Assembly: GCA_949287085.1 (NCBI GenBank)
Contig: CASEER010000005.1
Span: 1-64,000, forward strand
Length of the DNA: 64,000 bases
Direction of reading: 5' to 3'
Origin: an uncultured Coriobacteriaceae bacterium
GTDB lineage: Bacteria; Actinomycetota; Coriobacteriia; Coriobacteriales; Coriobacteriaceae
Within the stretch, counting starts at the first letter, position 1. Each line of letters begins with the position of its first letter. The notes beneath the pieces are model-generated. The model searched no databases. It was not told where the DNA came from and worked only from the letters and a program-made list of their open reading frames with translations. Positions 1 to 64,000 of the stretch are shown one piece after another. The translations under genes were made by a program, and so were the position numbers.

Positions 1-1134
1 AACGACGTCATCCGCGCCATAGTCATGGAAGGCTACCACGGCTACAAGATGGCAGGTGTCCTTGGCATCCCCTTTGGCCTTGAGGGCTTCATCCCAAAAT
101 ACCACTACCGCAACGTGGAACTGACCCCTGACAAGGTGCGCGACATACACCTCTTTGGCGGCACAACCCTCGGTTCCTCCCGCGGCCCCCAGGATCCCGC
201 GGCCATCGTGGACACCCTCGAGCGCAGCAACGTGTGCATGCTCTTCATCATTGGCGGCGACGGCACCATGCGTGCAGCCAAGGCCATCTACAACGAAATC
301 ACTGCCAGAAATCTCAAGATAGCGGTTGTCGGCATCCCCAAGACCATCGACAACGACATAAGCTTCATTCCCCAGTCCTTCGGCTTCGAGACAGCCGTCT
401 CCAAGGCAACAGAGGCCATCGAATGCGCCCACACAGAGGCCCTTGGCGCCCCCTACGGTGTTGGCATAGTGAAGCTCATGGGCAGAGAATCCGGCTTTAT
501 CGCGGCCAGGGCTACCCTTGCCATGAAGGAAGTGAACTACGTGCTCATCCCCGAAGCACCCTTCACCCTTGACGGCCCGGGAGGCCTCCTCCAGGCTCTC
601 GAGCAGCGCCTGAAGGATCGCGGGCACGCAGTCATCGTGGTTGCCGAGGGCGCAGGCCAGCAGGCGCGTCGTCCCGGTGATGGCGGCGAGAAGCGGGCGC
701 GCGGGCAAGAGGGTCAGCAGGGCCAGGGCGGCTCGCGTCGTCGACGCCGCCATCTGTCGAGCGAGGAGCGCGAGAGCGCATTCCTGAGCGCTGCGGCGCG
801 CGAGAACCAGCGTGGCTCGGGCGATGCTGCTGAGGACTCGGGTCAGGGGAATGGCCGTGCGCGGAGGCGCCATCACACGTCGGCAACGCAGCGCCCCGAT
901 GTTCGTGGTGACGGACAGGCGTCTGTGTCGCGCAAGCCGGACGTGCCGTCGGTGGCGAGCCAGGTTGCCGATGGCGATGTAAAGGTGTCGCGTCGCCGTC
1001 CGGGCGATGGCGGGGGTGCGCGCCGCGATGCCGCGAACGCGCAGGATGCGCCAAACCAGAATGGCGAGCGCGCAGAGGGGCAGGCTCCCAAGAGGCGCCG
1101 GCGCCGTCGTCCTCGTTCTAAGCCGCAGGAGTAA
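1..1134 (+). CDS. Partial ATP-type phosphofructokinase fused in frame to an unrelated basic tail (probable chimera)
   Basis: The frame is open from base 1 (NDVIRAIV precedes the ATG at 25), so the 5' end lies outside the window and the ATG at 25 is internal. Residues 1-212, counted from that ATG, look like a group III/plant-type 6-phosphofructokinase. Visible motifs are GGDGT (nucleotide binding, ATP type), PKTIDND (catalytic loop) and MGRESGFIA. From about residue 213 (nt ~660) the family match stops. The rest is a low-complexity Gly/Arg/Gln-rich basic tail ending in KRRRRRRPRSKPQE, like the C-terminal tails of DEAD-box RNA helicases. The PFK half uses ATA (five times), AGA and AGG, which are rare in the other genes here. 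The joint product therefore looks like a misassembly or recombination chimera. The helicase-tail identity is a guess from composition. Confidence 0.6.
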   Translation, partial: NDVIRAIVMEGYHGYKMAGVLGIPFGLEGFIPKYHYRNVELTPDKVRDIHLFGGTTLGSSRGPQDPAAIVDTLERSNVCMLFIIGGDGTMRAAKAIYNEITARNLKIAVVGIPKTIDNDISFIPQSFGFETAVSKATEAIECAHTEALGAPYGVGIVKLMGRESGFIAARATLAMKEVNYVLIPEAPFTLDGPGGLLQALEQRLKDRGHAVIVVAEGAGQQARRPGDGGEKRARGQEGQQGQGGSRRRRRHLSSEERESAFLSAAARENQRGSGDAAEDSGQGNGRARRRHHTSATQRPDVRGDGQASVSRKPDVPSVASQVADGDVKVSRRRPGDGGGARRDAANAQDAPNQNGERAEGQAPKRRRRRRPRSKPQE

Positions 1135-1242
1135 GGCACTGCCGGGCGTGACGCTGCCAATGTGACGGCGTTGCGCTCGGCTGTTTTGTTACGGGTGATT
1201 GGGGTAGGAACCTTGGCACACCGCTGCGTGGAAGGGGGTGCC

Positions 1243-2076
1243 ATGGATCTGCATGCGCAGGCAAACCAAGCGGCCGATGCGTCGTGGGTGCATTGGTTGC
1301 GGGAGACAGCGCTTGAGGTGATTGCGCCAACCCGTTGTGCGGGCTGCGAGCGGCCGGGCGTGCTGATTTGCGATGACTGTCTTGAGCATATGACACCTAT
1401 TGACCCGGTGCATGCGTGCACGCGCTGCGGTGCGCCGTTTGGCGACCTTCTGTGCACCGAGTGCGCAGGGCGCGAGAATGACGAATCTGCTGGTGAAAGC
1501 CTGCAGCGAGCGTCCGCCGCAGGCCGTGTGGCAGCGCAGCAGGCGCATAGCAATGACGCTGCGGGCCGTTGTCTTGCGGCGACGGTCTTCGAAGGCCCTG
1601 TTCCTCGCATTATTCGTGCTTACAAAGATGCCGGCGAACGCCGGCTTGCCCAGCCCATTGCCGAGCTCATGCTTGATGCGGCGGAGCATGCTGAGGCCAC
1701 GGCTCCCGAGCGGTACGGCGGCCTGCTTCTGGCGGCGGATGCGGTCACCTTTGTACCGGTAACGGCTGCGGCATTTGCGCGGCGCGGGTTTGATCACATG
1801 GAGCTTATAGCGGCGGCGTTTGCGCAGATGGCGGGCCTTCCGGTTATGGATGCGCTGGTAAAGCACGGCCATGGCGACCAGCGCGCGCTCGGCCGGGCCG
1901 AACGTCAAGCATATGCGCAGGGTGTGTACGAGGTCGTTGAGCCCGTTGCAGGCAAGCGTCTGCTCCTTCTTGACGACGTCATCACAACGGGTGCCACCAC
2001 GCGTGCGGTGCGCGCCGCGCTCTTGGGTGCGGGCGCTGCGGCCGTCGATGTGCTTGCGCTCGCGCGTGTTTGGTAG
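1243..2076 (+). CDS. comF: ComF family phosphoribosyltransferase-like protein
   Basis: This 277-residue protein has the two ComF hallmarks. The first is an N-terminal cysteine-rich zinc module with CxxC pairs (Cys32/35, 43/46, 59/62, 71/74). The second is a C-terminal type I PRTase signature, LLLLDDVITTGAT, at about residues 240-252, which binds the ribose-5-phosphate of PRPP-like ligands. ComF proteins support DNA uptake and processing in competent bacteria, and many genomes keep them without known competence. The frame opens with a GTG at 1162, but the ATG at 1243 is preferred because GAAGGGGG lies just upstream and the first recognisable domain starts soon after. It follows the basic-tail ORF on the same strand. 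A C-terminal helicase tail before comF would be consistent with an ordinary gene pair disrupted by the PFK joint. Confidence 0.85.
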   Translation: MDLHAQANQAADASWVHWLRETALEVIAPTRCAGCERPGVLICDDCLEHMTPIDPVHACTRCGAPFGDLLCTECAGRENDESAGESLQRASAAGRVAAQQAHSNDAAGRCLAATVFEGPVPRIIRAYKDAGERRLAQPIAELMLDAAEHAEATAPERYGGLLLAADAVTFVPVTAAAFARRGFDHMELIAAAFAQMAGLPVMDALVKHGHGDQRALGRAERQAYAQGVYEVVEPVAGKRLLLLDDVITTGATTRAVRAALLGAGAAAVDVLALARVW

Positions 2077-2492
2077 CGCGCTGCGGCGACCTCGGCTGAT
2101 TTGTATGACGTTGCAGCGGGTCCGGAAGTGAAACCCCAAGCAAAGAGGTGGTGTTGTATAATTCCCCTCGTCCTCCCAGGCTGTGGTTGCGGGCGTGCCC
2201 CGCACGCCCTAGTCCATGACAGACGCGGTCAAAAGGACCCACGTAAGCACGCATGTGCGCACGCGTGCGATCATGGCGCGTCCTAGAGGTAAGTCGCACC
2301 GTCCGTTAGTGAGGGGCAATTCCGCCCCGCGGGCGAGCGGGCAAGTCGTGATGCCGCTGCGGCGGTTGAGCAAACGTCCCGGTGCGCAGGTGTGGGGGAA
2401 AAGACCAGGTCAGCTGGGGGACAAACGACAACAACCGCTTTGGCGGAGAAGTATAGCAGGCGCTCTCGCAGCGCGTAACAGAAGGCAGGCAT
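2077..2492. other. Intergenic region between comF and the lipoprotein gene
   Basis: These 416 bases hold no convincing gene. The small ORFs here lack ribosome sites and family-like sequence. A perfect TATAAT lies at 2157-2162 without a good -35 at 16-18 bases, so it is only a possible promoter. A purine-rich GAAGGCAGG at 2481-2489 serves the downstream lipoprotein gene. Confidence 0.5.
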
Positions 2493-2495
2493 GTG

Positions 2496-3491
2496 ATGTC
2501 GAACGGGTTCAGGTCCAAAATCGCGCAGGTAGTAGCAGGTGTTGCTGCCGTGGCACTCGTGTTTGGGCTTGGAGGCTGCTCGCTGGGCACGCCGTCGTTG
2601 GACGAAGCATCCAACGACAAAACGCAGCAAACAATTGACGACAGCGTGCTGGTGCAGCCGGGCACGCTGACCGTCGCGCTCGATACGAGCGATGCCCCGC
2701 AGGCCATTACGGCAAGCGACGGAACGCTCCAGGGGTACGAGGTCGACGTTGCCTCGGCGCTGGCCGAGCACATGGGGCTCAAGGCGGCATTGGTGAGCGC
2801 GTCCTCGCCGTCGTCAGCCCTTGGAGACAAGAAGGCCGACATCTACCTGGGTGCTACGTCAACCGATGAGTCGGACGATATTTCTGTTGAGGGCGAGCTT
2901 TTCCAGAACGCCACGGCGATTTTTGGGACGAGCAGCGGCGATGCCCCGTCGTCCACCATTACGGCGTCCGACCTTGCCAACGCGCGCGTGGGCGTTCAGG
3001 AAGGCTCCGCGTCGCAAGAGGCGCTGGCCGGAGTGGGTGTTACGGCAAGCACCACCTACAACAACGTGAACGAGTGCTTCGAGGCGCTGGCCTCGGGCGA
3101 GGTCGATTACGTGGCGTGCGACGCCACCGCCGGCGGGTACCTGGCGCGCTCATACGACGGTATGTTCTTCGCGGGCGTCATCAGCTCGTCCACGTCGTAC
3201 GGCATTGCCTATCGTTCGGATGCCACGGGCTTACTTGAAGACGTGAGCAGCACGTTTGATTCGCTTGCCGCCGATGGCACGCTCGATGCGATCCATCAGA
3301 TCTGGTATGGTCCGGTGCCGCTGAACCTGTCGAGCGAGCTGGTGTCGGGCGTAACGCTGCCCGCAGATGACAAGGACGATTCCAACTCGTCTGATGATGC
3401 AAATTCGTCTGACGGCGCAAGCTCGTCGGACAACGCGGGCTCTTCAGACGGCATGCCCAAGATTACCGAAGACATCAACAGCCTCGATTAA
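2496..3491 (+). CDS. Periplasmic-binding-type lipoprotein (amino-acid ABC transporter family)
   Basis: The N-terminus is a lipoprotein signal peptide: basic MSNGFRSK, a hydrophobic stretch, then lipobox LGGC with Cys28 as the lipidation site. The body matches family 3 solute-binding proteins (polar amino-acid type), with LTVALDTSDAPQAI, GYEVDVASALAEHMG, a central domain-crossover segment and YDGMFFAGVI. The last ~45 residues are a Ser/Asp/Asn-rich linker-like tail ending in SDGMPKITEDINSLD, which is unusual for this family. No permease or ATPase gene is adjacent, so the transporter partner and substrate are unknown. It may be an orphan sensor or partner of a distant permease. GTG at 2493 directly precedes ATG 2496; the latter has better spacing from GAAGGCAGG. 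Confidence 0.75.
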   Translation: MSNGFRSKIAQVVAGVAAVALVFGLGGCSLGTPSLDEASNDKTQQTIDDSVLVQPGTLTVALDTSDAPQAITASDGTLQGYEVDVASALAEHMGLKAALVSASSPSSALGDKKADIYLGATSTDESDDISVEGELFQNATAIFGTSSGDAPSSTITASDLANARVGVQEGSASQEALAGVGVTASTTYNNVNECFEALASGEVDYVACDATAGGYLARSYDGMFFAGVISSSTSYGIAYRSDATGLLEDVSSTFDSLAADGTLDAIHQIWYGPVPLNLSSELVSGVTLPADDKDDSNSSDDANSSDGASSSDNAGSSDGMPKITEDINSLD

Positions 3492-3573
3492 CAGGCAGGT
3501 CACAGAGTAAGGCAGCAGAACGACGTCACAGAACCGGGCCGCAGAACAGCGCTTGAGGCAATGCGCATCAGAT

Positions 3574-3616
3574 AGCCGGGCGGGGTGCTCATACGGTACG
3601 AGCGCCCCGCCCGGCT
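3574..3616. terminator. Strong GC hairpin after the lipoprotein gene
   Basis: AGCCGGGCGGGG at 3574 pairs with CCCCGCCCGGCT ending at 3616; the inner TGCTC/GAGCG bases largely extend the stem. There is no long T-run, so it could be a terminator of limited strength or an mRNA 3' stabiliser. Confidence 0.6.
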
Positions 3617-3751
3617 TATCATGGCGCGCACCAACGTGCGCGGTCATTTCGACGAACGGGCCAATCGGTAGTCTCAATGGCGCGCGGGATGCAGCTCCAA
3701 CGATTGGGTACAAACAACATACGTACTGTCCCCGGATAGATAGGAGCACAT

Positions 3752-4336
3752 ATGGATATCACGGTCTCGGGACGTAAGACCACGGTAACTGATGCTCTGC
3801 GTGCACGTGTTGAAGAAAAGGTAGGCGAGGCGCTCAAGGTATTTGATATCGAGCCCATGACTGCCGACGTTGTTCTCCGTTACGAAAAGAACCCTTCCAT
3901 CCCCGAACCGGCCATCGTCGAGGTCACCGTGCGCGCACGCGGCTCGGTGATTCGCGTGGCCGAGCACGGCGCCGATATGTACGCCGCCATCGATCTGGCC
4001 GCCGACAAGGTCACGCGTCAGCTGCGCAAGTTCAAGACCAAGGTGGTCGACAACCGTCAACAGGGGCCCTCGGCAGCCGAGGTGGCCCCCATTGAGCCGG
4101 TTGAGGACCTGGCGGACCTGCTGTTGCCGGAAGACGAAGACGACCAGCTCGTGCGCGAGAAGATCATCGACATCACGCCGATGACCGAGGAGCAGGCGCT
4201 CGTGCAGACCGATCTCTTGGGTCACGACTTCTATGTGTTTGAAAACGCCACAACCGGCCTCATCAATGTGGTGTATCACCGTAAGAATGGTGGATATGGC
4301 ATCATCAAGCCTAAGATTGAGAGCTTAGACGAGTAA
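3752..4336 (+). CDS. hpf: Long-form ribosome hibernation-promoting factor
   Basis: At 194 residues this is the long HPF (RaiA/YfiA family) that drives 100S ribosome dimers in stationary phase. The N-terminal S30AE domain starts MDITVSGRKTTVTDALRARVEEKV and binds the decoding region of the 30S subunit. An acidic linker around residues 108-135 leads to the C-terminal dimerisation domain with ALVQTDLLGHDFYVFEN and VVYHRKNGGYGIIKP. AGGAG (3742-3746) lies at good spacing before the ATG. It is monocistronic: a hairpin precedes it at 3574-3616 and an intrinsic terminator follows at 4363-4396. Confidence 0.95.
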   Translation: MDITVSGRKTTVTDALRARVEEKVGEALKVFDIEPMTADVVLRYEKNPSIPEPAIVEVTVRARGSVIRVAEHGADMYAAIDLAADKVTRQLRKFKTKVVDNRQQGPSAAEVAPIEPVEDLADLLLPEDEDDQLVREKIIDITPMTEEQALVQTDLLGHDFYVFENATTGLINVVYHRKNGGYGIIKPKIESLDE

Positions 4337-4362
4337 AATACGTCTACTGCATGCGTAGAGGC

Positions 4363-4396
4363 GGGCGGCTATCGCAGCGGTAGCCGCCCTTTTTTT
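4363..4396 (+). terminator. Intrinsic terminator of hpf
   Basis: GGGCGGCTA and TAGCCGCCC form a 9-bp perfect stem around a 9-base loop, followed directly by seven T residues. Confidence 0.92.
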
Positions 4397-4411
4397 GAGA
4401 AAGGCTGGCCG

Positions 4412-5362
4412 ATGAGCACTGCCGCGTCCGAAGGGTACACGAACCGCTGCCGTATTGCGGTCGATACCTGCTGCGACCTCACGCCCGAGATCGCAGCGAC
4501 CCTCGATGTGGACATCCTGGGCTTCCCGTACATCTTGGATGGGGAGGAAAAAGCCGACGACATCTGGACCTCGATGACGCCCAAGTGGTTCTACGACCAG
4601 ATCCGCAACGGCGTGAAGGCCTCGACGGCGGCGATTTCGGTCGGGCGCTACCTGGAGTACTTTACCGAGTGTGCCGAGGAGGGCACGCCCACGGTGTACC
4701 TGGCGTTTACGTCGGCGCTGTCGTCAAGCTACGAGCACGCGTGCATGGCGGCGGACGAGGTGCGCGCCAAGTACCCCGATTTTGAGCTGTATGTGGTTGA
4801 CAACGCGCTGCCCTGCGCGTGCGGCGAGCTGCTGGCGCTCGAGGCCGTGCGCCAACGCGCGGCGGGCCTTACGGCAGCGCAGCTGGCGCAGTGGGCAAAC
4901 GAGGCCAAGACCTATGTGCACGGCTACTTTACGCTCGACAGCCTTGATTCGCTCGCAGCGGGCGGGCGCATCCCGCCGGCGGCTGCGCAGCTGTCGAGCA
5001 AGCTCGACATCAAGGCAAATCTTTCGTTTGACCTGGCCGGCTCGTTAACGCTTACGGGCGTCAACCGCGGGCGTAAGAAGGCGCTCAAGTCGCTCGTCAA
5101 GGCGTTTAAGGAGAACTACGTCTTGGACCCCAACCTGCCCATGACCATCGTGACCGCCGACTGCGAGAAAGACGGCGATTGGCTTGAGGCAGCCATCCGC
5201 AAAGAAGACGGCTGCGCCGACCTGACCATCATTCGCGGTGCGGTGGGCCCCACCATTGGCGCGCATGTGGGACCGGGCATGGTTGCCGTGATTTTTTGGG
5301 GTAAGAACCGTGCGGACAAGGCGTCGCTCACGGATCGCATCGCCCGCAAGGTACGAGGCTAA
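4412..5362 (+). CDS. DegV family fatty-acid-binding protein
   Basis: This 316-residue protein matches the DegV/FakB family, with a VDTCCDLTPEIA opening, a FTSALSSSYEHA serine-rich ligand motif and TLDSLDSLAAGGRIPP (LEYLKKGGRI-type) in the middle. The C-terminal GPTIGAHVGPGMVAVIFWG segment is the conserved GxHxGPG element. FakB proteins hold a fatty acid while the kinase FakA phosphorylates it for phospholipid synthesis or exchange. No fakA lies nearby, so the specific role is inferred from the family. The gene starts 15 bases after the hpf terminator T-run, so its promoter is either upstream of that terminator or overlaps it. Confidence 0.88.
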   Translation: MSTAASEGYTNRCRIAVDTCCDLTPEIAATLDVDILGFPYILDGEEKADDIWTSMTPKWFYDQIRNGVKASTAAISVGRYLEYFTECAEEGTPTVYLAFTSALSSSYEHACMAADEVRAKYPDFELYVVDNALPCACGELLALEAVRQRAAGLTAAQLAQWANEAKTYVHGYFTLDSLDSLAAGGRIPPAAAQLSSKLDIKANLSFDLAGSLTLTGVNRGRKKALKSLVKAFKENYVLDPNLPMTIVTADCEKDGDWLEAAIRKEDGCADLTIIRGAVGPTIGAHVGPGMVAVIFWGKNRADKASLTDRIARKVRG

Positions 5363-5498
5363 GTATCCGCGGCACCGCGTATGTCCGGTCATTGCTGGCT
5401 GGCGCACCCAAGCGGCGCCCCGTCTCGCTGAGCGTGGAGCAAGGCGCCACCGTATTCATCGCATCGCTCAAGGCATGCGTTTAACCGAAAGGAACATC

Positions 5499-6641
5499 AT
5501 GGCAGATACCAAACAGCGCGTTGCGTTTATTGGCACGGGAATCATGGGCGCGCCCATTGCGGGGCACATCATGGACGCGGGCTACCCGCTCACGGTGTAC
5601 AACCGTACCAAGGCCAAGGCGCAGCCGCTCATTGACCGCGGTGCCGTGTGGGCAGATTCGGCCGTTGCCGCCGCCTCCGACGCCGACGTGGTCTTTACCA
5701 TGGTTGGGTACCCCGAGGACGTTGAGGAGCTCTACCTGGCAGGCGATGGCCTGCTTACGGCCACCAAGCCGGGCACCATCCTCATCGACCTCACCACGAG
5801 CTTGCCATCGCTTGCGCGCGATATTGCCGAGGCCGCTGCGGTGAGCGACCGCATGGCGTTTGACTGCCCCGTGACGGGCGGCGAGTCCGGGGCCATCGCG
5901 GGTACGCTCACGGCGATCGTGGGCGCAACCGAGCACGATATCGAGCCGGTGCGCGCCCTGCTTGAGACCTTCACGGCGCGCATATTCTGCTTTGGCGGCG
6001 CGGGCAAGGGCCAGGCGGCCAAGCTCACCAACCAGGTGGCGCTCGCCAGCGCCATGGTGGGCATGGCCGACGCGCTGTCGCTCGCCCAGCAGAGCGGCCT
6101 TGACCTTGAGCAGACCCGCCAGATGATCATGAGCGGCACGGGCGCCTCGGGCGCTATGGAGTCGCTTGCCCCCAAGGCGCTCGACGGAGACTGGAAGCCC
6201 GGCTTTAAGGTCAAGCACCTGATCAAGGACATTCGCTTGGCGCTCGATGAGGCCGAGGAGAAGGAGATAGCCCTCCCCGGCACCGATACCGCCTACGCGC
6301 TCTACGACATGCTCGACGCCATTGGCGGCGCCGACCTGGGAACCCAGGCCATTACCCTGCTCTACCAGGAGGAGGGCGAGGCCGTGGCGGCTGGCCTGGA
6401 TTGGTCGCTCTATACCGAGGCCCACGAGCACGACGATGAATGCGGTTGCGGCCACGACCATGGCGACCATGGCGAGGGCTGCGGCTGCGGCCACGACCAT
6501 GGCGACCATGACCACGAGTGCTGCCATGGCGAGGGCCACGGCCATCATCAGGACGGCGATCACGAGTGCTGCCACGGGCATGGTCACGGCCACGACAACG
6601 CAGACGGCCATGAGTGCTGCTGCGGCCACCACGAGGAGTAA
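5499..6641 (+). CDS. 3-hydroxyisobutyrate-dehydrogenase-family NAD(P) oxidoreductase with His/Cys-rich metal-binding-like tail
   Basis: Residues 1-300 are a standard beta-hydroxyacid dehydrogenase (GarR/HIBADH type). They show the Rossmann motif VAFIGTGIMGAPIAGH, the substrate loop DCPVTGGESGA and the catalytic lysine segment KGQAAKLTNQ with Lys175. Residues 309-380 are an extra tail with about 21 His and 11 Cys in 72 residues, built from repeated CGCGHDHGDHGEG and CCHGHGHGH-like units plus many Asp/Glu. Family members normally end near residue 295. The tail resembles Ni/Zn storage segments of HypB, UreE or SlyD. Its role (metal store, metal-sensing regulation or localisation) is inference. 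The ATG at 5499 follows AAAGGAAC; the frame runs 63 codons further upstream without a ribosome site. The next gene starts 6 bases later. Confidence 0.88.
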   Translation: MADTKQRVAFIGTGIMGAPIAGHIMDAGYPLTVYNRTKAKAQPLIDRGAVWADSAVAAASDADVVFTMVGYPEDVEELYLAGDGLLTATKPGTILIDLTTSLPSLARDIAEAAAVSDRMAFDCPVTGGESGAIAGTLTAIVGATEHDIEPVRALLETFTARIFCFGGAGKGQAAKLTNQVALASAMVGMADALSLAQQSGLDLEQTRQMIMSGTGASGAMESLAPKALDGDWKPGFKVKHLIKDIRLALDEAEEKEIALPGTDTAYALYDMLDAIGGADLGTQAITLLYQEEGEAVAAGLDWSLYTEAHEHDDECGCGHDHGDHGEGCGCGHDHGDHDHECCHGEGHGHHQDGDHECCHGHGHGHDNADGHECCCGHHEE

Positions 6642-6647
6642 GCGCCT

Positions 6648-7115
6648 ATGAGCGATCCGGCCTTCATGATCGTCTTCGTCCTGGTCTTTATCTTTAGCAT
6701 CTACCTGGGCTTTAGCGTGGGCTCGCATGCGGGGGAGCGCGCGGTGACGGGACGCGAGTATTGGGCGTATAACCTGTTCGCCGTCGTTGTGTGCATCATT
6801 GCCACGGCGGTGCTCACCCTGGCGCCGCTGTTGTGCGCGGCGCCGCTCGGCTTTTTGGCTGGCTGCCTCACGGGCCTTAAAATGGGCTACGGCGAGTCGA
6901 TCGGTCCGTGGAAGGTGCTCGATCGGTTCTTTAATGTCAACAAGGGTCAGCGCGCCCGCACAGGACGCGCCAGCAGTGCGGCAACGCGGCGTGCCCGCAA
7001 AACCGGTGCATCTGTGCCCGATTTGATGTCGGTTACCAACGATGCGGCGTCGGCCCACAACGCGCACGCCCACGCGCGCCGCGACGGACGCACCGATACA
7101 CAGAATAAGAGGTAG
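6648..7115 (+). CDS. Small membrane protein of unknown function
   Basis: This 155-residue protein is not recognised. It has two predicted membrane segments, roughly residues 5-26 (FMIVFVLVFIFSIYLGF) and 43-75 (NLFAVVVCIIATAVLTLAPLL onward, running into a glycine-rich AGCLTGLKMGYG). A basic, Ala/Ser/Arg-rich cytoplasmic tail follows. It sits 6 bases after the dehydrogenase gene and 6 bases before the next ORF, so the three are probably cotranscribed. AGGAG within the dehydrogenase stop region (6634-6638) can serve as its ribosome site. Confidence 0.65.
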   Translation: MSDPAFMIVFVLVFIFSIYLGFSVGSHAGERAVTGREYWAYNLFAVVVCIIATAVLTLAPLLCAAPLGFLAGCLTGLKMGYGESIGPWKVLDRFFNVNKGQRARTGRASSAATRRARKTGASVPDLMSVTNDAASAHNAHAHARRDGRTDTQNKR

Positions 7116-7121
7116 ATTGAT

Positions 7122-7814
7122 ATGGCAGATAATACCGAGCAACAGCTTAGCCACGAGGAGCTTGCCAAACTGGCCCAGATCGAGCAGGACGCAAGCGCCC
7201 TCGACACGCTGATCGAGGACCTGAGCAGCTCGAGTCGTCGCACGCGCCAGTTTTCGTCCCGTGTGGTGCTTCTGCTGGCCGAGCGCGAGCCCAAACTGCT
7301 GGTTCCGCACATCGACGCCATGATTGACGCGCTGTACCGCCCCGAGGCCCAGACGCGCTGGGAGATCCTCGATGCGCTGACGCTGCTCGTGCCCGAGCAC
7401 GCCAAGGAGATCGGTGCAGCGTACGAAGGTGCCGAGACCGCGCTCTTTGACGAGCTGTCCGCCACGTTGCGGCTTTCGGCGTTCCGCATGCTGTGCACCT
7501 GGGGTGCCACCGAGCGTGGCCGCTCCAAGAAGGTGTGGCCCATTATCGACGAGGCCATCCAGTGCTATCATGGCGACCTTGAGTACCGCGATATGCTGGG
7601 TTGCCTGCACGAGTTTGCCGAAGGCAAGATTGCGGGTAGCGTGGCCGAGGAACTTGCGGCGCGCCTGCACTTTGATGCCGAGAACGGCAAGGGCAGCTAC
7701 CTCAAGGCGCGTTCGCGCGAGATTTACGACCTGCTGGTGAAGCGTTTTAAGCTCGATGCTCCCAAGAAGAAGACGCGCGCCCCAAAGGACGACGCTGAGG
7801 ACGAGGAGGAATAG
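7122..7814 (+). CDS. Helical (HEAT-like) repeat protein of unknown function
   Basis: This 230-residue, largely alpha-helical cytosolic protein has repeated helix pairs such as RTRQFSSRVVLLLAEREPKLLVPHIDAMIDAL and TRWEILDALTLL, typical of HEAT/armadillo folds used for protein-protein contacts. The C-terminus is charged, with a Lys-rich then Asp/Glu-rich run (KKKTRAPKDDAEDEEE). No catalytic motif is visible. It lies between the small membrane protein and the isocitrate-dehydrogenase-type gene with gaps of only 3-6 bases, so it is very likely in the same transcript. Its function is unknown. Confidence 0.7.
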   Translation: MADNTEQQLSHEELAKLAQIEQDASALDTLIEDLSSSSRRTRQFSSRVVLLLAEREPKLLVPHIDAMIDALYRPEAQTRWEILDALTLLVPEHAKEIGAAYEGAETALFDELSATLRLSAFRMLCTWGATERGRSKKVWPIIDEAIQCYHGDLEYRDMLGCLHEFAEGKIAGSVAEELAARLHFDAENGKGSYLKARSREIYDLLVKRFKLDAPKKKTRAPKDDAEDEEE

Positions 7815-7817
7815 CTC

Positions 7818-8900
7818 ATGGCTCATGACGTGGTGCTGATTCCGGGCGATGGCATTGGCCCTGAGATTACGAGCGCGATGCGCCGCGTAGTTGAGGCGAC
7901 CGGTGTCGATATTGCCTGGCACGAAGAGCAGGCGGGCGCTGGCGTGATGGAGGAGTACGGAACGCCGCTGCCCCAGCGCGTGCTCGATGCGGTGGCCGAG
8001 GTGGGAGTGGCCATCAAGGGTCCCATCACCACGCCGATAGGCACGGGCTTCCGCAGCGTAAACGTGGCATTGCGTCAGGCATTCAACCTGTATGCCTGCG
8101 TGCGCCCCTGTGTGTCGCTGCCGGGTGACGGGTCGCGCTACCACGACGTTGACCTGGTGATTTTCCGTGAGAATACCGAGGACTTGTATGCGGGCATCGA
8201 GTTTGACCCGGGTTCGCCCGAGGTCGCCGCGCTCGCGGGCTTGGTGGACCAGGCGGGTCTGCGCCCCTTTAGGGCCGATTCCGCCATTTCGATCAAGCCG
8301 ATTTCCGAGGCGGGCTCACGGGCCATTGTTGAGGCGGCGTTTGCGTATGCCGAGAACTGCGGCCGCCATAAGGTAACGGCGGTGCACAAGGCCAACATCA
8401 TGAAGGCCACGGACGGCCTGTTCCTGCGCACGGCGCGCGAGGTGGCGTCCGAGCATCCCTCGATCGCTTTTGACGACAAGATCGTTGACGCGGCTTGCAT
8501 GGGTTTGGTGCAGGACCCGACCTCCTTTGACGTGCTTGTGCTGCCCAACCTGTACGGCGACATCGTGTCCGACCTGTGCGCGGGCTTGGTGGGCGGTCTG
8601 GGCATGGCGCCGGGTGCCAACATTGGTGCCAGCTGCGCCATCTTTGAAGCCACGCATGGCTCGGCCCCCGATATCGCGGGCAAGGACCTGGCCAATCCCA
8701 CGGCCGAGATTCTTTCCGCGGCTATGATGCTCGACCACCTGGGCGAGACGGAGGCGGCGGAGCGGGTGCGCGCTGCGGTGCGGGCAACGCTTGCCGAGGG
8801 CATCACGGTGACCGCCGACGTGCGCCGAGCGCTAACGGGGAGCACCGAGGGCGCCGCAGGTACGCAGGCCTACGCGGACGCCGTTATTGCCCACCTGTAA
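7818..8900 (+). CDS. Isocitrate/isopropylmalate dehydrogenase family enzyme, probably NAD-type isocitrate dehydrogenase
   Basis: This 360-residue member of the beta-decarboxylating dehydrogenase family opens with [14 protein letters not shown]. It has [20 protein letters not shown] (substrate phosphate/isocitrate loop), [25 protein letters not shown] (catalytic Lys), [23 protein letters not shown] and [17 protein letters not shown] (cofactor loop). The 'RSxNVxLR' loop with 'ENTEDLYAG' favours NAD-dependent isocitrate or homoisocitrate dehydrogenase over 3-isopropylmalate dehydrogenase. No leu or lys genes are adjacent. The product would supply 2-oxoglutarate. It starts 3 bases after the HEAT-like gene and is the last gene of that run, since a terminator follows at 9013-9040. 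Confidence 0.85.
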
Positions 8901-9012
8901 GGAGCTCGGCGAGCGGGTTGGCAGCGAGCCTCGGTATGCCGTGCATGGGTTTTATCGACTTAAGTAAGACCCAAGAGGTGCGGCCCCGGGCATCGCGTTA
9001 TCCTAACGAGTA

Positions 9013-9040
9013 AGCGTCGCACGCGCTGCGGCGCTTTTTT
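9013..9040 (+). terminator. Intrinsic terminator after the isocitrate-dehydrogenase-type gene
   Basis: AGCGTCGC pairs with GCGGCGCT (one G-T pair) and is followed by six T residues at 9035-9040. Confidence 0.85.
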
Positions 9041-9068
9041 ATGATGGACGATCAGAGAGGCGAAACGC

Positions 9069-10238
9069 ATGGGTTTGATCGTGAAGAAAGACGAGACGGA
9101 ACACGAGGTTATTGAGGGCATTGAGATTATCGAGCGCTCGGACACGCCGGACGATCTGCCCAAAAACCCTGTTGAGCTTGTACAAGGCGCTTCTGCCGAG
9201 GATATTGCTGCGGGGGAGGGTGCCCCGTCGGGCGCTAGCCCAGATGGCGATGGCTCAGACGGCGAGGACGCCGCGGGCGCAGCCGATGCCCCGGACGCCG
9301 ATGACGAGGATTCGAACGACGACGAACCGCAGCCTCAAACAGGTGGGTCCGACGGCTCGGATACGGTGACGCCGGGCGCCCACCATGGCGCGGAAGCGCT
9401 TGCCCACACGCCGCGGAGCGTCAAGATCGGCGGCGTGGTCATCATGCTCGTGGTTGCCGTGGTGGCCGCGGTAGCCGGTTATGTGATTGGCAACGGCGGC
9501 TTCAACGGCGCGGGCACGGGTTCTGCCACCATTGAGGAGGGGCAGCTCGACGAGGTGGTTGCAACCTACAGCTACAACGGCGCCTCGCACAACATCACGG
9601 CGCGCGATGCCATTGAGAGCGAGTACAGCCTCGAGAGCGCGCAGAACGAGGATGGCACCTACACGGTTCCCTCGTCCGAAACGATTATCCAGCTGGTCCG
9701 CAACGACATTCTGGCGAGCGAGGCCGAGTCGCGGGGCATTAAGCTTTCGGATGACGATCTGGACGACTATGCCGAGCAGATACTGGGCACGTCGGACTAT
9801 GGTGAGCTTGCAACGCAGTATGGCGTGAGCAAGGACCAGGCCAAGAAGATCGTGCGCGAGAACGCGCTCATCCAGAAGCTGTACGATCAGATTGTGCCCG
9901 AGGCGTCCGAGCTCAAAGCGCCCACCGAACCCACGAAGCCGAAGGACGGCGACACCTCGGCGGCCTCGGCCGATTATGCCAAGTACATCATCGATCTTGC
10001 GGGCGACGAATGGGATGCCAGCAAAAATGCGTGGGCATCGACCGATGGTCCGTACTACGAGGCGCTCGGTGACGACTTTGATGGCAAAACGGCTACCTAT
10101 GAGCAGGCGGTTTCGGCCTATTACGTGGCATACCAGAACTACTCTTCCAAGGCTCAGGAGCTGAGCAATACCTATAAGTCGTACGTCAACGGCTTGTTTG
10201 CTAACGCGGATATTCGTCTGTACGGTTTATACATGTAG
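9069..10238 (+). CDS. Membrane-anchored SurA N-terminal-domain-like protein
   Basis: This 389-residue protein has three parts. Residues ~1-115 are a very acidic, disordered, cytoplasmic region rich in Asp/Gly/Ala. One membrane helix lies at ~119-141 (GGVVIMLVVAVVAAVAGYVIG). The rest is an extracytoplasmic helical domain. Within the last part, SSETIIQLVRNDILASEAESRGIKLSDDDLDDYAEQIL and the following helices resemble the SurA/trigger-factor chaperone fold. No parvulin catalytic domain is visible, so a chaperone-like role at the cell surface is only inferred. It is separated from the upstream gene by a terminator and followed by a minus-strand tRNA, so it is probably monocistronic. Confidence 0.7.
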   Translation: MGLIVKKDETEHEVIEGIEIIERSDTPDDLPKNPVELVQGASAEDIAAGEGAPSGASPDGDGSDGEDAAGAADAPDADDEDSNDDEPQPQTGGSDGSDTVTPGAHHGAEALAHTPRSVKIGGVVIMLVVAVVAAVAGYVIGNGGFNGAGTGSATIEEGQLDEVVATYSYNGASHNITARDAIESEYSLESAQNEDGTYTVPSSETIIQLVRNDILASEAESRGIKLSDDDLDDYAEQILGTSDYGELATQYGVSKDQAKKIVRENALIQKLYDQIVPEASELKAPTEPTKPKDGDTSAASADYAKYIIDLAGDEWDASKNAWASTDGPYYEALGDDFDGKTATYEQAVSAYYVAYQNYSSKAQELSNTYKSYVNGLFANADIRLYGLYM

Positions 10239-10283
10239 TGCCTGTTGCGGCTCGTGCGACGGGCGGCATCACCGTCGCAAACC

Positions 10284-10320
10284 AAAAACGCCCCAGACCG
10301 CATGTGCTGTCTGGGGCGTT
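10284..10320 (-). terminator. Intrinsic terminator for tRNA-Thr (minus strand)
   Basis: AACGCCCCAGAC at 10287-10298 and GTCTGGGGCGTT at 10309-10320 form a 12-bp perfect stem. On the minus strand the stem is followed by a T-run (AAAAA at 10284-10288 on the plus strand), placing it just downstream of the tRNA gene. Confidence 0.9.
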
Positions 10321-10329
10321 GACCTATCA

Positions 10330-10405
10330 TGGAGCCAGCAATCGGACTCGAACCGATGACCCCCGCTTTACGAGAGCGGTGCTCTACCAACTGAGCTATG
10401 CTGGC
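10330..10405 (-). tRNA. tRNA-Thr (anticodon CGU)
   Basis: The minus strand gives a full cloverleaf. The acceptor stem is GCCAGCA with TGCTGGC. The D arm contains AGTTGGTAGA. The anticodon stem CCGCT/AGCGG holds loop CTCGTAA, so the anticodon is CGT, reading ACG. The T arm is ATCGG-TTCGAGT-CCGAT. The 3' CCA is encoded. Length is 76 bases. Confidence 0.96.
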
Positions 10406-10737
10406 GGCCACATGCAGGCTCGAACGCCTGCGACCGATAATATTACGTGGAAATGGCCCATAACGCAAGGCCACTTGTAAAGAAATCCAAAAGCTGCGGA
10501 CGCTTGCTGCAGGCACCGCGATTCCAAGACGGGCAGAAAATCGAAGAATAAAAAAGTTCGGGCGCTTTTCACGCGTTTAGAGGCTCAGGATGAGCGTTAT
10601 ATGCGTAAAAAGCGCCCGAAAACGTGTGAGCGCAGATGTCCATGTGATGGGCTTGCCGTGATGGGCTCGCGTGAAGGCGCTCCGCCCGCGTGGACGGTTG
10701 GGTCACCCGCGGTGGACGGCCCAACCGCTGGCGGCGG
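10406..10737. other. Gap between tRNA-Thr and the galT 3' end
   Basis: No gene is seen. The stretch contains the tRNA upstream region and the large galT terminator at 10557-10620. The remaining ~120 bases before the galT stop are GC-rich with no recognisable structure. Confidence 0.5.
10557..10620 (-). terminator. Long terminator hairpin of the gal operon (minus strand)
   Basis: TTCGGGCGCTTTT at 10557 pairs with AAAAGCGCCCGAA ending at 10620, extended by ACGC/GCGT. A small GCTC/GAGC hairpin sits in the loop. On the minus strand the stem is followed by CTTTTTTATTC, a clear T-tract. Confidence 0.9.
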
Positions 10738-12405
10738 TTACAGGGCGTCGATGAAGCGCTGCTGGGCGGCGCGGCCCTCGTCGTCCCACTTGTACACGCC
10801 GGCATCCTCGAGAACGTGACCAAAGACCTCGCCCACGCCCGCGCGCACAATGTCTTCAACGGTTTCTGCCGAGACCTCGGGGTGCGCGGCGGCCAGCTCG
10901 CATGCCCATGCGGCGTGCGGGGCCGAAAGCGGGTCGGCCTCAAGCGCGACGGCCAGGGCCTCCGGTTGCCCGGCCAACTCGACCAGGTGCTGCTTCACAG
11001 CGCCAAGCTCGTCCACCAGACGCGGCGGCAAGATGGCCAGGCCCATGACTTCGATAAGACCAATGTTTTCCTTCTTGATGTGGTGCCACTGCGCGTGCGG
11101 GTGGAACACGCCAAGCGGGTGCTCCTCGGTGGTAATGTTGCAGCGCAGCGCCAGGTACAGCACGTAGCTATCGCCCTCGCGCGTGGCAACCGGCGTGATG
11201 GTGTTATGGCGCTCGCCGTCGCTTTGGGCCACAATGCCCACGGCCTCGTCGGACCAGCCGCGCCACACATCGAGCACGTGCGCTGCGGCGTCAAGCAACT
11301 GCTCGCGGTCGGTGCTCGTGAGCTTGAGCACGCTGAGCGGCCAGCGTAACACGGCACAGCTCACCTGGGGGAAGGCGTCCATCTTGAACGTGCCTGCCAC
11401 CGGTGCCTTCATCATGGGGAACACGTAGCGTCCACCCTGGAAGTGGTCGTGCGAAAGAATGGAGCCGCCTACGATGGGCAGGTCGGCGTTGGAGCCAACA
11501 AAGTAGAGGGGGAAGAGCTCCACGAAGTCCATGAGGCGCGCCATGTTCTCGCGGTCCACGTGCATCAGGCGGTGCTCCGCGCTCATGGCAATGCAGTGCT
11601 CGTTAAAGTACGCGTACGGGCTGTACTGCAGACCCCAGTGCTCGTCGCCGAGCGTAATGGGCACGATGCGCAGGTTCTGGCGGGCCGGGTGGGCACCGTG
11701 GGCCTCGCCTGCGCCACGGCCGCGGTAACCCTCGTTTTCCATGCAGAGCTGGCAGGCCGGGTACACGTCGTCCGTTGCGGGGGCGGCGCCTGCGGCCGCG
11801 ATGGCCTTGGGGTCTTTCTCGGGTTTGGAGAGGTTGATGGTGATCTCCAGGTCGCCCCAGGCAGTCGGAGCGGTCCAGCCAATGTTTTTAGCAATGGCGG
11901 CCGTGCGCACGTAGCGCGCGTCGCAGCACATGCGATAGAACCAGTCGGTTGCGGCCTCGGGGCCCTCTTCATCGTAAAGCTCGGCAAACTGCGCGCTCGC
12001 CTCGGAGGGGCGCGGCATCAACAGGTCCATCACGCGGGTGGCAATGCGGTCCGCGCCCGAGGGCGTGTCTTCCTCGCGGCCATTGGCCACGCCGGCGGCG
12101 GCCACGCGCTCAATGGTGGCTTCGAGGTCAAAGTTATCGAGCGAGGGCAGCTCAAACGAAAACTCGGCCTCGGGGTTGGCCAGGTCGCGCGTAGGGGCGA
12201 GGGCGTACTGGTCGGCGAGCATCTGCGCTGCGTGCGGTGCTGCCGGGCCCGTGGCGCCCACGCACTCCAAAATGGCGTTATACGCCCAGGTCTCATCCTC
12301 TGGCGCCAAAAGCCCCGTCGATACGGCGTAGCGCACGAGCGCTTCTATGTCTGCGGTGAGCGCCGGGGTCGTATCCGCGGCAGATGTGGTGGTCTCTACA
12401 GCCAT
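10738..12405 (-). CDS. galT: UDP-glucose--hexose-1-phosphate uridylyltransferase, GalT type 2
   Basis: This is the second enzyme of the Leloir pathway, exchanging UMP between UDP-glucose and galactose-1-P. The 555-residue length and architecture match the Gram-positive GalT family 2 rather than the ~350-residue E. coli form. Visible motifs are PACQLCMENEGYRGRG, QYSPYAYFNEHCIA, GGSILSHDHFQGG (histidine motif) and FHPHAQWHHIKKENIGLIEVMGLA. The start is the ATG at 12405 (MAVETTTSAAD). It overlaps the galK stop by 10 bases and has GAGGGAGC upstream, so translation is probably coupled to galK. The reading frame runs 20 codons further upstream but inside galK. It is the last gene of the minus-strand galM-galK-galT operon, followed by the terminator at 10557-10620. 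Confidence 0.95.
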   Translation of the reverse strand: MAVETTTSAADTTPALTADIEALVRYAVSTGLLAPEDETWAYNAILECVGATGPAAPHAAQMLADQYALAPTRDLANPEAEFSFELPSLDNFDLEATIERVAAAGVANGREEDTPSGADRIATRVMDLLMPRPSEASAQFAELYDEEGPEAATDWFYRMCCDARYVRTAAIAKNIGWTAPTAWGDLEITINLSKPEKDPKAIAAAGAAPATDDVYPACQLCMENEGYRGRGAGEAHGAHPARQNLRIVPITLGDEHWGLQYSPYAYFNEHCIAMSAEHRLMHVDRENMARLMDFVELFPLYFVGSNADLPIVGGSILSHDHFQGGRYVFPMMKAPVAGTFKMDAFPQVSCAVLRWPLSVLKLTSTDREQLLDAAAHVLDVWRGWSDEAVGIVAQSDGERHNTITPVATREGDSYVLYLALRCNITTEEHPLGVFHPHAQWHHIKKENIGLIEVMGLAILPPRLVDELGAVKQHLVELAGQPEALAVALEADPLSAPHAAWACELAAAHPEVSAETVEDIVRAGVGEVFGHVLEDAGVYKWDDEGRAAQQRFIDAL

Positions 12406-13583
12406 GCGTAACCAGCTCCCTCGGGAACAATGCGGTAATGACGCGAGGCGCCCGCGCCAAACCAAGAATCCATGCCAGCCAAGAACGCGTCGACGCGCTC
12501 CACGGGCACAAAGGCCTGAATGCTGCCGCCAAAGCCGCCGCCGTGGATGCGGCAGGCGCCGCGGCCCTCAAGCAGGCGCTCGGCCAGAGCGAGCGCGACC
12601 ATGGCCGACTGCTCGGGCGCGCCGCCCACCGACACGTTCTGCAAAAACATCGCCGAGCTCGCGCCCGATTCGCGCGTGAGCTCCAAGAAGGCGTCGATGT
12701 CGCCCGTTTGCAGCGCTGCCCAGCGCTTCGCCACGAGTTCGTTCTCGCGCCAGTAGTGCAGCGCGCGGAGCACCGGGCGATCGCCGAGCTCGCGGCGCAG
12801 GCGCACGACCTCGCTATCAAAGGCGGCGGGGTCGACCTCGCGCAGGCGCTCCTTGCCAAAGGCGGCGGCGACCTGCTTCATCTCGGCCGGTACCGCGGCA
12901 TACTCGCCCGTGAGCGCGCTGTGGTCGCTGCCCACGTTGACGAGCACCAGGGCGTATCCCTTGTCCTCAAAGTCAAAGGAGAGCTTCTCGGTCGCGGGGG
13001 TCTCGGGGTCGGCGAAGCTCATGTGGGCGAGCCCGCCGAGCGCCTCGGCCAGCTGGTCAAGGAGGCCGCAGGGCTTGCCAAAGTAGTTGTTCTCGGTGCG
13101 CTGGGCCATCTTGGCAAGGCTTACGGCGTCAACGGCGTCGCCCTGCCAGAGGGCTTCCATGGCGCGGCCAAAGGCGAGCTCTACGGCAGCCGAGGACGAC
13201 AGACCGCTGCCCGCGGGGATGGAGCTCTGCATGATGAGGTCAAAGCCCTGGGGTTCGCGGCCCGTGGCGGCGAGTTCGCGGGCCATGCCGCGGGCGAGCG
13301 ACGCAGTGGTCTCCTGTTCGTCGGCGTGCGCGGCAAGGTCGCTCAGGTCGATTGAGAAGCCGCCGTAGCCTACGCTCTCGACGCGGACCGTGCTGGTGCC
13401 GTTGAGGGCGCAGACCGCCTCGACGCGAGCGTCAAGCGCGCCGCCAATGACGTCGCCGCCCTCGTGGTCGGTGTGGTTGCCGGCAATCTCGGACCGTGCG
13501 GGCACGGTAACCGACAGCAGCGGCTGGTTGGTATTGCCAAACTGCTCGGCAAACAGATCAGCAAGAGGCGCAGATGCTGACAT
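12396..13583 (-). CDS. galK: Galactokinase (copy 1, Leloir operon)
   Basis: This 395-residue GHMP kinase phosphorylates alpha-galactose to galactose-1-P. The galactokinase signature VPARSEIAGNHTDHEGG (where other GalKs have PGRVNLIGEHTDY) is at ~27-43, and the phosphate-binding loop is IPAGSGLSSSAAVELA. The third motif is near IHGGGFGGSIQAFVP at the C-terminus. The ATG at 13583 follows AGGAAGGA; the frame extends 25 codons upstream without a ribosome site. It lies between galM (105-base gap containing repeats) and galT (10-base overlap). A second, clearly related galactokinase is at 24788-25996. Confidence 0.95.
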   Translation of the reverse strand: MSASAPLADLFAEQFGNTNQPLLSVTVPARSEIAGNHTDHEGGDVIGGALDARVEAVCALNGTSTVRVESVGYGGFSIDLSDLAAHADEQETTASLARGMARELAATGREPQGFDLIMQSSIPAGSGLSSSAAVELAFGRAMEALWQGDAVDAVSLAKMAQRTENNYFGKPCGLLDQLAEALGGLAHMSFADPETPATEKLSFDFEDKGYALVLVNVGSDHSALTGEYAAVPAEMKQVAAAFGKERLREVDPAAFDSEVVRLRRELGDRPVLRALHYWRENELVAKRWAALQTGDIDAFLELTRESGASSAMFLQNVSVGGAPEQSAMVALALAERLLEGRGACRIHGGGFGGSIQAFVPVERVDAFLAGMDSWFGAGASRHYRIVPEGAGYAWL

Positions 13584-13605
13584 GGATTCCTTCCTTTCTG
13601 GTGCC

Positions 13606-13684
13606 AATCGGGGTGAGTCCCCCTCTAACGGTTCTAATAAATTGGAGTGAGTCCCCATGACAAATGGGGACGGTCTCCCATTTG
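13606..13684. repeat. REP-like repeat between galM and galK
   Basis: Two near-identical units, AATCGGGGTGAGTCCCCCT (13606) and AATTGGAGTGAGTCCCCATG (13640), are followed by the perfect inverted repeat CAAATGGG/CCCATTTG (13661-13684) around GACGGTCT. The GGGGAC core links it to other intergenic repeats in this window. Confidence 0.7.
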
Positions 13685-13688
13685 ATGG

Positions 13689-14762
13689 CTACGCCGTAAA
13701 GAAGCGGTATTCGTTGCGCGCGCGGTAGGGGTGCGCGGCGTCGTAGATAGCTTGGGGGAACGCGGGGTGCGAGGGCGTGGCCGGGTAGAACTGCGGCTCG
13801 AGCGCAAAGCCCTCTTGCGGGCGGTACGTAGCGCCCGCTTTGCCGTGGTCCTCGTCTAAGAAATTGCCGGTGTACAGCTGAAGGCCCGGCAGCGAGGTCC
13901 AGAGCTCCATGCCACGGCCGCTTGCGGGGTCTACGGCGCGCGCAGCAAAGCGCGGGGTGGGTGCGGAGCCGGAGTGCGCGGCTGCGGCGTCATAGCCATC
14001 GATGCAGAAGCAGTGGTCGTAGCCGTGGGCGAGCGCAAGCTGCTCGTCGTCCGCGGCAAGATTGCGCCCGATTGCGTGCGCCGCGCCAAAGGCAAAGGGT
14101 GTGCCGGCAACGGCGCGAATCTCGCCCGTGGGAATGGACGCGCCGTCGATGGGCAGGTAATGCGTGGCGGCAAGCTGCAGCGTTTGGTTGAGCACCGTGC
14201 CCGACCCCTGGCCGGCCATATTGAAGTAGGTGTGGTTGGTGAGGTTGAAGAACGTGGGCGCGTCGGTGGTTGCTTCGTAGTCGACGGTGAGCGTTGCGCC
14301 CGCAAGCGTGTAGCGTACGGTAAACGAGCGCGCGCCGGGCAGGCCATAGGCGCCGTCGGCAACCGAGCAGCGGAAGGTGATCGCGCAGGCGGCCTCGTCG
14401 ACCGTGGCATCCCACACCAGCGCGTGGAGACCGTGCTCGTGGTCGGTGTGCAGGTTGTTGCCGTTTTCGTTTTGGGGCAGGTGGTAGACCGTGCCGTTAA
14501 TGGGCACCTCGGCGCGCTCGACGCGGTTGGCGCTGGGGCCCACGGTTGCGCCAAAGAAGTAGGGCGTGTTGGGGAAGTAGGCGGGCGCATCGTCGTAGCC
14601 TAGCACCACATCAGCGGGGGTGCCTGCTGCGCCGGGCGCGTCAATGCCCACGATGGTGGCGCCCAGGTCGGTCACGCGCACCGTGACCGGGCCGTCATTC
14701 ATACTATATAAGTGAGTAGATGCGCCAGTTGGGAGTGTTCCAAACGGTCGCGGCGTAATCAT
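13689..14762 (-). CDS. galM: Aldose 1-epimerase (mutarotase)
   Basis: This 357-residue galactose mutarotase-like protein interconverts beta- and alpha-galactose so that GalK can use it. Family motifs are VRVTDLGATIVGIDAP, ATVGPSANRVERAEVPINGTVYHLPQNENGNNLHT (N-R and HxH-type sugar site), FFNLTNHTYFNMAGQG (catalytic His) and ALAHGYDHCFCI. The C-terminus has GFALEPQFYPATPSHP with the conserved catalytic Glu. It is the first gene of the minus-strand operon galM-galK-galT. GGAGG lies 7 bases before the ATG. A candidate minus-strand promoter/operator lies about 450 bases upstream, at 15211-15246. Confidence 0.93.
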   Translation of the reverse strand: MITPRPFGTLPTGASTHLYSMNDGPVTVRVTDLGATIVGIDAPGAAGTPADVVLGYDDAPAYFPNTPYFFGATVGPSANRVERAEVPINGTVYHLPQNENGNNLHTDHEHGLHALVWDATVDEAACAITFRCSVADGAYGLPGARSFTVRYTLAGATLTVDYEATTDAPTFFNLTNHTYFNMAGQGSGTVLNQTLQLAATHYLPIDGASIPTGEIRAVAGTPFAFGAAHAIGRNLAADDEQLALAHGYDHCFCIDGYDAAAAHSGSAPTPRFAARAVDPASGRGMELWTSLPGLQLYTGNFLDEDHGKAGATYRPQEGFALEPQFYPATPSHPAFPQAIYDAAHPYRARNEYRFFTA

Positions 14763-14962
14763 GAAACAACCTCCATCCCCGCCGGCGGCGCCCGGTGGCT
14801 GCTGGGTCCGCGCAACGGATTCTAAAATGGTCAGCGCATGAGTAGAATAGCGCAGTTTATGGACAAATGACGCTTGGCGGGCACGGATGCGTGCGTCGTG
14901 AGTGCAGTTCCTCGCTTTATGGTCGGTTTATATCCAATTTGGGACGTGCTTAAATTCAGATC

Positions 14963-15111
14963 AAATGAGGACAGAGGGAATTTCACGTAGGCGGTCCGTC
15001 AAGTGAAATGAGGACAGAGGGAATTTTACGTTCTACGCCTACGAGCGGGCGGGGCGGTCGCGCCATGGGCATACCGCGTCCGCCTGCGTGAAATTTCCTC
15101 TGTCCACCTTT
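14963..15111. repeat. Three-copy REP-like element (two direct, one inverted)
   Basis: AAATGAGGACAGAGGGAATT occurs at 14963 and 15006 in the same orientation. The inverted third copy at 15080-15111 matches the first over ~31 bases, including the flanking CACG[T/C]AGGCGG. The intervening segment is GC-rich. The layout is that of a BIME/MITE-like unit with no coding capacity. Confidence 0.8.
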
Positions 15112-15210
15112 CACCTTGTTACAAATGGGGTTGCGCGGTGGGATGGTTCACGCAAGATTCATAATATGCAGTGATGCACGGGTGGGCCCCAACCGGCGAA
15201 CGGTTCTTTT

Positions 15211-15246
15211 CACTGGTATACCTAGTGGTTAAGTGGTTGCAACCAG
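15211..15246. promoter_or_regulatory. Candidate GntR/HutC operator overlapping a minus-strand promoter
   Basis: CACTGGTATACCTAGTG (15211-15227) is a near-palindrome of the GTATA type bound by HutC-subfamily GntR regulators. TGGTTGCAACCA (15234-15245) is a perfect palindrome. On the minus strand, TTGCAA (15242-15237), a 16-base spacer and TATACC (15220-15215) make a promoter aimed at galM. A similar 22-base block in the opposite orientation lies before the PTS IIA gene at 20554-20575. A GntR/HutC gene is at 21286-22017. Confidence 0.45.
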
Positions 15247-15548
15247 TCTGAAATATGATTCACTTGTATTCGAAAGTAAAACAACTTAGAACAAGGCAAA
15301 ATAACTGGGAAAATGTGACAATAACCGCTCGCGGAGCAAAACCGACCGTTTGCAGCCCCTTCATATTTTGTCAATGAATGTGATGAGAATGTGGCTATAC
15401 TGGTTCCACCGAGGCGCCGTTCTGTGAGTCATGGCATCGCGCCTACGTACTGCAAAGCCGTTTGAACCCGGCGCAGCCTAGGTACCGCGCGCACGTGTTG
15501 AAGCGCACAGAGTCGCGCCTGTTTTTATTACCTGCCCTAAGGAGGGAC

Positions 15549-17351
15549 ATGCACACGTTTGAGATCAGCGACGAGTTCCTACTCGACGGGGAGCCTTTCA
15601 CGATTCTCTCTGGTGCGATCCATTACTTCCGTGTCCATCCCACCGATTGGCATCATTCGCTCTACAACCTCAAGGCCATGGGCTTCAACACCGTTGAAAC
15701 CTACGTGCCGTGGAATCTGCACGAGCCTAAGCCCGGCGAGTTTACCTTCCAGGGCATGGTAGACCTTGCCCGATTCTTGGACGAGGCTACGGAGCTCGGC
15801 CTCTACATCATCGTGCGTCCGAGCCCGTTCATCTGCGCCGAGTGGGAGTGGGGCGGCCTGCCCGCGTGGCTGTTGGCCGACCACACCATGCGCCCGCGCT
15901 CGCGTGACCCCAAGTTCCTGGAGTGCGTGGCCCGTTACTACGACGAGCTCATGCCCGTCCTCGTGCCGCGTCAGGTAACGCACGGCGGCAACATCATCAT
16001 GATGCAGGTGGAAAACGAGTACGGCTCCTATGGCGAGGACAAAGACTACCTCCGCGCTATCCGCGACCTCATGCTCGAGCGCGGCGTTGACGTGCCGCTT
16101 TGCACCTCCGATGGCCCTTGGCGCGGGTGCCTGCGTGCCGGCACGCTCATTGACGACGATGTCTTTGTGACCGGCAACTTTGGTAGCCGCGCGGGCGAGA
16201 ACTTTGCCAACCTCAAGGCCTTCCACGAGGAGCACGGCAAAAACTGGCCCCTCATGTGCATGGAGTTCTGGGACGGCTGGTTTAACCGTTGGGGCGAGAA
16301 CGTCATTACGCGCGACGCCCAGGATCTGGCCGATAGCGTGCGCGAGCTCTTGGAGCTCGGCGGGTCCATGAACCTATATATGTTCCATGGCGGCACCAAC
16401 TTTGGCTTTATGAACGGCTGCTCCGCACGCCATACGCACGACCTGCACCAGGTCACCAGCTACGACTACGACGCGCCGCTCAACGAGGAGGGCAACCCCA
16501 CCGAGAAGTGGTACAAGCTCCGCGACGTGGTGCGCGAGCTCTTCCCCAACAACTGGACGGCCGAGCCGCTCATCAAGAAGGCCGTGGCGGTTGAGGACAT
16601 CGCCCTCACCGAGCGCACGGGCCTCTTTGAGAATCTTGACAACCTGAGCACGCCGCAGCACTCGTTCTACCCCCAGGCCATGGAGGATCTGGGCCAGAGC
16701 TATGGCTATACGCTCTACCGTACGACCATCGAGCGCGACGTGGCGCCCGAGGCCGACGAGCGCATCCGCGTGATCGATGGCCGCGACCGCGCGCAGGTGT
16801 ACGTGGACGGCACGCTCGTGGCCACCCAGTACCAGGAGCATATTGGCGAGGACATCAAGTGCCCGCTGCCGGCCGAGCAAAACGACCTGAGCATCCTTGT
16901 TGAGAACATGGGTCGCGTGAACTACGGTCACAAGTTCCTGGCCGACACCCAGCACAAGGGCATTCGCACCGGCGTGTGCGTTGACCTGCACTTCGTTACC
17001 GAGTGGGACCAGTACTGCCTGCCGCTCGATAACATCTCGAAGCTTGACTTTACCCGCGGCTGGACCCCGGGCCAGCCCACGTTCTCGCGGTTTGAGTTCA
17101 CCCTCGATGAACCAGCCGATACCTTTATCGATACCACGGGCTTTGGCAAGGGCTGCGTGTTTGTGAACGGTTTTAACGTAGGGCGCTACTGGGAGATCGG
17201 ACCCATTGCCACGCTCTATGTGCCGCACGGCTTCACGCACGCCGGTGTCAACGAGCTCGTTGTATTCGAAACGGAGGGCACCCTCGGCAGTACGATCTCC
17301 CTACGCTCCGAGCCCCTCATCCATCATCTCGACGAAGAAGGAGTTGAGTAA
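15549..17351 (+). CDS. bgaC: GH35 beta-galactosidase, BgaC-like
   Basis: This 600-residue glycoside hydrolase family 35 enzyme releases terminal beta-galactose. The N-terminal TIM barrel shows LSGAIHYFRVHPTDW, GFNTVETYVPWNLHEP, ENEYGSYG (acid/base Glu157) and CMEFWDGWFNRWG (nucleophile Glu239). The C-terminal half has jelly-roll domains ending with GFGKGCVFVNGFNVGRYWEIGP. No signal peptide or anchor is visible, so it should act on sugars in the cytoplasm. Pneumococcal BgaC, which prefers Gal-beta-1,3-GlcNAc/GalNAc, sits in front of a mannose-family PTS and agaS exactly as here; that supports the same preference by inference. The ATG at 15549 has an AAGGAGGG site; the frame begins 29 codons earlier. 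The PTS IIB gene starts one base after its stop. Confidence 0.9.
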   Translation: MHTFEISDEFLLDGEPFTILSGAIHYFRVHPTDWHHSLYNLKAMGFNTVETYVPWNLHEPKPGEFTFQGMVDLARFLDEATELGLYIIVRPSPFICAEWEWGGLPAWLLADHTMRPRSRDPKFLECVARYYDELMPVLVPRQVTHGGNIIMMQVENEYGSYGEDKDYLRAIRDLMLERGVDVPLCTSDGPWRGCLRAGTLIDDDVFVTGNFGSRAGENFANLKAFHEEHGKNWPLMCMEFWDGWFNRWGENVITRDAQDLADSVRELLELGGSMNLYMFHGGTNFGFMNGCSARHTHDLHQVTSYDYDAPLNEEGNPTEKWYKLRDVVRELFPNNWTAEPLIKKAVAVEDIALTERTGLFENLDNLSTPQHSFYPQAMEDLGQSYGYTLYRTTIERDVAPEADERIRVIDGRDRAQVYVDGTLVATQYQEHIGEDIKCPLPAEQNDLSILVENMGRVNYGHKFLADTQHKGIRTGVCVDLHFVTEWDQYCLPLDNISKLDFTRGWTPGQPTFSRFEFTLDEPADTFIDTTGFGKGCVFVNGFNVGRYWEIGPIATLYVPHGFTHAGVNELVVFETEGTLGSTISLRSEPLIHHLDEEGVE

Positions 17352-17352
17352 C

Positions 17353-17817
17353 ATGATCGTTGGAGCACGCGTCGATTTCCGTCTTATCCACGGCCAGGTG
17401 GGCAACCTCTGGTCCAACGCACGTCAGGTGAGCCGCTTCATGGTCGTTGACGATCAGGTGGCCGAGGATGCCACCCAGAAGCAGGTTCTGCGCATGGCCA
17501 CCCCCGCTACCTGCAAGCTCTCGGTTCTTCCTGTTGAGAAGGCCGCTGCCAACATCAACGCTGGCAAGTACGACGCCCAGCGTCTGTTCATCGTGGTCAA
17601 GAAGCCCGAGGTCTACGTCCGCCTTGTCAAGGCCGGCGTAAAGCTCGACCAGATCATCCTCGGCAACATCACGTCGATGGATATCGTCAAGTCCTTCAAC
17701 CGCAACATCAACTGCGGCCAGGACGACGTTGACGCCCTGAAGGAGCTCCAGGAGCTCGGCGTCCCGATGGTGATTCAGCTCACCCCGCAGGACACCCCGC
17801 AGGAGTTCAAGATCTAG
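17353..17817 (+). CDS. PTS mannose/fructose/sorbose-family EIIB
   Basis: This 154-residue IIB component of a mannose-class PTS passes phosphate from IIA to the incoming sugar. The phosphorylated histidine is His13 in VDFRLIHGQVGNLW. Other family features are RFMVVDDQVAEDATQKQVLRMATP and GVPMVIQLTPQDTP near the end. The ATG at 17353 follows the beta-galactosidase stop by one base, within GGAGTTGAGTAAC, so the two are translationally coupled. By gene order it matches the pneumococcal PTS linked to bgaC and N-acetylgalactosamine/galactoside uptake; the exact substrate is inferred. Confidence 0.92.
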   Translation: MIVGARVDFRLIHGQVGNLWSNARQVSRFMVVDDQVAEDATQKQVLRMATPATCKLSVLPVEKAAANINAGKYDAQRLFIVVKKPEVYVRLVKAGVKLDQIILGNITSMDIVKSFNRNINCGQDDVDALKELQELGVPMVIQLTPQDTPQEFKI

Positions 17818-17916
17818 CGTCCTGCACATAATTTGGTGCTGAGCCGCGAGGGGAGATGCGCGGCTTGACATAGCTTAGGAACGGTTTGTTCGAGTATTGA
17901 AAGAAGGAGGAAAACC

Positions 17917-18804
17917 ATGATTGCTTGGTGGCAAATTCTTTTGCTCACGCTGTATGCAGGCTTCCAGATCATGGACGAGCTGCACTGGTACTCCAGCGCC
18001 GGCTCCGCCGTGTTCTCTGGTTTCATTACCGGCCTGGTTATGGGCGACATGGCAACTGGTCTCTTCATCGGTGGTAGCATGCAGCTTACCATCTTGGGCG
18101 TTGGTACCTTTGGCGGTGCTTCCCGCATCGACGCCAACTCCGGTACCCTGATTGCAACCGCGTTCGCGGTGAGCGCCAACATGGACCCCGAGCAGGCTCT
18201 TGCTGCTCTGGGCGTGCCGGTGGCCGCAATCCTGGTGTACACCGACATCCTTGGCCGTATGGCCAACACCTTCTGGGGTCATGCGTGCGACGCTGACGTC
18301 GAGAAGATGAACTGGGGTGCCTACAACGTGCACTACTGGATGGGCGCTGTTTCTTGGTGCCTCTCCCGTATGATCCCGGTCTTCCTGGCCCTCGCCTTTG
18401 GTCAGCCGCTCGTCGAGGCCATCACCACGGCCCTGAACGGCGACTTCGCTTGGCTGGGCAGCGGCCTGACCCTCGCCGGCGCTATGCTCCCGGCCGTGGG
18501 CTTCGCCATCCTGCTCCGCTACCTGCCGGTTAAGAAGCACATCGCCTACCTGATCCTCGGCTTCGTGATCGCCGCCCTCTTGGGCACCGCGTTCTCGAGC
18601 ATCGTGACCATCGGTGGCGACGTGGCGACCATCGCCGGCGCGACCGAGACCACCATCACTGGCGGCAACTTCAAGAGCCTGTCGATGCTCACCATCGCTC
18701 TGATTGGCTTCGCGCTCGCCTACGTCTACTATCAGCAGCATCAGAACGCCCCCGTTGCGGCTGTCTCTGCTGACGCGGAGGGAGATGACGACGATGAGCT
18801 CTAA
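17917..18804 (+). CDS. PTS mannose/fructose/sorbose-family EIIC permease
   Basis: This 295-residue multi-spanning membrane component forms the sugar channel with IID. It starts MIAWWQILLLTLYAGFQIMDELHW and contains GFITGLVMGDMATGLFIGGSMQL and FGGASRIDANSGTLIATAFAV, characteristic of AgaC/SorA/ManY-type IIC proteins. The last 20 residues are an acidic cytoplasmic tail (DAEGDDDDEL). A strong GAAGGAGGAAAACC ribosome site precedes the ATG. It overlaps the start of the IID gene. Confidence 0.93.
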   Translation: MIAWWQILLLTLYAGFQIMDELHWYSSAGSAVFSGFITGLVMGDMATGLFIGGSMQLTILGVGTFGGASRIDANSGTLIATAFAVSANMDPEQALAALGVPVAAILVYTDILGRMANTFWGHACDADVEKMNWGAYNVHYWMGAVSWCLSRMIPVFLALAFGQPLVEAITTALNGDFAWLGSGLTLAGAMLPAVGFAILLRYLPVKKHIAYLILGFVIAALLGTAFSSIVTIGGDVATIAGATETTITGGNFKSLSMLTIALIGFALAYVYYQQHQNAPVAAVSADAEGDDDDEL

Positions 18805-19624
18805 TGTCGGGAACACCACGGGCTACAAGCTCACCAAGCAGGACTTCCAGCAGATCAACCGCCGTAACCTTGTTGGCTTCCAGGCCGGCTGGAACTACGA
18901 GCGCATGCAGCACTCTGGTTATCTGTGGATCATCCTGCCGCAGCTCCGCAAGATTTACGGAGACAACACCGAGGCGCTGAAGACCGCTTGCCGCACTCAG
19001 TGCTCGCCGTTCTTCAATACTTCGAACTTCCTGAACACCATCATCACCGGTATCGACCTCGCCATCGAGGAGACCGAGGGTACCGACGGTCTTGAGACCG
19101 TGGCCTCCCTTAAGACCGGCCTGATGGGCCCGCTCGCCTCCATCGGCGACTCCATCTTTGGTTCGCTGCTGCCCACCATCTTTGGTGCTCTTGCGGCCAA
19201 CATGGCTATGGCGGGTAACCCACTCGGCATCTTCATCTGGATTGCCGTCAACATCGTGGTCGACTGGTTCCGCTGCAAGCAGACCTACATCGCCTACGAT
19301 CAGGGCATGAAGCTCGTCACCACGATGAGCGACAAGCTCAACGCCATCACCGACGCCGCGACGGTTATGGGCGTGTTCATGGTTGGTGCCCTTATCTCCA
19401 CCAACGTGAACGTTGTCCTTAACATCGTCCCCAACATCGGTGGCGTTACCGTTGACGTTCAGGACATCCTGAACACCATCTGCCCCAAGCTCGTGCCGGC
19501 CGCCCTCGTGGGCCTCGTGTACTGGCTGCTGGGCAAGAAGGGTATGACCTCGACCAAGGCGATCATCATCGTCCTGATCATCGGCATCATCCTTGGTGGT
19601 CTGAACCTCGCCGTCAAGGCCTAA
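18794..19624 (+). CDS. PTS mannose/fructose/sorbose-family EIID permease
   Basis: This 276-residue membrane partner of IIC has the conserved N-terminal LTKQDFQQINRRNLVGFQAGWNYERMQHSGY. The central GLMGPLASIGDSIFGSLLPTIFG motif is diagnostic of the family, and hydrophobic helices follow to the C-terminus. Two starts are possible, ATG 18785 and ATG 18794; the second is spaced better from GGAGGGAG and overlaps the IIC stop by 11 bases, indicating coupling. It is the last gene before strong hairpins at 19646-19677 and 19698-19767, so bgaC-IIB-IIC-IID form one transcript, and IIA is encoded 1 kb further on. Confidence 0.92.
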   Translation: MSSNVGNTTGYKLTKQDFQQINRRNLVGFQAGWNYERMQHSGYLWIILPQLRKIYGDNTEALKTACRTQCSPFFNTSNFLNTIITGIDLAIEETEGTDGLETVASLKTGLMGPLASIGDSIFGSLLPTIFGALAANMAMAGNPLGIFIWIAVNIVVDWFRCKQTYIAYDQGMKLVTTMSDKLNAITDAATVMGVFMVGALISTNVNVVLNIVPNIGGVTVDVQDILNTICPKLVPAALVGLVYWLLGKKGMTSTKAIIIVLIIGIILGGLNLAVKA

Positions 19625-19645
19625 TCGTTCAACCACATTGCCTGT

Positions 19646-19677
19646 ATGGTGCCCGTGCACTTCTGGGCGGGCACCAT
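19646..19677 (+). terminator. Hairpin just after PTS IID
   Basis: ATGGTGCCCG and CGGGCACCAT form a 10-bp perfect stem. There is no T-run behind it, so it may be a processing or stabilising hairpin ahead of the true terminator. Confidence 0.55.
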
Positions 19678-19697
19678 CCCCATTGGGGGATGAACAG

Positions 19698-19767
19698 AAC
19701 GGGTGCACACCTCACGGCCGGAGCTTCGCTTCGCCATGTTCTCCCAGGAGGTGCGCACCCGTTTTTT
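19698..19767 (+). terminator. Terminator of the beta-galactosidase-PTS operon
   Basis: AACGGGTGC(A)CACCT at 19698 pairs with AGGTG(C)GCACCCGTT and is followed by TTTTTT. The ~35-base loop is itself partly foldable. Confidence 0.8.
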
Positions 19768-19859
19768 GTATACCGGGACATTCCCGTCGTATACAGCGCG
19801 GCGGAAAGGGGATAAAAAAGCCCCCTCCCGCTGAGTTCGGACGCGGAAAGGTTTGTTGC

Positions 19860-20471
19860 GTGAGACCCGAAGTAATCATCTTCATCGTGGTGCTGGTGGC
19901 GTATTTCTTGCTGAGCACCGCCGTGCGACAGTATATGGACATGAAGATCCAGGCGCTGTACAACGCTGGTCTGTACGACGAGGCGATGAAGACCCTCAAC
20001 AACTTCTTTGCGCGTGTTCTGCTGACGACCTATCGTCAATATCTGCTTCGCTTTATGGTGCATGAGGCCCAGGGCGACCACGAAATGGCGACGCGCATGA
20101 TCGAGATCATGCTGCGTATGCGCAACTCTAAGAAGCGCCAGGCACAGGTTATTGCACTGGCGTTTAACTATTATGTGAGCCTTGGCAACAAAAAGCGCGC
20201 CAAGGAGCTCATGGAGCAATCGAAGCGCTACTGCGATCAAAGCGTGGCGTCCGATTGCCAGCTGACCTACGACATTGTTTTTGGCAAGCGTCACGACTGC
20301 ATCGACCGCATGGTGCGCATGCTCGACAGTGCTCAGCCACAGCTCAAGAGCAAGCTCTATTTTCTGATTGCCAAGCAGTACCGCAACGCGGGCGACGCCA
20401 AGAGCGCGCGGAAGTATGAGCAGCTGTTTGATGAGCTGGTACAGGAAGGTGCCGGTCCCACCGGCGCGTAG
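19860..20471 (+). CDS. Membrane-anchored TPR-like protein of unknown function
   Basis: This 203-residue protein starts at GTG 19860 (purine-rich GGAAAGG is 7 bases upstream). It has an N-terminal membrane helix (EVIIFIVVLVAYFLL, ~residues 3-18). The rest is helical repeats resembling tetratricopeptides: LYNAGLYDEAMKTLNNFF, HEAQGDHEMATRMIEIML, VSLGNKKRAKELMEQSKRY and AKQYRNAGDAKSARKYEQLFDEL. The reading frame is open ~220 bases upstream but runs through a terminator. The gene sits between PTS IID and PTS IIA, yet a terminator separates it from the former. It may be a scaffold or simply an unrelated insertion; no function can be assigned. Confidence 0.7.
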   Translation: MRPEVIIFIVVLVAYFLLSTAVRQYMDMKIQALYNAGLYDEAMKTLNNFFARVLLTTYRQYLLRFMVHEAQGDHEMATRMIEIMLRMRNSKKRQAQVIALAFNYYVSLGNKKRAKELMEQSKRYCDQSVASDCQLTYDIVFGKRHDCIDRMVRMLDSAQPQLKSKLYFLIAKQYRNAGDAKSARKYEQLFDELVQEGAGPTGA

Positions 20472-20553
20472 GGGCAGGGGAGCGTGCGCGCACCGCTGCC
20501 TTGGTAAGGTTGTAATCGACGACTCGCATGCAGGGCATCGAGTTTTCGAATAG

Positions 20554-20575
20554 CTGGTAGTAACCAGTAACCACT
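20554..20575 (-). promoter_or_regulatory. Candidate operator before PTS IIA
   Basis: CTGGTAGTAACCAG is an imperfect dyad of the ACTGGT type. Read on the minus strand, the 22-base block aligns with 15224-15246 upstream of the beta-galactosidase gene: AGTGGTTA, then TGGTT and ACCAG at matching spacing with one indel. Confidence 0.4.
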
Positions 20576-20666
20576 TGCAGGACTAAGCCGTCGTGCTGCA
20601 GGTGTTACCGGAAGTGGATGAACAGGGCCACCGGGGCACTGCATCCGCAGATGAAAGGAGACTTTG

Positions 20667-21095
20667 ATGATCGGCTTCATTGTGACGGGTCACGGCAACT
20701 TCTCGCTGGGCCTGAAGAGCGCCGTGGACATGGTTGCCGGCAATCAGCCTGCCTTCCAGGCCGTGCCGTTTGATGGTGCCCAGGCTGCCACCTATGGCTC
20801 TGACTTGCGCGCGGCCATTACCGCCATGCGCGAGGAGTGCGAGGGCGTCATCGTGTTCTGCGACCTGCTCGGCGGTACTCCGTTCAACCAGTCTATGCTC
20901 ATCTCGCAGGATGTGGACAACATCGAGGTCGTTGCCGGCACGAACCTCCCCATGCTCATCGAGCTCATCATGACCCGCAGCTTTGCCAACTCCACCCTTG
21001 AGGAGATGGCTGAGCAGGCAGTGACCGTGGGCCAGGCCGGCGTGTGCCACAAGAAGCTTGAGCCCGTGGGCGATGACGAAGACGACGAGATGTAA
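20667..21095 (+). CDS. PTS mannose/fructose-family EIIA
   Basis: This 142-residue IIA receives phosphate from HPr on His9 in IVTGHGNFSLGLKSA. The second conserved region is VIVFCDLLGGTPFNQSMLISQ, and the acidic C-terminus is DDEDDEM. The ATG at 20667 has AAAGGAG at 20654-20660; a TTG codon directly precedes it. It completes the IIBCD set encoded upstream but is on a separate transcript, behind a terminator, a TPR-like gene and a candidate operator at 20554-20575. The split arrangement could allow different IIA levels from the permease. Confidence 0.92.
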   Translation: MIGFIVTGHGNFSLGLKSAVDMVAGNQPAFQAVPFDGAQAATYGSDLRAAITAMREECEGVIVFCDLLGGTPFNQSMLISQDVDNIEVVAGTNLPMLIELIMTRSFANSTLEEMAEQAVTVGQAGVCHKKLEPVGDDEDDEM

Positions 21096-21119
21096 GACGC
21101 GCGATTGAGCCTTGGGAGC

Positions 21120-21253
21120 GGGCGGTTGCCGCGGCGTAATATCTGCCGTGGTAGGTGCGCCGCTCCTGTGGGCGGGCCTGCTGCGGTAGGTGATGCTGCC
21201 TAGCTTGACCACCTACCGCCCGGCGGCGCAGCAGAGGGGGCGAGCAACCGCCC
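21120..21253. repeat. Three-level nested inverted repeat before the GntR regulator gene
   Basis: GGGCGGTTGC (21120-21129) pairs with GCAACCGCCC (21244-21253). Inside it, CTGCTGCG (21178) pairs with CGCAGCAG (21227-21234). Inside that, CGGTAGGTG (21184) pairs with CACCTACCG (21210-21218). The element fills most of the 190-base gap between IIA and gntR. Confidence 0.65.
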
Positions 21254-21285
21254 CACCGTATGGTCGTAAGAAAGGAGGGAATCAG

Positions 21286-22017
21286 ATGGGCGTGACGATG
21301 AGACGCCAGCCGCTCTACGACCAGCTCGTTGACATTCTTTCTGAAAAGATCGAATACGAGTATCGGCCGGGCGACCTGATGCCCTCCGAGCGCGAGCTGT
21401 CCGAGCGCTATGGCCTTTCGCGCACTACGGTGCGTCTGGCCCTGCAGGAGCTGGAGCAGCTGGGGCTGGTAGTGCGCCAGCACGGGCGCGGCACGTTTGT
21501 GGCCGATCGCTCGGCGCAAACCACCAACCTTATGAAGTCTTACAGCTTTACCGACCAGATGCGCGAGATGGGGCGCGAGCCGCACACCACCATTTTGGAA
21601 TTCAGCGAGAATGAGGCCGATGCCAATCTGGCCGACCACTTGGGCGTGCGTGAGGGCGACAAGCTGTTTAAGCTTAAGCGCCTGCGCTCGGCCGACGGCA
21701 TTCCCATGATGGTGGAGCGCACGTATTTGCCCATGCGCAAGTTCTTGACCCTTAAGCGCCCGCTGCTGGAAAGCAAGCCGCTCTACGAGATCATCGAGCA
21801 CGATTATCACGAAACCATCCGCGTAGCCGAAGAAGAGTTCTTTGCGAGTATTGCCCGTGCGGCCGATGCGCACCTTCTGGGCATCGACGTGGGAGCGCCG
21901 GTGCTTGATTTGGTGCGTACCACGTTTAACACGAGCAACGAGATCGTGGAGTACACGCTTTCGGTGGCGCGCGCCGATCAGTTTAAGTACAAGGTCTACC
22001 ACCACCGCGGCGAGTGA
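21286..22017 (+). CDS. GntR/HutC-family transcriptional regulator
   Basis: This 243-residue repressor has an N-terminal GntR winged helix (PLYDQLVDILSEKI, GDLMPSERELSERYGLSRTTVRLALQELEQLGLV, GRGTFVA). The C-terminal UTRA ligand domain shows FTDQMREMGREPHTTILEF, RLRSADGIPMMVERTYLP and ADQFKYKVYHHRGE. HutC-subfamily members bind phosphorylated sugars such as GlcNAc-6-P, or related amino sugars. Its position between PTS IIA and AgaS, and the pneumococcal BgaR parallel, make it the likely controller of the beta-galactosidase/PTS/agaS genes; candidate sites are at 15211-15246 and 20554-20575. The ATG at 21286 follows AAAGGAGGG. Confidence 0.9.
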   Translation: MGVTMRRQPLYDQLVDILSEKIEYEYRPGDLMPSERELSERYGLSRTTVRLALQELEQLGLVVRQHGRGTFVADRSAQTTNLMKSYSFTDQMREMGREPHTTILEFSENEADANLADHLGVREGDKLFKLKRLRSADGIPMMVERTYLPMRKFLTLKRPLLESKPLYEIIEHDYHETIRVAEEEFFASIARAADAHLLGIDVGAPVLDLVRTTFNTSNEIVEYTLSVARADQFKYKVYHHRGE

Positions 22018-22081
22018 CGGGCGAGCGCGTGGGTCGGAGCGTGATCGACGCTACGGGTCGCATGCAGCGAGCACATCGGGC

Positions 22082-22136
22082 GGGCTCCCAGCCGCAGCCC
22101 GCGTGCAACGAGCAGATGCCACGGTTGCGGGAGCCC
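22082..22136. terminator. Hairpin between gntR and agaS
   Basis: GGGCTCCC (22082-22089) pairs with GGGAGCCC (22129-22136), with an inner GCAAC/GTTGC pair. No T-run follows, so this may be an mRNA-processing or attenuating structure within the leader of agaS. Confidence 0.4.
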
Positions 22137-22170
22137 CCGCTCCAGGAAGATAACAGAAAGGGTACCGTAT

Positions 22171-23343
22171 ATGTTGTTCACCAAGACGGTTGACGAGCTG
22201 AAGGAGCTCGGCGCCGACATCACGACGGCTGAGATCAAGCAGCAGCCGGAGCTCTGGGAGGACACCTTCCAGATTTATACCGATAACAAGGAGGCTATTG
22301 AGGCGTTCTTGGCATCCGCGCATGAGATGGCAGCGGGCCGTCGCATCTCCGTGGTGTTCACGGGTGCCGGCACGTCCGATTACGTGGGTGACACCGTGGC
22401 TCCGTACCTGCGCCACGCGGGCGATACGGCCACGTATGACTTCAAGCCCATTGCCACCACGGACATCGTGTCCGCGCCGCGCGACTTTTTGTGCCCGGAC
22501 GATCCGACCATCCTGGTTTCGTTTGCGCGCTCGGGCAACAGCCCCGAGAGTCTGGCGGCGGTGCAGATTGCCCAGAGCTATGTGAAGGATATTAAGTTCC
22601 TGAACATCACCTGCGCGCCCGAGGGCAAGCTGGCGGTTGAGAGCGCCGGCAACCCCGATGCGCTCACCCTCTTGATTCCGCGCGCCAACGACAAGGGCTT
22701 TGCCATGACGGGCAGCTACAGCTGCATGGAGCTGCTCTCGGCGCTGATTTTTGACACCGCTGCTGACGAGCAGAAGCTCAGCTGGGTGCGCGAGGCCGCC
22801 GCGATGGGCCGCGAGGTCGTGGAGCGCGAGGCCGAAGTCGAGGCCTATCTGGCGGGCGACTTTAACCGCGTGACGTACCTGGGTTCGGGCTCGTTCGTGG
22901 GTCTGGCGCAGGAAGCGCAGCTTAAGATCCTCGAGCTGGCACATGGTCTGGTGGCTACGTCGTGGGATAGCTGCATGGGCTACCGCCACGGGCCCAAGAG
23001 CTTTGTGGACGACAAGACCCTCGTATTCGTGTTCGCGTCAAATGATGCCTACACGCGTCAGTATGACCTCGACATTCTGAACGAGATTGCCGGTGACGAG
23101 ATCGCGCAGAAGACCATTGCTGTGCAGCAGGCCGGCGAGACCAACTTTGCTGGCGAGGCGTTTACCTTTGAGGGCCACGCCGAGCTGCCTGAGGCCTACC
23201 TGGCCCTGCCGTTTGTCATGGTGGCGCAGACGGTGTCGCTGCTCAACTCGGTGCGCGTGGGCAACACCCCCGACACGCCGAGCCCCACCGGCACCGTGAA
23301 CCGCGTGGTCAAGGGCGTCACCATCCACCCCTTCGAGTCCTAA
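22171..23343 (+). CDS. agaS: Galactosamine-6-phosphate deaminase/isomerase (SIS domain, AgaS)
   Basis: This 390-residue double-SIS-domain enzyme resembles AgaS, which converts D-galactosamine-6-P to tagatose-6-P with loss of ammonia. The first SIS domain has SVVFTGAGTSDYVGDTVAPYL and VSFARSGNSPESLAAVQIA. The second has VTYLGSGSFVGLAQEAQLKILELAHGLVATSWDSCMGYRHGPKSFVDDKTLV (GHGP-like element with catalytic residues). It ends with SVRVGNTPDTPSPTGTVNRVVKGVTIHPF. It follows gntR and precedes the deacetylase, giving the expected order of steps for GalNAc-6-P. Confidence 0.92.
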   Translation: MLFTKTVDELKELGADITTAEIKQQPELWEDTFQIYTDNKEAIEAFLASAHEMAAGRRISVVFTGAGTSDYVGDTVAPYLRHAGDTATYDFKPIATTDIVSAPRDFLCPDDPTILVSFARSGNSPESLAAVQIAQSYVKDIKFLNITCAPEGKLAVESAGNPDALTLLIPRANDKGFAMTGSYSCMELLSALIFDTAADEQKLSWVREAAAMGREVVEREAEVEAYLAGDFNRVTYLGSGSFVGLAQEAQLKILELAHGLVATSWDSCMGYRHGPKSFVDDKTLVFVFASNDAYTRQYDLDILNEIAGDEIAQKTIAVQQAGETNFAGEAFTFEGHAELPEAYLALPFVMVAQTVSLLNSVRVGNTPDTPSPTGTVNRVVKGVTIHPFES

Positions 23344-23344
23344 G

Positions 23345-23402
23345 ATGGGTCAGTTGGGGACGTGTTCGTTTTGACCCATTTGGTCAATTTAGGACAGGCT
23401 TA
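23345..23402. repeat. REP-like repeat upstream of nagA
   Basis: ATGGGTCA (23345) and TGACCCAT (23372) are inverted around GTTGGGGACGTGTTCGT. The following TTGACCCATTTGGTCAA and AGGACAGGCTTAAA align with 24689-24722 on the other side of nagA. TTGGGGACGTGTTC recurs at 31927. Confidence 0.7.
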
Positions 23403-23503
23403 AAGGTGGGGCTGGTCGCGCGCGGGGTGTATGCCCAGCTTGCGGCCGGTCCCACGATGTACAGATCGGGGACAGCGCCCAATCTGACATGAGAGGAGCT
23501 TTC

Positions 23504-24667
23504 ATGAGCGTGTTTGCTATCTCGGCGAGCAAATTCGTGCTGCCGGGTGCCACCATGCAGGGTGGTTACTTGACCATCGAGGACGGGAAGTTTGTGGGCT
23601 GGTCGGCCGAGAAACCCGCGTGCGAGGTCGTTGCCTATCCCGGTGCCATTGTGGGCCCCGGCTTGGTAGATACGCACATTCACGGTTTCCACAACCATGC
23701 GACTACGGACTGCGACCCGGCGAGCATCAACGACTCGAGCGTGGCGCTCGCCCAGTCTGGTACCACCACGTGGGTGCCCTCGACGTTTACCGAGTCGGTC
23801 GAGAACATTGGCCGCGCTTGCGCCGCTATTGCCGAGGCTGACGAGAGCCGCGGGTCGGACTTTGTGGGCGCGCACATCGGCGGCATCTTCTTGGAAGGTC
23901 CCTTCTTTACGCAGGCCCATGTGGGCGCGCAAAACCCGGCCTTCCTGATTGATCCCGACGTGGCGGTGTTTGACCAGTGGCAGGAGCAGGCGGGCGGCCG
24001 CATTGTAAAGAGCGCGCTGGCTGCCGAGCGCGCGGGCGCATGCGCCTACTGCGCGGCGTTGGATGCCAAGGGCGTGGTAACCGCCATCGGTCACTCCGAC
24101 GCGCACTATGACGAGGCGCTCGCCGCAGTGAACGCCGGCGCCAGCTGCTTTGTGCACACCTATAACGGCCAGCGCGGTCTGCATCACCGCGACCCGGGCG
24201 TGACCGGCTGCGCCATGACTACGCCGGAGACCTATGCCGAGATCATCTGCGACGGCAAGCATGTGGTTCCCGCGGCCATCAAGGCGCTTATTGACGCCAA
24301 GGGCTGGCAGCACTGCGTGCTCATCACCGACTGCCTGATTTGCGGCGGCATGCCCGAGGGCGAGTACGTTTCAGGCGGGTTGCCGGTCGTGATGAAGGAC
24401 GGCCTGTGCTACCTGCTCAACGAAGACGGCACCACGGGCAGCATCGCGGGGTCGGTGCTCACGCTCGCTCGCGGCGTGAAGAACATGGTTGATTGGCAGA
24501 TCGTGACGACCGAGCAGGCCATCCGCATGGCGTCCGAGGTTGCCGCGCGCTCGGTGAAGATCGACGACGTCTGCGGCTTCATCAAGCCGGGCCGCGCCGC
24601 CGACCTCACCATCTTTAACGCCGACCTCACCCTTGCCGCGACCTACGTAAGCGGTACCCTCGCCTAA
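23504..24667 (+). CDS. nagA: N-acetylhexosamine-6-phosphate deacetylase (NagA/AgaA family)
   Basis: This 387-residue amidohydrolase removes acetate from GlcNAc-6-P or GalNAc-6-P. Metal-site and family motifs are GPGLVDTHIHGFHNHAT (HxH), FLEGPFF, TAIGHSDAHYDEALAAV, CFVHTYNGQRGLHHRDPG, CDGKHV and LITDCLICGGMP with the catalytic Asp. The C-terminal GFIKPGRAADLTIFN strand returns to the beta-sandwich. Position next to agaS suggests GalNAc-6-P as the natural substrate (AgaA role), but GlcNAc-6-P is possible since NagB is encoded at 44938. ATG 23504 follows GAGAGGAG. Repeats of the same kind flank the gene on both sides. Confidence 0.9.
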   Translation: MSVFAISASKFVLPGATMQGGYLTIEDGKFVGWSAEKPACEVVAYPGAIVGPGLVDTHIHGFHNHATTDCDPASINDSSVALAQSGTTTWVPSTFTESVENIGRACAAIAEADESRGSDFVGAHIGGIFLEGPFFTQAHVGAQNPAFLIDPDVAVFDQWQEQAGGRIVKSALAAERAGACAYCAALDAKGVVTAIGHSDAHYDEALAAVNAGASCFVHTYNGQRGLHHRDPGVTGCAMTTPETYAEIICDGKHVVPAAIKALIDAKGWQHCVLITDCLICGGMPEGEYVSGGLPVVMKDGLCYLLNEDGTTGSIAGSVLTLARGVKNMVDWQIVTTEQAIRMASEVAARSVKIDDVCGFIKPGRAADLTIFNADLTLAATYVSGTLA

Positions 24668-24688
24668 TTCAATTTGGGTGCGGGCTCA

Positions 24689-24722
24689 TATTGACCAGTT
24701 TTGGTCAAAACAGTACAGGCTT
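24689..24722. repeat. REP-like repeat downstream of nagA
   Basis: TTGACC/GGTCAA (24691-24708) is inverted around AGTTTT and runs into CAGTACAGGCTT. It is in the same orientation as the related copy at 23370-23402. Confidence 0.6.
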
Positions 24723-24751
24723 GGTAGCACACGTGCTGCCAAGCCTGTTTT
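24716..24751. terminator. Bidirectional terminator between nagA and galK2
   Basis: CAGGCTTGGTAGCAC pairs with GTGCTGCCAAGCCTG (one G-T pair) and is followed by TTTT on the plus strand. The minus-strand side reads into TACTGTTTTG. It sits between convergent genes. Confidence 0.85.
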
Positions 24752-24787
24752 GGGTTAGTGCCGCTGCGAGCGGCTGATCGTCGATTG

Positions 24788-25996
24788 CTACGCCCAGGTG
24801 GTCGTTTCGGCGCAGGCGCCGTTCTCGGAGATGGTGTAGTGGCGGCATGACCCCTCGCCGAGCCAGGCGTTCATCTGCTGCATGAATGCATCGACCATAT
24901 CGAGAGGCACGAAGCACTGGATGGACCCGCCGAAGCCACCGCCATGGATGCGGCTGGCACCGCGCCCCTTGAGCAGGCGCTCGGCGAGGCCGAGGGCGTA
25001 CATGGCGGGCTGGAACGAGCCGCCGTTCGAGACGTTCTGAAGGAACATGCCCGAGCTTGCGCCGGATTCGCGCGTGAGCTCGAGGAACGTATCGATATCG
25101 TTGTCGTTGAGCGCCTTCCAACGGGCATCCACGAGGTCGTTTTCACGCCAGTAGTGGATGGCACGCAGGACCGCGCGATCGCCGAGCTTCTCGCGGAGTT
25201 CGGGCAGGCGCGTGTCAAAGGCCGCCTCGTCTACCTCGCACAGGCGGTTGCATCCAAACTCGTGCGCAACCTGCTGCATCTCTACGGGGACGGCGGCGTA
25301 GTCGTCGGTAAACGGGCTGTGGTCGCAGCCGACATCGACCAGGCACAGCGCCACGCCCACCGCATCGAAGTCGAAGTCGAGCTTGGCGGTCTTGGGCTCC
25401 GCCTTGCGGAAGTCCATGTAGGCGAGGCCGCCCATGCACACCGCGAGCTGGTCCATGAGGCCGCACGGCTTGCCAAAGTGCTGGTTCTCGGCAAACTGGC
25501 TCATCTGGGCAAGCTCGACGGGCGAGATATCGCGCCCGGGCCAGAGGGCTTCCATGACGCGGCCATATGCGGCCTCGACGGCGGCGGAGCTGGAGAGGCC
25601 GCCTCCTGAGGGCACGGTGCACACGAAGGCGAAGTCAAAGCCCGCGGGGGTTCTTCCCGTCTCGGCAAGCTTGAACGCCATGCCGCGCATGAGGCTCGCG
25701 GAGCTTACCTTCTCGTCCTCATGAGCGGAGAGGTCGTCGAACGAAATCTGGAAGGTGGGGAAGCCCTCGTCGGCAACGCGAATGACATCGAGGCCGTTGG
25801 GCGCGGCATAGCCATAGACCGCGACGTTGACGGCTCCGGCAATAACATGGCCACCTTCGTGGTCCGTGTGGTTGCCGGCGATCTCGGAGCGGCCGGGGGC
25901 GTAGACAGCCAGGACGTCCTTGCTTGCGGGCTCGCCAAATTCTTGCACGAACAGCTCGCGTGCGCGGGCGAACTCCGGCGCAGTGGTATCGATCAT
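24788..25996 (-). CDS. galK2: Galactokinase (copy 2)
   Basis: This 402-residue GHMP kinase is a clear paralogue of the galactokinase at 12396-13583: YAPGRSEIAGNHTDHEGGHVIAG near residue 32, VPSGGGLSSSAAVEAAYGRVMEALWPG, FGKPCGLMDQLAVCMGGLAYMDF, and SRIHGGGFGGSIQCFVP at the C-terminus. It could phosphorylate galactose or, given the island, galactosamine or GalNAc at C1 or C6; the sequence alone does not tell. ATG 25996 follows AGAAAGGGG; the frame continues 17 codons upstream. It is encoded opposite to its neighbours, divergent from the LacR-type regulator. Confidence 0.92.
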   Translation of the reverse strand: MIDTTAPEFARARELFVQEFGEPASKDVLAVYAPGRSEIAGNHTDHEGGHVIAGAVNVAVYGYAAPNGLDVIRVADEGFPTFQISFDDLSAHEDEKVSSASLMRGMAFKLAETGRTPAGFDFAFVCTVPSGGGLSSSAAVEAAYGRVMEALWPGRDISPVELAQMSQFAENQHFGKPCGLMDQLAVCMGGLAYMDFRKAEPKTAKLDFDFDAVGVALCLVDVGCDHSPFTDDYAAVPVEMQQVAHEFGCNRLCEVDEAAFDTRLPELREKLGDRAVLRAIHYWRENDLVDARWKALNDNDIDTFLELTRESGASSGMFLQNVSNGGSFQPAMYALGLAERLLKGRGASRIHGGGFGGSIQCFVPLDMVDAFMQQMNAWLGEGSCRHYTISENGACAETTTWA

Positions 25997-26272
25997 ACGA
26001 ATACGCCCCTTTCTGAGCGTGTATGGTTGCATGGCTTCATGAGCCACAAAACCATTCTAGTGCGTATGGTGTGGCGGCTTGGATACTTCTCGCCCAGCGG
26101 TTGGACGTGGCTTGGCTTGAGTGGGACGCCACGTGCGGTGAGGTGCGTTCGCAGCGGGAGGCGTCCGTGCGGCGGGCCTCCGTGGGTCTCCGCTGCCGAG
26201 CGCTGGATGCTTGGCAAAGTGCGGAGTGCAATGGAATTGTATATACTTGTTCGTATCTGTTTGTTCTAGAGA

Positions 26273-27052
26273 GTGGTGCGTGGTTTTGTGATCAAAGCGG
26301 AGCGGCAAGACAGTATCAGGCGTCTGGTAGAGGAGCGGGGCTCGGCATCGGTAAAGGACATTGCCGCGGAGCTCGAGGTATCCGAGATGACAGTCAGGCG
26401 CGACCTTGAGGAGATGTCGCTCGCAGGCGATCTGGTGCGCGTGCACGGCGGTGCCCGGAGTGCGAGCGGCCGCAAGCAGTCGATGCTGCGCGGCGAGTAC
26501 AGCCACGCGGAGAAGCGGGCAAGGCACGCACCGGAGAAACGCGCCATCGCGGAGCGGGCGGTGCAGCTCATCGAGCCGGAGTCCACGGTGTTTCTGGGTA
26601 CCGGCACCACGGTGGAGCAGATGGTCAACGTGCTCCCCAATGTGCGCCTGCGCATCGTGACGAATTCGCTTTCGGTGTTCAACCTCCTCGAGGGGCGCTC
26701 GATGTACGACCTCTGCCTCGTCGGCGGCATGTACCGCCCGCGTACCGGCGCGTTTGTGGGTCCGCTCGCCGAGGATGCTATCGACAAGCTTGGGCTCGAC
26801 ATCGCGTTCATTGGCGCGAACGGCATCTACGAGGGCGGGGTCTCAACGTCCAACGCCGAGGAGGGAAGGTTCCAGGAGCTCGCCTACGATAAGGCGGATG
26901 CACGCTATCTGCTGGCCGATGCGAGCAAGATCGGCCGGCGTGACTTCTTCACGTTCTACCACCTCATAAAGCTCGACGGCATCGTGTGCGACGCGAGCAT
27001 CACGCCCGAAGCGCGTGCCGCGTGCGAGGAGTACACCGAGGTATTGGTGTAG
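26273..27052 (+). CDS. lacR: DeoR-family (LacR-like) transcriptional regulator
   Basis: This ~260-residue DeoR/LacR repressor has an N-terminal HTH (AERQDSIRRLVEERGSASVKDIAAELEVSEMTVRRDLEEMSLAGDLVRVHGGAR). The C-terminal sugar-phosphate (DeoRC) domain shows KRAIAERAVQLI, TVFLGTGTTVEQM, IVTNSLSVFNLL, LVGGMYRPRTGAFVGPLAE, IGANGIYEGGVSTSN and LLADASKIGRRDFFTF. LacR of lactic acid bacteria senses tagatose-6-P and controls lacAB; genes for LacA/LacB lie just downstream with LacR-type motifs at 27443-27517. The start is uncertain: GTG at 26273, 26276 or 26288 are possible and none has a strong ribosome site. Confidence 0.85.
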   Translation: MVRGFVIKAERQDSIRRLVEERGSASVKDIAAELEVSEMTVRRDLEEMSLAGDLVRVHGGARSASGRKQSMLRGEYSHAEKRARHAPEKRAIAERAVQLIEPESTVFLGTGTTVEQMVNVLPNVRLRIVTNSLSVFNLLEGRSMYDLCLVGGMYRPRTGAFVGPLAEDAIDKLGLDIAFIGANGIYEGGVSTSNAEEGRFQELAYDKADARYLLADASKIGRRDFFTFYHLIKLDGIVCDASITPEARAACEEYTEVLV

Positions 27053-27163
27053 GGCCTGCAAAGGGCCTTTGTCCGCTTGTGCGCGCGGGATGCAAGGCGA
27101 GCATTCATAAATGTCTGCAAGCTGCGAGCGCACGTATGCTGGCGCTCGGTTGCGCAGGCTTGG

Positions 27164-27268
27164 TTATGCGAGCTTTGCCTCGAGCGCGGCGATGAGGTCG
27201 GTCTGGGCATCGCCCGCGTAGGCGACGATTTCAAAGCCGGTCATCGAGATTTCTTGCTTGGTTGCCAG
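27164..27268 (-). pseudogene. lacF: Remnant of lactose/cellobiose PTS EIIA (lacF), first ~34 codons only
   Basis: The minus strand encodes MTGFEIVAYAGDAQTDLIAA followed by LEAKLA and a stop. This matches the N-terminus of lactose-family EIIA (LacF), whose conserved opening is GFEIVAYAGDARSKLLEAL. Intact LacF is about 105 residues with the active His near residue 80, so this piece cannot be phosphorylated. AAAGGGG lies 6 bases before an in-frame CTG (27268-27266) that would be the decayed start. No continuation of the family is seen in other frames past the stop. It is divergent from lacA and suggests that a former lac PTS operon once lay here (inference). Confidence 0.7.
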
Positions 27269-27442
27269 GGTATCCCCTTTCGCGCGCGTGCCGTGGTACG
27301 CACGTGCGCTGTTGTTCAAAGTCTGCAGATGAGCGACGTGCGCTTGTCCGGGCAGCATGCGCACGTCGCTCGTTCTCGCCGTACTGCGGTCTGACATGAC
27401 CGTCAAATCAGTACACAAGAGATACTACCGTATCTATCAGTA

Positions 27443-27517
27443 AAATCAAACTATATATTTCAATAACAAACAAATAATTGAAAATATATTGCAAAATTTG
27501 TTTGATTATGTTTAAAT
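27443..27517. promoter_or_regulatory. AT-rich LacR-type operators and promoter for lacAB
   Basis: CAAACAAAT (27467-27475) and ATTTGTTTG (27496-27504) form a perfect inverted repeat. AATCAAAC and GTTTGATT flank it. Such (T)GTTTG motifs are typical of DeoR/LacR binding sites. TTGCAA (27489-27494), 17 bases and TTAAAT (27512-27517) make a plausible promoter for lacA that overlaps the operator. The stretch is strikingly AT-rich compared with its surroundings. Confidence 0.6.
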
Positions 27518-27635
27518 GGCGCTAAAGATGAACGGCGGATACTACAAACGGCAGTATCTACTCAACGGTGCGCCCGGCCCGGAGGCGTATCGCTCATCTT
27601 GGACGTACAGACACGCTCAGCGTGAAGGAGGACGT

Positions 27636-28064
27636 ATGAGAGTCGTCATCGCATCCGATGCCGAGGGCATGTCCCTCAAGGATGTCATCAAAGACACGCT
27701 CGTCGAGGATGGTCACGAGGTTGTTGATCTGACCCCGGAGCCGGCACCCGATTATATCGATTCGGCGGTCGCCGTTGCCCATGACCTGCTTGAGCATGAG
27801 GATTCGCTCGGTTTTGCCTTCGACGCCTACGGCGTGGGCAGCTACATGGCAGCCACGCGCGTGAAGGGCATGGTTGCCGCGAACATTTCGGACGAGCGCA
27901 GCGCCTACATGACGCGCGAGCACAACAACGCCCGCATGATCTGCATGGGGCCCAAGGTCGTGGGCGATGAGGTCGCCAAGAAGATCGCGCGCGAGTTCCT
28001 CGCTGCCGATTACGCGGGCGGCCGCCATCAGATTCGCGTCGACATGCTCAACAAGATGGCGTAA
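27636..28064 (+). CDS. lacA: Galactose-6-phosphate isomerase subunit LacA
   Basis: This 142-residue RpiB/LacA/LacB-family subunit interconverts galactose-6-P and tagatose-6-P as a heteromer with LacB. It starts MRVVIASDAEGMSLKDVIKDTL and has VVDLTPEP, SAVAVAHDLL, GFAFDAYGVGSYMAATRVKGM, SDERSAYMTREHNNARMICMGPKVVG and AREFLAADYAGGRHQIRV. The LacB partner carries the catalytic Cys/His set; LacA lacks the CGTG element, as usual. The ATG at 27636 follows GAAGGAGGAC; the frame is open 40 codons upstream with no ribosome site. LacB follows after 12 bases. Confidence 0.93.
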   Translation: MRVVIASDAEGMSLKDVIKDTLVEDGHEVVDLTPEPAPDYIDSAVAVAHDLLEHEDSLGFAFDAYGVGSYMAATRVKGMVAANISDERSAYMTREHNNARMICMGPKVVGDEVAKKIAREFLAADYAGGRHQIRVDMLNKMA

Positions 28065-28076
28065 GGGGAGGCTGCC

Positions 28077-28595
28077 ATGATCATCGCATTGGGTTGCGAC
28101 CATATTGTTACTGACGAGAAGACCTACCTCCACGATCGCCTGGAGGAGGCGGGCTACGAGGTGCTCGACGTGGGCACCTACAGCCACACCCGCACGCATT
28201 ACCCCATCTACGGTAAGGCCGTGGGCGAGGCCGTGGCTTCTGGCCGCGCCGACCTGGGCGTGGCGCTGTGCGGCACGGGCATTGGCATTACCAACTCCGT
28301 CAACAAGGTGCCTGGCGCCCGCTGCGCGCTCGTTCGCGATATGACGAGCGCCCTGTACGCCCGCCGCGTGCTCAACGCCAACGTCGTGGGCTTTGGCGGC
28401 AAGATTACCGGCGAGTTCCTCATGGCCGACATCATGCTCGCCTTCATTGAGGCCAGCTACGAGCAGTCGCCCGAGCACGATGCGCTCGTGGCCAAGCTTG
28501 ACGCGGTAAACCAAGCCGACCCCGTGGCTCAGGCTGACCCGCATTTCTTTGACGAGTTCTTGGAGAAGTGGGACCGCGGCGAGTATCACGACTAG
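28077..28595 (+). CDS. lacB: Galactose-6-phosphate isomerase subunit LacB
   Basis: This 172-residue catalytic subunit of the LacAB isomerase has [67 protein letters not shown] (catalytic CGTG) and [22 protein letters not shown]. The C-terminal tail [17 protein letters not shown] is typical of LacB. It is cotranscribed with lacA. No lactose PTS (lacE/lacG) is present in the window, so galactose-6-P must come from another PTS or from the second galactokinase-like enzyme. Confidence 0.94.
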
Positions 28596-28625
28596 CCCCG
28601 GTCACAGAGCCATAGCGTGTTATCA

Positions 28626-28654
28626 AGCCCCGTTTGCGTGTCGCGAGCGGGGCT
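28626..28654 (+). terminator. Hairpin after lacB
   Basis: AGCCCCG (28626) and CGGGGCT (28648-28654) form a 7-bp stem. T content downstream is low (CTACGTGTTTCG), so termination is probably incomplete. Confidence 0.5.
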
Positions 28655-28681
28655 CTACGTGTTTCGTGCTGCCGCGCTGCG

Positions 28682-28744
28682 TGCCGAGCGCTAACGTATG
28701 CCGCGCCCTGCTATATGCCGAGCGCTACCGCGTGCTGAGCGCGC
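28682..28744. repeat. GC-rich TGCCGAGCGC direct repeats before lacC
   Basis: TGCCGAGCGCTA occurs at 28682 and 28716 (34 bases apart), with a degenerate third copy TGCTGAGCGCGC at 28733. Similar motifs form arrays at 45831-45953 and 50209-50296. TACAAT at 28754-28759 just downstream may be the -10 for lacC. Confidence 0.5.
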
Positions 28745-28792
28745 TGCGGGGGTTACAATATCTACGTCACCAACTTGTTCCAAGGAGGAGTC

Positions 28793-29728
28793 ATGATTCT
28801 CACCGTTACCATGAATCCGTCGATCGACACGGCGTATCAGCTCAATCATCTGATCATCGACGACGTTAACCGCGTGGTGCCCAAGAAAACCGCGGGCGGC
28901 AAGGGCCTCAACGTCTCGCGCGTGCTGGTGCAGCTGGGCGACGACGTTATGGCTACGGGTCTGCTGGGTGGCCACGCAGGAGCCTACCTGGGCAATCTTA
29001 TGGACGAGGATCACATTCCGCACCGGTTCACGCCCATTGCCGGCGAGTCGCGCACCTGTGTTGCGCTGCTGCACGACGGCAACCAAACGGAGCTTTTGGA
29101 GAGTGGTCCGGCGGTTTCGGCCGAGGAGCTCGAGGCCTTTTTGGCCAACTTTGCCGAGCTCGTGGCTGACGCCGATTGCGTAACCATCTCGGGCAGCCTG
29201 CCCAAGGGCGTGCCGACCGACTGCTATGCGGGCATGGTGCGCACGGTGGTCGAGGCGGGCAAGCCGGTGCTGCTCGACACCTCGGGCGCGGCGCTCGATG
29301 CCGCCCTGGAGGCCGAGGTCAAGCCGACGCTCATCAAGCCCAACCTCACCGAGATCAACGGCCTGCTGGGCACGTCCTTCACGCCTGACGACCTGCCCGC
29401 GCTGCAGGCGGCCCTTGCCGCGGACGAGCGCTTTGCGGGCATTCCGTGGGTCGTCGTGACCATGGGTGGCGCCGGCGCCGTGGCTTTCCACGGCAAGAAG
29501 GGCTACCGCGTGATCATGCCGAACATCCCGGCCGTGAACGCCACCGGCTCGGGCGACTCGACCATCGCCGGTTTTGCTCACGCCATTGCGCGCGGAGCCA
29601 ATGATGACGAGGTCCTGCGTTGCGGCAACACGTGCGGTAAGCTCAACGCCATGGATCCGCAGACGGGTCATTTGGTCATTGACCGCTGGGACGAGGTCTA
29701 CAACGCGGTGGAGATTACCGAGCTGTAG
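28793..29728 (+). CDS. lacC: Tagatose-6-phosphate kinase / 1-phosphofructokinase family (LacC-like)
   Basis: This 311-residue PfkB-family kinase has VTMNPSIDTAYQL at the N-terminus, the first PfkB signature KTAGGKGLNVSRVLVQLG, and the second motif VNATGSGDSTIAGFAHAI with the catalytic Asp of GSGD. SISGSLPKGVP and KPNLTEINGLLG are shared by LacC and FruK. Position after lacAB argues for tagatose-6-P to tagatose-1,6-bisphosphate; FruK activity cannot be excluded by sequence. ATG 28793 follows AAGGAGGAG. Confidence 0.9.
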   Translation: MILTVTMNPSIDTAYQLNHLIIDDVNRVVPKKTAGGKGLNVSRVLVQLGDDVMATGLLGGHAGAYLGNLMDEDHIPHRFTPIAGESRTCVALLHDGNQTELLESGPAVSAEELEAFLANFAELVADADCVTISGSLPKGVPTDCYAGMVRTVVEAGKPVLLDTSGAALDAALEAEVKPTLIKPNLTEINGLLGTSFTPDDLPALQAALAADERFAGIPWVVVTMGGAGAVAFHGKKGYRVIMPNIPAVNATGSGDSTIAGFAHAIARGANDDEVLRCGNTCGKLNAMDPQTGHLVIDRWDEVYNAVEITEL

Positions 29729-29788
29729 GGCCTTCCGACCAGCCGCCTGGCGAGTAGCCACACGATTCTCTCAGCACCTTGGGTGTGG

Positions 29789-30580
29789 CTACTCTGCCGT
29801 GGCACAAACAACCTGGCAGCCGGCCTCTTGAGCATCGGCGGTCACCAGTCCGTCCGGGTCGGTATCAACCACCACGGCCTCAACGCCGTTGAACGTGCCA
29901 AACCATAACAGGCCCGGCGCATTGATTTTCGAGGCGTCCATGAGCACGTACGTCTTGCCCGCACAATGCAAAAACGCCTGCTTGAGCTCAGCCATCTCCT
30001 GGTTGTTGGTCATCAGCCCGCGTCCCGGCACGTACGACGTGGGGGTTACGAATGCCTTGTCGGGACGGAGCATCTCGAGCATGCGCAGTGTGAGCGGTCC
30101 CGTTATGTAGCGGTGCCCTTTGCGCAAGCTTCCGCCCAGAATGATTACGTTGAGCGACGGCGCCGAACGGTCAATGTAGTCCGCAATGCTAAAGTCGTCT
30201 GTCACCACAGTCACACCGTTGCGCTCGGCGAGCGCACGAACAAATTCCAGGGCTGTCGTGCCCGAATCCACGAGCACCGAATCCCCGTCGTTAACAAACG
30301 CCGCGGCTGCGCGAGCGATAGCGCGCTTGGCTTCAGCGTTTATGTTCACGCGCTTGTCTTGCACCGAGACGGTCAACGTTTTGGAAAGCGAAATAGCGCC
30401 ACCGTGCGTTCGACGCAGCTTGCCGTCGCGGGCAAGGGCGTCAAGGTCTGCGCGTGCGGTAACGCGTGACACGTCAAAGGTCTCGGCAAGTTGAGCTACC
30501 TGCACCGATGCTTCTTGATCGAGCATGGCAAGAATGGCGGCACGGCGCTCTTCGGGTGTGAGAACAGGGGAGGATGGCAC
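29789..30580 (-). CDS. DeoR/GlpR-family transcriptional regulator
   Basis: This 263-residue DeoR-family regulator has the HTH TPEERRAAILAMLDQEASVQVAQLAETFDVSRVTARADLDALARDGKLRRTHGGA. The sugar-phosphate domain shows KRAIARAAAAFVNDGDSVLVDSGTTALEFVRAL, VIILGGSLRKGHRYITGP and VLMDASKINAPGLLWFGTFNGVEAVVVDT. It is encoded divergently from the class II aldolase gene, so the shared 336-base region likely carries its operators (30626-30662). It differs clearly from the LacR-like protein at 26273, so the island has at least three dedicated regulators. Confidence 0.9.
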   Translation of the reverse strand: MPSSPVLTPEERRAAILAMLDQEASVQVAQLAETFDVSRVTARADLDALARDGKLRRTHGGAISLSKTLTVSVQDKRVNINAEAKRAIARAAAAFVNDGDSVLVDSGTTALEFVRALAERNGVTVVTDDFSIADYIDRSAPSLNVIILGGSLRKGHRYITGPLTLRMLEMLRPDKAFVTPTSYVPGRGLMTNNQEMAELKQAFLHCAGKTYVLMDASKINAPGLLWFGTFNGVEAVVVDTDPDGLVTADAQEAGCQVVCATAE

Positions 30581-30916
30581 GTGCAGCTCCTTTCGTAAAA
30601 CGGCATTGTGGAGAAAGCGTGTTGGCTTTTATTGCGTTAAAAGCAATCTAGCACATTGCGTTTGCTTTCTTTTTGACAAGTTACCCGGGTCGGCGGATTT
30701 CTCTCCCCATAAAACGAGCCGTCAAAGCCAAGAGCGCTGCTCGCAGAGCAGGATGGCCGCTACCATATGCTCTGCGTTTGTTTTGTTTTGCCGCAACCCC
30801 ATGCGCAGCCTTAGGTTCCACGCGGGGGTCGTAAGCACGTACAATACCGGTAATGACCTGTTGCAGGGCTGGCGGCCGCACGTGCTCGCCTGCCGCCAAA
30901 GAAAGGAGAAGCAGGG
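30581..30916. promoter_or_regulatory. Divergent deoR-aldolase regulatory region
   Basis: CTTTTA (30626-30631) and TAAAAG (30638-30643) are inverted around TTGCGT. ATTGCGTT is repeated at 30631 and 30655 (24-base spacing, so on nearly the same helix face). A TTGACA at 30673-30678 could be a plus-strand -35, but the -10 at 17 bases is poor. These are candidate operators for the neighbouring DeoR regulator. Confidence 0.45.
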
Positions 30917-31768
30917 ATGCTCGTTACCACTAAAGAGATGCTGCTCGACGCGCAGAAGAACCACTACGGCGTGGGCGCGTTCAACGTCGAAAACCTCGAG
31001 TTCGTCATGGCGGTGCTCGCCGCTGCCGAGGAGACCAAGTCCCCGGTGATCATGCAGACTACGCCCGGCACCATCAAGACCGCCGGCCTCGACTACTTCT
31101 ACGGCATGGTGGCCGCTGCCGCCGCGCGCACCGAGGTCCCCGTTGCGCTGCACCTCGATCATGGTGACGGCTACGATCGCTGCATGCAGGCCCTGCGCAC
31201 CGGCTACACCTCCGTCATGATCGACGGCTCCCACGAGTCCTTTGAGGACAATATCGCGCTCACCGCGAGCGTTGCCCGCGCGGGCGCTGCTATGGGCGTG
31301 CCGGTCGAGGCCGAGCTTGGCAAGGTTGGCGGCAAGGAGGACGACGGCCCGGCGGTCGAGGGCGAGAACCCCTACACCGACCCGGACGAGGCCCGCGAGT
31401 TCGTCGAGCGCACCGGCTGCACCTCGCTTGCCATCGGCGTGGGCACCGCGCATGGCGTGTACACCGAGACCCCGCACATCGAGCAGGACGTTGTGAAGGC
31501 CATTCGCGCCGCCGTGGATGTGCCGCTCGTGCTCCACGGCACCTCGGGTGTGCCCGATGAGCAGGTTGCCGAGGCCGTGAAGAACGGCATCTGCAAGGTC
31601 AACTACGCGACCGAGCTGCGCCAGGCCTACACCAAGGGCTTTATGGCATATATGGCCGAGAACCCCGGCTGCTTTGACCCCAAGAAGCCGGCGAAGCAGG
31701 GCATGGCCGAGATTACGAACATCGTGAAGATTCGTATGGAGAACCTGGGCTCGGTGGGCCGCGCGTAG
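30917..31768 (+). CDS. Class II ketose-bisphosphate aldolase, probably tagatose-1,6-bisphosphate aldolase
   Basis: This 283-residue zinc-dependent class II aldolase has ALHLDHGDGYDRCMQALRTGYTSVMIDGSH (zinc His and catalytic Asp), PVEAELGKVGGKEDD, CTSLAIGVGTAHGVY (zinc His) and PLVLHGTSGVPDEQVAEAVKNGICKVNYATELR. The family includes FbaA, GatY and KbaY; the ~284-residue length and short loops resemble GatY/KbaY. Together with LacAB and the PfkB-type kinase it completes the tagatose-6-P pathway, replacing the class I LacD found in lactic acid bacteria. Fructose-1,6-bisphosphate could also be a substrate. An AAAGGAGAAGCAGGG site precedes the ATG. Confidence 0.88.
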   Translation: MLVTTKEMLLDAQKNHYGVGAFNVENLEFVMAVLAAAEETKSPVIMQTTPGTIKTAGLDYFYGMVAAAAARTEVPVALHLDHGDGYDRCMQALRTGYTSVMIDGSHESFEDNIALTASVARAGAAMGVPVEAELGKVGGKEDDGPAVEGENPYTDPDEAREFVERTGCTSLAIGVGTAHGVYTETPHIEQDVVKAIRAAVDVPLVLHGTSGVPDEQVAEAVKNGICKVNYATELRQAYTKGFMAYMAENPGCFDPKKPAKQGMAEITNIVKIRMENLGSVGRA

Positions 31769-31795
31769 GCTCGAAGGGCGTTCGTTCCCATCGGT

Positions 31796-31863
31796 GGCGC
31801 CGGAGGTTCCGCCGCGTCCTCGCGCTTTGCGCGGCGGATTACGGCTCGGGGATCTCCGGCGCC
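31796..31863. terminator. Nested GC hairpin after the aldolase
   Basis: GGCGCCGGAG (31796) pairs with CTCCGGCGCC (31854-31863), and an inner CCGCCGCG/CGCGGCGG stem sits inside. No T-run follows; it is a likely factor-dependent terminator or 3' stabiliser. Confidence 0.6.
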
Positions 31864-31877
31864 GCTTTCGTTTCATG

Positions 31878-31947
31878 GATTGGTTGGGGACGTGATCCGT
31901 CCAACCCATTCCGCCGATGGGTTGGTTGGGGACGTGTTCCAGACAAC
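31878..31947. repeat. REP-like repeat with two GGTTGGGGACGTG copies
   Basis: GGTTGGGGACGTGATCC (31882) and GGTTGGGGACGTGTTCC (31924) are direct repeats, with CCAACCCAT/ATGGGTTGG inverted between them. GTTGGGGACGTGTTC is shared with the repeat at 23353 upstream of nagA. Confidence 0.7.
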
Positions 31948-32176
31948 CCTTTTTACCTTCTGTGCACAGGTAGATGGAGCGTGGCTGGGGCGGAGCTTCC
32001 TCTAGGCAGCACCGGGCGCGGCGGATATGGGTTAAGGGGCTTGTTTCCGACAGGCCGGGGGAAGACAGCCGTGGCGGATGCGGCGGTGCCGGTGGGGCAA
32101 CGCAGGCGGGCGAGGCGGCGCAGGGACGCCAACGTCGGCGGGCGTTTTTTTCTGCAAGAGATCAAAACTGCCAGCC

Positions 32177-32230
32177 GAGGTCCTCGATTTGGACGTTTTT
32201 ACATTCTAAAACGGCAAGATCGAGGACCTC
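32177..32230. repeat. Nested inverted repeat upstream of pyk
   Basis: GAGGTCCTCGAT (32177-32188) pairs perfectly with ATCGAGGACCTC (32219-32230), and CGTTTT (32194) pairs with AAAACG (32208-32213) inside it. The two stems together would form a long, regular hairpin in RNA from either strand. Confidence 0.65.
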
Positions 32231-32568
32231 GTCGGACGAACTTGCGCTCGGGCGGCGTTCACCCTCATTGATAGACGGTGTCAATCCCGGCTGGCAGGCG
32301 CACGTGCCGGTTGGCGGCCGGTATCCATCCCGACCGATTGGCACCCACCCCGGTTGAGGGTGCGTTAAGATTGGGCAAACGTTTCGTAAGGGCGGACAGC
32401 CGAGCTCATCGGCAGGACATACCTTGCTTTATGGTCGAATATAGTGAGTAAAATGCTCGCGCATGGTCATATCATTTCACCGAGCGATTCTCTACTATAG
32501 AACAGACAATGCGTACCGGAGCCGCCGGGCCCGGACGTGGGCGCATGTGATCACAGATGGAGGGATTC

Positions 32569-34029
32569 ATGAACAAGCGTACCAAGATTGTATGCACCAT
32601 GGGGCCAGCGTGTGACGACGAAAACATCCTACGCGAGATGATTCTTGCGGGCATGAACGTCGCTCGCTTCAACTTCAGTCACGGCAGCCACGAGGAGCAC
32701 CACGAGCGCATGGAGCGCGTAAAGCGCATCTCTCGCGAGCTCGGCATTCCTGTTGGCATCTTGCTCGACACCAAGGGCCCCGAGATTCGCACCGGCTTCC
32801 TTGAGGGCCACGCCAAGGTCATGCTCCAGACGGGCAGCAAGGTCACGGTCACCGCGGCCGAGACCTCCGAGGACCTGCTGGGCACTTCCGAGCACTTCTA
32901 TCTTGATCACCTTGAGCTCCCGCGTGAGGTGCACGAGGGTGGCACCATCCTCATCGACGACGGTCTCATTGGCCTTACCGTCGACAGCATCGATGGCCAG
33001 GACATTCACTGCACCGTGCAGAATGGCGGCGAGCTGGGCGAAAAGAAGGGCGTGAACGTCCCCAACGCCAAGCTGTCGCTCCCGAGCATTACCGAGCAGG
33101 ACCGCGACGACATTCTCTTTGGCCTCAAGGAGGGCATCGACTTTATTGCCGCGTCCTTCATCCGCGGGCCCGAGGGCGTGAAGGAGATCCGCAAGCTCTG
33201 CCAGGAGAACGGCGGCGAGCACGTGGACATCTTCCCCAAGATCGAGTGCGCGCTGGCGGTGTACCACTTTGACGATATCCTCAAGGTCTCCGACGGCATC
33301 ATGGTTGCCCGTGGTGACCTGGGCGTCGAGGTGGCCCCCGAGGTTTGCCCGACCATCCAGAAGGAAATCATCGGCAAGTGTAACGCGGCGAGCAAGCCGG
33401 TCATCACGGCCACGCAGATGCTCGACTCCATGATCCGCAACCCGCGCCCCACGCGCGCCGAGGTCACCGACGTGGCCAACGCCATCAATGACGGCACCGA
33501 CGCCGTGATGCTTTCGGGCGAGTCTGCCGCCGGCAAGTACCCGCTCGAGGCCGTGAAGATGATGGCAAACATTTGCCTGACCACTGAGGCCACCATCCCC
33601 GAGCACCGGCCGTTCGACTTTGACCTCATTGACCCGGGCCGCAACCGCGTGAACGCCGCCGTGGGTCTTTCGGCCGTGACCACCGCGTTTAACGTGGGCG
33701 CCAAGGCCATCCTTACGCCGACCAATTCCGGCCGTTCCGCGCGTCTGGTCTCGAATTTCCGCCCTGTGCTGCCCATCCAGGCCGCCACGCCCAACGAGTG
33801 GGCCATGCGCAAGATGACCGTGTATTGGGGCGTCGAGCCCAAGCTTTCGGGCCACACCGTGGGCAGCATCGCCTACGTGGTGAACAACGCCATGGTCGAG
33901 GCCAAGGAAACGGGCATCGTGAACAAGGACGATCTGGTTGTGGTAACCGCTGGCGACCCCGCGATCCCCGTGATCGTGCCGGGCAGCCAGGTGTCCACCA
34001 ACGTGGTCTACGTGGCGCAGGTGCTGTAG
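32569..34029 (+). CDS. pyk: Pyruvate kinase
   Basis: This 486-residue enzyme catalyses PEP + ADP to pyruvate + ATP. Motifs include KRTKIVCTMGPACDD, NVARFNFSHGSHEEH, GILLDTKGPEIRTGF, FPKIECALAVYHFDDIL (catalytic Lys/Glu), GIMVARGDLGVEVAPE and KPVITATQMLDSMIRNPRPTRAEVTDVANAINDGTDAVMLSGESAAGKYP. The C-terminal regulatory domain is present without the extra PEP-utiliser domain of some Gram-positive enzymes. The ATG at 32569 follows GGAGGG; another in-frame ATG at 32557 lacks a site. A strong terminator follows at 34084-34128. Confidence 0.97.
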   Translation: MNKRTKIVCTMGPACDDENILREMILAGMNVARFNFSHGSHEEHHERMERVKRISRELGIPVGILLDTKGPEIRTGFLEGHAKVMLQTGSKVTVTAAETSEDLLGTSEHFYLDHLELPREVHEGGTILIDDGLIGLTVDSIDGQDIHCTVQNGGELGEKKGVNVPNAKLSLPSITEQDRDDILFGLKEGIDFIAASFIRGPEGVKEIRKLCQENGGEHVDIFPKIECALAVYHFDDILKVSDGIMVARGDLGVEVAPEVCPTIQKEIIGKCNAASKPVITATQMLDSMIRNPRPTRAEVTDVANAINDGTDAVMLSGESAAGKYPLEAVKMMANICLTTEATIPEHRPFDFDLIDPGRNRVNAAVGLSAVTTAFNVGAKAILTPTNSGRSARLVSNFRPVLPIQAATPNEWAMRKMTVYWGVEPKLSGHTVGSIAYVVNNAMVEAKETGIVNKDDLVVVTAGDPAIPVIVPGSQVSTNVVYVAQVL

Positions 34030-34083
34030 CTGCAGGGAGCATAGTTGGCGAGCTGCTGTGGTAGCGGCGCTTACCTATGCAAG

Positions 34084-34128
34084 AAAACGCGGATAAGGGC
34101 TGAGGTTTCTGGCCCTTATCCGCGTTTT
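34084..34128 (+). terminator. Intrinsic terminator of pyk
   Basis: AAAACGCGGATAAGGGC and GCCCTTATCCGCGTTTT form a 17-bp perfect stem with an 11-base loop. The symmetry (A4 before, T4 after) lets it work in both directions. Confidence 0.93.
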
Positions 34129-34198
34129 GCTATGATGGGCGTCTGCGGGTCGGCGCTGGTGCGGGCGGCGAACCTCCTGCAGGCTGCGGCCCTCTCAT

Positions 34199-35281
34199 CT
34201 ACTCCTTGATCGAACGCGCGAACGCTGCGGCTTCGGCAATGGATGCAGCAGGCGTGGCCCAGCTGGTCACAAAGCGGACGAGCTGGCGGCCCGCACCCGT
34301 GGGGTCGTCCGCGGCGGTGGGCTCGCAGCCAAGGGCGTCGGACAGGCGCGCGGCCTCGCCCGGCGTTGCCCAGAAGAACTGCTGGTTGCCCGCGGTTTCC
34401 AAATATGGCTCATAGCCCGCCGCCACCAGACCCTGGGCAAGCTCCGTTGCGCAGGCGTTGGCGTGCCGGGCAAGCTGCCAGTAGAGCACCTCGCCCGCTT
34501 CGTTGCGCGTTGCCGGGTCAAAGGCGGCCTCGTACATCACGCCCATCACGCGGCCCTTGGCCGTGAGCTGGCCGGCACGCTTGGTAAGGTAGGGGAGGCG
34601 CTCAATTGCGCGCCGTCCGCGCGGGGTGCGCGGGTTGACCACCAGGGCCTCGCCAAACAGCATGCCGTTTTTTGTTCCACCCAGGGTAAAGGCGTCGGCG
34701 CGCTCGGCAATATGCTGAATGGTCAGGTCTGCGCCCGCCGCCGTAATGCCGCTCGCCATGCGCGCGCCGTCCACGTACACCGCCACATCGCGCGCCACCG
34801 CCCAATCGCAGAGCGCATCAAACTCAGCGCGCGTATACACGTAGCCCAGCTCGCTGGTGTGCGAGAAGTAGAGCATGCCCGGGCGCGTGGTGGCCGCGCC
34901 GTTGGCAGCGCTTGCCTGCCACAGCGGCTCCATGCCCGCGCAGGTCAGGCGGCCCAGCGGGTCGTGCGTGGCCAAAAGGCGGCGGCCATGGGCCTCGATA
35001 GCGCCCGTCTCGTGAATGGTGGGATGCGCGTCGGCGGCGCACAGCGGGCCCTCAAACTCCTCGGTCAGGCTCGTGATGGCCAGGATGTTGGCAGGCGTGC
35101 CTCCGGGCACAAAGGCCACGCATGCGTTGGGCTGGCCAATCTCGGCGCGAATCAACTCGGCCGCATGCGCGCAGTGCTCGTCTGCCCCATAGCCAACGCA
35201 CTGTTCGAGGTTGGTGTGCACCAGCGCGTCGAGGATTGCCGGCGCGGCGCCCTCGCTGTAATCGTTCCGGAATTGCTGCAT
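34199..35281 (-). CDS. ltaE: Low-specificity threonine aldolase / beta-eliminating lyase family
   Basis: This 360-residue PLP enzyme of fold type I cleaves threonine or allo-threonine to glycine and acetaldehyde. Typical elements are FRNDYSEGAAPAILDAL, GYGADEHCAHAAELIRAEIG, FVPGGTPANILAI, DAHPTIHETGAIEAHG, VYVDGARMASGI and AFTLGGTKNGMLFGEALV, where the Lys binds PLP. It is encoded convergent to pyk and divergent from hisS. The ATG at 35281 has CAGGAGAAGG upstream. Threonine aldolase is the best reading; other beta-eliminating lyases share these motifs. Confidence 0.87.
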   Translation of the reverse strand: MQQFRNDYSEGAAPAILDALVHTNLEQCVGYGADEHCAHAAELIRAEIGQPNACVAFVPGGTPANILAITSLTEEFEGPLCAADAHPTIHETGAIEAHGRRLLATHDPLGRLTCAGMEPLWQASAANGAATTRPGMLYFSHTSELGYVYTRAEFDALCDWAVARDVAVYVDGARMASGITAAGADLTIQHIAERADAFTLGGTKNGMLFGEALVVNPRTPRGRRAIERLPYLTKRAGQLTAKGRVMGVMYEAAFDPATRNEAGEVLYWQLARHANACATELAQGLVAAGYEPYLETAGNQQFFWATPGEAARLSDALGCEPTAADDPTGAGRQLVRFVTSWATPAASIAEAAAFARSIKE

Positions 35282-35368
35282 GGCCTTCTCCTGAAAATCG
35301 CAGTGTCAATGGTTGGCTGACAGTGTACTCCCACCTCATTGGTATCTTGTTGAGATGGCGCGCTTGGT

Positions 35369-35397
35369 TTGCGGGTGTCCGCACGCGCCCATATAAT
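35369..35397 (+). promoter_or_regulatory. Promoter of hisS
   Basis: TTGCGG (35369-35374), a 17-base spacer and a perfect TATAAT (35392-35397) lie ~100 bases before hisS. No T-box motif is visible in the leader. Confidence 0.75.
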
Positions 35398-35498
35398 GAG
35401 GTTCCAAACAGCACATATGGTGCGGCAGCGGGCCGCGCGGGGCGTCTTGGGGCGCCGCCGTGCCGCGCGGGCGCCGCGCAGGGATAGAAAGGCGAACC

Positions 35499-36818
35499 AT
35501 GCAGGCGCAGAAGGCAGAGGGAACGCGAGACTTGATCGGGCGTGAGATGCGCGCGTGGCGGCGCATGCAGCGCGTTGCGGCCGAGGTGTTTGGCCCGTAC
35601 GGGTTTGAGCCAGTGGAGACGCCGGCTATCGAGCAGGTCGACGTGTTCGTGCACGGCATCGGCCAGTCCACCGACGTGGTGCGCAAGGAGATGTTCCGTG
35701 TGTTTTCGGGTGCTAACCTGGAGCGCGTGTTTGCCGAGGGGACGGACGCCAAGCTCAAGCCCAAGCAGCGCTTGGCCCTGCGCCCCGAGGGCACGGCGGG
35801 CGTGGTGCGCTCGGTCGTAGAGAACAACCTGGTTCCGCAGGGGGGCTCGCCCGTAAAGCTCTACTACGCCGAGGCCATGTTCCGCGGCGAGCGCCCGCAA
35901 AAGGGCCGCTTGCGCCAGTTCCATCAGGTGGGCATCGAGTGGCTGGGCGCGCCCGACCCGGCGGCGGATGCCGAGTGCATCATCATGCTCATGGAGTTCT
36001 ACAAGCGCCTGGGCTTTGACCGTTCCAAGCTGCGTCTGCTCATCAACAGCATGGGCGACCCGGCGTGCCGTCCGGCCTATCGCGAGAAGGTGCGCCAGTT
36101 CATTCTTGACCACGCCGACGAGATGTGCGACGAATGCCGTGAGCGCGCGGAGCTGAACCCCTTGCGCGCCTTTGATTGCAAAAGCGACCACTGCCGTGAG
36201 GTCATGAAGGACGCCCCGCTGGCACCCGATAACCTGTGCGACGACTGCCGCGCGCACTACGAGCAGGTCAAGCGCTACCTGGATGCGGCGGGCGTTCAGT
36301 ATGTGGAGGACCCGACGCTCGTGCGCGGCCTCGATTACTACACGCGCACCGTCTTTGAGGTGGAGGCGCCGGGTGCCGGCGTGGGCTCCATCGGTGGCGG
36401 TGGCCGCTACGACGGGCTTGTGGAACTTGAGGGCGGCAAACCTACGCCGGGCGTTGGCTTTGCCGTGGGCTTTGAGCGCGCGATGCTGGCGCTTGAGGCC
36501 TTTGGCGTGGAGCTGGGGGATGAGGTGGAGCCCTGCATCTACGTGGCCAACGCGGGCGACGACCTGCGCGGCGAGGTCTTTGCGCTCACGCACGAGCTGC
36601 GCCAGGCCGGTGTGCGCACCGAGGCCAACTACCAGGGCCGTTCGCTCAAGAGCCAGTTTAAACAGGCCGACAAGCTGGGCGCGCGGCTCATTGCCGTGGT
36701 GGGCGGCGACGAGATGGCCCAGGGCGTGGTGCGCTTGCGCGACATGACCTCGCACGATGAGGCGCTCGTTCCCCGCGACCGGCTGGTGGCCGAGGTATCG
36801 GCGCGTCTGTCGCGGTAA
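35499..36818 (+). CDS. hisS: Histidyl-tRNA synthetase
   Basis: This 439-residue class II synthetase has motif 1 in the N-terminal PYGFEPVETPAIEQ region, motif 2 LRPEGTAGVVRSVVE...YYAEAMFRGERPQKGRLRQFHQVGIE, the histidine-specific signature LVRGLDYYTRTVFEVEAPG, and motif 3 GVGFAVGFERAMLALE. An anticodon-binding domain follows, with ANYQGRSLKSQFKQADKLGARLIAVVGGDEM. The start is ATG 35499 after AGAAAGGCG; the upstream frame (13 codons) is GC-rich leader. It is probably monocistronic, with its own TATAAT promoter; ppc follows after ~190 bases with its own -10. Confidence 0.96.
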   Translation: MQAQKAEGTRDLIGREMRAWRRMQRVAAEVFGPYGFEPVETPAIEQVDVFVHGIGQSTDVVRKEMFRVFSGANLERVFAEGTDAKLKPKQRLALRPEGTAGVVRSVVENNLVPQGGSPVKLYYAEAMFRGERPQKGRLRQFHQVGIEWLGAPDPAADAECIIMLMEFYKRLGFDRSKLRLLINSMGDPACRPAYREKVRQFILDHADEMCDECRERAELNPLRAFDCKSDHCREVMKDAPLAPDNLCDDCRAHYEQVKRYLDAAGVQYVEDPTLVRGLDYYTRTVFEVEAPGAGVGSIGGGGRYDGLVELEGGKPTPGVGFAVGFERAMLALEAFGVELGDEVEPCIYVANAGDDLRGEVFALTHELRQAGVRTEANYQGRSLKSQFKQADKLGARLIAVVGGDEMAQGVVRLRDMTSHDEALVPRDRLVAEVSARLSR

Positions 36819-37012
36819 CGCCCGTTGCGGCGGCTCCGGCGTCGCAATGCAACCGCTCGGTTGATGGCACGCGCGTGGGCGTTGGTTGACGAATTCGTGA
36901 CGGCTTGGTTACAGCTCACATTGTGCGACGGCGCACGCTACCAGACCCGGGCGGGTTTTCTATAATGAGATGCGGTGTGCCCACTGCGGCAAATGACGAG
37001 TAAGGAGGCACC

Positions 37013-39805
37013 GTGAACACAACAACCAGCGGCGGCTATCAGACGGGCGAGGCGATCGACCACAAGTTGGGTGCGACCGACACCGACCGCGTGATTCGGA
37101 GCTATGCAGAAATTGCGCTGCCCGATGCCCTGCGCGACAACCTGGCGCTCTTTTTGCGCTTGGAGCGGCAGGTGCTCCGCGACTACAGCCCCGCGCTGTG
37201 CAGCACGTTTGACCAGCTGCTCAACAGCGTGACCCGCGCCAACGAGGGCGACCCCGGCGGGGTGGCCGCGGCAGAGACAACCGACGACCAAGGCATTCCT
37301 ACCGCCGACACCGAGAGCGCGCAGGCGTTCCGCGATGCGGTGGCGCTGCTCGACAGCCTCTCCATTGACGAGAAGCAGATGGTGGTGCGCGCCTTTACGT
37401 CGTTCTTCCACCTGGCCAACCTCTCCGAAGAAAACTACCGCGTGCAAAAGCTCCTGGAGCACGAACGCTCGGTGTCGATTGACTCTCCCGTGGATCCTTC
37501 CAACGAGCTTTCGGTGGCTTACGACCAGCTGGTTAAAGAAATGGGCGGCGGTCCGGCCACGCAGCTTCTGGCCAAGCTCGAGTTTCACCCGGTCTTTACC
37601 GCGCATCCCACTGAGGCGCGCCGCAAGGCCGTTGAGGGCAAGATCCGCCGTATCTCGCAGCTTTTGAGCGAGCATCCCAACTTGGGCGGCTCGGCGCTGG
37701 TGGAAAACGAGCGTCACCTGCTGCAGGAGATCGACGCTCTGGTGCGCACGAGCCCCATCGCCGTTAAAAAGCCCACGCCGGTCGAAGAGGCCGATACCAT
37801 CATCGACATCTTCGACAACACGCTCTTTGACACCATCCCCGAGGTGTACCGTCGTTTTGACGACTGGGTCTTGGGCGAGTATGCCGGTTCGGTGCCGCCC
37901 GTGTGCCCGGCGTTTTTCCACCCCGGCAGCTGGATCGGCTCGGACCGCGACGGCAACCCCAACGTGACCGCCAAGGTGTCGCGCCAGGTGGCGGCCAAGT
38001 TTGCCACGCACATGGTGAAGAAGCTGGCCGAGAAGTGCCGCCGCGTGGGCCGCAACCTCACGCTCGAGGCGCGCTACACCAAACCGTCCGACGAGCTGCT
38101 CAATCTGTGGAACCATCAGGTCGAGATGAGCGAGGTGCTTACGAGCCGCGCCGATGCTATCAGCGCATCCGAGCCGCATCGCGCCGTGATGCTCGTCATG
38201 GCCGATCGCCTGGATGCCACGGTGCGTCGCAACGCCGACACCATGTACCGCTCGGCCGACGATTTCCTGGCTGACCTGCGCATCGTGCAGCGCTCGCTTG
38301 CCGAGGCCGGTGCCCCGCGCGCGGCGTACGGCCCGGTGCAGACGCTTATCTGGCAGGTCGAGACCTTTGGCTTCCATATGGTCGAGATGGAGTTCCGTCA
38401 GCATTCGCTCGTGCACACCCGTGCCCTCGCCGACATTCACGAGCATGGTCGCCACGGCGATTTGCAGCCCATGACGCGCGAGGTGCTTGACACGTTTCGC
38501 GCCATCGGCTCCATTCAGAAGCGCTACGGCGAAAAGATGGCGCATCGCTACATCATCTCGTTCACCAAGAGCGCTCAGCATGTGGCCGATGTGTACGAGC
38601 TCGCGCAGCTGGCGTTTGCGCACCCCGAGGACGTTCCGGCGCTCGACGTGATTCCGCTCTTTGAGCAGCTCGAGGACCTTGAGGGCTGCGTGGACGTGCT
38701 GGACGAGATGCTCAAGCTGCCCGCCGTTCAGGCGCGCCTGGCGCAGACCAACCGCAAGATGGAGGTCATGCTCGGGTACTCGGATTCGTCAAAGGACGCC
38801 GGTCCCACCACGGCGACGCTCGCGCTGCATTCCGCGCAGGCGCGCATTGCGGAGTGGGCGGAGCGCAACAACATCGACCTGGTACTCATGCATGGTCGCG
38901 GCGGTGCCGTGGGCCGCGGTGGCGGTCCGGCCAACCGTGCCGTGCTCGCGCAGCCCAAGGGCTCGGTCAACTGCCACTTTAAGGTGACGGAGCAGGGCGA
39001 GGTCATCTTTGCGCGCTATGGCAACCCGCTGCTGGCACGTCGGCACATTGAGAGCGTGGCCGCGGCGACGCTGCTCAACTCGGCACCTTCGGTCGAGAAG
39101 ACCAACACCGAGTCCACCGAGCGCTACGCCGCGATGGCCGAGCGTCTGAACGAGGCCTCGCACGAGTGCTACCTCGACCTGCTCAATACCGACGACTTTG
39201 CGCCGTGGTTCTCGATCGTGACGCCGCTGACCGAAGTGGGCCTGCTGCCCATTGGCTCGCGTCCGGCTAAGCGCGGCCTGGGTGCCCAGTCGCTCGACGA
39301 CTTGCGCACCATTCCGTGGGTGTTCTCGTGGTCGCAGGCGCGCATTAATCTGGCCGCGTGGTATGGCCTGGGCACGGCGTGCGAGAAGCTGGGCGATCTT
39401 GAGCTGCTGCAGCGGGCGTACCGCGAGTGGCCGCTGTTCAGTACGTTCATCGATAACATCGAGATGTCCATCGCCAAGACCGATGGCCGCATTGCCAAGA
39501 TGTACCTCGCGCTTGGCGACCAGGACGACCTGGCCAAAAAGGTGTACGACGAGATGCAACTCACGCGCAAGTGGACCCTGGCGATCGTGGGCGACGCATG
39601 GCCGCTCGAGCATCGCCATGTGCTCGGCCGCGCGGTGCGTGTGCGCAACCCGTACGTGGACGCGCTGTCGCTGGCGCAGGTGCGTGCGCTGCGCGTGGTG
39701 CGCGAGCAGCAAGAGGAACTTTCCGAGGAGGCGAAGGCCGAGCTCTTGTCGCTCATCCTTTCGACCGTGACCGGCGTTTCTGCGGGGCTTCAGAACACGG
39801 GGTAA
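37013..39805 (+). CDS. ppc: Phosphoenolpyruvate carboxylase
   Basis: This 930-residue enzyme carboxylates PEP to oxaloacetate, an anaplerotic step that also feeds succinate formation. Hallmarks are FHPVFTAHPTEARRKAVEGKI (catalytic His), PGSWIGSDRDGNPNVTA, EVMLGYSDSSKDAGP, LMHGRGGAVGRGGGPANRAVLAQP (Gly-rich loop and catalytic Arg) and the C-terminal GVSAGLQNTG. The start is GTG 37013 with AAGGAGG at 37002. TATAAT at 36961-36966 is a likely -10, but no good -35 is seen. pyk and ppc close together suggest a PEP branch point under local control (inference). Confidence 0.97.
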   Translation: MNTTTSGGYQTGEAIDHKLGATDTDRVIRSYAEIALPDALRDNLALFLRLERQVLRDYSPALCSTFDQLLNSVTRANEGDPGGVAAAETTDDQGIPTADTESAQAFRDAVALLDSLSIDEKQMVVRAFTSFFHLANLSEENYRVQKLLEHERSVSIDSPVDPSNELSVAYDQLVKEMGGGPATQLLAKLEFHPVFTAHPTEARRKAVEGKIRRISQLLSEHPNLGGSALVENERHLLQEIDALVRTSPIAVKKPTPVEEADTIIDIFDNTLFDTIPEVYRRFDDWVLGEYAGSVPPVCPAFFHPGSWIGSDRDGNPNVTAKVSRQVAAKFATHMVKKLAEKCRRVGRNLTLEARYTKPSDELLNLWNHQVEMSEVLTSRADAISASEPHRAVMLVMADRLDATVRRNADTMYRSADDFLADLRIVQRSLAEAGAPRAAYGPVQTLIWQVETFGFHMVEMEFRQHSLVHTRALADIHEHGRHGDLQPMTREVLDTFRAIGSIQKRYGEKMAHRYIISFTKSAQHVADVYELAQLAFAHPEDVPALDVIPLFEQLEDLEGCVDVLDEMLKLPAVQARLAQTNRKMEVMLGYSDSSKDAGPTTATLALHSAQARIAEWAERNNIDLVLMHGRGGAVGRGGGPANRAVLAQPKGSVNCHFKVTEQGEVIFARYGNPLLARRHIESVAAATLLNSAPSVEKTNTESTERYAAMAERLNEASHECYLDLLNTDDFAPWFSIVTPLTEVGLLPIGSRPAKRGLGAQSLDDLRTIPWVFSWSQARINLAAWYGLGTACEKLGDLELLQRAYREWPLFSTFIDNIEMSIAKTDGRIAKMYLALGDQDDLAKKVYDEMQLTRKWTLAIVGDAWPLEHRHVLGRAVRVRNPYVDALSLAQVRALRVVREQQEELSEEAKAELLSLILSTVTGVSAGLQNTG

Positions 39806-39872
39806 GCGAAGGCTGTTCGCTCCCGGCGGACCCCGACCATATCGACTGCGCTCGAGCAGTCCTGCGCAAGAC

Positions 39873-39896
39873 GGAGGCCCCACTGGGGCCTCCTTT
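39873..39896 (+). terminator. Terminator of ppc
   Basis: GGAGGCCCC and GGGGCCTCC form a 9-bp stem with a 3-base loop, followed by TTT. It is nested inside the larger inverted repeat 39828-39844 / 39917-39933 (GGACCCCGACCATATCG and its complement). Confidence 0.75.
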
Positions 39897-40150
39897 GCGT
39901 GCGGAACTCGCGCCGCCGATATGGTCGGGGTCCTGCGCTCACGGCCCTCGGTTTATGAGGGGAAGGAAATGCGGCGGCCTTTTCTCTGCGGAACTGCTCC
40001 AGCACGGTATGCCCGCCCCTCCTGCGCTCACGGCCTTCGGCTTGTGGAGGAAGAAAAGATGGCGGCCTCCTTTATGTGCGGAGCCTCGCGCCAGCGCGAT
40101 ATGTCCGCCCGTCTTGCAAAATTGCGCCAGCGCGATGGTAGGCAGTGTCG
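39887..40150. repeat. Degenerate 89-bp tandem repeat, about three units
   Basis: Units start with GGCCTCCTTT-like sequence at 39887, 39976 and 40065, exactly 89 bases apart. Each continues with TGCGGA(A/G)C, a GCGCGATATG(T)C-like block, and CCTGCGCTCACGGCC(C/T)TCGG in the first two units. The third is truncated before the last block. Units differ at about a quarter of positions by eye. Confidence 0.75.
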
Positions 40151-40228
40151 CTGCAGGAGTGCGTTTGTGCTTCTCGCGATGATTATCGTACAAATTGTTG
40201 CTTTTGACTTTGAAAATCGTCCATTTTA

Positions 40229-40248
40229 TTCGACAATTTTCTCGATAG
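40229..40248. repeat. TTCGACAATTT motif copy downstream of the XRE gene
   Basis: TTCGACAATTTTCTCGATAG is one of five AT-rich TCGA(C/T)AATT sites around the XRE and AbiEi-like genes (others at 41731, 41755, 42897 and 42944). Confidence 0.45.
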
Positions 40249-40288
40249 CACTGAGTGGCATCGCGGCGGCATCAGGTGATCAGGGCCT

Positions 40289-41449
40289 TCACTCAGCATC
40301 GAGTCGTTTTGCGAGAGCCGCATACTCGGGGCTCTGCGCGAGAGCTCCCCAGAGGCGCGCGTCGAGAATCATGTGTCGAGCAGCCTCGGGGTAGCGGGCG
40401 TAGCTTGCGCTCTCGCGCATATGGGCGAGCGCTTCATCGTCGGTAATCGCGGGCAGCATGTTGCTTGCGACGCGGTTTCCTAGCGGGTTCTCCGGAATGC
40501 GCCCGTTGCCGAGTGCGCATAGCTCACCTGCCGCTCGCTCGAGCAGCTCGAGTGCCGCCGCATCATCGCCGAGCGTGTTCATGATCGTTGCGGCGGCGAT
40601 ATGCATAGCAGGCAGCGTTGGTGCGGAGCGATGAGAGAGGTCGAATGCGCGGTCGATTGCTTCCATCGCATGGACATATGCGGCGACCTCGGTCGCGGAT
40701 GCTGCGCGCGTTAACAAGGTCCCTGCTAGCGAGGTCAGCTCTAAAGCGGATGTCGTCACGCATGCGGCGAGCGTCGCTGCGGCTTCTTCCTGCTCGCCGG
40801 CGGCCAGCTGCGCGGAGGCGAGTTCTGTTCCCACGCGATGCGTTTGCGCTTGGTAGAGTGGCGTGAGCCGCGCAATCGCTTCGGTGGGGTTGCCCGTGAG
40901 CACGGAGGACGCCGCGCAAACGCGTGTGGCGTCAGCCATGAGCTCCGCGTTGTTGCATCCATCAAGCACCGGTTCGCAAAGCGAGCGTGCGTCCTCAGCG
41001 AGTGCGCGCATCGTCTCCCGCGCACGTTCTTGTGCCTGCTCGTCATCAGGCGCGTTCAGGCAGATGCCGATCGCCACGCGGTTTGCAGCGCTCAGCAGCT
41101 CTGATGCCAAGCGAACGAGCAATTTCCAACACGAACGATGCTCGCGTGCGCGCATTCGAACGTACGTCGCCCCTTGAGACGCATCGGCAGCGAGCTTCTC
41201 ACGAGCGGTTTGCGCGCACGTCTCGATTTCGGCGTCGGTGAGGTGCGCTCGCCAATCAAAGAGCTCGTCAATGCTGAGCGCGAATTGCGCCGCAATGCTT
41301 GGTAGCAGCGCCGCGTCGGGCATGCTCTGACCAAGTTCCCACTTGGAGACGGCTGCTTTGGTTACTCCTAAGCGGCGCGCGAGTTCCTCCTGCGTGAGGC
41401 CGAGCGCTTTACGTTCGCGGGCAACGACAGCTCCTATACGGTTGTCCAT
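40289..41449 (-). CDS. XRE-family regulator with TPR-like helical domain
   Basis: This 386-residue protein has an N-terminal Cro/C1-type HTH (MDNRIGAVVARERKALGLTQEELARRLGVTKAAVSKWELGQSMPDAALLPSIAAQFALSIDELFD). The ~300-residue remainder is alpha-helical and repeat-like (ARLTPLYQAQTHRVGTELASAQLAAGEQEEAAATLAACV), similar to TPR sensing domains of Rgg/PlcR-type or related regulators. The start is ATG 41449 with AAAGGA upstream; the frame runs ~100 codons further without support. It lies downstream of the AbiEi-like gene on the same strand with a 297-base gap. Ligand and targets are unknown. Confidence 0.82.
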   Translation of the reverse strand: MDNRIGAVVARERKALGLTQEELARRLGVTKAAVSKWELGQSMPDAALLPSIAAQFALSIDELFDWRAHLTDAEIETCAQTAREKLAADASQGATYVRMRAREHRSCWKLLVRLASELLSAANRVAIGICLNAPDDEQAQERARETMRALAEDARSLCEPVLDGCNNAELMADATRVCAASSVLTGNPTEAIARLTPLYQAQTHRVGTELASAQLAAGEQEEAAATLAACVTTSALELTSLAGTLLTRAASATEVAAYVHAMEAIDRAFDLSHRSAPTLPAMHIAAATIMNTLGDDAAALELLERAAGELCALGNGRIPENPLGNRVASNMLPAITDDEALAHMRESASYARYPEAARHMILDARLWGALAQSPEYAALAKRLDAE

Positions 41450-41730
41450 GGCGGTCCTTTCGCTTGGAAACGATACCCGGATGCATCCTGCAACCATTGT
41501 GCGATGGATAAATCGGCAGGTAAAGCGAGTAATAGTTGACCTTTGCGGCTTGCTCGTCACCCGTGCGGTAGCCGGCGTACACGTCCAGCGCGACCGCCGC
41601 GGCAACCGGCACCCAGGCTCGCGGGCGCCCCGTGATCGGCCCCAACCCTGCAGGAGTAGACGTCGCCGGCACCCAGGCACCCAGGCGCCCCGTGCCCTAG
41701 GGCTCTTTGCTAAGAAAATCGTCGTAAAGT

Positions 41731-41776
41731 TTGTCGATAATTGCATTCAGGAAGCGATAAATTGTTCGATAATTTC
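41731..41776. repeat. TCGATAATT motif pair at the 3' end of the AbiEi-like gene
   Basis: TTGTCGATAATTG (41731-41743) and CGATAAATTGTTCGATAATT (41755-41774) lie at the end of one gene and upstream of the next, in otherwise GC-rich DNA. The second copy covers the last codons of the AbiEi-like gene. Confidence 0.45.
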
Positions 41777-42817
41777 TTTCGGAATCCTCATTTCCTGATA
41801 CAAGAGGGCGGTACGCGGGGATTTCGCTCCCAAACGCTTGATGGCGTCAGCGACATGCGGATCGCGCGGAATCCCATAGGCAGTGAGCTTCTCGACGAAA
41901 CGTTTGGTGTTGATGAGGTCTTGGTATGAGAGCCGGAGTATCGGCATGCGGTACATGGTGAGCTGCGCCTCGCGGTGTTGCTCGTCGGCCAGCGTGCGGA
42001 TGGCCGTTTGGCCGGGCCGCGCTGCATCTCGGGTGTACTTGATCATGCCGTCGACCTCGCCGATAACCGATCGTCCGCTTGCATGCTGCCAGAAGAAATC
42101 GATGCGATACGAGCGATTGGATTCAAGCGGGCGCGGAAGCTCGACCTGGAGGTCCGGTAGCGCGAATCCTTGGGTAATCATGAGCGCTCGAGCTACTGAT
42201 TCCGCCCAGCTCTCGCTGCGCGCGTTGGCGTAGCTCAGGGTGCCGATAGCGCGGCTGATGTTGGCGCACCCTTTGCCGAAGCGCGCGAACGCGTCCTGAA
42301 GACGCTGCGGCCCGCTGTTCAAAAGCGCAAGCCCTCGGTCAGCGAGAGGGAGCCCCTCGACAAACGTGCTTGAGCGGAGGCAGTCAAACAGCGTCCGCTC
42401 GAGCGAGGTGACGCGCACGCCCTCGACGACGGTTTCGCTGCCCCCCTCGATGACGTGCCAGATGACGTTGCCGCCAGACCGTCGCATTGCGCGCGTGTTC
42501 ACGACATGAACCGCATCCATGCGACGGTAGGTGAGCGGCAGCCCCCACACAAGAGCTGCGGATTCATGGCAAAACGTCCACGAGGGATGCAGCTTCTGCA
42601 ATCCGCGTACGATGTGGAGCGCTTGCTTGTCGGGGCGAAGCGCATTCCAGTATGCCGTGCGAGCAAAGAGCGAGCGCCGCGGCCGCACCACGTGCCCTGC
42701 GCGTGCCCGTTGGTTCAGCAGGCGGGCTGTGCGCTCATTTGGGGCAACCAAGCAGGTTTTGGAACGCTCCGCCTCGGCAAACAGCCGGTCAAGTTCTTGG
42801 TCAACAGCCCTGCTCAT
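41747..42817 (-). CDS. AbiEi antitoxin-like / DUF559-type protein with PD-(D/E)XK-like C-terminus
   Basis: This 356-residue protein is common in Actinobacteria but poorly characterised. The N-terminal part (~30-90) looks like the winged-helix of AbiEi-family antitoxins (TARLLNQRARAGHVVRPRRSLFARTAYW). A central part holds VTSLERTLFDCLRSSTFVEGLPLADRGL. The C-terminal part carries YRIDFFWQHASGRSVIGEVDGMIKYT, whose D...E-x-D-G...K pattern resembles DUF559/PD-(D/E)XK nuclease folds. No AbiEii toxin gene is adjacent. The ATG at 42817 follows GGGGAGG. Possible roles are an orphan regulator or a defence-related protein; neither is shown by the sequence. Confidence 0.7.
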   Translation of the reverse strand: MSRAVDQELDRLFAEAERSKTCLVAPNERTARLLNQRARAGHVVRPRRSLFARTAYWNALRPDKQALHIVRGLQKLHPSWTFCHESAALVWGLPLTYRRMDAVHVVNTRAMRRSGGNVIWHVIEGGSETVVEGVRVTSLERTLFDCLRSSTFVEGLPLADRGLALLNSGPQRLQDAFARFGKGCANISRAIGTLSYANARSESWAESVARALMITQGFALPDLQVELPRPLESNRSYRIDFFWQHASGRSVIGEVDGMIKYTRDAARPGQTAIRTLADEQHREAQLTMYRMPILRLSYQDLINTKRFVEKLTAYGIPRDPHVADAIKRLGAKSPRTALLYQEMRIPKEIIEQFIAS

Positions 42818-42896
42818 ACGGGCCTCCCCACATAGCCGAAAGCCATAAAGCGCCACAACGGCGTGCGATGGCGCAACGCAGCGCCCCATTTCTCAG

Positions 42897-42956
42897 AATT
42901 ATCGAATAAATTGTAGAAAGTAGGAACGAAAAATCGATAAAAGATTCGACAATTTA
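42897..42956. repeat. TCGA(T/C)AATT motif cluster upstream of the AbiEi-like gene
   Basis: AATTATCGAATAAATTGTAG (42897) and ATTCGACAATTT (42944) repeat the motif found at 40229, 41731 and 41755. They lie 80-140 bases before the start of the AbiEi-like gene, where a repressor could act. Confidence 0.45.
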
Positions 42957-43066
42957 GCTTCGGAGAGCGCCACAGCGGTATAGAACGGTCATGTGCGCAA
43001 AAAGCCCCTGTTGAAGCAAGGTCAGCTTCCGCCACCTTCCGGTTGCGAAGACTCTGCGAAAACTCG

Positions 43067-43094
43067 TTGACTCAGCAGCTACACGCGGTATACT
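43067..43094 (+). promoter_or_regulatory. Promoter of rplM-rpsI
   Basis: TTGACT (43067-43072), a 16-base spacer and TATACT (43089-43094) are close to the sigma-70 consensus, as expected for ribosomal protein genes. Confidence 0.85.
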
Positions 43095-43158
43095 TCTACA
43101 GTCATTTGCAGAGCCCCGTGAATCTCTGTTACGACACGTTTTATTGGAGGAGTCCGAA

Positions 43159-43602
43159 GTGATTTCAAAGTCGACTCACTACGCCAAGCAGGGTGAGGTC
43201 GCCCGTAACTGGGTGCTCATCGATGCTGAGGGCAAGGTACTCGGCCGTCTGGCCACGCAGATCGCCATGATCCTGCGCGGCAAGAACAAGCCGCAGTTCA
43301 CGCCCAATTCCGACTGCGGCGACTTCGTGGTGGTCATCAACGCCGATAAGGTCCAGCTTACCGGCAACAAGGCCGACCACAAGACCTACTATCGCCACAC
43401 CGGATACAACGGCGGCCTCAAGGCTGAGAGCTTCCGCGCTGCGATGGAGAAGCACCCGGAGAAGGTTATCGAGCGCGCCGTCCGCGGCATGCTCCCCAAG
43501 ACCACCCTGGGTCGCCAGCAGCTCACTAAGCTCAAGGTCTACGCAGGCCCCGAGCATCCGCATGCTGCGCAGAATCCCGTCAAGATCGAGGTGGAGGCAT
43601 AA
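43159..43602 (+). CDS. rplM: Ribosomal protein L13
   Basis: This 147-residue large-subunit protein has [102 protein letters not shown]. The start is GTG 43159 with TTGGAGGAG upstream; a TTG at 43144 also opens the frame but sits in the ribosome site. It is the first gene of the universally linked rplM-rpsI pair, with rpsI starting 3 bases after its stop. Confidence 0.98.
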
Positions 43603-43605
43603 GCT

Positions 43606-44001
43606 ATGGCTGAGAACACCGTTGTCTACCAGGGCACCGGGCGCCGCAAGAACGCCGTGGCCCGTGTCCGTCTCGTTCCCGGTACCGGTAAGGTGACCAT
43701 CAACAAGCGTGACGCTGCCGAGTACTTCGGCCGTCAGCAGCTGCTCGATGGTGCCCTCGCTCCCTTCAAGGTGACCGATACCATGGGTTCCTTCGACGTC
43801 ATCGCACTGTGCGATGGCGGCGGCATCTCCGGCCAGGCCGGGGCGCTCCGTCTGGGCATTGCCCGCGCGCTCCTCAACGCCGGCGATTACCGCGCTGACC
43901 TTAAGCGTGCTGGCTACCTGACCCGCGATTCCCGCGTGGTCGAGCGCAAGAAGTACGGTCTCAAGAAGGCCCGTCGCGCTCCGCAGTTCTCCAAGCGCTA
44001 A
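43606..44001 (+). CDS. rpsI: Ribosomal protein S9
   Basis: This 131-residue small-subunit protein has [54 protein letters not shown] and the conserved C-terminal tail [18 protein letters not shown] that reaches the P-site tRNA. It is cotranscribed with rplM. The intrinsic terminator at 44034-44067 closes the operon. Confidence 0.98.
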
Positions 44002-44033
44002 GGTTATATCGGCGTTATACCGATTCCTTTGCG

Positions 44034-44067
44034 GAGCCCACCGACTCGCTCGGTGGGCTCTTTTTTT
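44034..44067 (+). terminator. Intrinsic terminator of rplM-rpsI
   Basis: GAGCCCACCG and CGGTGGGCTC form a 10-bp perfect stem followed by seven T. Confidence 0.93.
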
Positions 44068-44296
44068 GTGCTGTGCGCTCGGTGCGACCCGCGCGCCCGC
44101 GAACACCCGGAGCGCCTTCGCGCCTCCAGTGCGACCGCGTGCCAGTGTTCGCCCGATGTTGGTGTGTCTGCGCGCGTCTGGCGTGCCCCGTGTTGGTGCG
44201 ACCTGCGCGCCCGGCGTACCACGCGCATGGGTCGCATGCAGGCGGAATGAGTTATCTCGGTGATGTCGAATAAGGCCCAATCTTATATCCTAATGC

Positions 44297-44312
44297 TCCC
44301 CATGCATGGGGA
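44297..44312. promoter_or_regulatory. 16-bp palindrome upstream of EIIA-Glc
   Basis: TCCCCATGCATGGGGA is a perfect palindrome, ~60 bases before the EIIA-Glc start and a few bases before a TACGAT (44320-44325). It is a likely operator for an unidentified dimeric regulator. Confidence 0.45.
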
Positions 44313-44374
44313 TTTGCGGTACGATAGGGCTGGTTCGTGTTCACGTGAGCCAATACGTATTGTCTAGGGGGATC

Positions 44375-44872
44375 ATGCTCAAATCGTTCTTACAATCGTT
44401 GGGCCTGCACGGGCGTGACAGCGTGCTGCTTTCGCCACTCGCCGGCAAGGTGATCCCACTCTCCGACGTCAATGACCCTACGTTTGCCTCGGGGTCGTTG
44501 GGCGACGGCGTTGCCATTGAGCCTACGGGCAACAAGGTGGTCGCCCCGTCGGATTCCAAAATCAAGGCGATCTTCCCCACCGGCCATGCGGTGGCGCTGC
44601 ACACCAAAGAGGGTCTCGACGTGCTCATTCACCTGGGCCTGAGCACCGAGAAGCTCGACGGGCGCTACTTTACCGTGCACGCTTCGGTGGGCGATACCGT
44701 AAAAAAAGGCGACGTCCTAATTGAGTTTGATGGCGACGCGATTCGCAAGGAGGGGTATGATATGACCGCTCCGATTCTGATTTGCAATTCGGTCGAGTTC
44801 TCGAGCATTAAGGGGAACGTCGGCGATACTGTGTCTGAACTGGAACAACTCATCACGGCGCGCGAACGCTAG
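44375..44872 (+). CDS. crr: PTS glucose-type EIIA protein
   Basis: This 165-residue EIIA of the glucose superfamily has VLLSPLAGKVIPLSDVNDPTFASGSLGDGVAIEPTGNKVVAPSDSKI. The HAVALHT (His71) and GLDVLIHLGLSTEKLDGRYF elements follow, with phosphorylated His86. It is a free-standing domain, like E. coli Crr, not fused to an EIIBC, so it may serve several permeases. The start is ATG 44375 after TAGGGGGATC; 23 further upstream codons are open but lack a site. NagB follows after 65 bases and is probably cotranscribed, linking it to glucosamine uptake or use. Confidence 0.92.
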   Translation: MLKSFLQSLGLHGRDSVLLSPLAGKVIPLSDVNDPTFASGSLGDGVAIEPTGNKVVAPSDSKIKAIFPTGHAVALHTKEGLDVLIHLGLSTEKLDGRYFTVHASVGDTVKKGDVLIEFDGDAIRKEGYDMTAPILICNSVEFSSIKGNVGDTVSELEQLITARER

Positions 44873-44937
44873 GCGCGCGGAACCTTGGCATGTCGGGCAT
44901 CCGGCTCGCAGTCCATACCCAGTGAAAGGGGTTCTGT

Positions 44938-45675
44938 ATGTTGAAGATCGTATGCGCTCGCGACTATGAGGACATGAGCCGTAAAGCGGCCAACATCATG
45001 TCCGCCCAGGTGATCCTTAAACCGGATACCGTGCTGGGCTTGGCCACGGGAAGCACGCCCATTGGTGCATACCACCAGCTTATTGAGTGGTACCAGAAGG
45101 GCGACGTGGACTTCTCGCAGGTGCGCACGTATAACCTGGACGAGTATCGCGGTCTTTCGCACGACGATCCGCAGAGCTACCACTACTTCATGCGCGACAA
45201 CTTCTTTGATCATATTAACATCGACCTTGCAAACACGCATGTGCCCGATGGCTCCAACCCGGATGCCGAGGCGGCGTGCAGCGAGTACGACCAGATGGTT
45301 GCCGAGGCGGGTTATCCCGATCTGCAGCTGCTGGGCATTGGCAACAACGGCCACATTGGCTTTAACGAGCCCGATGACCACTTCTCCAAGGGTACGCACT
45401 GCGTTGACCTGACCGAGTCGACCATCAAGGCCAACAGCCGCTTGTTCGAGCACGAGGAGGACGTGCCGCGCCAGGCGTACACCATGGGTGTGCAGACCAT
45501 CATGTATGCGCGCATGATTTTGGTGGTGGCCAACGGCGAGAAGAAGGCCCAGGCCGTGCACGACATGTGCTTTGGCCCCGTGACCCCGCAGTGCCCCGCC
45601 TCCATCCTGCAGCTGCACCCCAACGTGGTGGTTGTGGCCGATAAGGAAGCCCTCTCCCTCTGCGAGTCTTACTAA
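44938..45675 (+). CDS. nagB: Glucosamine-6-phosphate deaminase
   Basis: This 245-residue enzyme converts GlcN-6-P to fructose-6-P and ammonia. Motifs include LGLATGSTPIGAYHQLIEW, VRTYNLDEYRGLSHDDPQSYHYFM (catalytic Asp), LLGIGNNGHIGFNEPDDHF (catalytic His region) and ALSLC at the end. GAAAGGGG lies at good spacing before the ATG. With the deacetylase at 23504 it gives a route for GlcNAc-6-P, while AgaS handles the galacto form, so both amino-sugar branches are covered within this window. Confidence 0.95.
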   Translation: MLKIVCARDYEDMSRKAANIMSAQVILKPDTVLGLATGSTPIGAYHQLIEWYQKGDVDFSQVRTYNLDEYRGLSHDDPQSYHYFMRDNFFDHINIDLANTHVPDGSNPDAEAACSEYDQMVAEAGYPDLQLLGIGNNGHIGFNEPDDHFSKGTHCVDLTESTIKANSRLFEHEEDVPRQAYTMGVQTIMYARMILVVANGEKKAQAVHDMCFGPVTPQCPASILQLHPNVVVVADKEALSLCESY

Positions 45676-45771
45676 AGCTCGGAAGGGCGGATGTGCATAG
45701 GCCGGCAGGCGTGATGGGAGCTTCCGAGCACGTGTTTGTCGTCTTGTGAGCGCCGCCGTATATGCTGCGAC

Positions 45772-45827
45772 ACGACCGTCTGGTGGCTTGAACCGTGCTG
45801 TTCAGATTGCCGGGCGGTCGTTTTTTT
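45772..45827 (+). terminator. Terminator downstream of nagB
   Basis: ACGACCG (45772) pairs with CGGTCGT (45815-45821), partly extended by TCTGG/CCGGG, and is followed by seven T. The ~36-base loop is large. Confidence 0.75.
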
Positions 45828-45830
45828 GTG

Positions 45831-45953
45831 TGCCGAAGGCGTGTGGGGAGTAGGGCGACGCGTGGGGCGGTGCGCGCTGCGTGGCGTGCGTGCCGCGGGC
45901 GCCGCTTGCGTGCGGTGTGCGAGATGCGCTGTATGCCGAGGGCGTGTGGGGAG
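45831..45953. repeat. TGCCGA(A/G)GGCGTGTGGGGAG direct repeat pair
   Basis: Two copies, 103 bases apart, flank a segment rich in GCGTGCG-type sequence. They share the TGCCGA core with arrays at 28682 and 50209. Confidence 0.55.
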
Positions 45954-46326
45954 CGGGGCGCACGGCGACAGCGAGGTTGCCAGAATCTTATGCGAATCTA
46001 AATTCTGAGCGTGGTGGGCAACTGCTCATGCCAATCAGTGACCAGAGCTCAAGGCAAGAACAATCTGTTGAACGGTACCTATAGGCTCGTAAACGGTATA
46101 TTCATATACCCCCGTTGAGGTGCCAAAACTTGAAACTTTGGTGACGGGCAATTAAGATACCGCCCATTAACTGCTACTAAATAATAGCTGGTTGGCATCG
46201 TAGCTTATAGTTATCAGAGCTGTCCAAAAGCTGACCATAAGCTGTCTTTTCGCTAGCAATTGTTTGGATTGTCGCGAAGGGACTCCGTGGCATCCCATAC
46301 CGTGTTTCATATCGAAGGACGAGGGG

Positions 46327-49300
46327 ATGAAGATGGACAGGTCAAAGAGGACAGCGCGCGCAGCAACGCAACGTACGAAAACGGAGAACGCCGCCGGCGG
46401 GGCCGGTTCGAAGGCGTACCGCAAAGCTAAAGCGGCCACTGCGTTGGAGATTGCTCATCTTGCGACGACTCGTGGATTGGAAGATCGCGCTCAACAGGTA
46501 GGTACGTCGGCTGAGGTGAAAGATTCAGCAATAAGAGCCGATTCGGTTGAACAGCCGCTTCCGATGGGACCGAGCTTTACCGTGGTCCGCACCGACCTAA
46601 TTCGAAAGATCGTGCGCGCGGCTCGAAAGTCGGGCATTGTGGCGCTGTGCGCTCCGCAGGGGTTTGGCAAGACTGCTTTGCTGCTGCAATATGTCAACGA
46701 GGTGCGGCGCGATCCGGGACGTGGCACGGCGCAGATGATTGACGCGCATGGTGCGTTGCTTGAGGAACTGCTCGTGCAGCTTGATGCTGTTGAGCAGCGG
46801 TGCGATCAAGCGGTTCGTCCGGCGCTTGCGATTGATAATCTCCCCGCCTTCGAAGGCCAGCAGGCCGAGGAATGCGTCCGGCGTTTGCGCGCGATGCGCG
46901 ACCGCTCTTTTGAGCTGGTGATTGCCTGCACGCCGGCGGCGCGCACAATGGTGCATACGCTGGGCGATTCCGTCAAAATCAATGCACGTGAGTTGATGGT
47001 GCGTCCGCGCGAATATGCCGAATGGTCGCGCGTCTTTTCGATTTCAAATCACTTGGACGTCTATGGACTGACCCAGGGCATTCCTATGTTGATTGCCGCC
47101 CTGCAGGCAACGGTAGACGGGGACGGTGCGGCGCCCTCGCAGCTGGATGTATATATCGGCAAGCTGTATTGGGCGGTGCTGCATGAATTGTGGCGAACTG
47201 ACCGGGACCTGTTTACCGTTGCGGCGCTCTTTGTGCTGGTTGAGTCAGGTCAGATACGTGACTTTGAGCAGGCGGGAACTAAAATTGCACCTCGCACGTT
47301 GCAACGTCTTGCTCATGATTACCCGTTGTTTGGCTACGACGCGGCGTCTGGTAGATTTGCGTGCATGGGGAGCGATGGCGACGCATTACTGCGTGTGCGA
47401 AGCTACATAGCAAAGAAGGCCGAGGCACTGGTTCATCGTGCGGTGAAGGTGCAGCTCAAGGCCGGTAGGACCGACCAAGCGGTAGAGATGGTTGACGAGC
47501 TGCTTACCGAGGCTGACGCGGTGCAGATCGCGGAGCGCGCTCCCATGCAGTTGGTGCTTGCGGGGCAGGCACCGTTTATTAACCGGATTGTTCACGAGCT
47601 TGAGCGGCAAGAGCTGGCCTGCGTGCATCCGGCTTTAAAGCTTGCGGTATACGGTGCGGCGCTGACCATAGGCGACATGAGGATGGCACGCACCATGGTG
47701 GGAGAATTGGTGCTTGCCGGCTCTGCTGGCGTAAAAGGCATAAACCCTGACGATTGGAATGCAGCGCGAGAGTTTGGCCGCATGTGGAGCGATTGCCGAG
47801 GGGTCGTGCTACCGCCAGCGCCCGATATGGCACTTGATAACGCGCGGTCGGTCGTGGCCGATGCGCTCAGACTGCATAGAGAATGCGTTACCAAGCTGGT
47901 AAGAACGGGCGAGTGGACCGGCGTTGCCGAGCGCTTTTTGGAGAAGCACCAAGGTCCGGCACTCGGGGAGGCGCGCATTTGCCTTCCGCGCCTGCTGCTT
48001 ACCTGCGACGTTATGCTTGCCGAGGCGCTGACGGGCTCGTTCGGCCATCTCGATGAACGCGATCGCACGCTTGGGTCGCTGCAGCATGTTCTACGTGAGC
48101 GCCGGTTGGAACCGATTTTGTGCTACGTGCGCCTGGTGTGCTCGATTCGGCGCATGCTGGCGGGCAATGCCATCGTTGACGAGCAGGCAATCGTTGATGC
48201 CAACACGATGGCGGTGCGCACCTCCGACCTTGACCTGCAGCTGCTGAGCATCATTTTTGAGGGCTGGCAGGATTTAGTTACCGGACAGGCGGCGAGTGCG
48301 CATTTTCGTGGGCAGCAGGCGCTAAAGCTGGCGGGCACGGCACAGCCATATCTCGCACGGGCAGCGCTGTTCTTGGAGCGTGTGGCCAACATGCGCAACA
48401 GCTCGTACTTTGCGATTTGCGAGGAGGCCGGCTCGCTCGATCTTGCGAAAGAGCGGGTGTGCCCAGAGGAGGCATGGTGGTGCGCGCTGTACCTTTCGGC
48501 GGCACGCGAAGAGGCGGAGCTTGGGGCGTGGTTCTCGCTTCATAAAGACACGATACTCGATCCAGCGTTTCGGCTCTTTGCACGATTGGCGATGTCGCTT
48601 ATGGGCGAACGTGCCGACCCGGTTCGGCGCCTGCTCCCGCGCGACGTGCTGCCGTATTACCTCATGGAGGGAGAGGAAGCCCCTGCAGCTGAGCCGCTCT
48701 TTCGGGTGCTGCGCTCGCCTGCTGAAGAAGAGGAGGGTGTGGGGCACATTGTGTTTCGCCTCTTTGGCGGGTTTACGATTGAGCGCAATGGCCATGTGCT
48801 GACATCGACGGTGTGGAAGCGCAAGAAGGCGGTCTTGTTGGCTGCACGCTTGGTGCTGGCGCAGGGCGGCCTGGTTAATCGCCAAACCATTTGGGACGAG
48901 TTTTGGCCCGGGATGGACTATGCGCGGGCGCGTGAAAACCTCTATTCAACGATCTCGGTCTTGCGGCGTGCGTTAAAGCAGCATGGAAAAGACGGCCCGC
49001 AGTACATCGTGCTGCACGGGGACAGCATCGGCATTAATCCAGAATACGTGACCTCAGACGTTAATGCGTTCGAAGAGCTTTCGCGAAAGATTCTCTTGGG
49101 TCATCTGCATCTCAGCGCACCCAAGCTCATCGAGCTATGCCTACGTGCCGAGCAGTTGTATGCCGGGCCGCTCTTTGTGCCCGAGAAGGTTTCGATTGAT
49201 TTCTTTGCCCGCACAAGACGGGTGATGCAGTCGAAGTTTGTTGACTGCATGATTCGCGGCATCAACGTGGCGCTAGACGAGCAGGATGAAAACGCGGCGC

Positions 49301-49524
49301 TTTGGATGGCTGAGTCTGGATTGCAGCAAGATGCCCATCGCGAGGACCTGCTGCGGAGCGCTATGCGTGTCTACGATTTCTTGGGAAGGAGGAAAGACGT
49401 GGTGGAGCTCTACGGCAAGCATCTACAAAACCTTGAGATGCGGGACAAGGGCGAACCAGAGCCGGAGACCGTAAAGCTCTACCAAGACATCATGCGGCGG
49501 TATCGCATCCAAAACATGATGTGA
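46327..49524 (+). CDS. Large STAND-type ATPase regulator with C-terminal BTAD/SARP-like domain
   Basis: This ~1065-residue protein has a low-complexity basic N-terminus (residues 1-45) and an AAA/STAND NTPase core with Walker A APQGFGKT at 109-116 and a Walker B-like RPALAIDNLP. Long helical repeats follow to ~residue 790. The C-terminal region (~805-1060), HIVFRLFGGFTIERNGHVLTSTVWKRKKAVLLAARLVLAQGGLVNRQTIWDEFWPGMDYARARENLYSTISVLRRAL, is the winged-helix plus BTAD pattern of SARP regulators. Such MalT/SARP-like proteins integrate ligand and ATP binding to activate transcription. The start may be ATG 46327 or 46333, both near GAGGGG/AAGGA. Targets are unknown; no operon partner is evident. Confidence 0.85.
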   Translation: MKMDRSKRTARAATQRTKTENAAGGAGSKAYRKAKAATALEIAHLATTRGLEDRAQQVGTSAEVKDSAIRADSVEQPLPMGPSFTVVRTDLIRKIVRAARKSGIVALCAPQGFGKTALLLQYVNEVRRDPGRGTAQMIDAHGALLEELLVQLDAVEQRCDQAVRPALAIDNLPAFEGQQAEECVRRLRAMRDRSFELVIACTPAARTMVHTLGDSVKINARELMVRPREYAEWSRVFSISNHLDVYGLTQGIPMLIAALQATVDGDGAAPSQLDVYIGKLYWAVLHELWRTDRDLFTVAALFVLVESGQIRDFEQAGTKIAPRTLQRLAHDYPLFGYDAASGRFACMGSDGDALLRVRSYIAKKAEALVHRAVKVQLKAGRTDQAVEMVDELLTEADAVQIAERAPMQLVLAGQAPFINRIVHELERQELACVHPALKLAVYGAALTIGDMRMARTMVGELVLAGSAGVKGINPDDWNAAREFGRMWSDCRGVVLPPAPDMALDNARSVVADALRLHRECVTKLVRTGEWTGVAERFLEKHQGPALGEARICLPRLLLTCDVMLAEALTGSFGHLDERDRTLGSLQHVLRERRLEPILCYVRLVCSIRRMLAGNAIVDEQAIVDANTMAVRTSDLDLQLLSIIFEGWQDLVTGQAASAHFRGQQALKLAGTAQPYLARAALFLERVANMRNSSYFAICEEAGSLDLAKERVCPEEAWWCALYLSAAREEAELGAWFSLHKDTILDPAFRLFARLAMSLMGERADPVRRLLPRDVLPYYLMEGEEAPAAEPLFRVLRSPAEEEEGVGHIVFRLFGGFTIERNGHVLTSTVWKRKKAVLLAARLVLAQGGLVNRQTIWDEFWPGMDYARARENLYSTISVLRRALKQHGKDGPQYIVLHGDSIGINPEYVTSDVNAFEELSRKILLGHLHLSAPKLIELCLRAEQLYAGPLFVPEKVSIDFFARTRRVMQSKFVDCMIRGINVALDEQDENAALWMAESGLQQDAHREDLLRSAMRVYDFLGRRKDVVELYGKHLQNLEMRDKGEPEPETVKLYQDIMRRYRIQNMM

Positions 49525-49556
49525 GCAGGAGATGCGATGACGCGGGGCGAGGTACT

Positions 49557-49620
49557 GCGGTGCAGGAAGCTGCCGCGCGGGCTGCCGAGGCGCAGGAAGC
49601 TGCCGCGTGGGAAGCTGTAG
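49557..49620. repeat. Short GCAGGAAGCTGCCGCG direct repeats
   Basis: GCAGGAAGCTGCCGCG occurs at ~49562 and ~49592, with degenerate copies (GGGAAGCTGTAGC) following, in the gap after the SARP gene. Confidence 0.5.
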
Positions 49621-49689
49621 CACGCGACGCTGCGGAGTGGTGCGCGGCGTGAAGCTGTGGCGTGGGGTGGTACGCGGCGGGATGCTTCG

Positions 49690-49989
49690 TTAATCGAGCT
49701 TGATCTTTTCGACGTCGTCGCGCGAGGTTTCGCGGTAGATGGAAAACTTGCGGCCGATTACCTGCACGACCTCGGCATGGCAGCGCTCGGCGAGCTCGTT
49801 GGCTGCTTCGCGCACGTCAAGGCTCGAGGTGTCAAGAACCGAGCACTTAATGAGCTCGTGTGCCTCGAGCGCGGCGTTGGCCTGCTCGACCGTGCCGTCG
49901 TTGACATCGGCTTTGCCGATGATGATGACGGGGTTGAGGTGATGGGCCAAGCTTCGGAGCTGCCTGATGTTCTTACCGGTGAGCGCCAT
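49690..49989 (-). CDS. yhbY: CRM-domain ribosome-assembly RNA-binding protein (YhbY)
   Basis: This 99-residue single CRM-domain protein binds pre-50S rRNA. It has the classical MALTGKNIRQLRSLAHHLNPVIIIGKADVNDGTVEQANAALEAHELIKCSVLDTSS, where the G-K/N-x-G-like IIIGK loop is the RNA-contact element. VQVIGRKFSIYRE near the end matches the YhbY C-terminus. It is encoded alone on the minus strand between two plus-strand genes. Confidence 0.92.
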   Translation of the reverse strand: MALTGKNIRQLRSLAHHLNPVIIIGKADVNDGTVEQANAALEAHELIKCSVLDTSSLDVREAANELAERCHAEVVQVIGRKFSIYRETSRDDVEKIKLD

Positions 49990-50208
49990 GGTATAACTCG
50001 CTTTCTAAATGGTGCGTCATACTGCGTTAAACGCGACCACGATACCGTATGGACGGGCGCGGCGGCAAGGTCACACGAGGTTTCACAGGTTTCCGCCATG
50101 CTTTGAGGTTGTTGGGGTTTGCGGGTTGTTGGGGGCGTGCACGTCGCTGGTGTGTGCGCTGAGTGCGCTGCTTTTATGAGAAGGGGTATTAAGAACAAAG
50201 TGGCGTCT

Positions 50209-50296
50209 GTCGAGCGGCGGTGCGGGGGGTATGGCGGTGTCTGCCAAGCGGCGGCGCGGGGGGGCGTGATGGCGCATGCCGAGCGGCGGCGTGTGC
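50209..50296. repeat. TGCCGAGCGGCGG degenerate array
   Basis: Three copies (50209, 50242, 50277; spacing 33-35) of TG(T/C)C(G/A)AGCGGCGG followed by G-rich tracts. It is related to arrays at 28682 and 45831. Confidence 0.55.
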
Positions 50297-50510
50297 ACGG
50301 ATGGCGGTTGATGCAATCGGCTATCTTGTGTTGCGGCGTGTTTAGTGCGCGGGTGCTCGTGGCTTGCTCTGCCTGCGCTTTGTTGGCGGCTATTATGCGG
50401 CATATTCTGCGTGCTACTATTTCCACAGGATTCGCAGCGGAAAGAAATCAATATGTTGTGATACCGTTCACAGAATTACCCAACATGTTGAAAGTGTTGC
50501 GGTGGGAAGT

Positions 50511-50519
50511 TGCTAGAAT
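50511..50519 (+). promoter_or_regulatory. Extended -10 promoter of nrdJ
   Basis: TGCTAGAAT gives the TGn extension plus TAGAAT hexamer (50514-50519). TTGAAA at 50488 is 20 bases away, long for a -35, but the TGn motif compensates. Confidence 0.6.
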
Positions 50520-50532
50520 CGAACGCAGCTGT

Positions 50533-50569
50533 CGCGACCCCAACGCTGTGTTGGAGTCGCACATTTTTC
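50533..50569 (+). terminator. Leader hairpin with T-run before nrdJ (possible attenuator)
   Basis: GCGACCCCAAC pairs with GTTGGAGTCGC (one mismatch), loop GCTGT, followed by ACATTTTT. It lies between the extended -10 and the nrdJ start, so transcripts must pass through it. Confidence 0.6.
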
Positions 50570-50633
50570 TGTCCGCACGCGGCGCGATACTCACGGTATG
50601 CAAAAACGCGCCTACCAGAGAGCGAGGCATATC

Positions 50634-53600
50634 ATGGCGACAACGATTGACGAACTGATCTGCCGTCGGTTTACCACGGATCTTACCCTGCCCGAAAACG
50701 CCGAGAAAACCGTCTACGATCTGTTTGAATGGTCGAAGCGCGATGTTCATCTGACCGACTACAAAACGGGCAAGACGCTCTGCGAGATGCATGATCTTGA
50801 GTTTCCGGTGCATTATTCGCAGAACGCCGTGGACATTATTGCGTCGAAGTATTTCAGGCGCGCGGGCGTACCGGAAACGGTGCATGAGGTGTCGCTGCGG
50901 CAAGTGGTGCACCGCATGGTTGATTTTTGGGTCGCAGCGCTTATTGATGAGGGGATGATCGCGGAGGGCGAGCAGGCTCAGATTCTCTACGACGAGCTGG
51001 CTTATCTTATTCTTGACCAGCGCTTTGCGCCAAATTCACCGCAGTGGTTCAACACGGGGCTCAAGCGCTCGTATGGGATTGCGGGAGAGCCGCAGGAGAT
51101 GTACTACGTCGACCCCGAGAGCGGCGAGGTTGTGGAGTCTCTTGACCAATACACGCGCACGCAGGCAAGCGCCTGCTTTATTGTGAGCGTGGAAGATAAG
51201 CTCTTGGGCGAGCACTCGATTTCGGACGAGTACGTAACCGAGACAAAGCTCTTCAAGGGCGGCTCGGGCACGGGCTCAAACTTTAGCGCGTTGCGCGCCG
51301 AGGGCGAGAAGCTCTCGGGCGGTGGCGTATCGAGCGGCGTGATGAGCTTCTTGCGCGGTCTCGACCGCAATGCAGATGCCATTAAGAGCGGCGGCACAAC
51401 GCGTCGTGCGGCAAAGATGGTGTGCCTGGACATTGACCACCCCGATATCGAGCAGTTCATCACCTGGAAGGCAAAGGAAGAGGACAAGGCCCTCGCCCTC
51501 ATGAAGATGGGCTACGACGGCGATATCAACGGTGAGGCCTATTCGACGGTTTCGGGCCAGAACTCCAACAACTCGCTGCGCATCGATAACGCGTTCATGG
51601 CGAAGGTCATGGATCTGCCGGAGCATCCAGATGCAACCTATGAGCTGAAGGGACGCGTGGACCCGTCGTTTGACCAGGAGGTTTCGGTCAAGCATATCTG
51701 GGACACGTTCAACGAGTGCGCCTGGCGCTGCGCCGACCCGGCTCCGCAGTTCAACGACACGTTCAACGAGTGGCATACCTGCCCCGGCGGCGAGGACGGC
51801 GTGGTGGGAGCGAGCTACAACCGCTTGAACTCGACCAACCCCTGCGGTGAGTATGCATTCTTGGACGACTCGAGCTGCAACTTGGCCTCGATCAATGTAT
51901 ACCGCTTCTACGACCCCGCAAGCGGCCGCTTTGACGTTGATGGCTACGAGCATGCGATTGACCTGATTCAGCTGGCGCTGGAGGCATCGATTGCATGGGG
52001 GCAGTTCCCCACGAAGGACATCGCGCGCAAGACCTACCGCTTCCGCGCGACGGGCTTGGGCATTTCGAATCTTGCCAGCCTGTTGATGGCCAAGGGCATG
52101 CCCTACGATTCTCCTGAGGCTCGCGCGCTCGCTTCGGCGCTGGTGGGCACGCTGACGGGCCGCAGCTATGCGGCTTCGGCCATTATGGCGCGCAAGGTGG
52201 GTCCGTTTGACTGCTTTGGCATTAACAAGCGGTACATGATGCGCGTGATTCGCAACCATGCTCGTGTGGCCGGAGCGCGCAACGACGCCTTTGAGGGCTT
52301 GACCGTGGAGCCGCCCATTGTTGACTTTGACCTGCTGACCGCGGCGGGCGAGGACGGGCTTGCCTCGGCATTGATTGAGAGCTGGACGTTTGCCGAAGAG
52401 CTGGGCGAGCGGTATGGCTACCGCAATGCGCAGGTGAGCGTGATGGCGCCTACGGGCACGATTTCGTTTGCCATGGATTGCGGCGCGACCTCCATCGAGC
52501 CGTTCTTTAGCCATATGGCATACAAGAAGCTCTCGGGCGGCGGCTTCATGACCATCGCCAACCCGGTGATTGGGGATGCGTTGCGCCACCTGGGTTATAC
52601 CGAGGACGAAGTAGCGGATATTCTTGCCTACGTACAGGCGACGGACGAGAGCGGCATGATCATCGATGGCAAGATTGAAGGGGCTCCCCATCTAAAGCCA
52701 GAGCATCTGCCGATTTTTGACACCGCAAACACGTGCGGGTCGGGCGCGCGCTTTATTGCGCCGCGCGGTCACGTGCTGATGGTCGCCGCGCTTACCCCGC
52801 TGGTATCTGGCGCTATTTCAAAGACGGTTAACCTGCCGCACGACGCGACCGTGCAGGACTTTAAAGACACTGTTCTTTTGGCGTGGCAGACCGGGTGCAA
52901 GGGCATTACGCTGTACCGCGACGGCTCCAAGAACGCACAGCCGCTCAACACGACGCTTGATGATGATTCGGGCAAGAAGGATTTGGGCGAGCTTTCGTAC
53001 CAGACGCTGCTTTCCTACGCGCGCGATGCGCAGGAGCAGCTGGCGCGTAACGAGCGCCCGGCGCTGCGCAAGCGCATCACGGGCATTCGCAACGGGCGGA
53101 CGCACCTGGCGCAGATTGACGGCGTAAAGATCTATACCACGGTGAACCGCAACGAAGAGGGCAAGATCTCCGAGCTCTTTGTGACCACCGACCGCGAGGG
53201 CACGACCATCATGGGCCTGCTCAATTCGCTGTCCAAGACTATTTCGGTCATGCTGCAGTATGGGATCCCGCCGGAGAGCATCTCCAAGATGCTGCGCGGA
53301 CAGATGTACGAGCCGTATGGGTTTGTTCAGAGCCATCCCAACATCAAGTACGTAACGAGCATTTCTGACTTGATCTCGAAGGTCATTGACATCGAGCTGG
53401 GCGATTACACACGCGTACAGGTAAAGCCGGACGGTTGGTGCCAAATCGCAGGCGCTACGCCCGCGCCGCCCGCTGCGGTGCCACGTGTGGCGGAACCCGA
53501 TCCCGACGAGGAGCAAGTAGCGAGCACAGAGGAGCTCACGCGCCTTACGGCCATGAAGGAGCAGGAACTTGCTGAAGAAACAGGCGAGGTCGATACCGGC

Positions 53601-53768
53601 GACATGTATACGGCGGCGTTTGTGAATGAGGCGGTGCACGACGCGGCGCTCCATGGCGAGCGCCTCTACGACGGCAGCACCTGCCCCAATTGCGGGAGCT
53701 CTCGCATGGTGCAAAACGGAACCTGCAAGGTGTGCATGGACTGCGGCACCACGACCGGATGTTCGTGA
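50634..53768 (+). CDS. nrdJ: Adenosylcobalamin-dependent (class II) ribonucleoside-diphosphate reductase
   Basis: This 1044-residue B12-dependent RNR makes deoxyribonucleotides with or without oxygen. Features are AYLILDQRFAPNSPQWFNTGL, ASACFIVSVEDKLLGEHSI, GSGTGSNFSALRAEGEKLSGGG, NPCGEYAFLDDSSCNLASINVYRF (active-site Cys and Glu), MAPTGTISFAMDCGATSIEPFFSHMAYKKL and ARFIAPRGHVLMVAALTPL. A C-terminal zinc-ribbon-like CPNC...CKVCMDC motif and terminal Cys carry reducing equivalents. The start is ATG 50634 after AGCGAGGC; the ATG at 50598 lacks a ribosome site. No cobalamin-riboswitch consensus was recognised in the leader. Confidence 0.96.
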   Translation: MATTIDELICRRFTTDLTLPENAEKTVYDLFEWSKRDVHLTDYKTGKTLCEMHDLEFPVHYSQNAVDIIASKYFRRAGVPETVHEVSLRQVVHRMVDFWVAALIDEGMIAEGEQAQILYDELAYLILDQRFAPNSPQWFNTGLKRSYGIAGEPQEMYYVDPESGEVVESLDQYTRTQASACFIVSVEDKLLGEHSISDEYVTETKLFKGGSGTGSNFSALRAEGEKLSGGGVSSGVMSFLRGLDRNADAIKSGGTTRRAAKMVCLDIDHPDIEQFITWKAKEEDKALALMKMGYDGDINGEAYSTVSGQNSNNSLRIDNAFMAKVMDLPEHPDATYELKGRVDPSFDQEVSVKHIWDTFNECAWRCADPAPQFNDTFNEWHTCPGGEDGVVGASYNRLNSTNPCGEYAFLDDSSCNLASINVYRFYDPASGRFDVDGYEHAIDLIQLALEASIAWGQFPTKDIARKTYRFRATGLGISNLASLLMAKGMPYDSPEARALASALVGTLTGRSYAASAIMARKVGPFDCFGINKRYMMRVIRNHARVAGARNDAFEGLTVEPPIVDFDLLTAAGEDGLASALIESWTFAEELGERYGYRNAQVSVMAPTGTISFAMDCGATSIEPFFSHMAYKKLSGGGFMTIANPVIGDALRHLGYTEDEVADILAYVQATDESGMIIDGKIEGAPHLKPEHLPIFDTANTCGSGARFIAPRGHVLMVAALTPLVSGAISKTVNLPHDATVQDFKDTVLLAWQTGCKGITLYRDGSKNAQPLNTTLDDDSGKKDLGELSYQTLLSYARDAQEQLARNERPALRKRITGIRNGRTHLAQIDGVKIYTTVNRNEEGKISELFVTTDREGTTIMGLLNSLSKTISVMLQYGIPPESISKMLRGQMYEPYGFVQSHPNIKYVTSISDLISKVIDIELGDYTRVQVKPDGWCQIAGATPAPPAAVPRVAEPDPDEEQVASTEELTRLTAMKEQELAEETGEVDTGDMYTAAFVNEAVHDAALHGERLYDGSTCPNCGSSRMVQNGTCKVCMDCGTTTGCS

Positions 53769-53858
53769 TGGTCGCATGCTGGTGCCCCCCATACATTTTT
53801 TGCTCTTTATAGTAGAATACTGAGCGTTACGGTTGGATAACGGCGTGAGACGGGTAGT

Positions 53859-56800
53859 GTGGGGCATCTCGGTGGGTTATATAGAAGCATTGTTCGATTG
53901 CTGCGGGGCCGCGGTTGCGTTGCAGCGGTGATGGTGTTGACCATCGCTGCATGTTTGGGTGTGGCAGGCGGCCACATGCTCGATGTCGCCGCAGCAGAAG
54001 AGACGGACGATGCTTCTCAGGCCGTAACGCTCTCATTAGATGAGCAGAAATCGATTGTTCAGCTCGCGCAAAAGGCACGCGCGCAAGAGCCGGAGACGGT
54101 GGATGTTACGCTTGACCTTACCGGTGGCGACATCAGCGGTCTCGCCGCAGATGGGTGGGAGCGGGCCACGCAGGACGGTACGTGGTCGCGCACATGCGAT
54201 AACGGCGCCGAGCTGTCGCTCGATGCGCCGGTGCGCTACGGATACGACTTCCTTGGCTGGGATACCGATGGCGATGGCTCGGTAAATGAGGGTGACCTTA
54301 CCGCTTCGGATGGCCTAACCGTCACGGCGGTGTGGCAACGTCAGGCCATGCAGGTCAAATTTGTATCGGGGAGTTCCTCTCAGGTGGCATCGGTCCCTTA
54401 CGAGTCAATCCTGTGGAGCGACGAAGCTCATAAGCCATGGGAAAGCGCTCAGTTTGATGCCAGCGGAACGGCCACGGTCGACGGCATTACCTACGCGGGA
54501 GACACCTTTAACAACGTGCGCGTCCAGCGTCATGCGTTTGAAGAGGGATTCGCGGGGCAAGGGCCGAGCAGCTACTGGTACTCCTTTGAGCTCTCTCTGG
54601 ACGACGGAGTTTCGCAAGCGTTCTTTGCCTATGGCGGCACGCCATCTTTCCAGACGGCGAGCGATACCTTTTCGCATTGGAAAATGACGCAGGGCGGCGA
54701 AGGCTGTCAGGTTACACAGGACGGAACCGTTTTCAGGGCGCTGTTTGTGTCGCAGGCCGCCTATGTGGTCAACATTCACTACCGTCAAGCGGACGGCACG
54801 ACGGTCACGGACTCCGTGACCAAGGTGATCCCGCAGGCCGATGTAACCTCGGGAAGCATGACGGTTGACTTTGATATTCCTGCCTCGGCGCACTATGCGG
54901 TGCAGCAAGACGGCATCCATGCTTACCATATGGACGGTAGCGAGATCAGTTCCACGGATGGGTTCACGGTCTCGGTTGGTCAGAACAATTCCTCGGCGCA
55001 CGCGACGTTCGAGCTTGGCAAGGTGTTCCCGGGGGACGATGGGGCCCAGATCAAGTACCTGTCCATCGTGGTGCTCTACACGTCCATCCAGGTGAACTAC
55101 CAGGTTGAGTACTACCAGCAGAACGCTGCGCGCAGCGGATACGTTAAGCAAGAAACCGTTCATTCGACGGTCCAGGTTTCCTATGGCCAGCACATCACCA
55201 TCGACGCCAAGTCCTACGATGGCTTTATGGTGGCGGCTCAATCACGTCTCGCGCTCGTGGATGGTGTGTACCTGCTTGAGCAGGACGAGGGCAACAGTGC
55301 AATCGTGTGGAACGGCACGACCAATACGTTTACGATCAAGATATACTACGACCGCGCGTCGTACTTCATCTATCCGTTCGCTAACTCCAACGAGACGGCT
55401 GCCGACCCCGTGCGCGTGGTGTATGGCAACACGACGCCCACGCTGGATAACATCACCCCCACTAAAACGGGTTATTCATTTAAAGGCTGGACCGTTTACC
55501 GCCTGAACGCAGTCGGCGAGCTGGAGCCGGAGCAGAACTTTACTCTGGGCTCGTCGGCCATGCCTGCATACGACCTCTATGCGGTTGCGGAGTGGGAGCC
55601 CGTTGACGTGAGCTTCCGTGTGGTGCTCTGGCTCGAGCAGGCCGATTCCCCTTCGTTCTCTAACGTCTATGAAAAAGAAGTAACGCTCACGGGCGTTAAG
55701 TCCGAAGACAAGCTTACCGTCAACACCGCGGGCGACGCGCTCACGGTGAGCAGCGGTGGGTCGGGCCAGGCGCAAACATTCAGCTCAAAGTCGTTGCTCG
55801 AAGAATATGTAAAGCGGGCGTATGCGGACCAGACGGACTTTGACGCCGAGCAGTATGCCCAGTTTTTCACGTATGATCAAGTCGATACCCGCACCAGCGC
55901 GGGCAACGTGGCGCTCGCCAAGCTGGCGGGCAGCATCGGGGAGAACGACAGCCAGGTGGACGAGACGTTCCAAGCGGTCGTCCAAGCGGATGGTACCACG
56001 TCGATCAACGTGTACTACCAGCGCAACATGTACTCGGTCGACATCGTGCTGGGAAAATATAATGGCCAGCAGCTGCAGGTGGCAACCTACACCCCCGGCT
56101 CGATAGGCGCCAGCACCTGGCAGAACTACAGCGGGTCTATCAGCGGCATGCAATTCGATGGGCTCACCCAGTTCGATAACATCTCTGCAGCAGGGTGGCA
56201 GAACACGCCTACCACCTACGGCCTGGCCGACGAAGACGGCACAAGGATCGAGCGTTCACCGCTGGGGCGCTTTGGAACCAAGCAGATTGACGGTCACACG
56301 TGCCTGGTGTATCAGGTGACCGCCAAGTTTGAAGCGCCGGTTGACCAGTTCTGGCCCACGTTGAGTCGTGTGCAGGTAAAGTCCAACGGCGATAATAAGA
56401 GTTACATCAGCCTCGGCCCTGACGAGCAGAGCTATTATCGTCTGGTTACCTCGAAGGTGAGTGGTAACAGCAACATCCTGAATATCTACGGCTCCATGAA
56501 CGAGGAGGTTCTGCTTAGGAAATCCAACGGTTTCTATGCAGCGCAGAGCACGGGCGAAAATGGCGCCAGCGTTACGCATACGATGGTTTCGTACTGGTAT
56601 GAAAACGCCAACACCTATACGTATTACTTCCTGCGCGAGGTGCTGGATGCATCGCTGAGCCCTGCTAACTACGCGGAGTTTAATGCGCAAAAGGCAGATA
56701 ATGGGCAGTACCGCAGCGGGGACATTCTCAAATACGACGGTGCCCTCTATGTGTATGACACGACCGGCGAGGGCCGCCAGCAGCAAAAGTCAACCAATAC

Positions 56801-59705
56801 GGTTGGCGGGCAGAACGCCCCCGCGCTCCGCGGGTTTGAAACGGTGGGCACGGAGTTCACGGGCAACAAGGACGATAAGCGCGATGCCAACATCTACTTC
56901 TTCTATAAGCGCAACCGGTATGATGTAACGCTTGCGAACGCTGCGGCTACCGGTCAGGGCAGCGACTATGTGCTCCCGGAGAGCGCATGGAAGCAGCGCA
57001 TAGATGGGAAGACGCTTGCGCAGCACGGGTGGGAGCGCCAGAGTGACGGCAGCATCAAGGCCCGCTACGGCGCCTCGCTCCATCCGCTCGCAAACGCGGA
57101 GTTCATGGATTACCTTACCAGCCGAGACCGGGGCGATGGCCGTTTGCAGTCGCCCGATGTCGTGGCGGGCGAAACCCAGCGCCACTTTAGGGCATGGTTC
57201 TTGAACCAGCGTTTGAGCGTAAAGGCAGATTGGACCTCTACAACCTCCGATCTGGCGGCCGTTGCAAACAACGTGACGCTCTACGCAGGGTGGAGCACGC
57301 CTCGCTATACCACGCGCTATGCGTTGAACGGCGGCACGTGGCAAGACGGCGGCGACTCGAAGATCGAGTACAGTTTGGTGGTGGCCGATCTGCCGTGGGG
57401 AGGCGACAAGACGGGCACGGCGACCGTGTCGTTTGCCTACCCGCATCAAACGGACAACTCCAATGCGGACCTGTACTGGTATGCGCAGACCGCCGACGAT
57501 GACCATCTCTACATCGACCAGATGTACGTGGTTCCCGGAGGCGTTGGCAAGTTCATGGAGAAGGACTCCGCAAGCGGCCACTGGGCGCTCAAAGAAAGCT
57601 TTGACATCGCCGATTTGCAGGCGGCTTCTGAGGAGCCGGAGCTTGAGTCGCTGACGGGCAGGTACTTCTGCTATATGGCGGGCAACGGCACCGAGACGCA
57701 TCAGAGCCATGAGTACTACGTGAACATCAACCGCTATCTGGGTGATGAGCTTGCCGAGCCTAACAAGCCCATTCGCAACGGATACAGCTTTGCGGGTTGG
57801 TACGAGTTCGACCAAGACGAGCGGTTTGACCCGGATTCCACGGCGAGCCAAAACACCGCGCGCCAGTATCTTGCGGACGAGCTGGAGGGCTCTTCGGTAA
57901 GTATCGATGCCTATGGCGACGGATACGTGTACCTGAACTCGGTGGGCGACGCATATTTGCTGCACCGCGACCAAGAGGGGAAACTCTTCTATTATCCCGA
58001 TCAAACCGGGTACCGGCTGAGCTTCCAGCACGGGGCCTCGGTGGTAACGGGCGCGCGCGATGTCTATGCGGCGTGGGAGCCGTCGGCAGGTGCCGAGTTC
58101 CACACTTTGCATCTGGTTGAGAAGAGCGCAGTTGCATACGACAACGCGAGCTTTGCCGACTACGACCTTGATAAAGCAGACACCATTACGCTCAACATCG
58201 ACGGAAAGCCTGCGGAATACTACGTTCTAAAGAACGAAAGCCAGCAGGTCTATAACGGCAGCGTGGTCAAGGCGACGGCGTTCGAGCGCTTGGTGGACAA
58301 CGAGTCGCACGTGTGGCTACCGCAGCATGCGAGCCTGAACGTGAGCACCACCGACGCCACGCAGACGGCCACGGTGGACGCGAACGGTACGGTGAGCTTG
58401 CAGAACGACGCAGGCAGCTACCGCGTGAAGGACGATGGCGGGCAGTTTAGCTACTACGCCTACTTTGTGTACAAAAAGACCGATCAGATTACCTACAACG
58501 TCTACACCATCGACCTCTCGCTCGCGGTGGCAAAGGGTGACCTCGCCACGTACGACGACGTGTTTGACCGAGACGACCCTCCGGCAAGCGACGCCTCCTA
58601 TGTGTTGGGAGTCGAGCGGCGAAGCATGCAGCTCGAGGGTGACAAGGACCCTGTGGTGACGGTGCAGGCGCCGGATGTTCCCGGCAAGACGGTGTACCGC
58701 GACACGCAGCAGACGCTCGCGCTTGCCGCCGATGAGGGATCGAACAACGTGTACTTCTACTACGTGGCGGGCGACGGTTCAAACCGTTACACCATCACCT
58801 ACCACCTCATGCACGATGGCTCATACGAGACGGGCTGGCAGGTGGCGTTCAAGAACGTCCCGGCCGCAGACGGCGAGACGCTTGGCGCAACCCAGCTGGA
58901 GCACTTCTTTGACACCCTGGTCGATACGGCGTACGCGGCCGACGGTTACCGTGATTCCACGGAGAGCGGCGAGCAGAGTCTCTATAACCGGTATAAGGAC
59001 ATGTCCATCGAGATGGCGCGCAGCGATGCTCAGACCGAGAGCTTCACGGTGGGGGGCAACAACGGAACGAGCGCGCTCGAGCACAGCGTTGCCCGCGCCT
59101 TTAACGACGGGGCCATGGTGGATGGGCACAACCCGGCGAATGACGTGATCGTGCTGCAGGATGGCACAAACGTGGACGTATACCTCAAACTCGCGCAGCT
59201 CACGATCAAGAAGGTCGATTGGACCGATACCCCGCTTACGGGCAGCACGTTTACCCTCGAGCGCCTGAAGCTGCGCGATGGCACAGCTGCCGATGCGGGC
59301 GAGACCATGCTCGTGGATGCTGACGGCGACGGTACGCCCGAGCAGTATGTGCTCGACGATTCGTTCCCGGCGACCACGGCGACCTCCGATGCCGAGGGCA
59401 ATGCGGTGTTTTACAACCTTGCGGCAGATGAGCCACAGGTGTATCGCGTGCGGGAAACCGGCTGGCCCGCGGGCTATGCGCCCATCAAAGAGCCGGTGTA
59501 TGTCGTGGTGTACCAGAGCGATGCTCAGGGCGACCCAGTGTACCAGGTGGTTTACACCATCAAGAACAACGGGGTGGCGGAGCTGCCGCGCACGGGCGTG
59601 TTCGGCGGCACCTATGTGCCCCTGCTTGTGGGAGGCGCGCTGCTGGGCGCGGTGGCAGTGGTTGCGCTGCTACATGGTGGAGCGCGTAAAGGGCGTGATG
59701 CCTGA
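53859..59705 (+). CDS. Very large LPXTG surface protein with InlB-type repeats and C-terminal SpaA domain (probable pilus-tip adhesin)
   Basis: This 1948-residue wall-anchored protein has an N-terminal signal peptide (basic RLLRGRG, hydrophobic VAAVMVLTIAACLGVAGG). Several InlB B-repeat/Listeria-Bacteroides-type modules follow, e.g. near residues 126 (YGYDFLGWDTDGDG), 537 (KTGYSFKGWTVYRL) and 1305 (RNGYSFAGWYEFDQ). Long beta-rich regions without known motifs lie between them. The C-terminal SpaA-type Ig domain (~1780-1880) has LTIKKVDWTDTPLTGSTF and an E-box YRVRETGWPAGY, suggesting a Lys-Asn isopeptide bond. The sorting signal LPRTG is at 1909-1913, followed by a hydrophobic stretch and RKGRDA. 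It is the first of three pilus genes. The start is GTG 53859 with a weak site; a TAGAAT (53813-53818) may be its -10. Confidence 0.88.
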   Translation: MGHLGGLYRSIVRLLRGRGCVAAVMVLTIAACLGVAGGHMLDVAAAEETDDASQAVTLSLDEQKSIVQLAQKARAQEPETVDVTLDLTGGDISGLAADGWERATQDGTWSRTCDNGAELSLDAPVRYGYDFLGWDTDGDGSVNEGDLTASDGLTVTAVWQRQAMQVKFVSGSSSQVASVPYESILWSDEAHKPWESAQFDASGTATVDGITYAGDTFNNVRVQRHAFEEGFAGQGPSSYWYSFELSLDDGVSQAFFAYGGTPSFQTASDTFSHWKMTQGGEGCQVTQDGTVFRALFVSQAAYVVNIHYRQADGTTVTDSVTKVIPQADVTSGSMTVDFDIPASAHYAVQQDGIHAYHMDGSEISSTDGFTVSVGQNNSSAHATFELGKVFPGDDGAQIKYLSIVVLYTSIQVNYQVEYYQQNAARSGYVKQETVHSTVQVSYGQHITIDAKSYDGFMVAAQSRLALVDGVYLLEQDEGNSAIVWNGTTNTFTIKIYYDRASYFIYPFANSNETAADPVRVVYGNTTPTLDNITPTKTGYSFKGWTVYRLNAVGELEPEQNFTLGSSAMPAYDLYAVAEWEPVDVSFRVVLWLEQADSPSFSNVYEKEVTLTGVKSEDKLTVNTAGDALTVSSGGSGQAQTFSSKSLLEEYVKRAYADQTDFDAEQYAQFFTYDQVDTRTSAGNVALAKLAGSIGENDSQVDETFQAVVQADGTTSINVYYQRNMYSVDIVLGKYNGQQLQVATYTPGSIGASTWQNYSGSISGMQFDGLTQFDNISAAGWQNTPTTYGLADEDGTRIERSPLGRFGTKQIDGHTCLVYQVTAKFEAPVDQFWPTLSRVQVKSNGDNKSYISLGPDEQSYYRLVTSKVSGNSNILNIYGSMNEEVLLRKSNGFYAAQSTGENGASVTHTMVSYWYENANTYTYYFLREVLDASLSPANYAEFNAQKADNGQYRSGDILKYDGALYVYDTTGEGRQQQKSTNTVGGQNAPALRGFETVGTEFTGNKDDKRDANIYFFYKRNRYDVTLANAAATGQGSDYVLPESAWKQRIDGKTLAQHGWERQSDGSIKARYGASLHPLANAEFMDYLTSRDRGDGRLQSPDVVAGETQRHFRAWFLNQRLSVKADWTSTTSDLAAVANNVTLYAGWSTPRYTTRYALNGGTWQDGGDSKIEYSLVVADLPWGGDKTGTATVSFAYPHQTDNSNADLYWYAQTADDDHLYIDQMYVVPGGVGKFMEKDSASGHWALKESFDIADLQAASEEPELESLTGRYFCYMAGNGTETHQSHEYYVNINRYLGDELAEPNKPIRNGYSFAGWYEFDQDERFDPDSTASQNTARQYLADELEGSSVSIDAYGDGYVYLNSVGDAYLLHRDQEGKLFYYPDQTGYRLSFQHGASVVTGARDVYAAWEPSAGAEFHTLHLVEKSAVAYDNASFADYDLDKADTITLNIDGKPAEYYVLKNESQQVYNGSVVKATAFERLVDNESHVWLPQHASLNVSTTDATQTATVDANGTVSLQNDAGSYRVKDDGGQFSYYAYFVYKKTDQITYNVYTIDLSLAVAKGDLATYDDVFDRDDPPASDASYVLGVERRSMQLEGDKDPVVTVQAPDVPGKTVYRDTQQTLALAADEGSNNVYFYYVAGDGSNRYTITYHLMHDGSYETGWQVAFKNVPAADGETLGATQLEHFFDTLVDTAYAADGYRDSTESGEQSLYNRYKDMSIEMARSDAQTESFTVGGNNGTSALEHSVARAFNDGAMVDGHNPANDVIVLQDGTNVDVYLKLAQLTIKKVDWTDTPLTGSTFTLERLKLRDGTAADAGETMLVDADGDGTPEQYVLDDSFPATTATSDAEGNAVFYNLAADEPQVYRVRETGWPAGYAPIKEPVYVVVYQSDAQGDPVYQVVYTIKNNGVAELPRTGVFGGTYVPLLVGGALLGAVAVVALLHGGARKGRDA

Positions 59706-59787
59706 TGCGATGGCGATGACCAAGGCCCGCATGCGCGGGCAACCATATCAGACCGTGACGATAATGGATGGGGAGAAGGAGAAAACA

Positions 59788-61512
59788 ATGTTGCAAGCTA
59801 AGATTCGACGGGCCGTGGTTGCCGCAGCGGCGCTCATGCTGCTGGCGCTCACGGCGGTGCCATCAGCGTTTGCTGTGGATACAGCGGGTGTGGAAGTGGT
59901 GAGCCAGAACTCGAGCGTGACCGTGCACGTGCGCGATGCGCAGCCGGCTCATGATTCGGCTGATGGCTCGGAAATCACGAAACCTGCGGGCCAACCCATC
60001 GCCGACGCCACGCTCAAGTACGTCAAGGTGGGCGAGCTGGTGCAGTACACCACCAACGGAAAGACCTCGCTTATGTACGCGGTGAGCGACAGCGCGGAAA
60101 AGACGTTCGAGTGGACCATGACCGGCAAGACCACGGTCACGATCGGCACCGGGACATATTACCTGGTTGATGCGACTGATTTGAGCGAGTACATTAGCGG
60201 CAAGACGTCGCATGAGTTGGCTACGGTTCAGGCCGGCTGGACCGAGACTCAGATGACGGGCTCCGATGGTTCTGTGACGGTCAGCAGCCTTTCTGGTCTC
60301 TACCTGTTCATCGGTGGCGACATGCCGCAAAACGTGTCCGAGGAAATCGTGCCTTTCTTTGTGACCGCCCCGCTGCCGGATGCGAAGACAAGCGCGTGGA
60401 ACACGTCCATCCACGTGTACCCCAAGGTCGATACGTCGAGCGCTATCACCGTTGCCAAGCAGGTTAAGTATGCCAGCAAAAATGATCAGGCATACGCTGC
60501 GATCAAGAGCGTGAACGCTAATACGACCCTGAGCTATCGCGTTCAGATTACCATTCCGGCCGACGTGCAGAACCTCGACAAGTTCACGCTGACGGATACC
60601 TTGCCCACGGGTGTTTCGTTTGCAGACGCGATGCCTACGGCAACGGTGACTTCGACGGGGGTTACGCTTGGCCAGAGCGATTACTCCTGCTCGTGCGACA
60701 CGACAAAGCGAGAGATCACCTTCAGCTTGACGCAGAGCGGTAAGCAGAAGTTCCCGACGACCCCCACAGCGCAAGCGACGATCGCGATTACCTACAACGT
60801 CTACGTGAACAACACGGCAAACCTTGCCGATAGCTTGACCAACACGGCGGACCTCTCGTACTCCTTCGTGGGCAACAGCAAGGACATTGAGGCCAATGCC
60901 CAGGCGACGGTCTATACCTACGGCATGGATCTCACCAAGACGTTTAGCGATAGCCCCCAAACGTTCCCGACCGGTGCCATCTTTGCGCTCTATACGGATA
61001 AGCAGTGCACGGAGAGTAGCGCCATCAAGGTAACCGGAAACAACGGTGTCTATTGGGTTGACGCAAGCGGGAACGGTCCGACCATGACGGTCGTTCAAGA
61101 TGGTACGAATACCGATGGCACCCTGACCCTTAAGGGCCTTGCCGCGGGCACGTACTACCTCAAGGAAACCGCCGCGCCCGATGGTTACGGCGTGCTGCAT
61201 GACCCCATCAAGGTTACGATTGCGGCTGGTGCTAGCGGTGCTAGCACGTCCGGTCTCGACAGCGCCATCAAGAACCCCACGGCGACCGTGAACGATGCTG
61301 CGGCGACCATTGCCGCGCGTACCGATAACGACGACAACACCTCCGCTGGCCTGGTGCAGCTTACGGTGGAGAACAAGCCCCAGAACTTCATCTGGGGGCT
61401 GCTGCCTCAGACCGGTAGCGTGGGCTCCTTCATGCTTGTTGCGGCGGGCCTGGCCATTGTGGGCTTCGTCGTGATCATGATTGCGTCGCGCCGCCGCGGT
61501 AACCGCGCCTAG
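59788..61512 (+). CDS. LPXTG-anchored major pilin backbone subunit
   Basis: This 574-residue pilin has a Sec signal peptide (MLQAKIRRAVVAAAALMLLALTAVPSAFA). The classical pilin motif WNTSIHVYPK ends in Lys213, the residue joined to the next subunit by sortase. A D2-type fold follows (TVAKQVKYASKNDQ, QITIPADVQNLDKFTLTDTLP). The C-terminal SpaA-like domain has the E-box GTYYLKETAAPDGYGVL. The sorting signal LPQTG is at 539-543, before a membrane helix and RRRGNRA. The ATG at 59788 follows GAGAAGGAG; the annotated frame runs far upstream inside the previous gene. It is the shaft subunit polymerised by the adjacent class C sortase. Confidence 0.93.
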   Translation: MLQAKIRRAVVAAAALMLLALTAVPSAFAVDTAGVEVVSQNSSVTVHVRDAQPAHDSADGSEITKPAGQPIADATLKYVKVGELVQYTTNGKTSLMYAVSDSAEKTFEWTMTGKTTVTIGTGTYYLVDATDLSEYISGKTSHELATVQAGWTETQMTGSDGSVTVSSLSGLYLFIGGDMPQNVSEEIVPFFVTAPLPDAKTSAWNTSIHVYPKVDTSSAITVAKQVKYASKNDQAYAAIKSVNANTTLSYRVQITIPADVQNLDKFTLTDTLPTGVSFADAMPTATVTSTGVTLGQSDYSCSCDTTKREITFSLTQSGKQKFPTTPTAQATIAITYNVYVNNTANLADSLTNTADLSYSFVGNSKDIEANAQATVYTYGMDLTKTFSDSPQTFPTGAIFALYTDKQCTESSAIKVTGNNGVYWVDASGNGPTMTVVQDGTNTDGTLTLKGLAAGTYYLKETAAPDGYGVLHDPIKVTIAAGASGASTSGLDSAIKNPTATVNDAAATIAARTDNDDNTSAGLVQLTVENKPQNFIWGLLPQTGSVGSFMLVAAGLAIVGFVVIMIASRRRGNRA

Positions 61513-61523
61513 GCGTTCTGCCC

Positions 61524-62531
61524 GTGCCGGTGTCGCGTCGACATAATCCATCCGGGCGAGGAGGTTCGCACCTGCGGGCCTCCTCGCCCTCTACGTCGCG
61601 GCGGTTCCGCATCGTCATGCTGGCGCTGCTGGTCATCGGGATCGCGCTTATAGCCTACCCGTTGGTGGGGAGCTATATGGAGGAGCGGGAGTCGGCGCAG
61701 GTGATTGCCAACTACGACGAAAAGACGGCTAAGCTGGCGGCAGATGAGGTACAGGCGGAGTTTGATGCAGCCGATGCCTATAACGAAGCGCTGAGTAAAG
61801 CCGACGTGGAGCTCACCGACCCCTTTGACCCCTCGACGATCGATGATGCGCCGGCCTCATACGACGACATCTTCAATACCGAGGGCAACGGCGTGATGGG
61901 CTATTTGGAAATCCCAAAGATCGACGTGATGATCCCCATCTATCACGGCACGGGGAACGATGTCCTGCAGCAGGGCGCGGGCCATATGAGCAACACGTCG
62001 CTCCCTACGGGAAAGCCGGGGACGCATGCCGTCTTTGCGGCGCACACGGCGCTCCCGCGCGCGCGAATGTTCACCGACCTTCCGCAGCTCAAAGAAGGCG
62101 ATGTATTCTACCTGCATATCTTGGGGCGAACGCTGGCGTATGAGGTCGATCAGATTTCCATCGTGGAGCCACAGGACTCATCAAAGCTTGCAGCGGTCGA
62201 AGGCAAGAATTACGTGACGCTCCTTACCTGTTATCCGTACGGGATCAACACGCACCGGCTGCTGGTGCGCGGGGTGGGCGTGCCGTACGAAGAGGCGCAG
62301 GCCGCGGAGGGCGAGCCGGCACAGTCGAGCATTTGGATGACGGAGTACCTGCACGGAATCGCGCTGTGTTTGGCGGTCTATATTCCCTTGGTGGCGCTGA
62401 TTGTCTACGTGGTGCGCCGCCGGAGGCGCGATGGCGGTGCTGCAGCTGCTGTGGCAGGGGGCGTACGAAAGAGCAGGGCGGTGCGCCATAAGCCGCCTGC
62501 ACGGCACAGACAAGGCAGGCGTTACAGATAG
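61524..62531 (+). CDS. srtC: Class C (pilin) sortase
   Basis: This ~335-residue pilus-polymerising transpeptidase has an N-terminal membrane helix (VMLALLVIGIALIAYPLVGSY). The class C lid DPF is at 99-101 (ELTDPFDPSTI). Catalytic His174 sits in HAVFAAHTALP, Cys236 in TLLTCYPYG, and Arg249 in HRLLVRG. A C-terminal membrane helix (LCLAVYIPLVALIVYVV) is also typical of class C. The annotated GTG 61524 has no ribosome site. GAGGAGG at 61556-61562 points to an in-frame CTG at 61572 as an alternative, unusual start, giving ~319 residues. It overlaps the 3' end of the convergent hypothetical gene by 10 bases. Confidence 0.93.
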   Translation: MPVSRRHNPSGRGGSHLRASSPSTSRRFRIVMLALLVIGIALIAYPLVGSYMEERESAQVIANYDEKTAKLAADEVQAEFDAADAYNEALSKADVELTDPFDPSTIDDAPASYDDIFNTEGNGVMGYLEIPKIDVMIPIYHGTGNDVLQQGAGHMSNTSLPTGKPGTHAVFAAHTALPRARMFTDLPQLKEGDVFYLHILGRTLAYEVDQISIVEPQDSSKLAAVEGKNYVTLLTCYPYGINTHRLLVRGVGVPYEEAQAAEGEPAQSSIWMTEYLHGIALCLAVYIPLVALIVYVVRRRRRDGGAAAAVAGGVRKSRAVRHKPPARHRQGRRYR

Positions 62532-62983
62532 GCCAAAAGCGGAAGGTAGTGCTGGGCGCTCTGGGGCACCGCGAGCGTCAGCTCCTCGCCAAGGGCATCG
62601 ACCGTTACATACGAAGGGTCCGCATAGGTGGTGACCGTGGCGCTCGCTCCCCGGTAGGTGGTGTTAAACGAGCCGGTAGCCGAGGCATCGGCGGGAAGCG
62701 TGACGACGCTCCATGAGCTGATGTTGAGCTGGTCGATGGCGCTGGTGATCTGGCTTTCGCTGAGCCCGGTAGCGCTTGCGATGTCCGAGACATGCTCGCG
62801 GAGCATAGAGTCGATGTTGCCCTTAACGCCCGAGGCATCGAGCGCCGCATTGGCAATGCCGTTGCCGAGCATGTTCTCAAGCGGCGATCCCTTGAGTGCA
62901 AAGTTCCAAGCGACCGAAAGCACGCCGAGCACCACCACGATGCCCAAGAGCGTCCCCGCAAGCGCTCGCGTTACCGTTCTCAT
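62522..62983 (-). CDS. Hypothetical secreted or membrane-anchored protein
   Basis: This 153-residue protein has an N-terminal hydrophobic helix (TRALAGTLLGIVVVLGVLSVAWNF) that is a signal anchor or signal peptide. The small exported domain has SPLENMLGNGIANAALDASGVKGNIDSMLREHVSDIASATGLSESQITSAIDQLNISSW and a beta-rich second half. No family was recognised. It is convergent with the sortase gene (10-base overlap) and follows the UPF0210 gene on the minus strand beyond a large hairpin. Confidence 0.65.
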   Translation of the reverse strand: MRTVTRALAGTLLGIVVVLGVLSVAWNFALKGSPLENMLGNGIANAALDASGVKGNIDSMLREHVSDIASATGLSESQITSAIDQLNISSWSVVTLPADASATGSFNTTYRGASATVTTYADPSYVTVDALGEELTLAVPQSAQHYLPLLAYL

Positions 62984-63123
62984 CCTGCTCTACCTCCCTC
63001 TCAGCGTCAATGGCTCCACTATTCCCCAAACCGCCCTAACGGAGCCCCTCTCCACAAGAGAAGCCCCAAAACGATGCGGCCCTCTTTGCTGTTCTCGCCC
63101 CAGCAAGAACGTAGCGAAGGCCT

Positions 63124-63213
63124 CCTCCCTCTTCCTCCGCCGCGAGTTCCGCAGCCCTTCGTAGCTCCGCTACGAAGGGCGAGGACTGCCCGAGCGCTGG
63201 AGGAAGAGGGAGG
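63124..63213. terminator. Large nested hairpin between UPF0210 and the hypothetical gene
   Basis: CCTCCCTCTTCCTCC (63124) pairs with GGAGGAAGAGGGAGG (63199-63213), and inside it CCCTTCGTAGC (63155) pairs with GCTACGAAGGG (63169-63179) around a 3-base loop. Both stems are perfect. It is placed downstream of the minus-strand UPF0210 gene. Confidence 0.7.
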
Positions 63214-63227
63214 GGACCGCCGGGAGC

Positions 63228-64000
63228 CTAGTTCTTGAGCGAGTTCAGGGGTGCCGGGAACCGCCCACCGCGATGCGCGAACACCGTGCCCGCATGCGGA
63301 TTGACCTGCATGACCGGCGCGCGGCCAAAGAGCCCACCGTATTCGACGGTGTCGCCCACGCCCTTGCCGATGGCGGGAATCACGCGCACAGCCGTGGTCT
63401 TGTTGTTGATGACGCCGATGGCCATCTCGTCGGCAATGATGCCGGCGATGGCCTCAACCGAGGTGTCGCCCGGGATGGCGATCATGTCGAGGCCCACCGA
63501 GCACACGCAGGTCATGGCCTCGAGCTTCTCGAGCGAGAGCGCGCCCGCTTCGACGGCGTCGATCATGCCGGCGTCCTCGGATACGGGGATGAACGCACCC
63601 GAGAGGCCGCCCACGCTCGAGGTGGCCATGACGCCGCCCTTCTTGACGCAGTCGTTGAGCAGGGCGAGCGCCGCCGTGGTGCCGGGGCCGCCGCAGGTGC
63701 CCACGCCGATGATCTCGAGGATGCGCGCCACCGAGTCGCCAATGGCGGGCGTCGGCGCGAGCGAGAGGTCCACGATGCCCTTCTCCACGCCCAGGCGGCG
63801 CGCGGCTTCGCGGCTCATGAGCTCGCCTGCGCGCGTGATCTTGAACGCCGTCTTCTTGATCTCCTCGGCAACTTCCATCATGTTGGCGGTCTTGGGCAGC
63901 TGCTCAAGGGCGGCGGCCATCACACCCGGGCCAGAAACGCCCACGTTAATAACGGCATCGGCCTCGCCCGAGCCGTGCACGGCACCGGCCATGAAGGGGG
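63228..64000 (-). CDS. UPF0210/PFL-family (DUF711) protein, C-terminal part
   Basis: The reading frame is open to the end of the window, so the N-terminal ~200 residues lie outside. The visible ~255 residues match the conserved UPF0210 family: [145 protein letters not shown] and [24 protein letters not shown]. Family function is poorly known; members are often paired with a small ACT-domain protein, which would lie further upstream. The C-terminus and stop are intact. Confidence 0.9.

Follow-up and report, generated by a model that had tools for sequence, protein, structure and literature searches.

Locus and dehydrogenase core

The window analysed here, a stretch of 64,000 nucleotides from an uncultured Coriobacteriaceae bacterium, encodes a beta-hydroxyacid dehydrogenase that continues past its enzyme fold into a C-terminal tail rich in His and Cys (Table 1). 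The genes of this region follow one another in the order ComF-like protein, solute-binding protein, HPF, DegV-family protein, dehydrogenase, small hydrophobic protein, HEAT-like protein, isocitrate-dehydrogenase-type protein and PPIase-like protein, where ComF, HEAT and PPIase are our own labels. The small hydrophobic protein has no match in Pfam or NCBIfam. Upstream of the solute-binding-protein gene, which precedes an HPF/RaiA-type gene (3752-4336), lies a raiA RNA (RF03072, 148 bits; 2170-2422, plus strand); at the dehydrogenase gene the Rfam scan returned no family at gathering score. The initial annotation had suggested that the tail might store metal for a neighbouring function, which found no backing in the neighbourhood: among the seven window neighbours scanned, three of them without a Pfam match, no Pfam or NCBIfam match names a metal gene. 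In the window's genome (76% complete), one copy of the tailed dehydrogenase gene was found.

Table 1. Features of the tailed dehydrogenase gene and its direct neighbours in the window, and loci of the hydrolase discussed in the text.
Feature	Position	Strand	Basis or remark
DegV-family protein, immediately upstream of the dehydrogenase	4412..5362	+	Pfam DegV
Whole gene, beta-hydroxyacid dehydrogenase with C-terminal His/Cys tail	5499..6641	+	ATG at 5499, 380 aa, stop included
Dehydrogenase core, residues 1-300	5499..6398	+	Pfam, alignments, AlphaFold2
His/Cys tail, residues 309-380, predicted disordered	6423..6638	+	composition, AlphaFold2
Cys pair 315/317 (CGC), then HDH	6441..6449	+	
Cys pair 328/330 (CGC), then HDH	6480..6488	+	
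Cys pair 341/342 in HECCHG	6519..6524	+	
Cys pair 357/358 in HECCHG	6567..6572	+	
Cys cluster 373-375 (CCC)	6615..6623	+	
Small protein with hydrophobic stretches, 6 bases past the stop	6648..7115	+	membrane protein by eye
Hydrolase loci	L341, L343-L345, L365-L378, L400, L403, L406, L407		module absent in L373, L374; L370 borderline

The beta-hydroxyacid dehydrogenase superfamily is characterized by a GxGxxG motif, a DxPV[ST]GG loop and a catalytic Lys, and all three are present in the window protein. Alignments place a GTGIMG dinucleotide motif at residues 12-17, DCPVTGG at 122-128, and Lys175, Asn178 and Lys243, whose roles we take to be those known from the family. Pfam assigns NAD_binding_2 to residues 7-166 and NAD_binding_11 to residues 169-286 (151.6 and 100.1 bits, both above cut-offs). 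Since these domains end at residue 286 and the AlphaFold2 model of the core is confident, the dehydrogenase is complete before the tail, as had been noted earlier. The protein stays below the NCBIfam equivalog cut-offs that would assign it an exact function as tartronate semialdehyde reductase or 3-hydroxyisobutyrate dehydrogenase (TIGR01505, 205.4 vs 340.75 bits; TIGR01692, 178.5 vs 291.6 bits). The fold search returned L-serine 3-dehydrogenase from Pyrobaculum calidifontis as the nearest solved relative of the core by sequence and fold (40% identity), and tartronate semialdehyde reductase as a further relative of the same fold (32% identity). The matched solved dehydrogenase chains comprise 279-306 residues and stop at the core end, whereas the window protein carries on into its tail, for which no resembling solved chain was found.

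Composition and arrangement of the tail

The tail begins with His309, whose codon starts at 6423, and is closed by the stop codon ending at 6641. Residues 309-380 contain 21 His and 11 Cys, all the His and Cys of the tail, which reproduces the counts of the initial annotation, while residues 1-300 contain just 3 His and 2 Cys. At core His and Cys frequencies, with one added to each count, a chance composition is ruled out by a binomial test (21 His in 74 residues, p 3e-22; 11 Cys, p 2e-10). In the AlphaFold2 model, built with 50 sequences, 300 residues reach a pLDDT of at least 90 and the ten-residue blocks from 311 onward average 41-49, so that the tail is predicted to be disordered. The earlier claim that the tail DNA is repetitive holds in part: Tandem Repeats Finder reports weak repeats (9 bp x 2.3 and 6 bp x 2.5), yet the codons of the HECC[HC]G unit are spaced by exactly 48 bp (6513, 6561, 6609).

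All 11 Cys of the window tail fall in CC, CxC or CCC clusters (Table 1). This pairing extends to the mixed tails of homologues, defined by at least 5 His and 4 Cys, in which 950 of 973 Cys have a second Cys within two residues, compared with a mean of 45% and a maximum of 50% in 200 within-tail shuffles (one fused row left out). Moreover, 257 of the 319 intervals between successive Cys pairs span 11-14 residues and 366 of the 442 pairs are closely trailed by HH or HxH. The conserved feature is thus the arrangement, beyond composition alone.

Distribution in the Coriobacteriales and selection on the tail

In a contig search, from which 80 of 102 loci were kept, mixed tails were present in 24/24 named loci of Collinsella, Enorma and their kin (L002-L025) and in 27 of 43 mostly Atopobiaceae loci (L026-L067 and L072), of which 3 are His-only and 13 neither. 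Outside the class, none of the ten loci readable to the end is tailed (L069, L071, L074-L081; L068 and L073, not readable to the end, were left out). Of the 396 genomes searched in the class, 217 gave a match to the dehydrogenase at E <= 1e-40, and C-termini were read in 209 of these (seven genomes of other orders and one of family f4, G294, left out). From the named loci we infer that our family f1 corresponds to Coriobacteriaceae and f2 to Atopobiaceae, and f3 is, as a guess, Eggerthellaceae.

Mixed tails occur in 59/61 f1 genomes, the exceptions being G171 (Cys-rich, 3 His) and G078 (none), and this speaks against the possibility raised earlier that close relatives lack the tail. Among 102 f2 genomes, 65 have mixed and 10 His-only tails, and the remaining 27 comprise 2 with Cys-rich (L201, L275) and 25 with plain ends; this count leaves out the frameshifted L305. 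One further locus, L310, lacks its N-terminus, and its C-terminus was read. Eight genomes of six small families divide into 4 His-only and 4 neither, and mixed tails are absent from the other orders (0/37). The initial annotation had called the tail atypical of its family, which is right against the enzyme family at large (0/37 in other orders, 0/10 outside the class) and wrong within the order, where, judged by these C-termini, His/Cys tails are the rule. A FastTree phylogeny of 207 cores requires 17 changes between tail and no tail, and 22 with a three-state label, so tails come and go. Five plain f2 tails (L265, L267, L271, L278, L279) share an ARQRY near the end, a distinct short C-terminal motif.

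Selection was assessed in 21 near-relative species (210 pairs), picked by start and length for the same 60-residue tail, so that the constant tail length among them reflects the choice of the set. As to the slipped-strand length variation suggested in the initial annotation, f1 mixed tails at large extend 49-105 aa past residue 300 and vary in length between species. In this set pN/pS is 0.052 for the tail and 0.048 for the core, nine tail Cys columns are invariant, and 14 His columns contain two substitutions, each to Arg, with silent variation at many of the conserved Cys and His codons. Judged by this codon variation, the tail is a translated protein under protein-level selection, and its being in frame with pN/pS 0.052 largely rules out the frameshift or untranslated product considered in the initial annotation. 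An artefact in the wider sense, be it a frameshift, a mis-called stop or a composition-driven repeat that is unused as protein, could draw on the low complexity of the tail and its slightly repetitive DNA; given the same pN/pS and an open frame with a tail in 124 of the 163 f1 and f2 genomes that could be read, we regard it as extremely improbable.

A degenerate carrier that retains a tail

Family f3 gave no dehydrogenase match at 1e-40 in the class search. A tailed homologue, L353, was found there through a pattern search and, used as query, revealed a homologue in 19/20 f3 genomes (L442-L460). Where they align, these proteins are 27-34% identical to the window core, and a profile alignment against f1 and f2 (99.9% probability, 273 columns) still recognises the fold family. 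Their motifs are largely lost: the second Gly of GxGxxG is retained in 1/19, and the GG of the substrate loop, Asn178, Gln179 and Lys243 in none of the 19, while Lys175 is retained in 6/19 and replaced by Arg in 12. With cofactor, substrate-loop and most catalytic motifs missing, they are rejected as canonical beta-hydroxyacid dehydrogenases and seem, from these motifs, to be catalytically dead. The one f4 and the one f6 sequence are degenerate too; those of f5 and f8 are intact, and those of f9 and f10 partly so. The f3 genes are nevertheless, by codon comparison, under purifying selection and not decaying, with core pN/pS values of 0.14, 0.14, 0.15, 0.22, 0.17, 0.42 and 0.28 in seven pairs; their tails are looser (0.19-0.60). 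These tails are acidic, with HxH in 15/19, CC or CxC in 6/19 and a [YFC][ST]xN end in 17/19. As far as motifs and alignments tell, f3 has thus kept the scaffold fold, the DegV gene beside it and an acidic tail that mostly bears His, without the catalytic motifs.

The f3 branch bears on the earlier proposal that the tail couples the redox enzyme to metal sensing: the loss of catalytic motifs argues against such coupling as a general role, and in f1 and f2 it may still apply. In these two families the carrier is probably an ordinary NAD(P)-dependent beta-hydroxyacid dehydrogenase, predicted to be active; by alignment, the core motif columns are conserved in 61/61 f1 sequences, and Lys175 is retained beside the tail in 61/61 f1 and 100/101 f2 sequences, so that enzyme and tail are conserved together. 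This would suit a metal- or thiol-responsive regulation, in which the tail, once metal-loaded or oxidised, switches the dehydrogenase, and so would the reversible inhibition of the SlyD isomerase reported for Ni binding (PMC7055735). However, f3 retains its tail without catalytic motifs, the tail is predicted to be disordered, and in the alignment the tail-less f2 relatives retain the catalytic residues, which makes regulation of this kind rather unlikely.

His/Cys modules on other proteins

A CCGx-H-x-H pattern was scanned in 57 genomes (20 f3, the 25 plain and 10 His-only f2, G078 and G171) and matched in 14, of which eight looked chance-like and six, read in frame, carry modules. Four of these (G118, G206, G110, G200) have the module at the N-terminus of an MBL-fold hydrolase matching PF00753. 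A search for this hydrolase in 80 genomes (78 f2, 2 f1) found it in 77, and a fixed rule applied to all 77 N-termini called a His/Cys module in 15, with G230 as a borderline miss (loci in Table 1). A replacement of the dehydrogenase tail by the hydrolase module finds no support: 10 of the 15 module genomes have a mixed dehydrogenase tail, 2 a His-only and 3 a plain one. In G146 (L358, L362-L364), modules reside C-terminally on a QueE-like radical-SAM protein (68 bits against a cut-off of 260), before an alpha/beta hydrolase and on the f3 dehydrogenase homologue, and in G124 (L350) a module is inserted in a protein that by eye resembles a P-type ATPase.

A second pattern matched in 41 of 59 f1 genomes, where the non-dehydrogenase matches are chance-like or aminotransferase-like, one of them (G046) with the frame closed within the site, and L464 (G173) is the sole exception. 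L464, identified by resemblance, has a His/Cys loop with CGCGHDH and ECCGGHDH units in apparently the same efflux protein as L129, which lies at the start of contig C32 of the window's genome, carries a His-rich loop and matches ArsP_2 and the NCBIfam 'arsenic efflux protein' (177.9 bits, cut-off 100). These efflux proteins resemble the tailed dehydrogenase in their units and differ from it as membrane transporters with the module between hydrophobic parts and no tail. In the window's genome (76% complete), the two patterns, which miss diverged units, returned besides the dehydrogenase just chance-like frames and the efflux-protein loop.

Association with DegV and the downstream gene

The f1-type loci share the gene order of the window, and Atopobiaceae loci retain it in altered form. 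Among loci with enough flank to test, a DegV gene lies directly upstream on the same strand in 30/30 f1, 10/14 f2, 7/8 small-family and 18/19 f3 loci and in 0/36 of other orders. The four f2 loci without DegV (genus g21) have no extension, L159 and L443 are tailed though without a DegV match, and f2 homologues of a DegV-linked type (L219, L235, L244-L246; DegV tested in counterparts among the named loci, L049 and L052 for example) stop 6-13 residues past residue 300. Extension and DegV link thus appear from these loci to go together broadly, not strictly. The tail-less locus of L049 occurs a second time as L050 on the same contig (CADCPM010000056.1), in opposite orientation and with the same neighbours, either through duplication or as an assembly artefact.

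On another reading the extension is primarily an acidic, disordered linker, or a peptide that docks to a partner such as DegV, and its His/Cys richness is secondary. The lineage-specific end motifs, [YFC][ST]xN in 17/19 f3 tails and ARQRY in 5/25 plain f2, fit such a role, as do the 40 DegV-less homologues (36 of other orders and 4 of g21) that have no extension above about 16 residues. A linker leaves unexplained, however, the 98% Cys pairing, the invariant Cys in 21 species and the similar modules on unrelated proteins, and some DegV-linked homologues lack more than the short ends given above, so that we consider it distinctly unlikely.

The small membrane protein downstream was rejected as a needed partner, since several tailed Atopobiaceae loci, among them L030, L042 and L047, have no match or near open reading frame for it. 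In L232 (G086:C1:483500-485200) the frame of a short His/Cys tail continues into the downstream hydrophobic protein, while its genus mate L220 has a stop; sequencing error is a possible cause of this fusion.

Comparison with known metal-binding tails

A CCGGHGH-type unit presumably occurs also in E. coli SlyD. The His-rich stretch of HypB and the His-rich tail of UreE consist mostly of His, not Cys pairs, and belong to nickel maturation proteins, unlike the dehydrogenase carrier described here. In E. coli SlyD, the unstructured tail of His, Cys, Asp and Glu can take up as many as 7 Ni(II), for which it is regarded as a store, and SlyD hands metal on for hydrogenase; a nickel-storing role is also suggested for the metal-binding low-complexity stretch of HypB (PMC7055735). 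The tailed dehydrogenase resembles SlyD in having a disordered C-terminal tail of this composition that differs from species to species and is attached to a folded enzyme (PMC7055735). By composition, Cys pairing and predicted disorder the window-type tail fits the kind of metal tail found in SlyD, and the initial reading of a SlyD-like metal store after a complete dehydrogenase is to this extent supported. The protein is not itself a SlyD: no FKBP-type isomerase domain is present among the five Pfam families found, and the carrier is a DegV-linked dehydrogenase fold with no link to [NiFe] maturation seen, whereas that of SlyD is an FKBP. Another likeness is mycobacterial GroEL1, where a His-rich C-terminus is attached to a protein of other function and model peptides bind Cu(II); the peptides described in the abstract of that study lack Cys, and the carrier is another one (PMC10170517).

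Two markers of metal handling were compared with tail state in 80 f2 genomes. HypA exceeds its cut-off in 26/55 tailed and 18/25 tail-less genomes (plain 18/25, His-only 5/10, mixed 20/43, Cys-rich 1/2), which is the opposite direction (Fisher p 0.028, 79 rows), and independent pairs are not significant; a link to nickel-hydrogenase maturation was thus not seen, HypA being no commoner with tails in f2. ZnuA is commoner with tails (26/55 vs 4/25; plain 4/25, His-only 6/10, mixed 18/43, Cys-rich 2/2; Fisher p 0.012, 79 rows), but six independent pairs give a median p of 0.5 and no trend is left when mixed tails are taken by themselves, so this association was dropped. Co-occurrence with HypA and ZnuA in these 80 genomes thus indicates no particular metal. 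The same data bear on a metallochaperone, whose tail would pass metal to a client such as a [NiFe]-hydrogenase or the MBL-fold hydrolase. SlyD serves hydrogenase in this way (PMC7055735), and the hydrolase, a member of a metal-binding superfamily, has a His/Cys module of its own in 15/77 genomes. Against this stand the HypA counts, HypA being a marker of [NiFe] maturation, and the lack of a recognised metal gene nearby, and we deem a metallochaperone very unlikely.

Interpretation and perspective

We favour, with moderate confidence, the reading that the tail is a disordered SlyD-like multi-site module that would hold metal, storing or buffering it, on a carrier with a dehydrogenase fold. This reading draws on the in-frame selection, the Cys pairing with nearby His motifs, the predicted disorder, the distribution in f1 and f2, the similar loops of L464 and L129, the SlyD precedent, and the tail and DegV link kept in f3. 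Each of the five Cys clusters, most of them near a His-x-His, would offer a metal site, and the bound ions would be soft or borderline, most likely Zn, Ni, Co or Cu. The tailed protein would store or buffer such metal in the cytosol, much as proposed for SlyD, with the fold acting as carrier in general, as an enzyme also in f1 and f2, and with its motifs lost in f3. The beta-hydroxyacid dehydrogenase superfamily is not known to need a metal; together with the motif loss in f3, this makes storage or buffering likelier than a service to the enzyme's own reaction. Metal binding, the identity of the metal and the storage or buffering role are here deduced from likeness and pattern. Besides the lack of a recognised metal gene nearby and the HypA and ZnuA comparisons, two observations run counter to a metal store: 25/102 f2 genomes are plain and tails are often lost or remade (17 changes), and 13/19 f3 tails lack CC or CxC, with 4/19 lacking HxH.

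A bolder reading, which we find possible but doubtful, is that the DegV-linked protein of the Coriobacteriales is at root a metal-handling scaffold and not a metabolic enzyme, its dehydrogenase fold having been recruited to bear a metal-binding tail, and that portable His/Cys modules form a distributed metal store. The modules on the dehydrogenase C-terminus, the MBL hydrolase N-terminus, the QueE-like C-terminus, the region before the alpha/beta hydrolase and the exporter loop would then be parts of one such store.

His/Cys metal tails are already known as a kind, and the dehydrogenase carrier is apparently new: a literature search, whose coverage excluded most subscription papers, returned no report that describes a tail of this kind for the enzyme family or for the order, and none on the f3 branch without motifs or on modules carried by other enzymes. 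In practice, tailed proteins may stick to nickel resin during purification. The f3 branch is a natural experiment that separates fold and tail from catalysis, and the occurrence of such modules on unrelated proteins would illustrate the spread of low-complexity metal sites. If the favoured reading is true, a gene present in one copy and at a constant location offers a defined protein for experiments, and a common order of gut bacteria would keep some of its metal-buffering capacity on ordinary enzymes.
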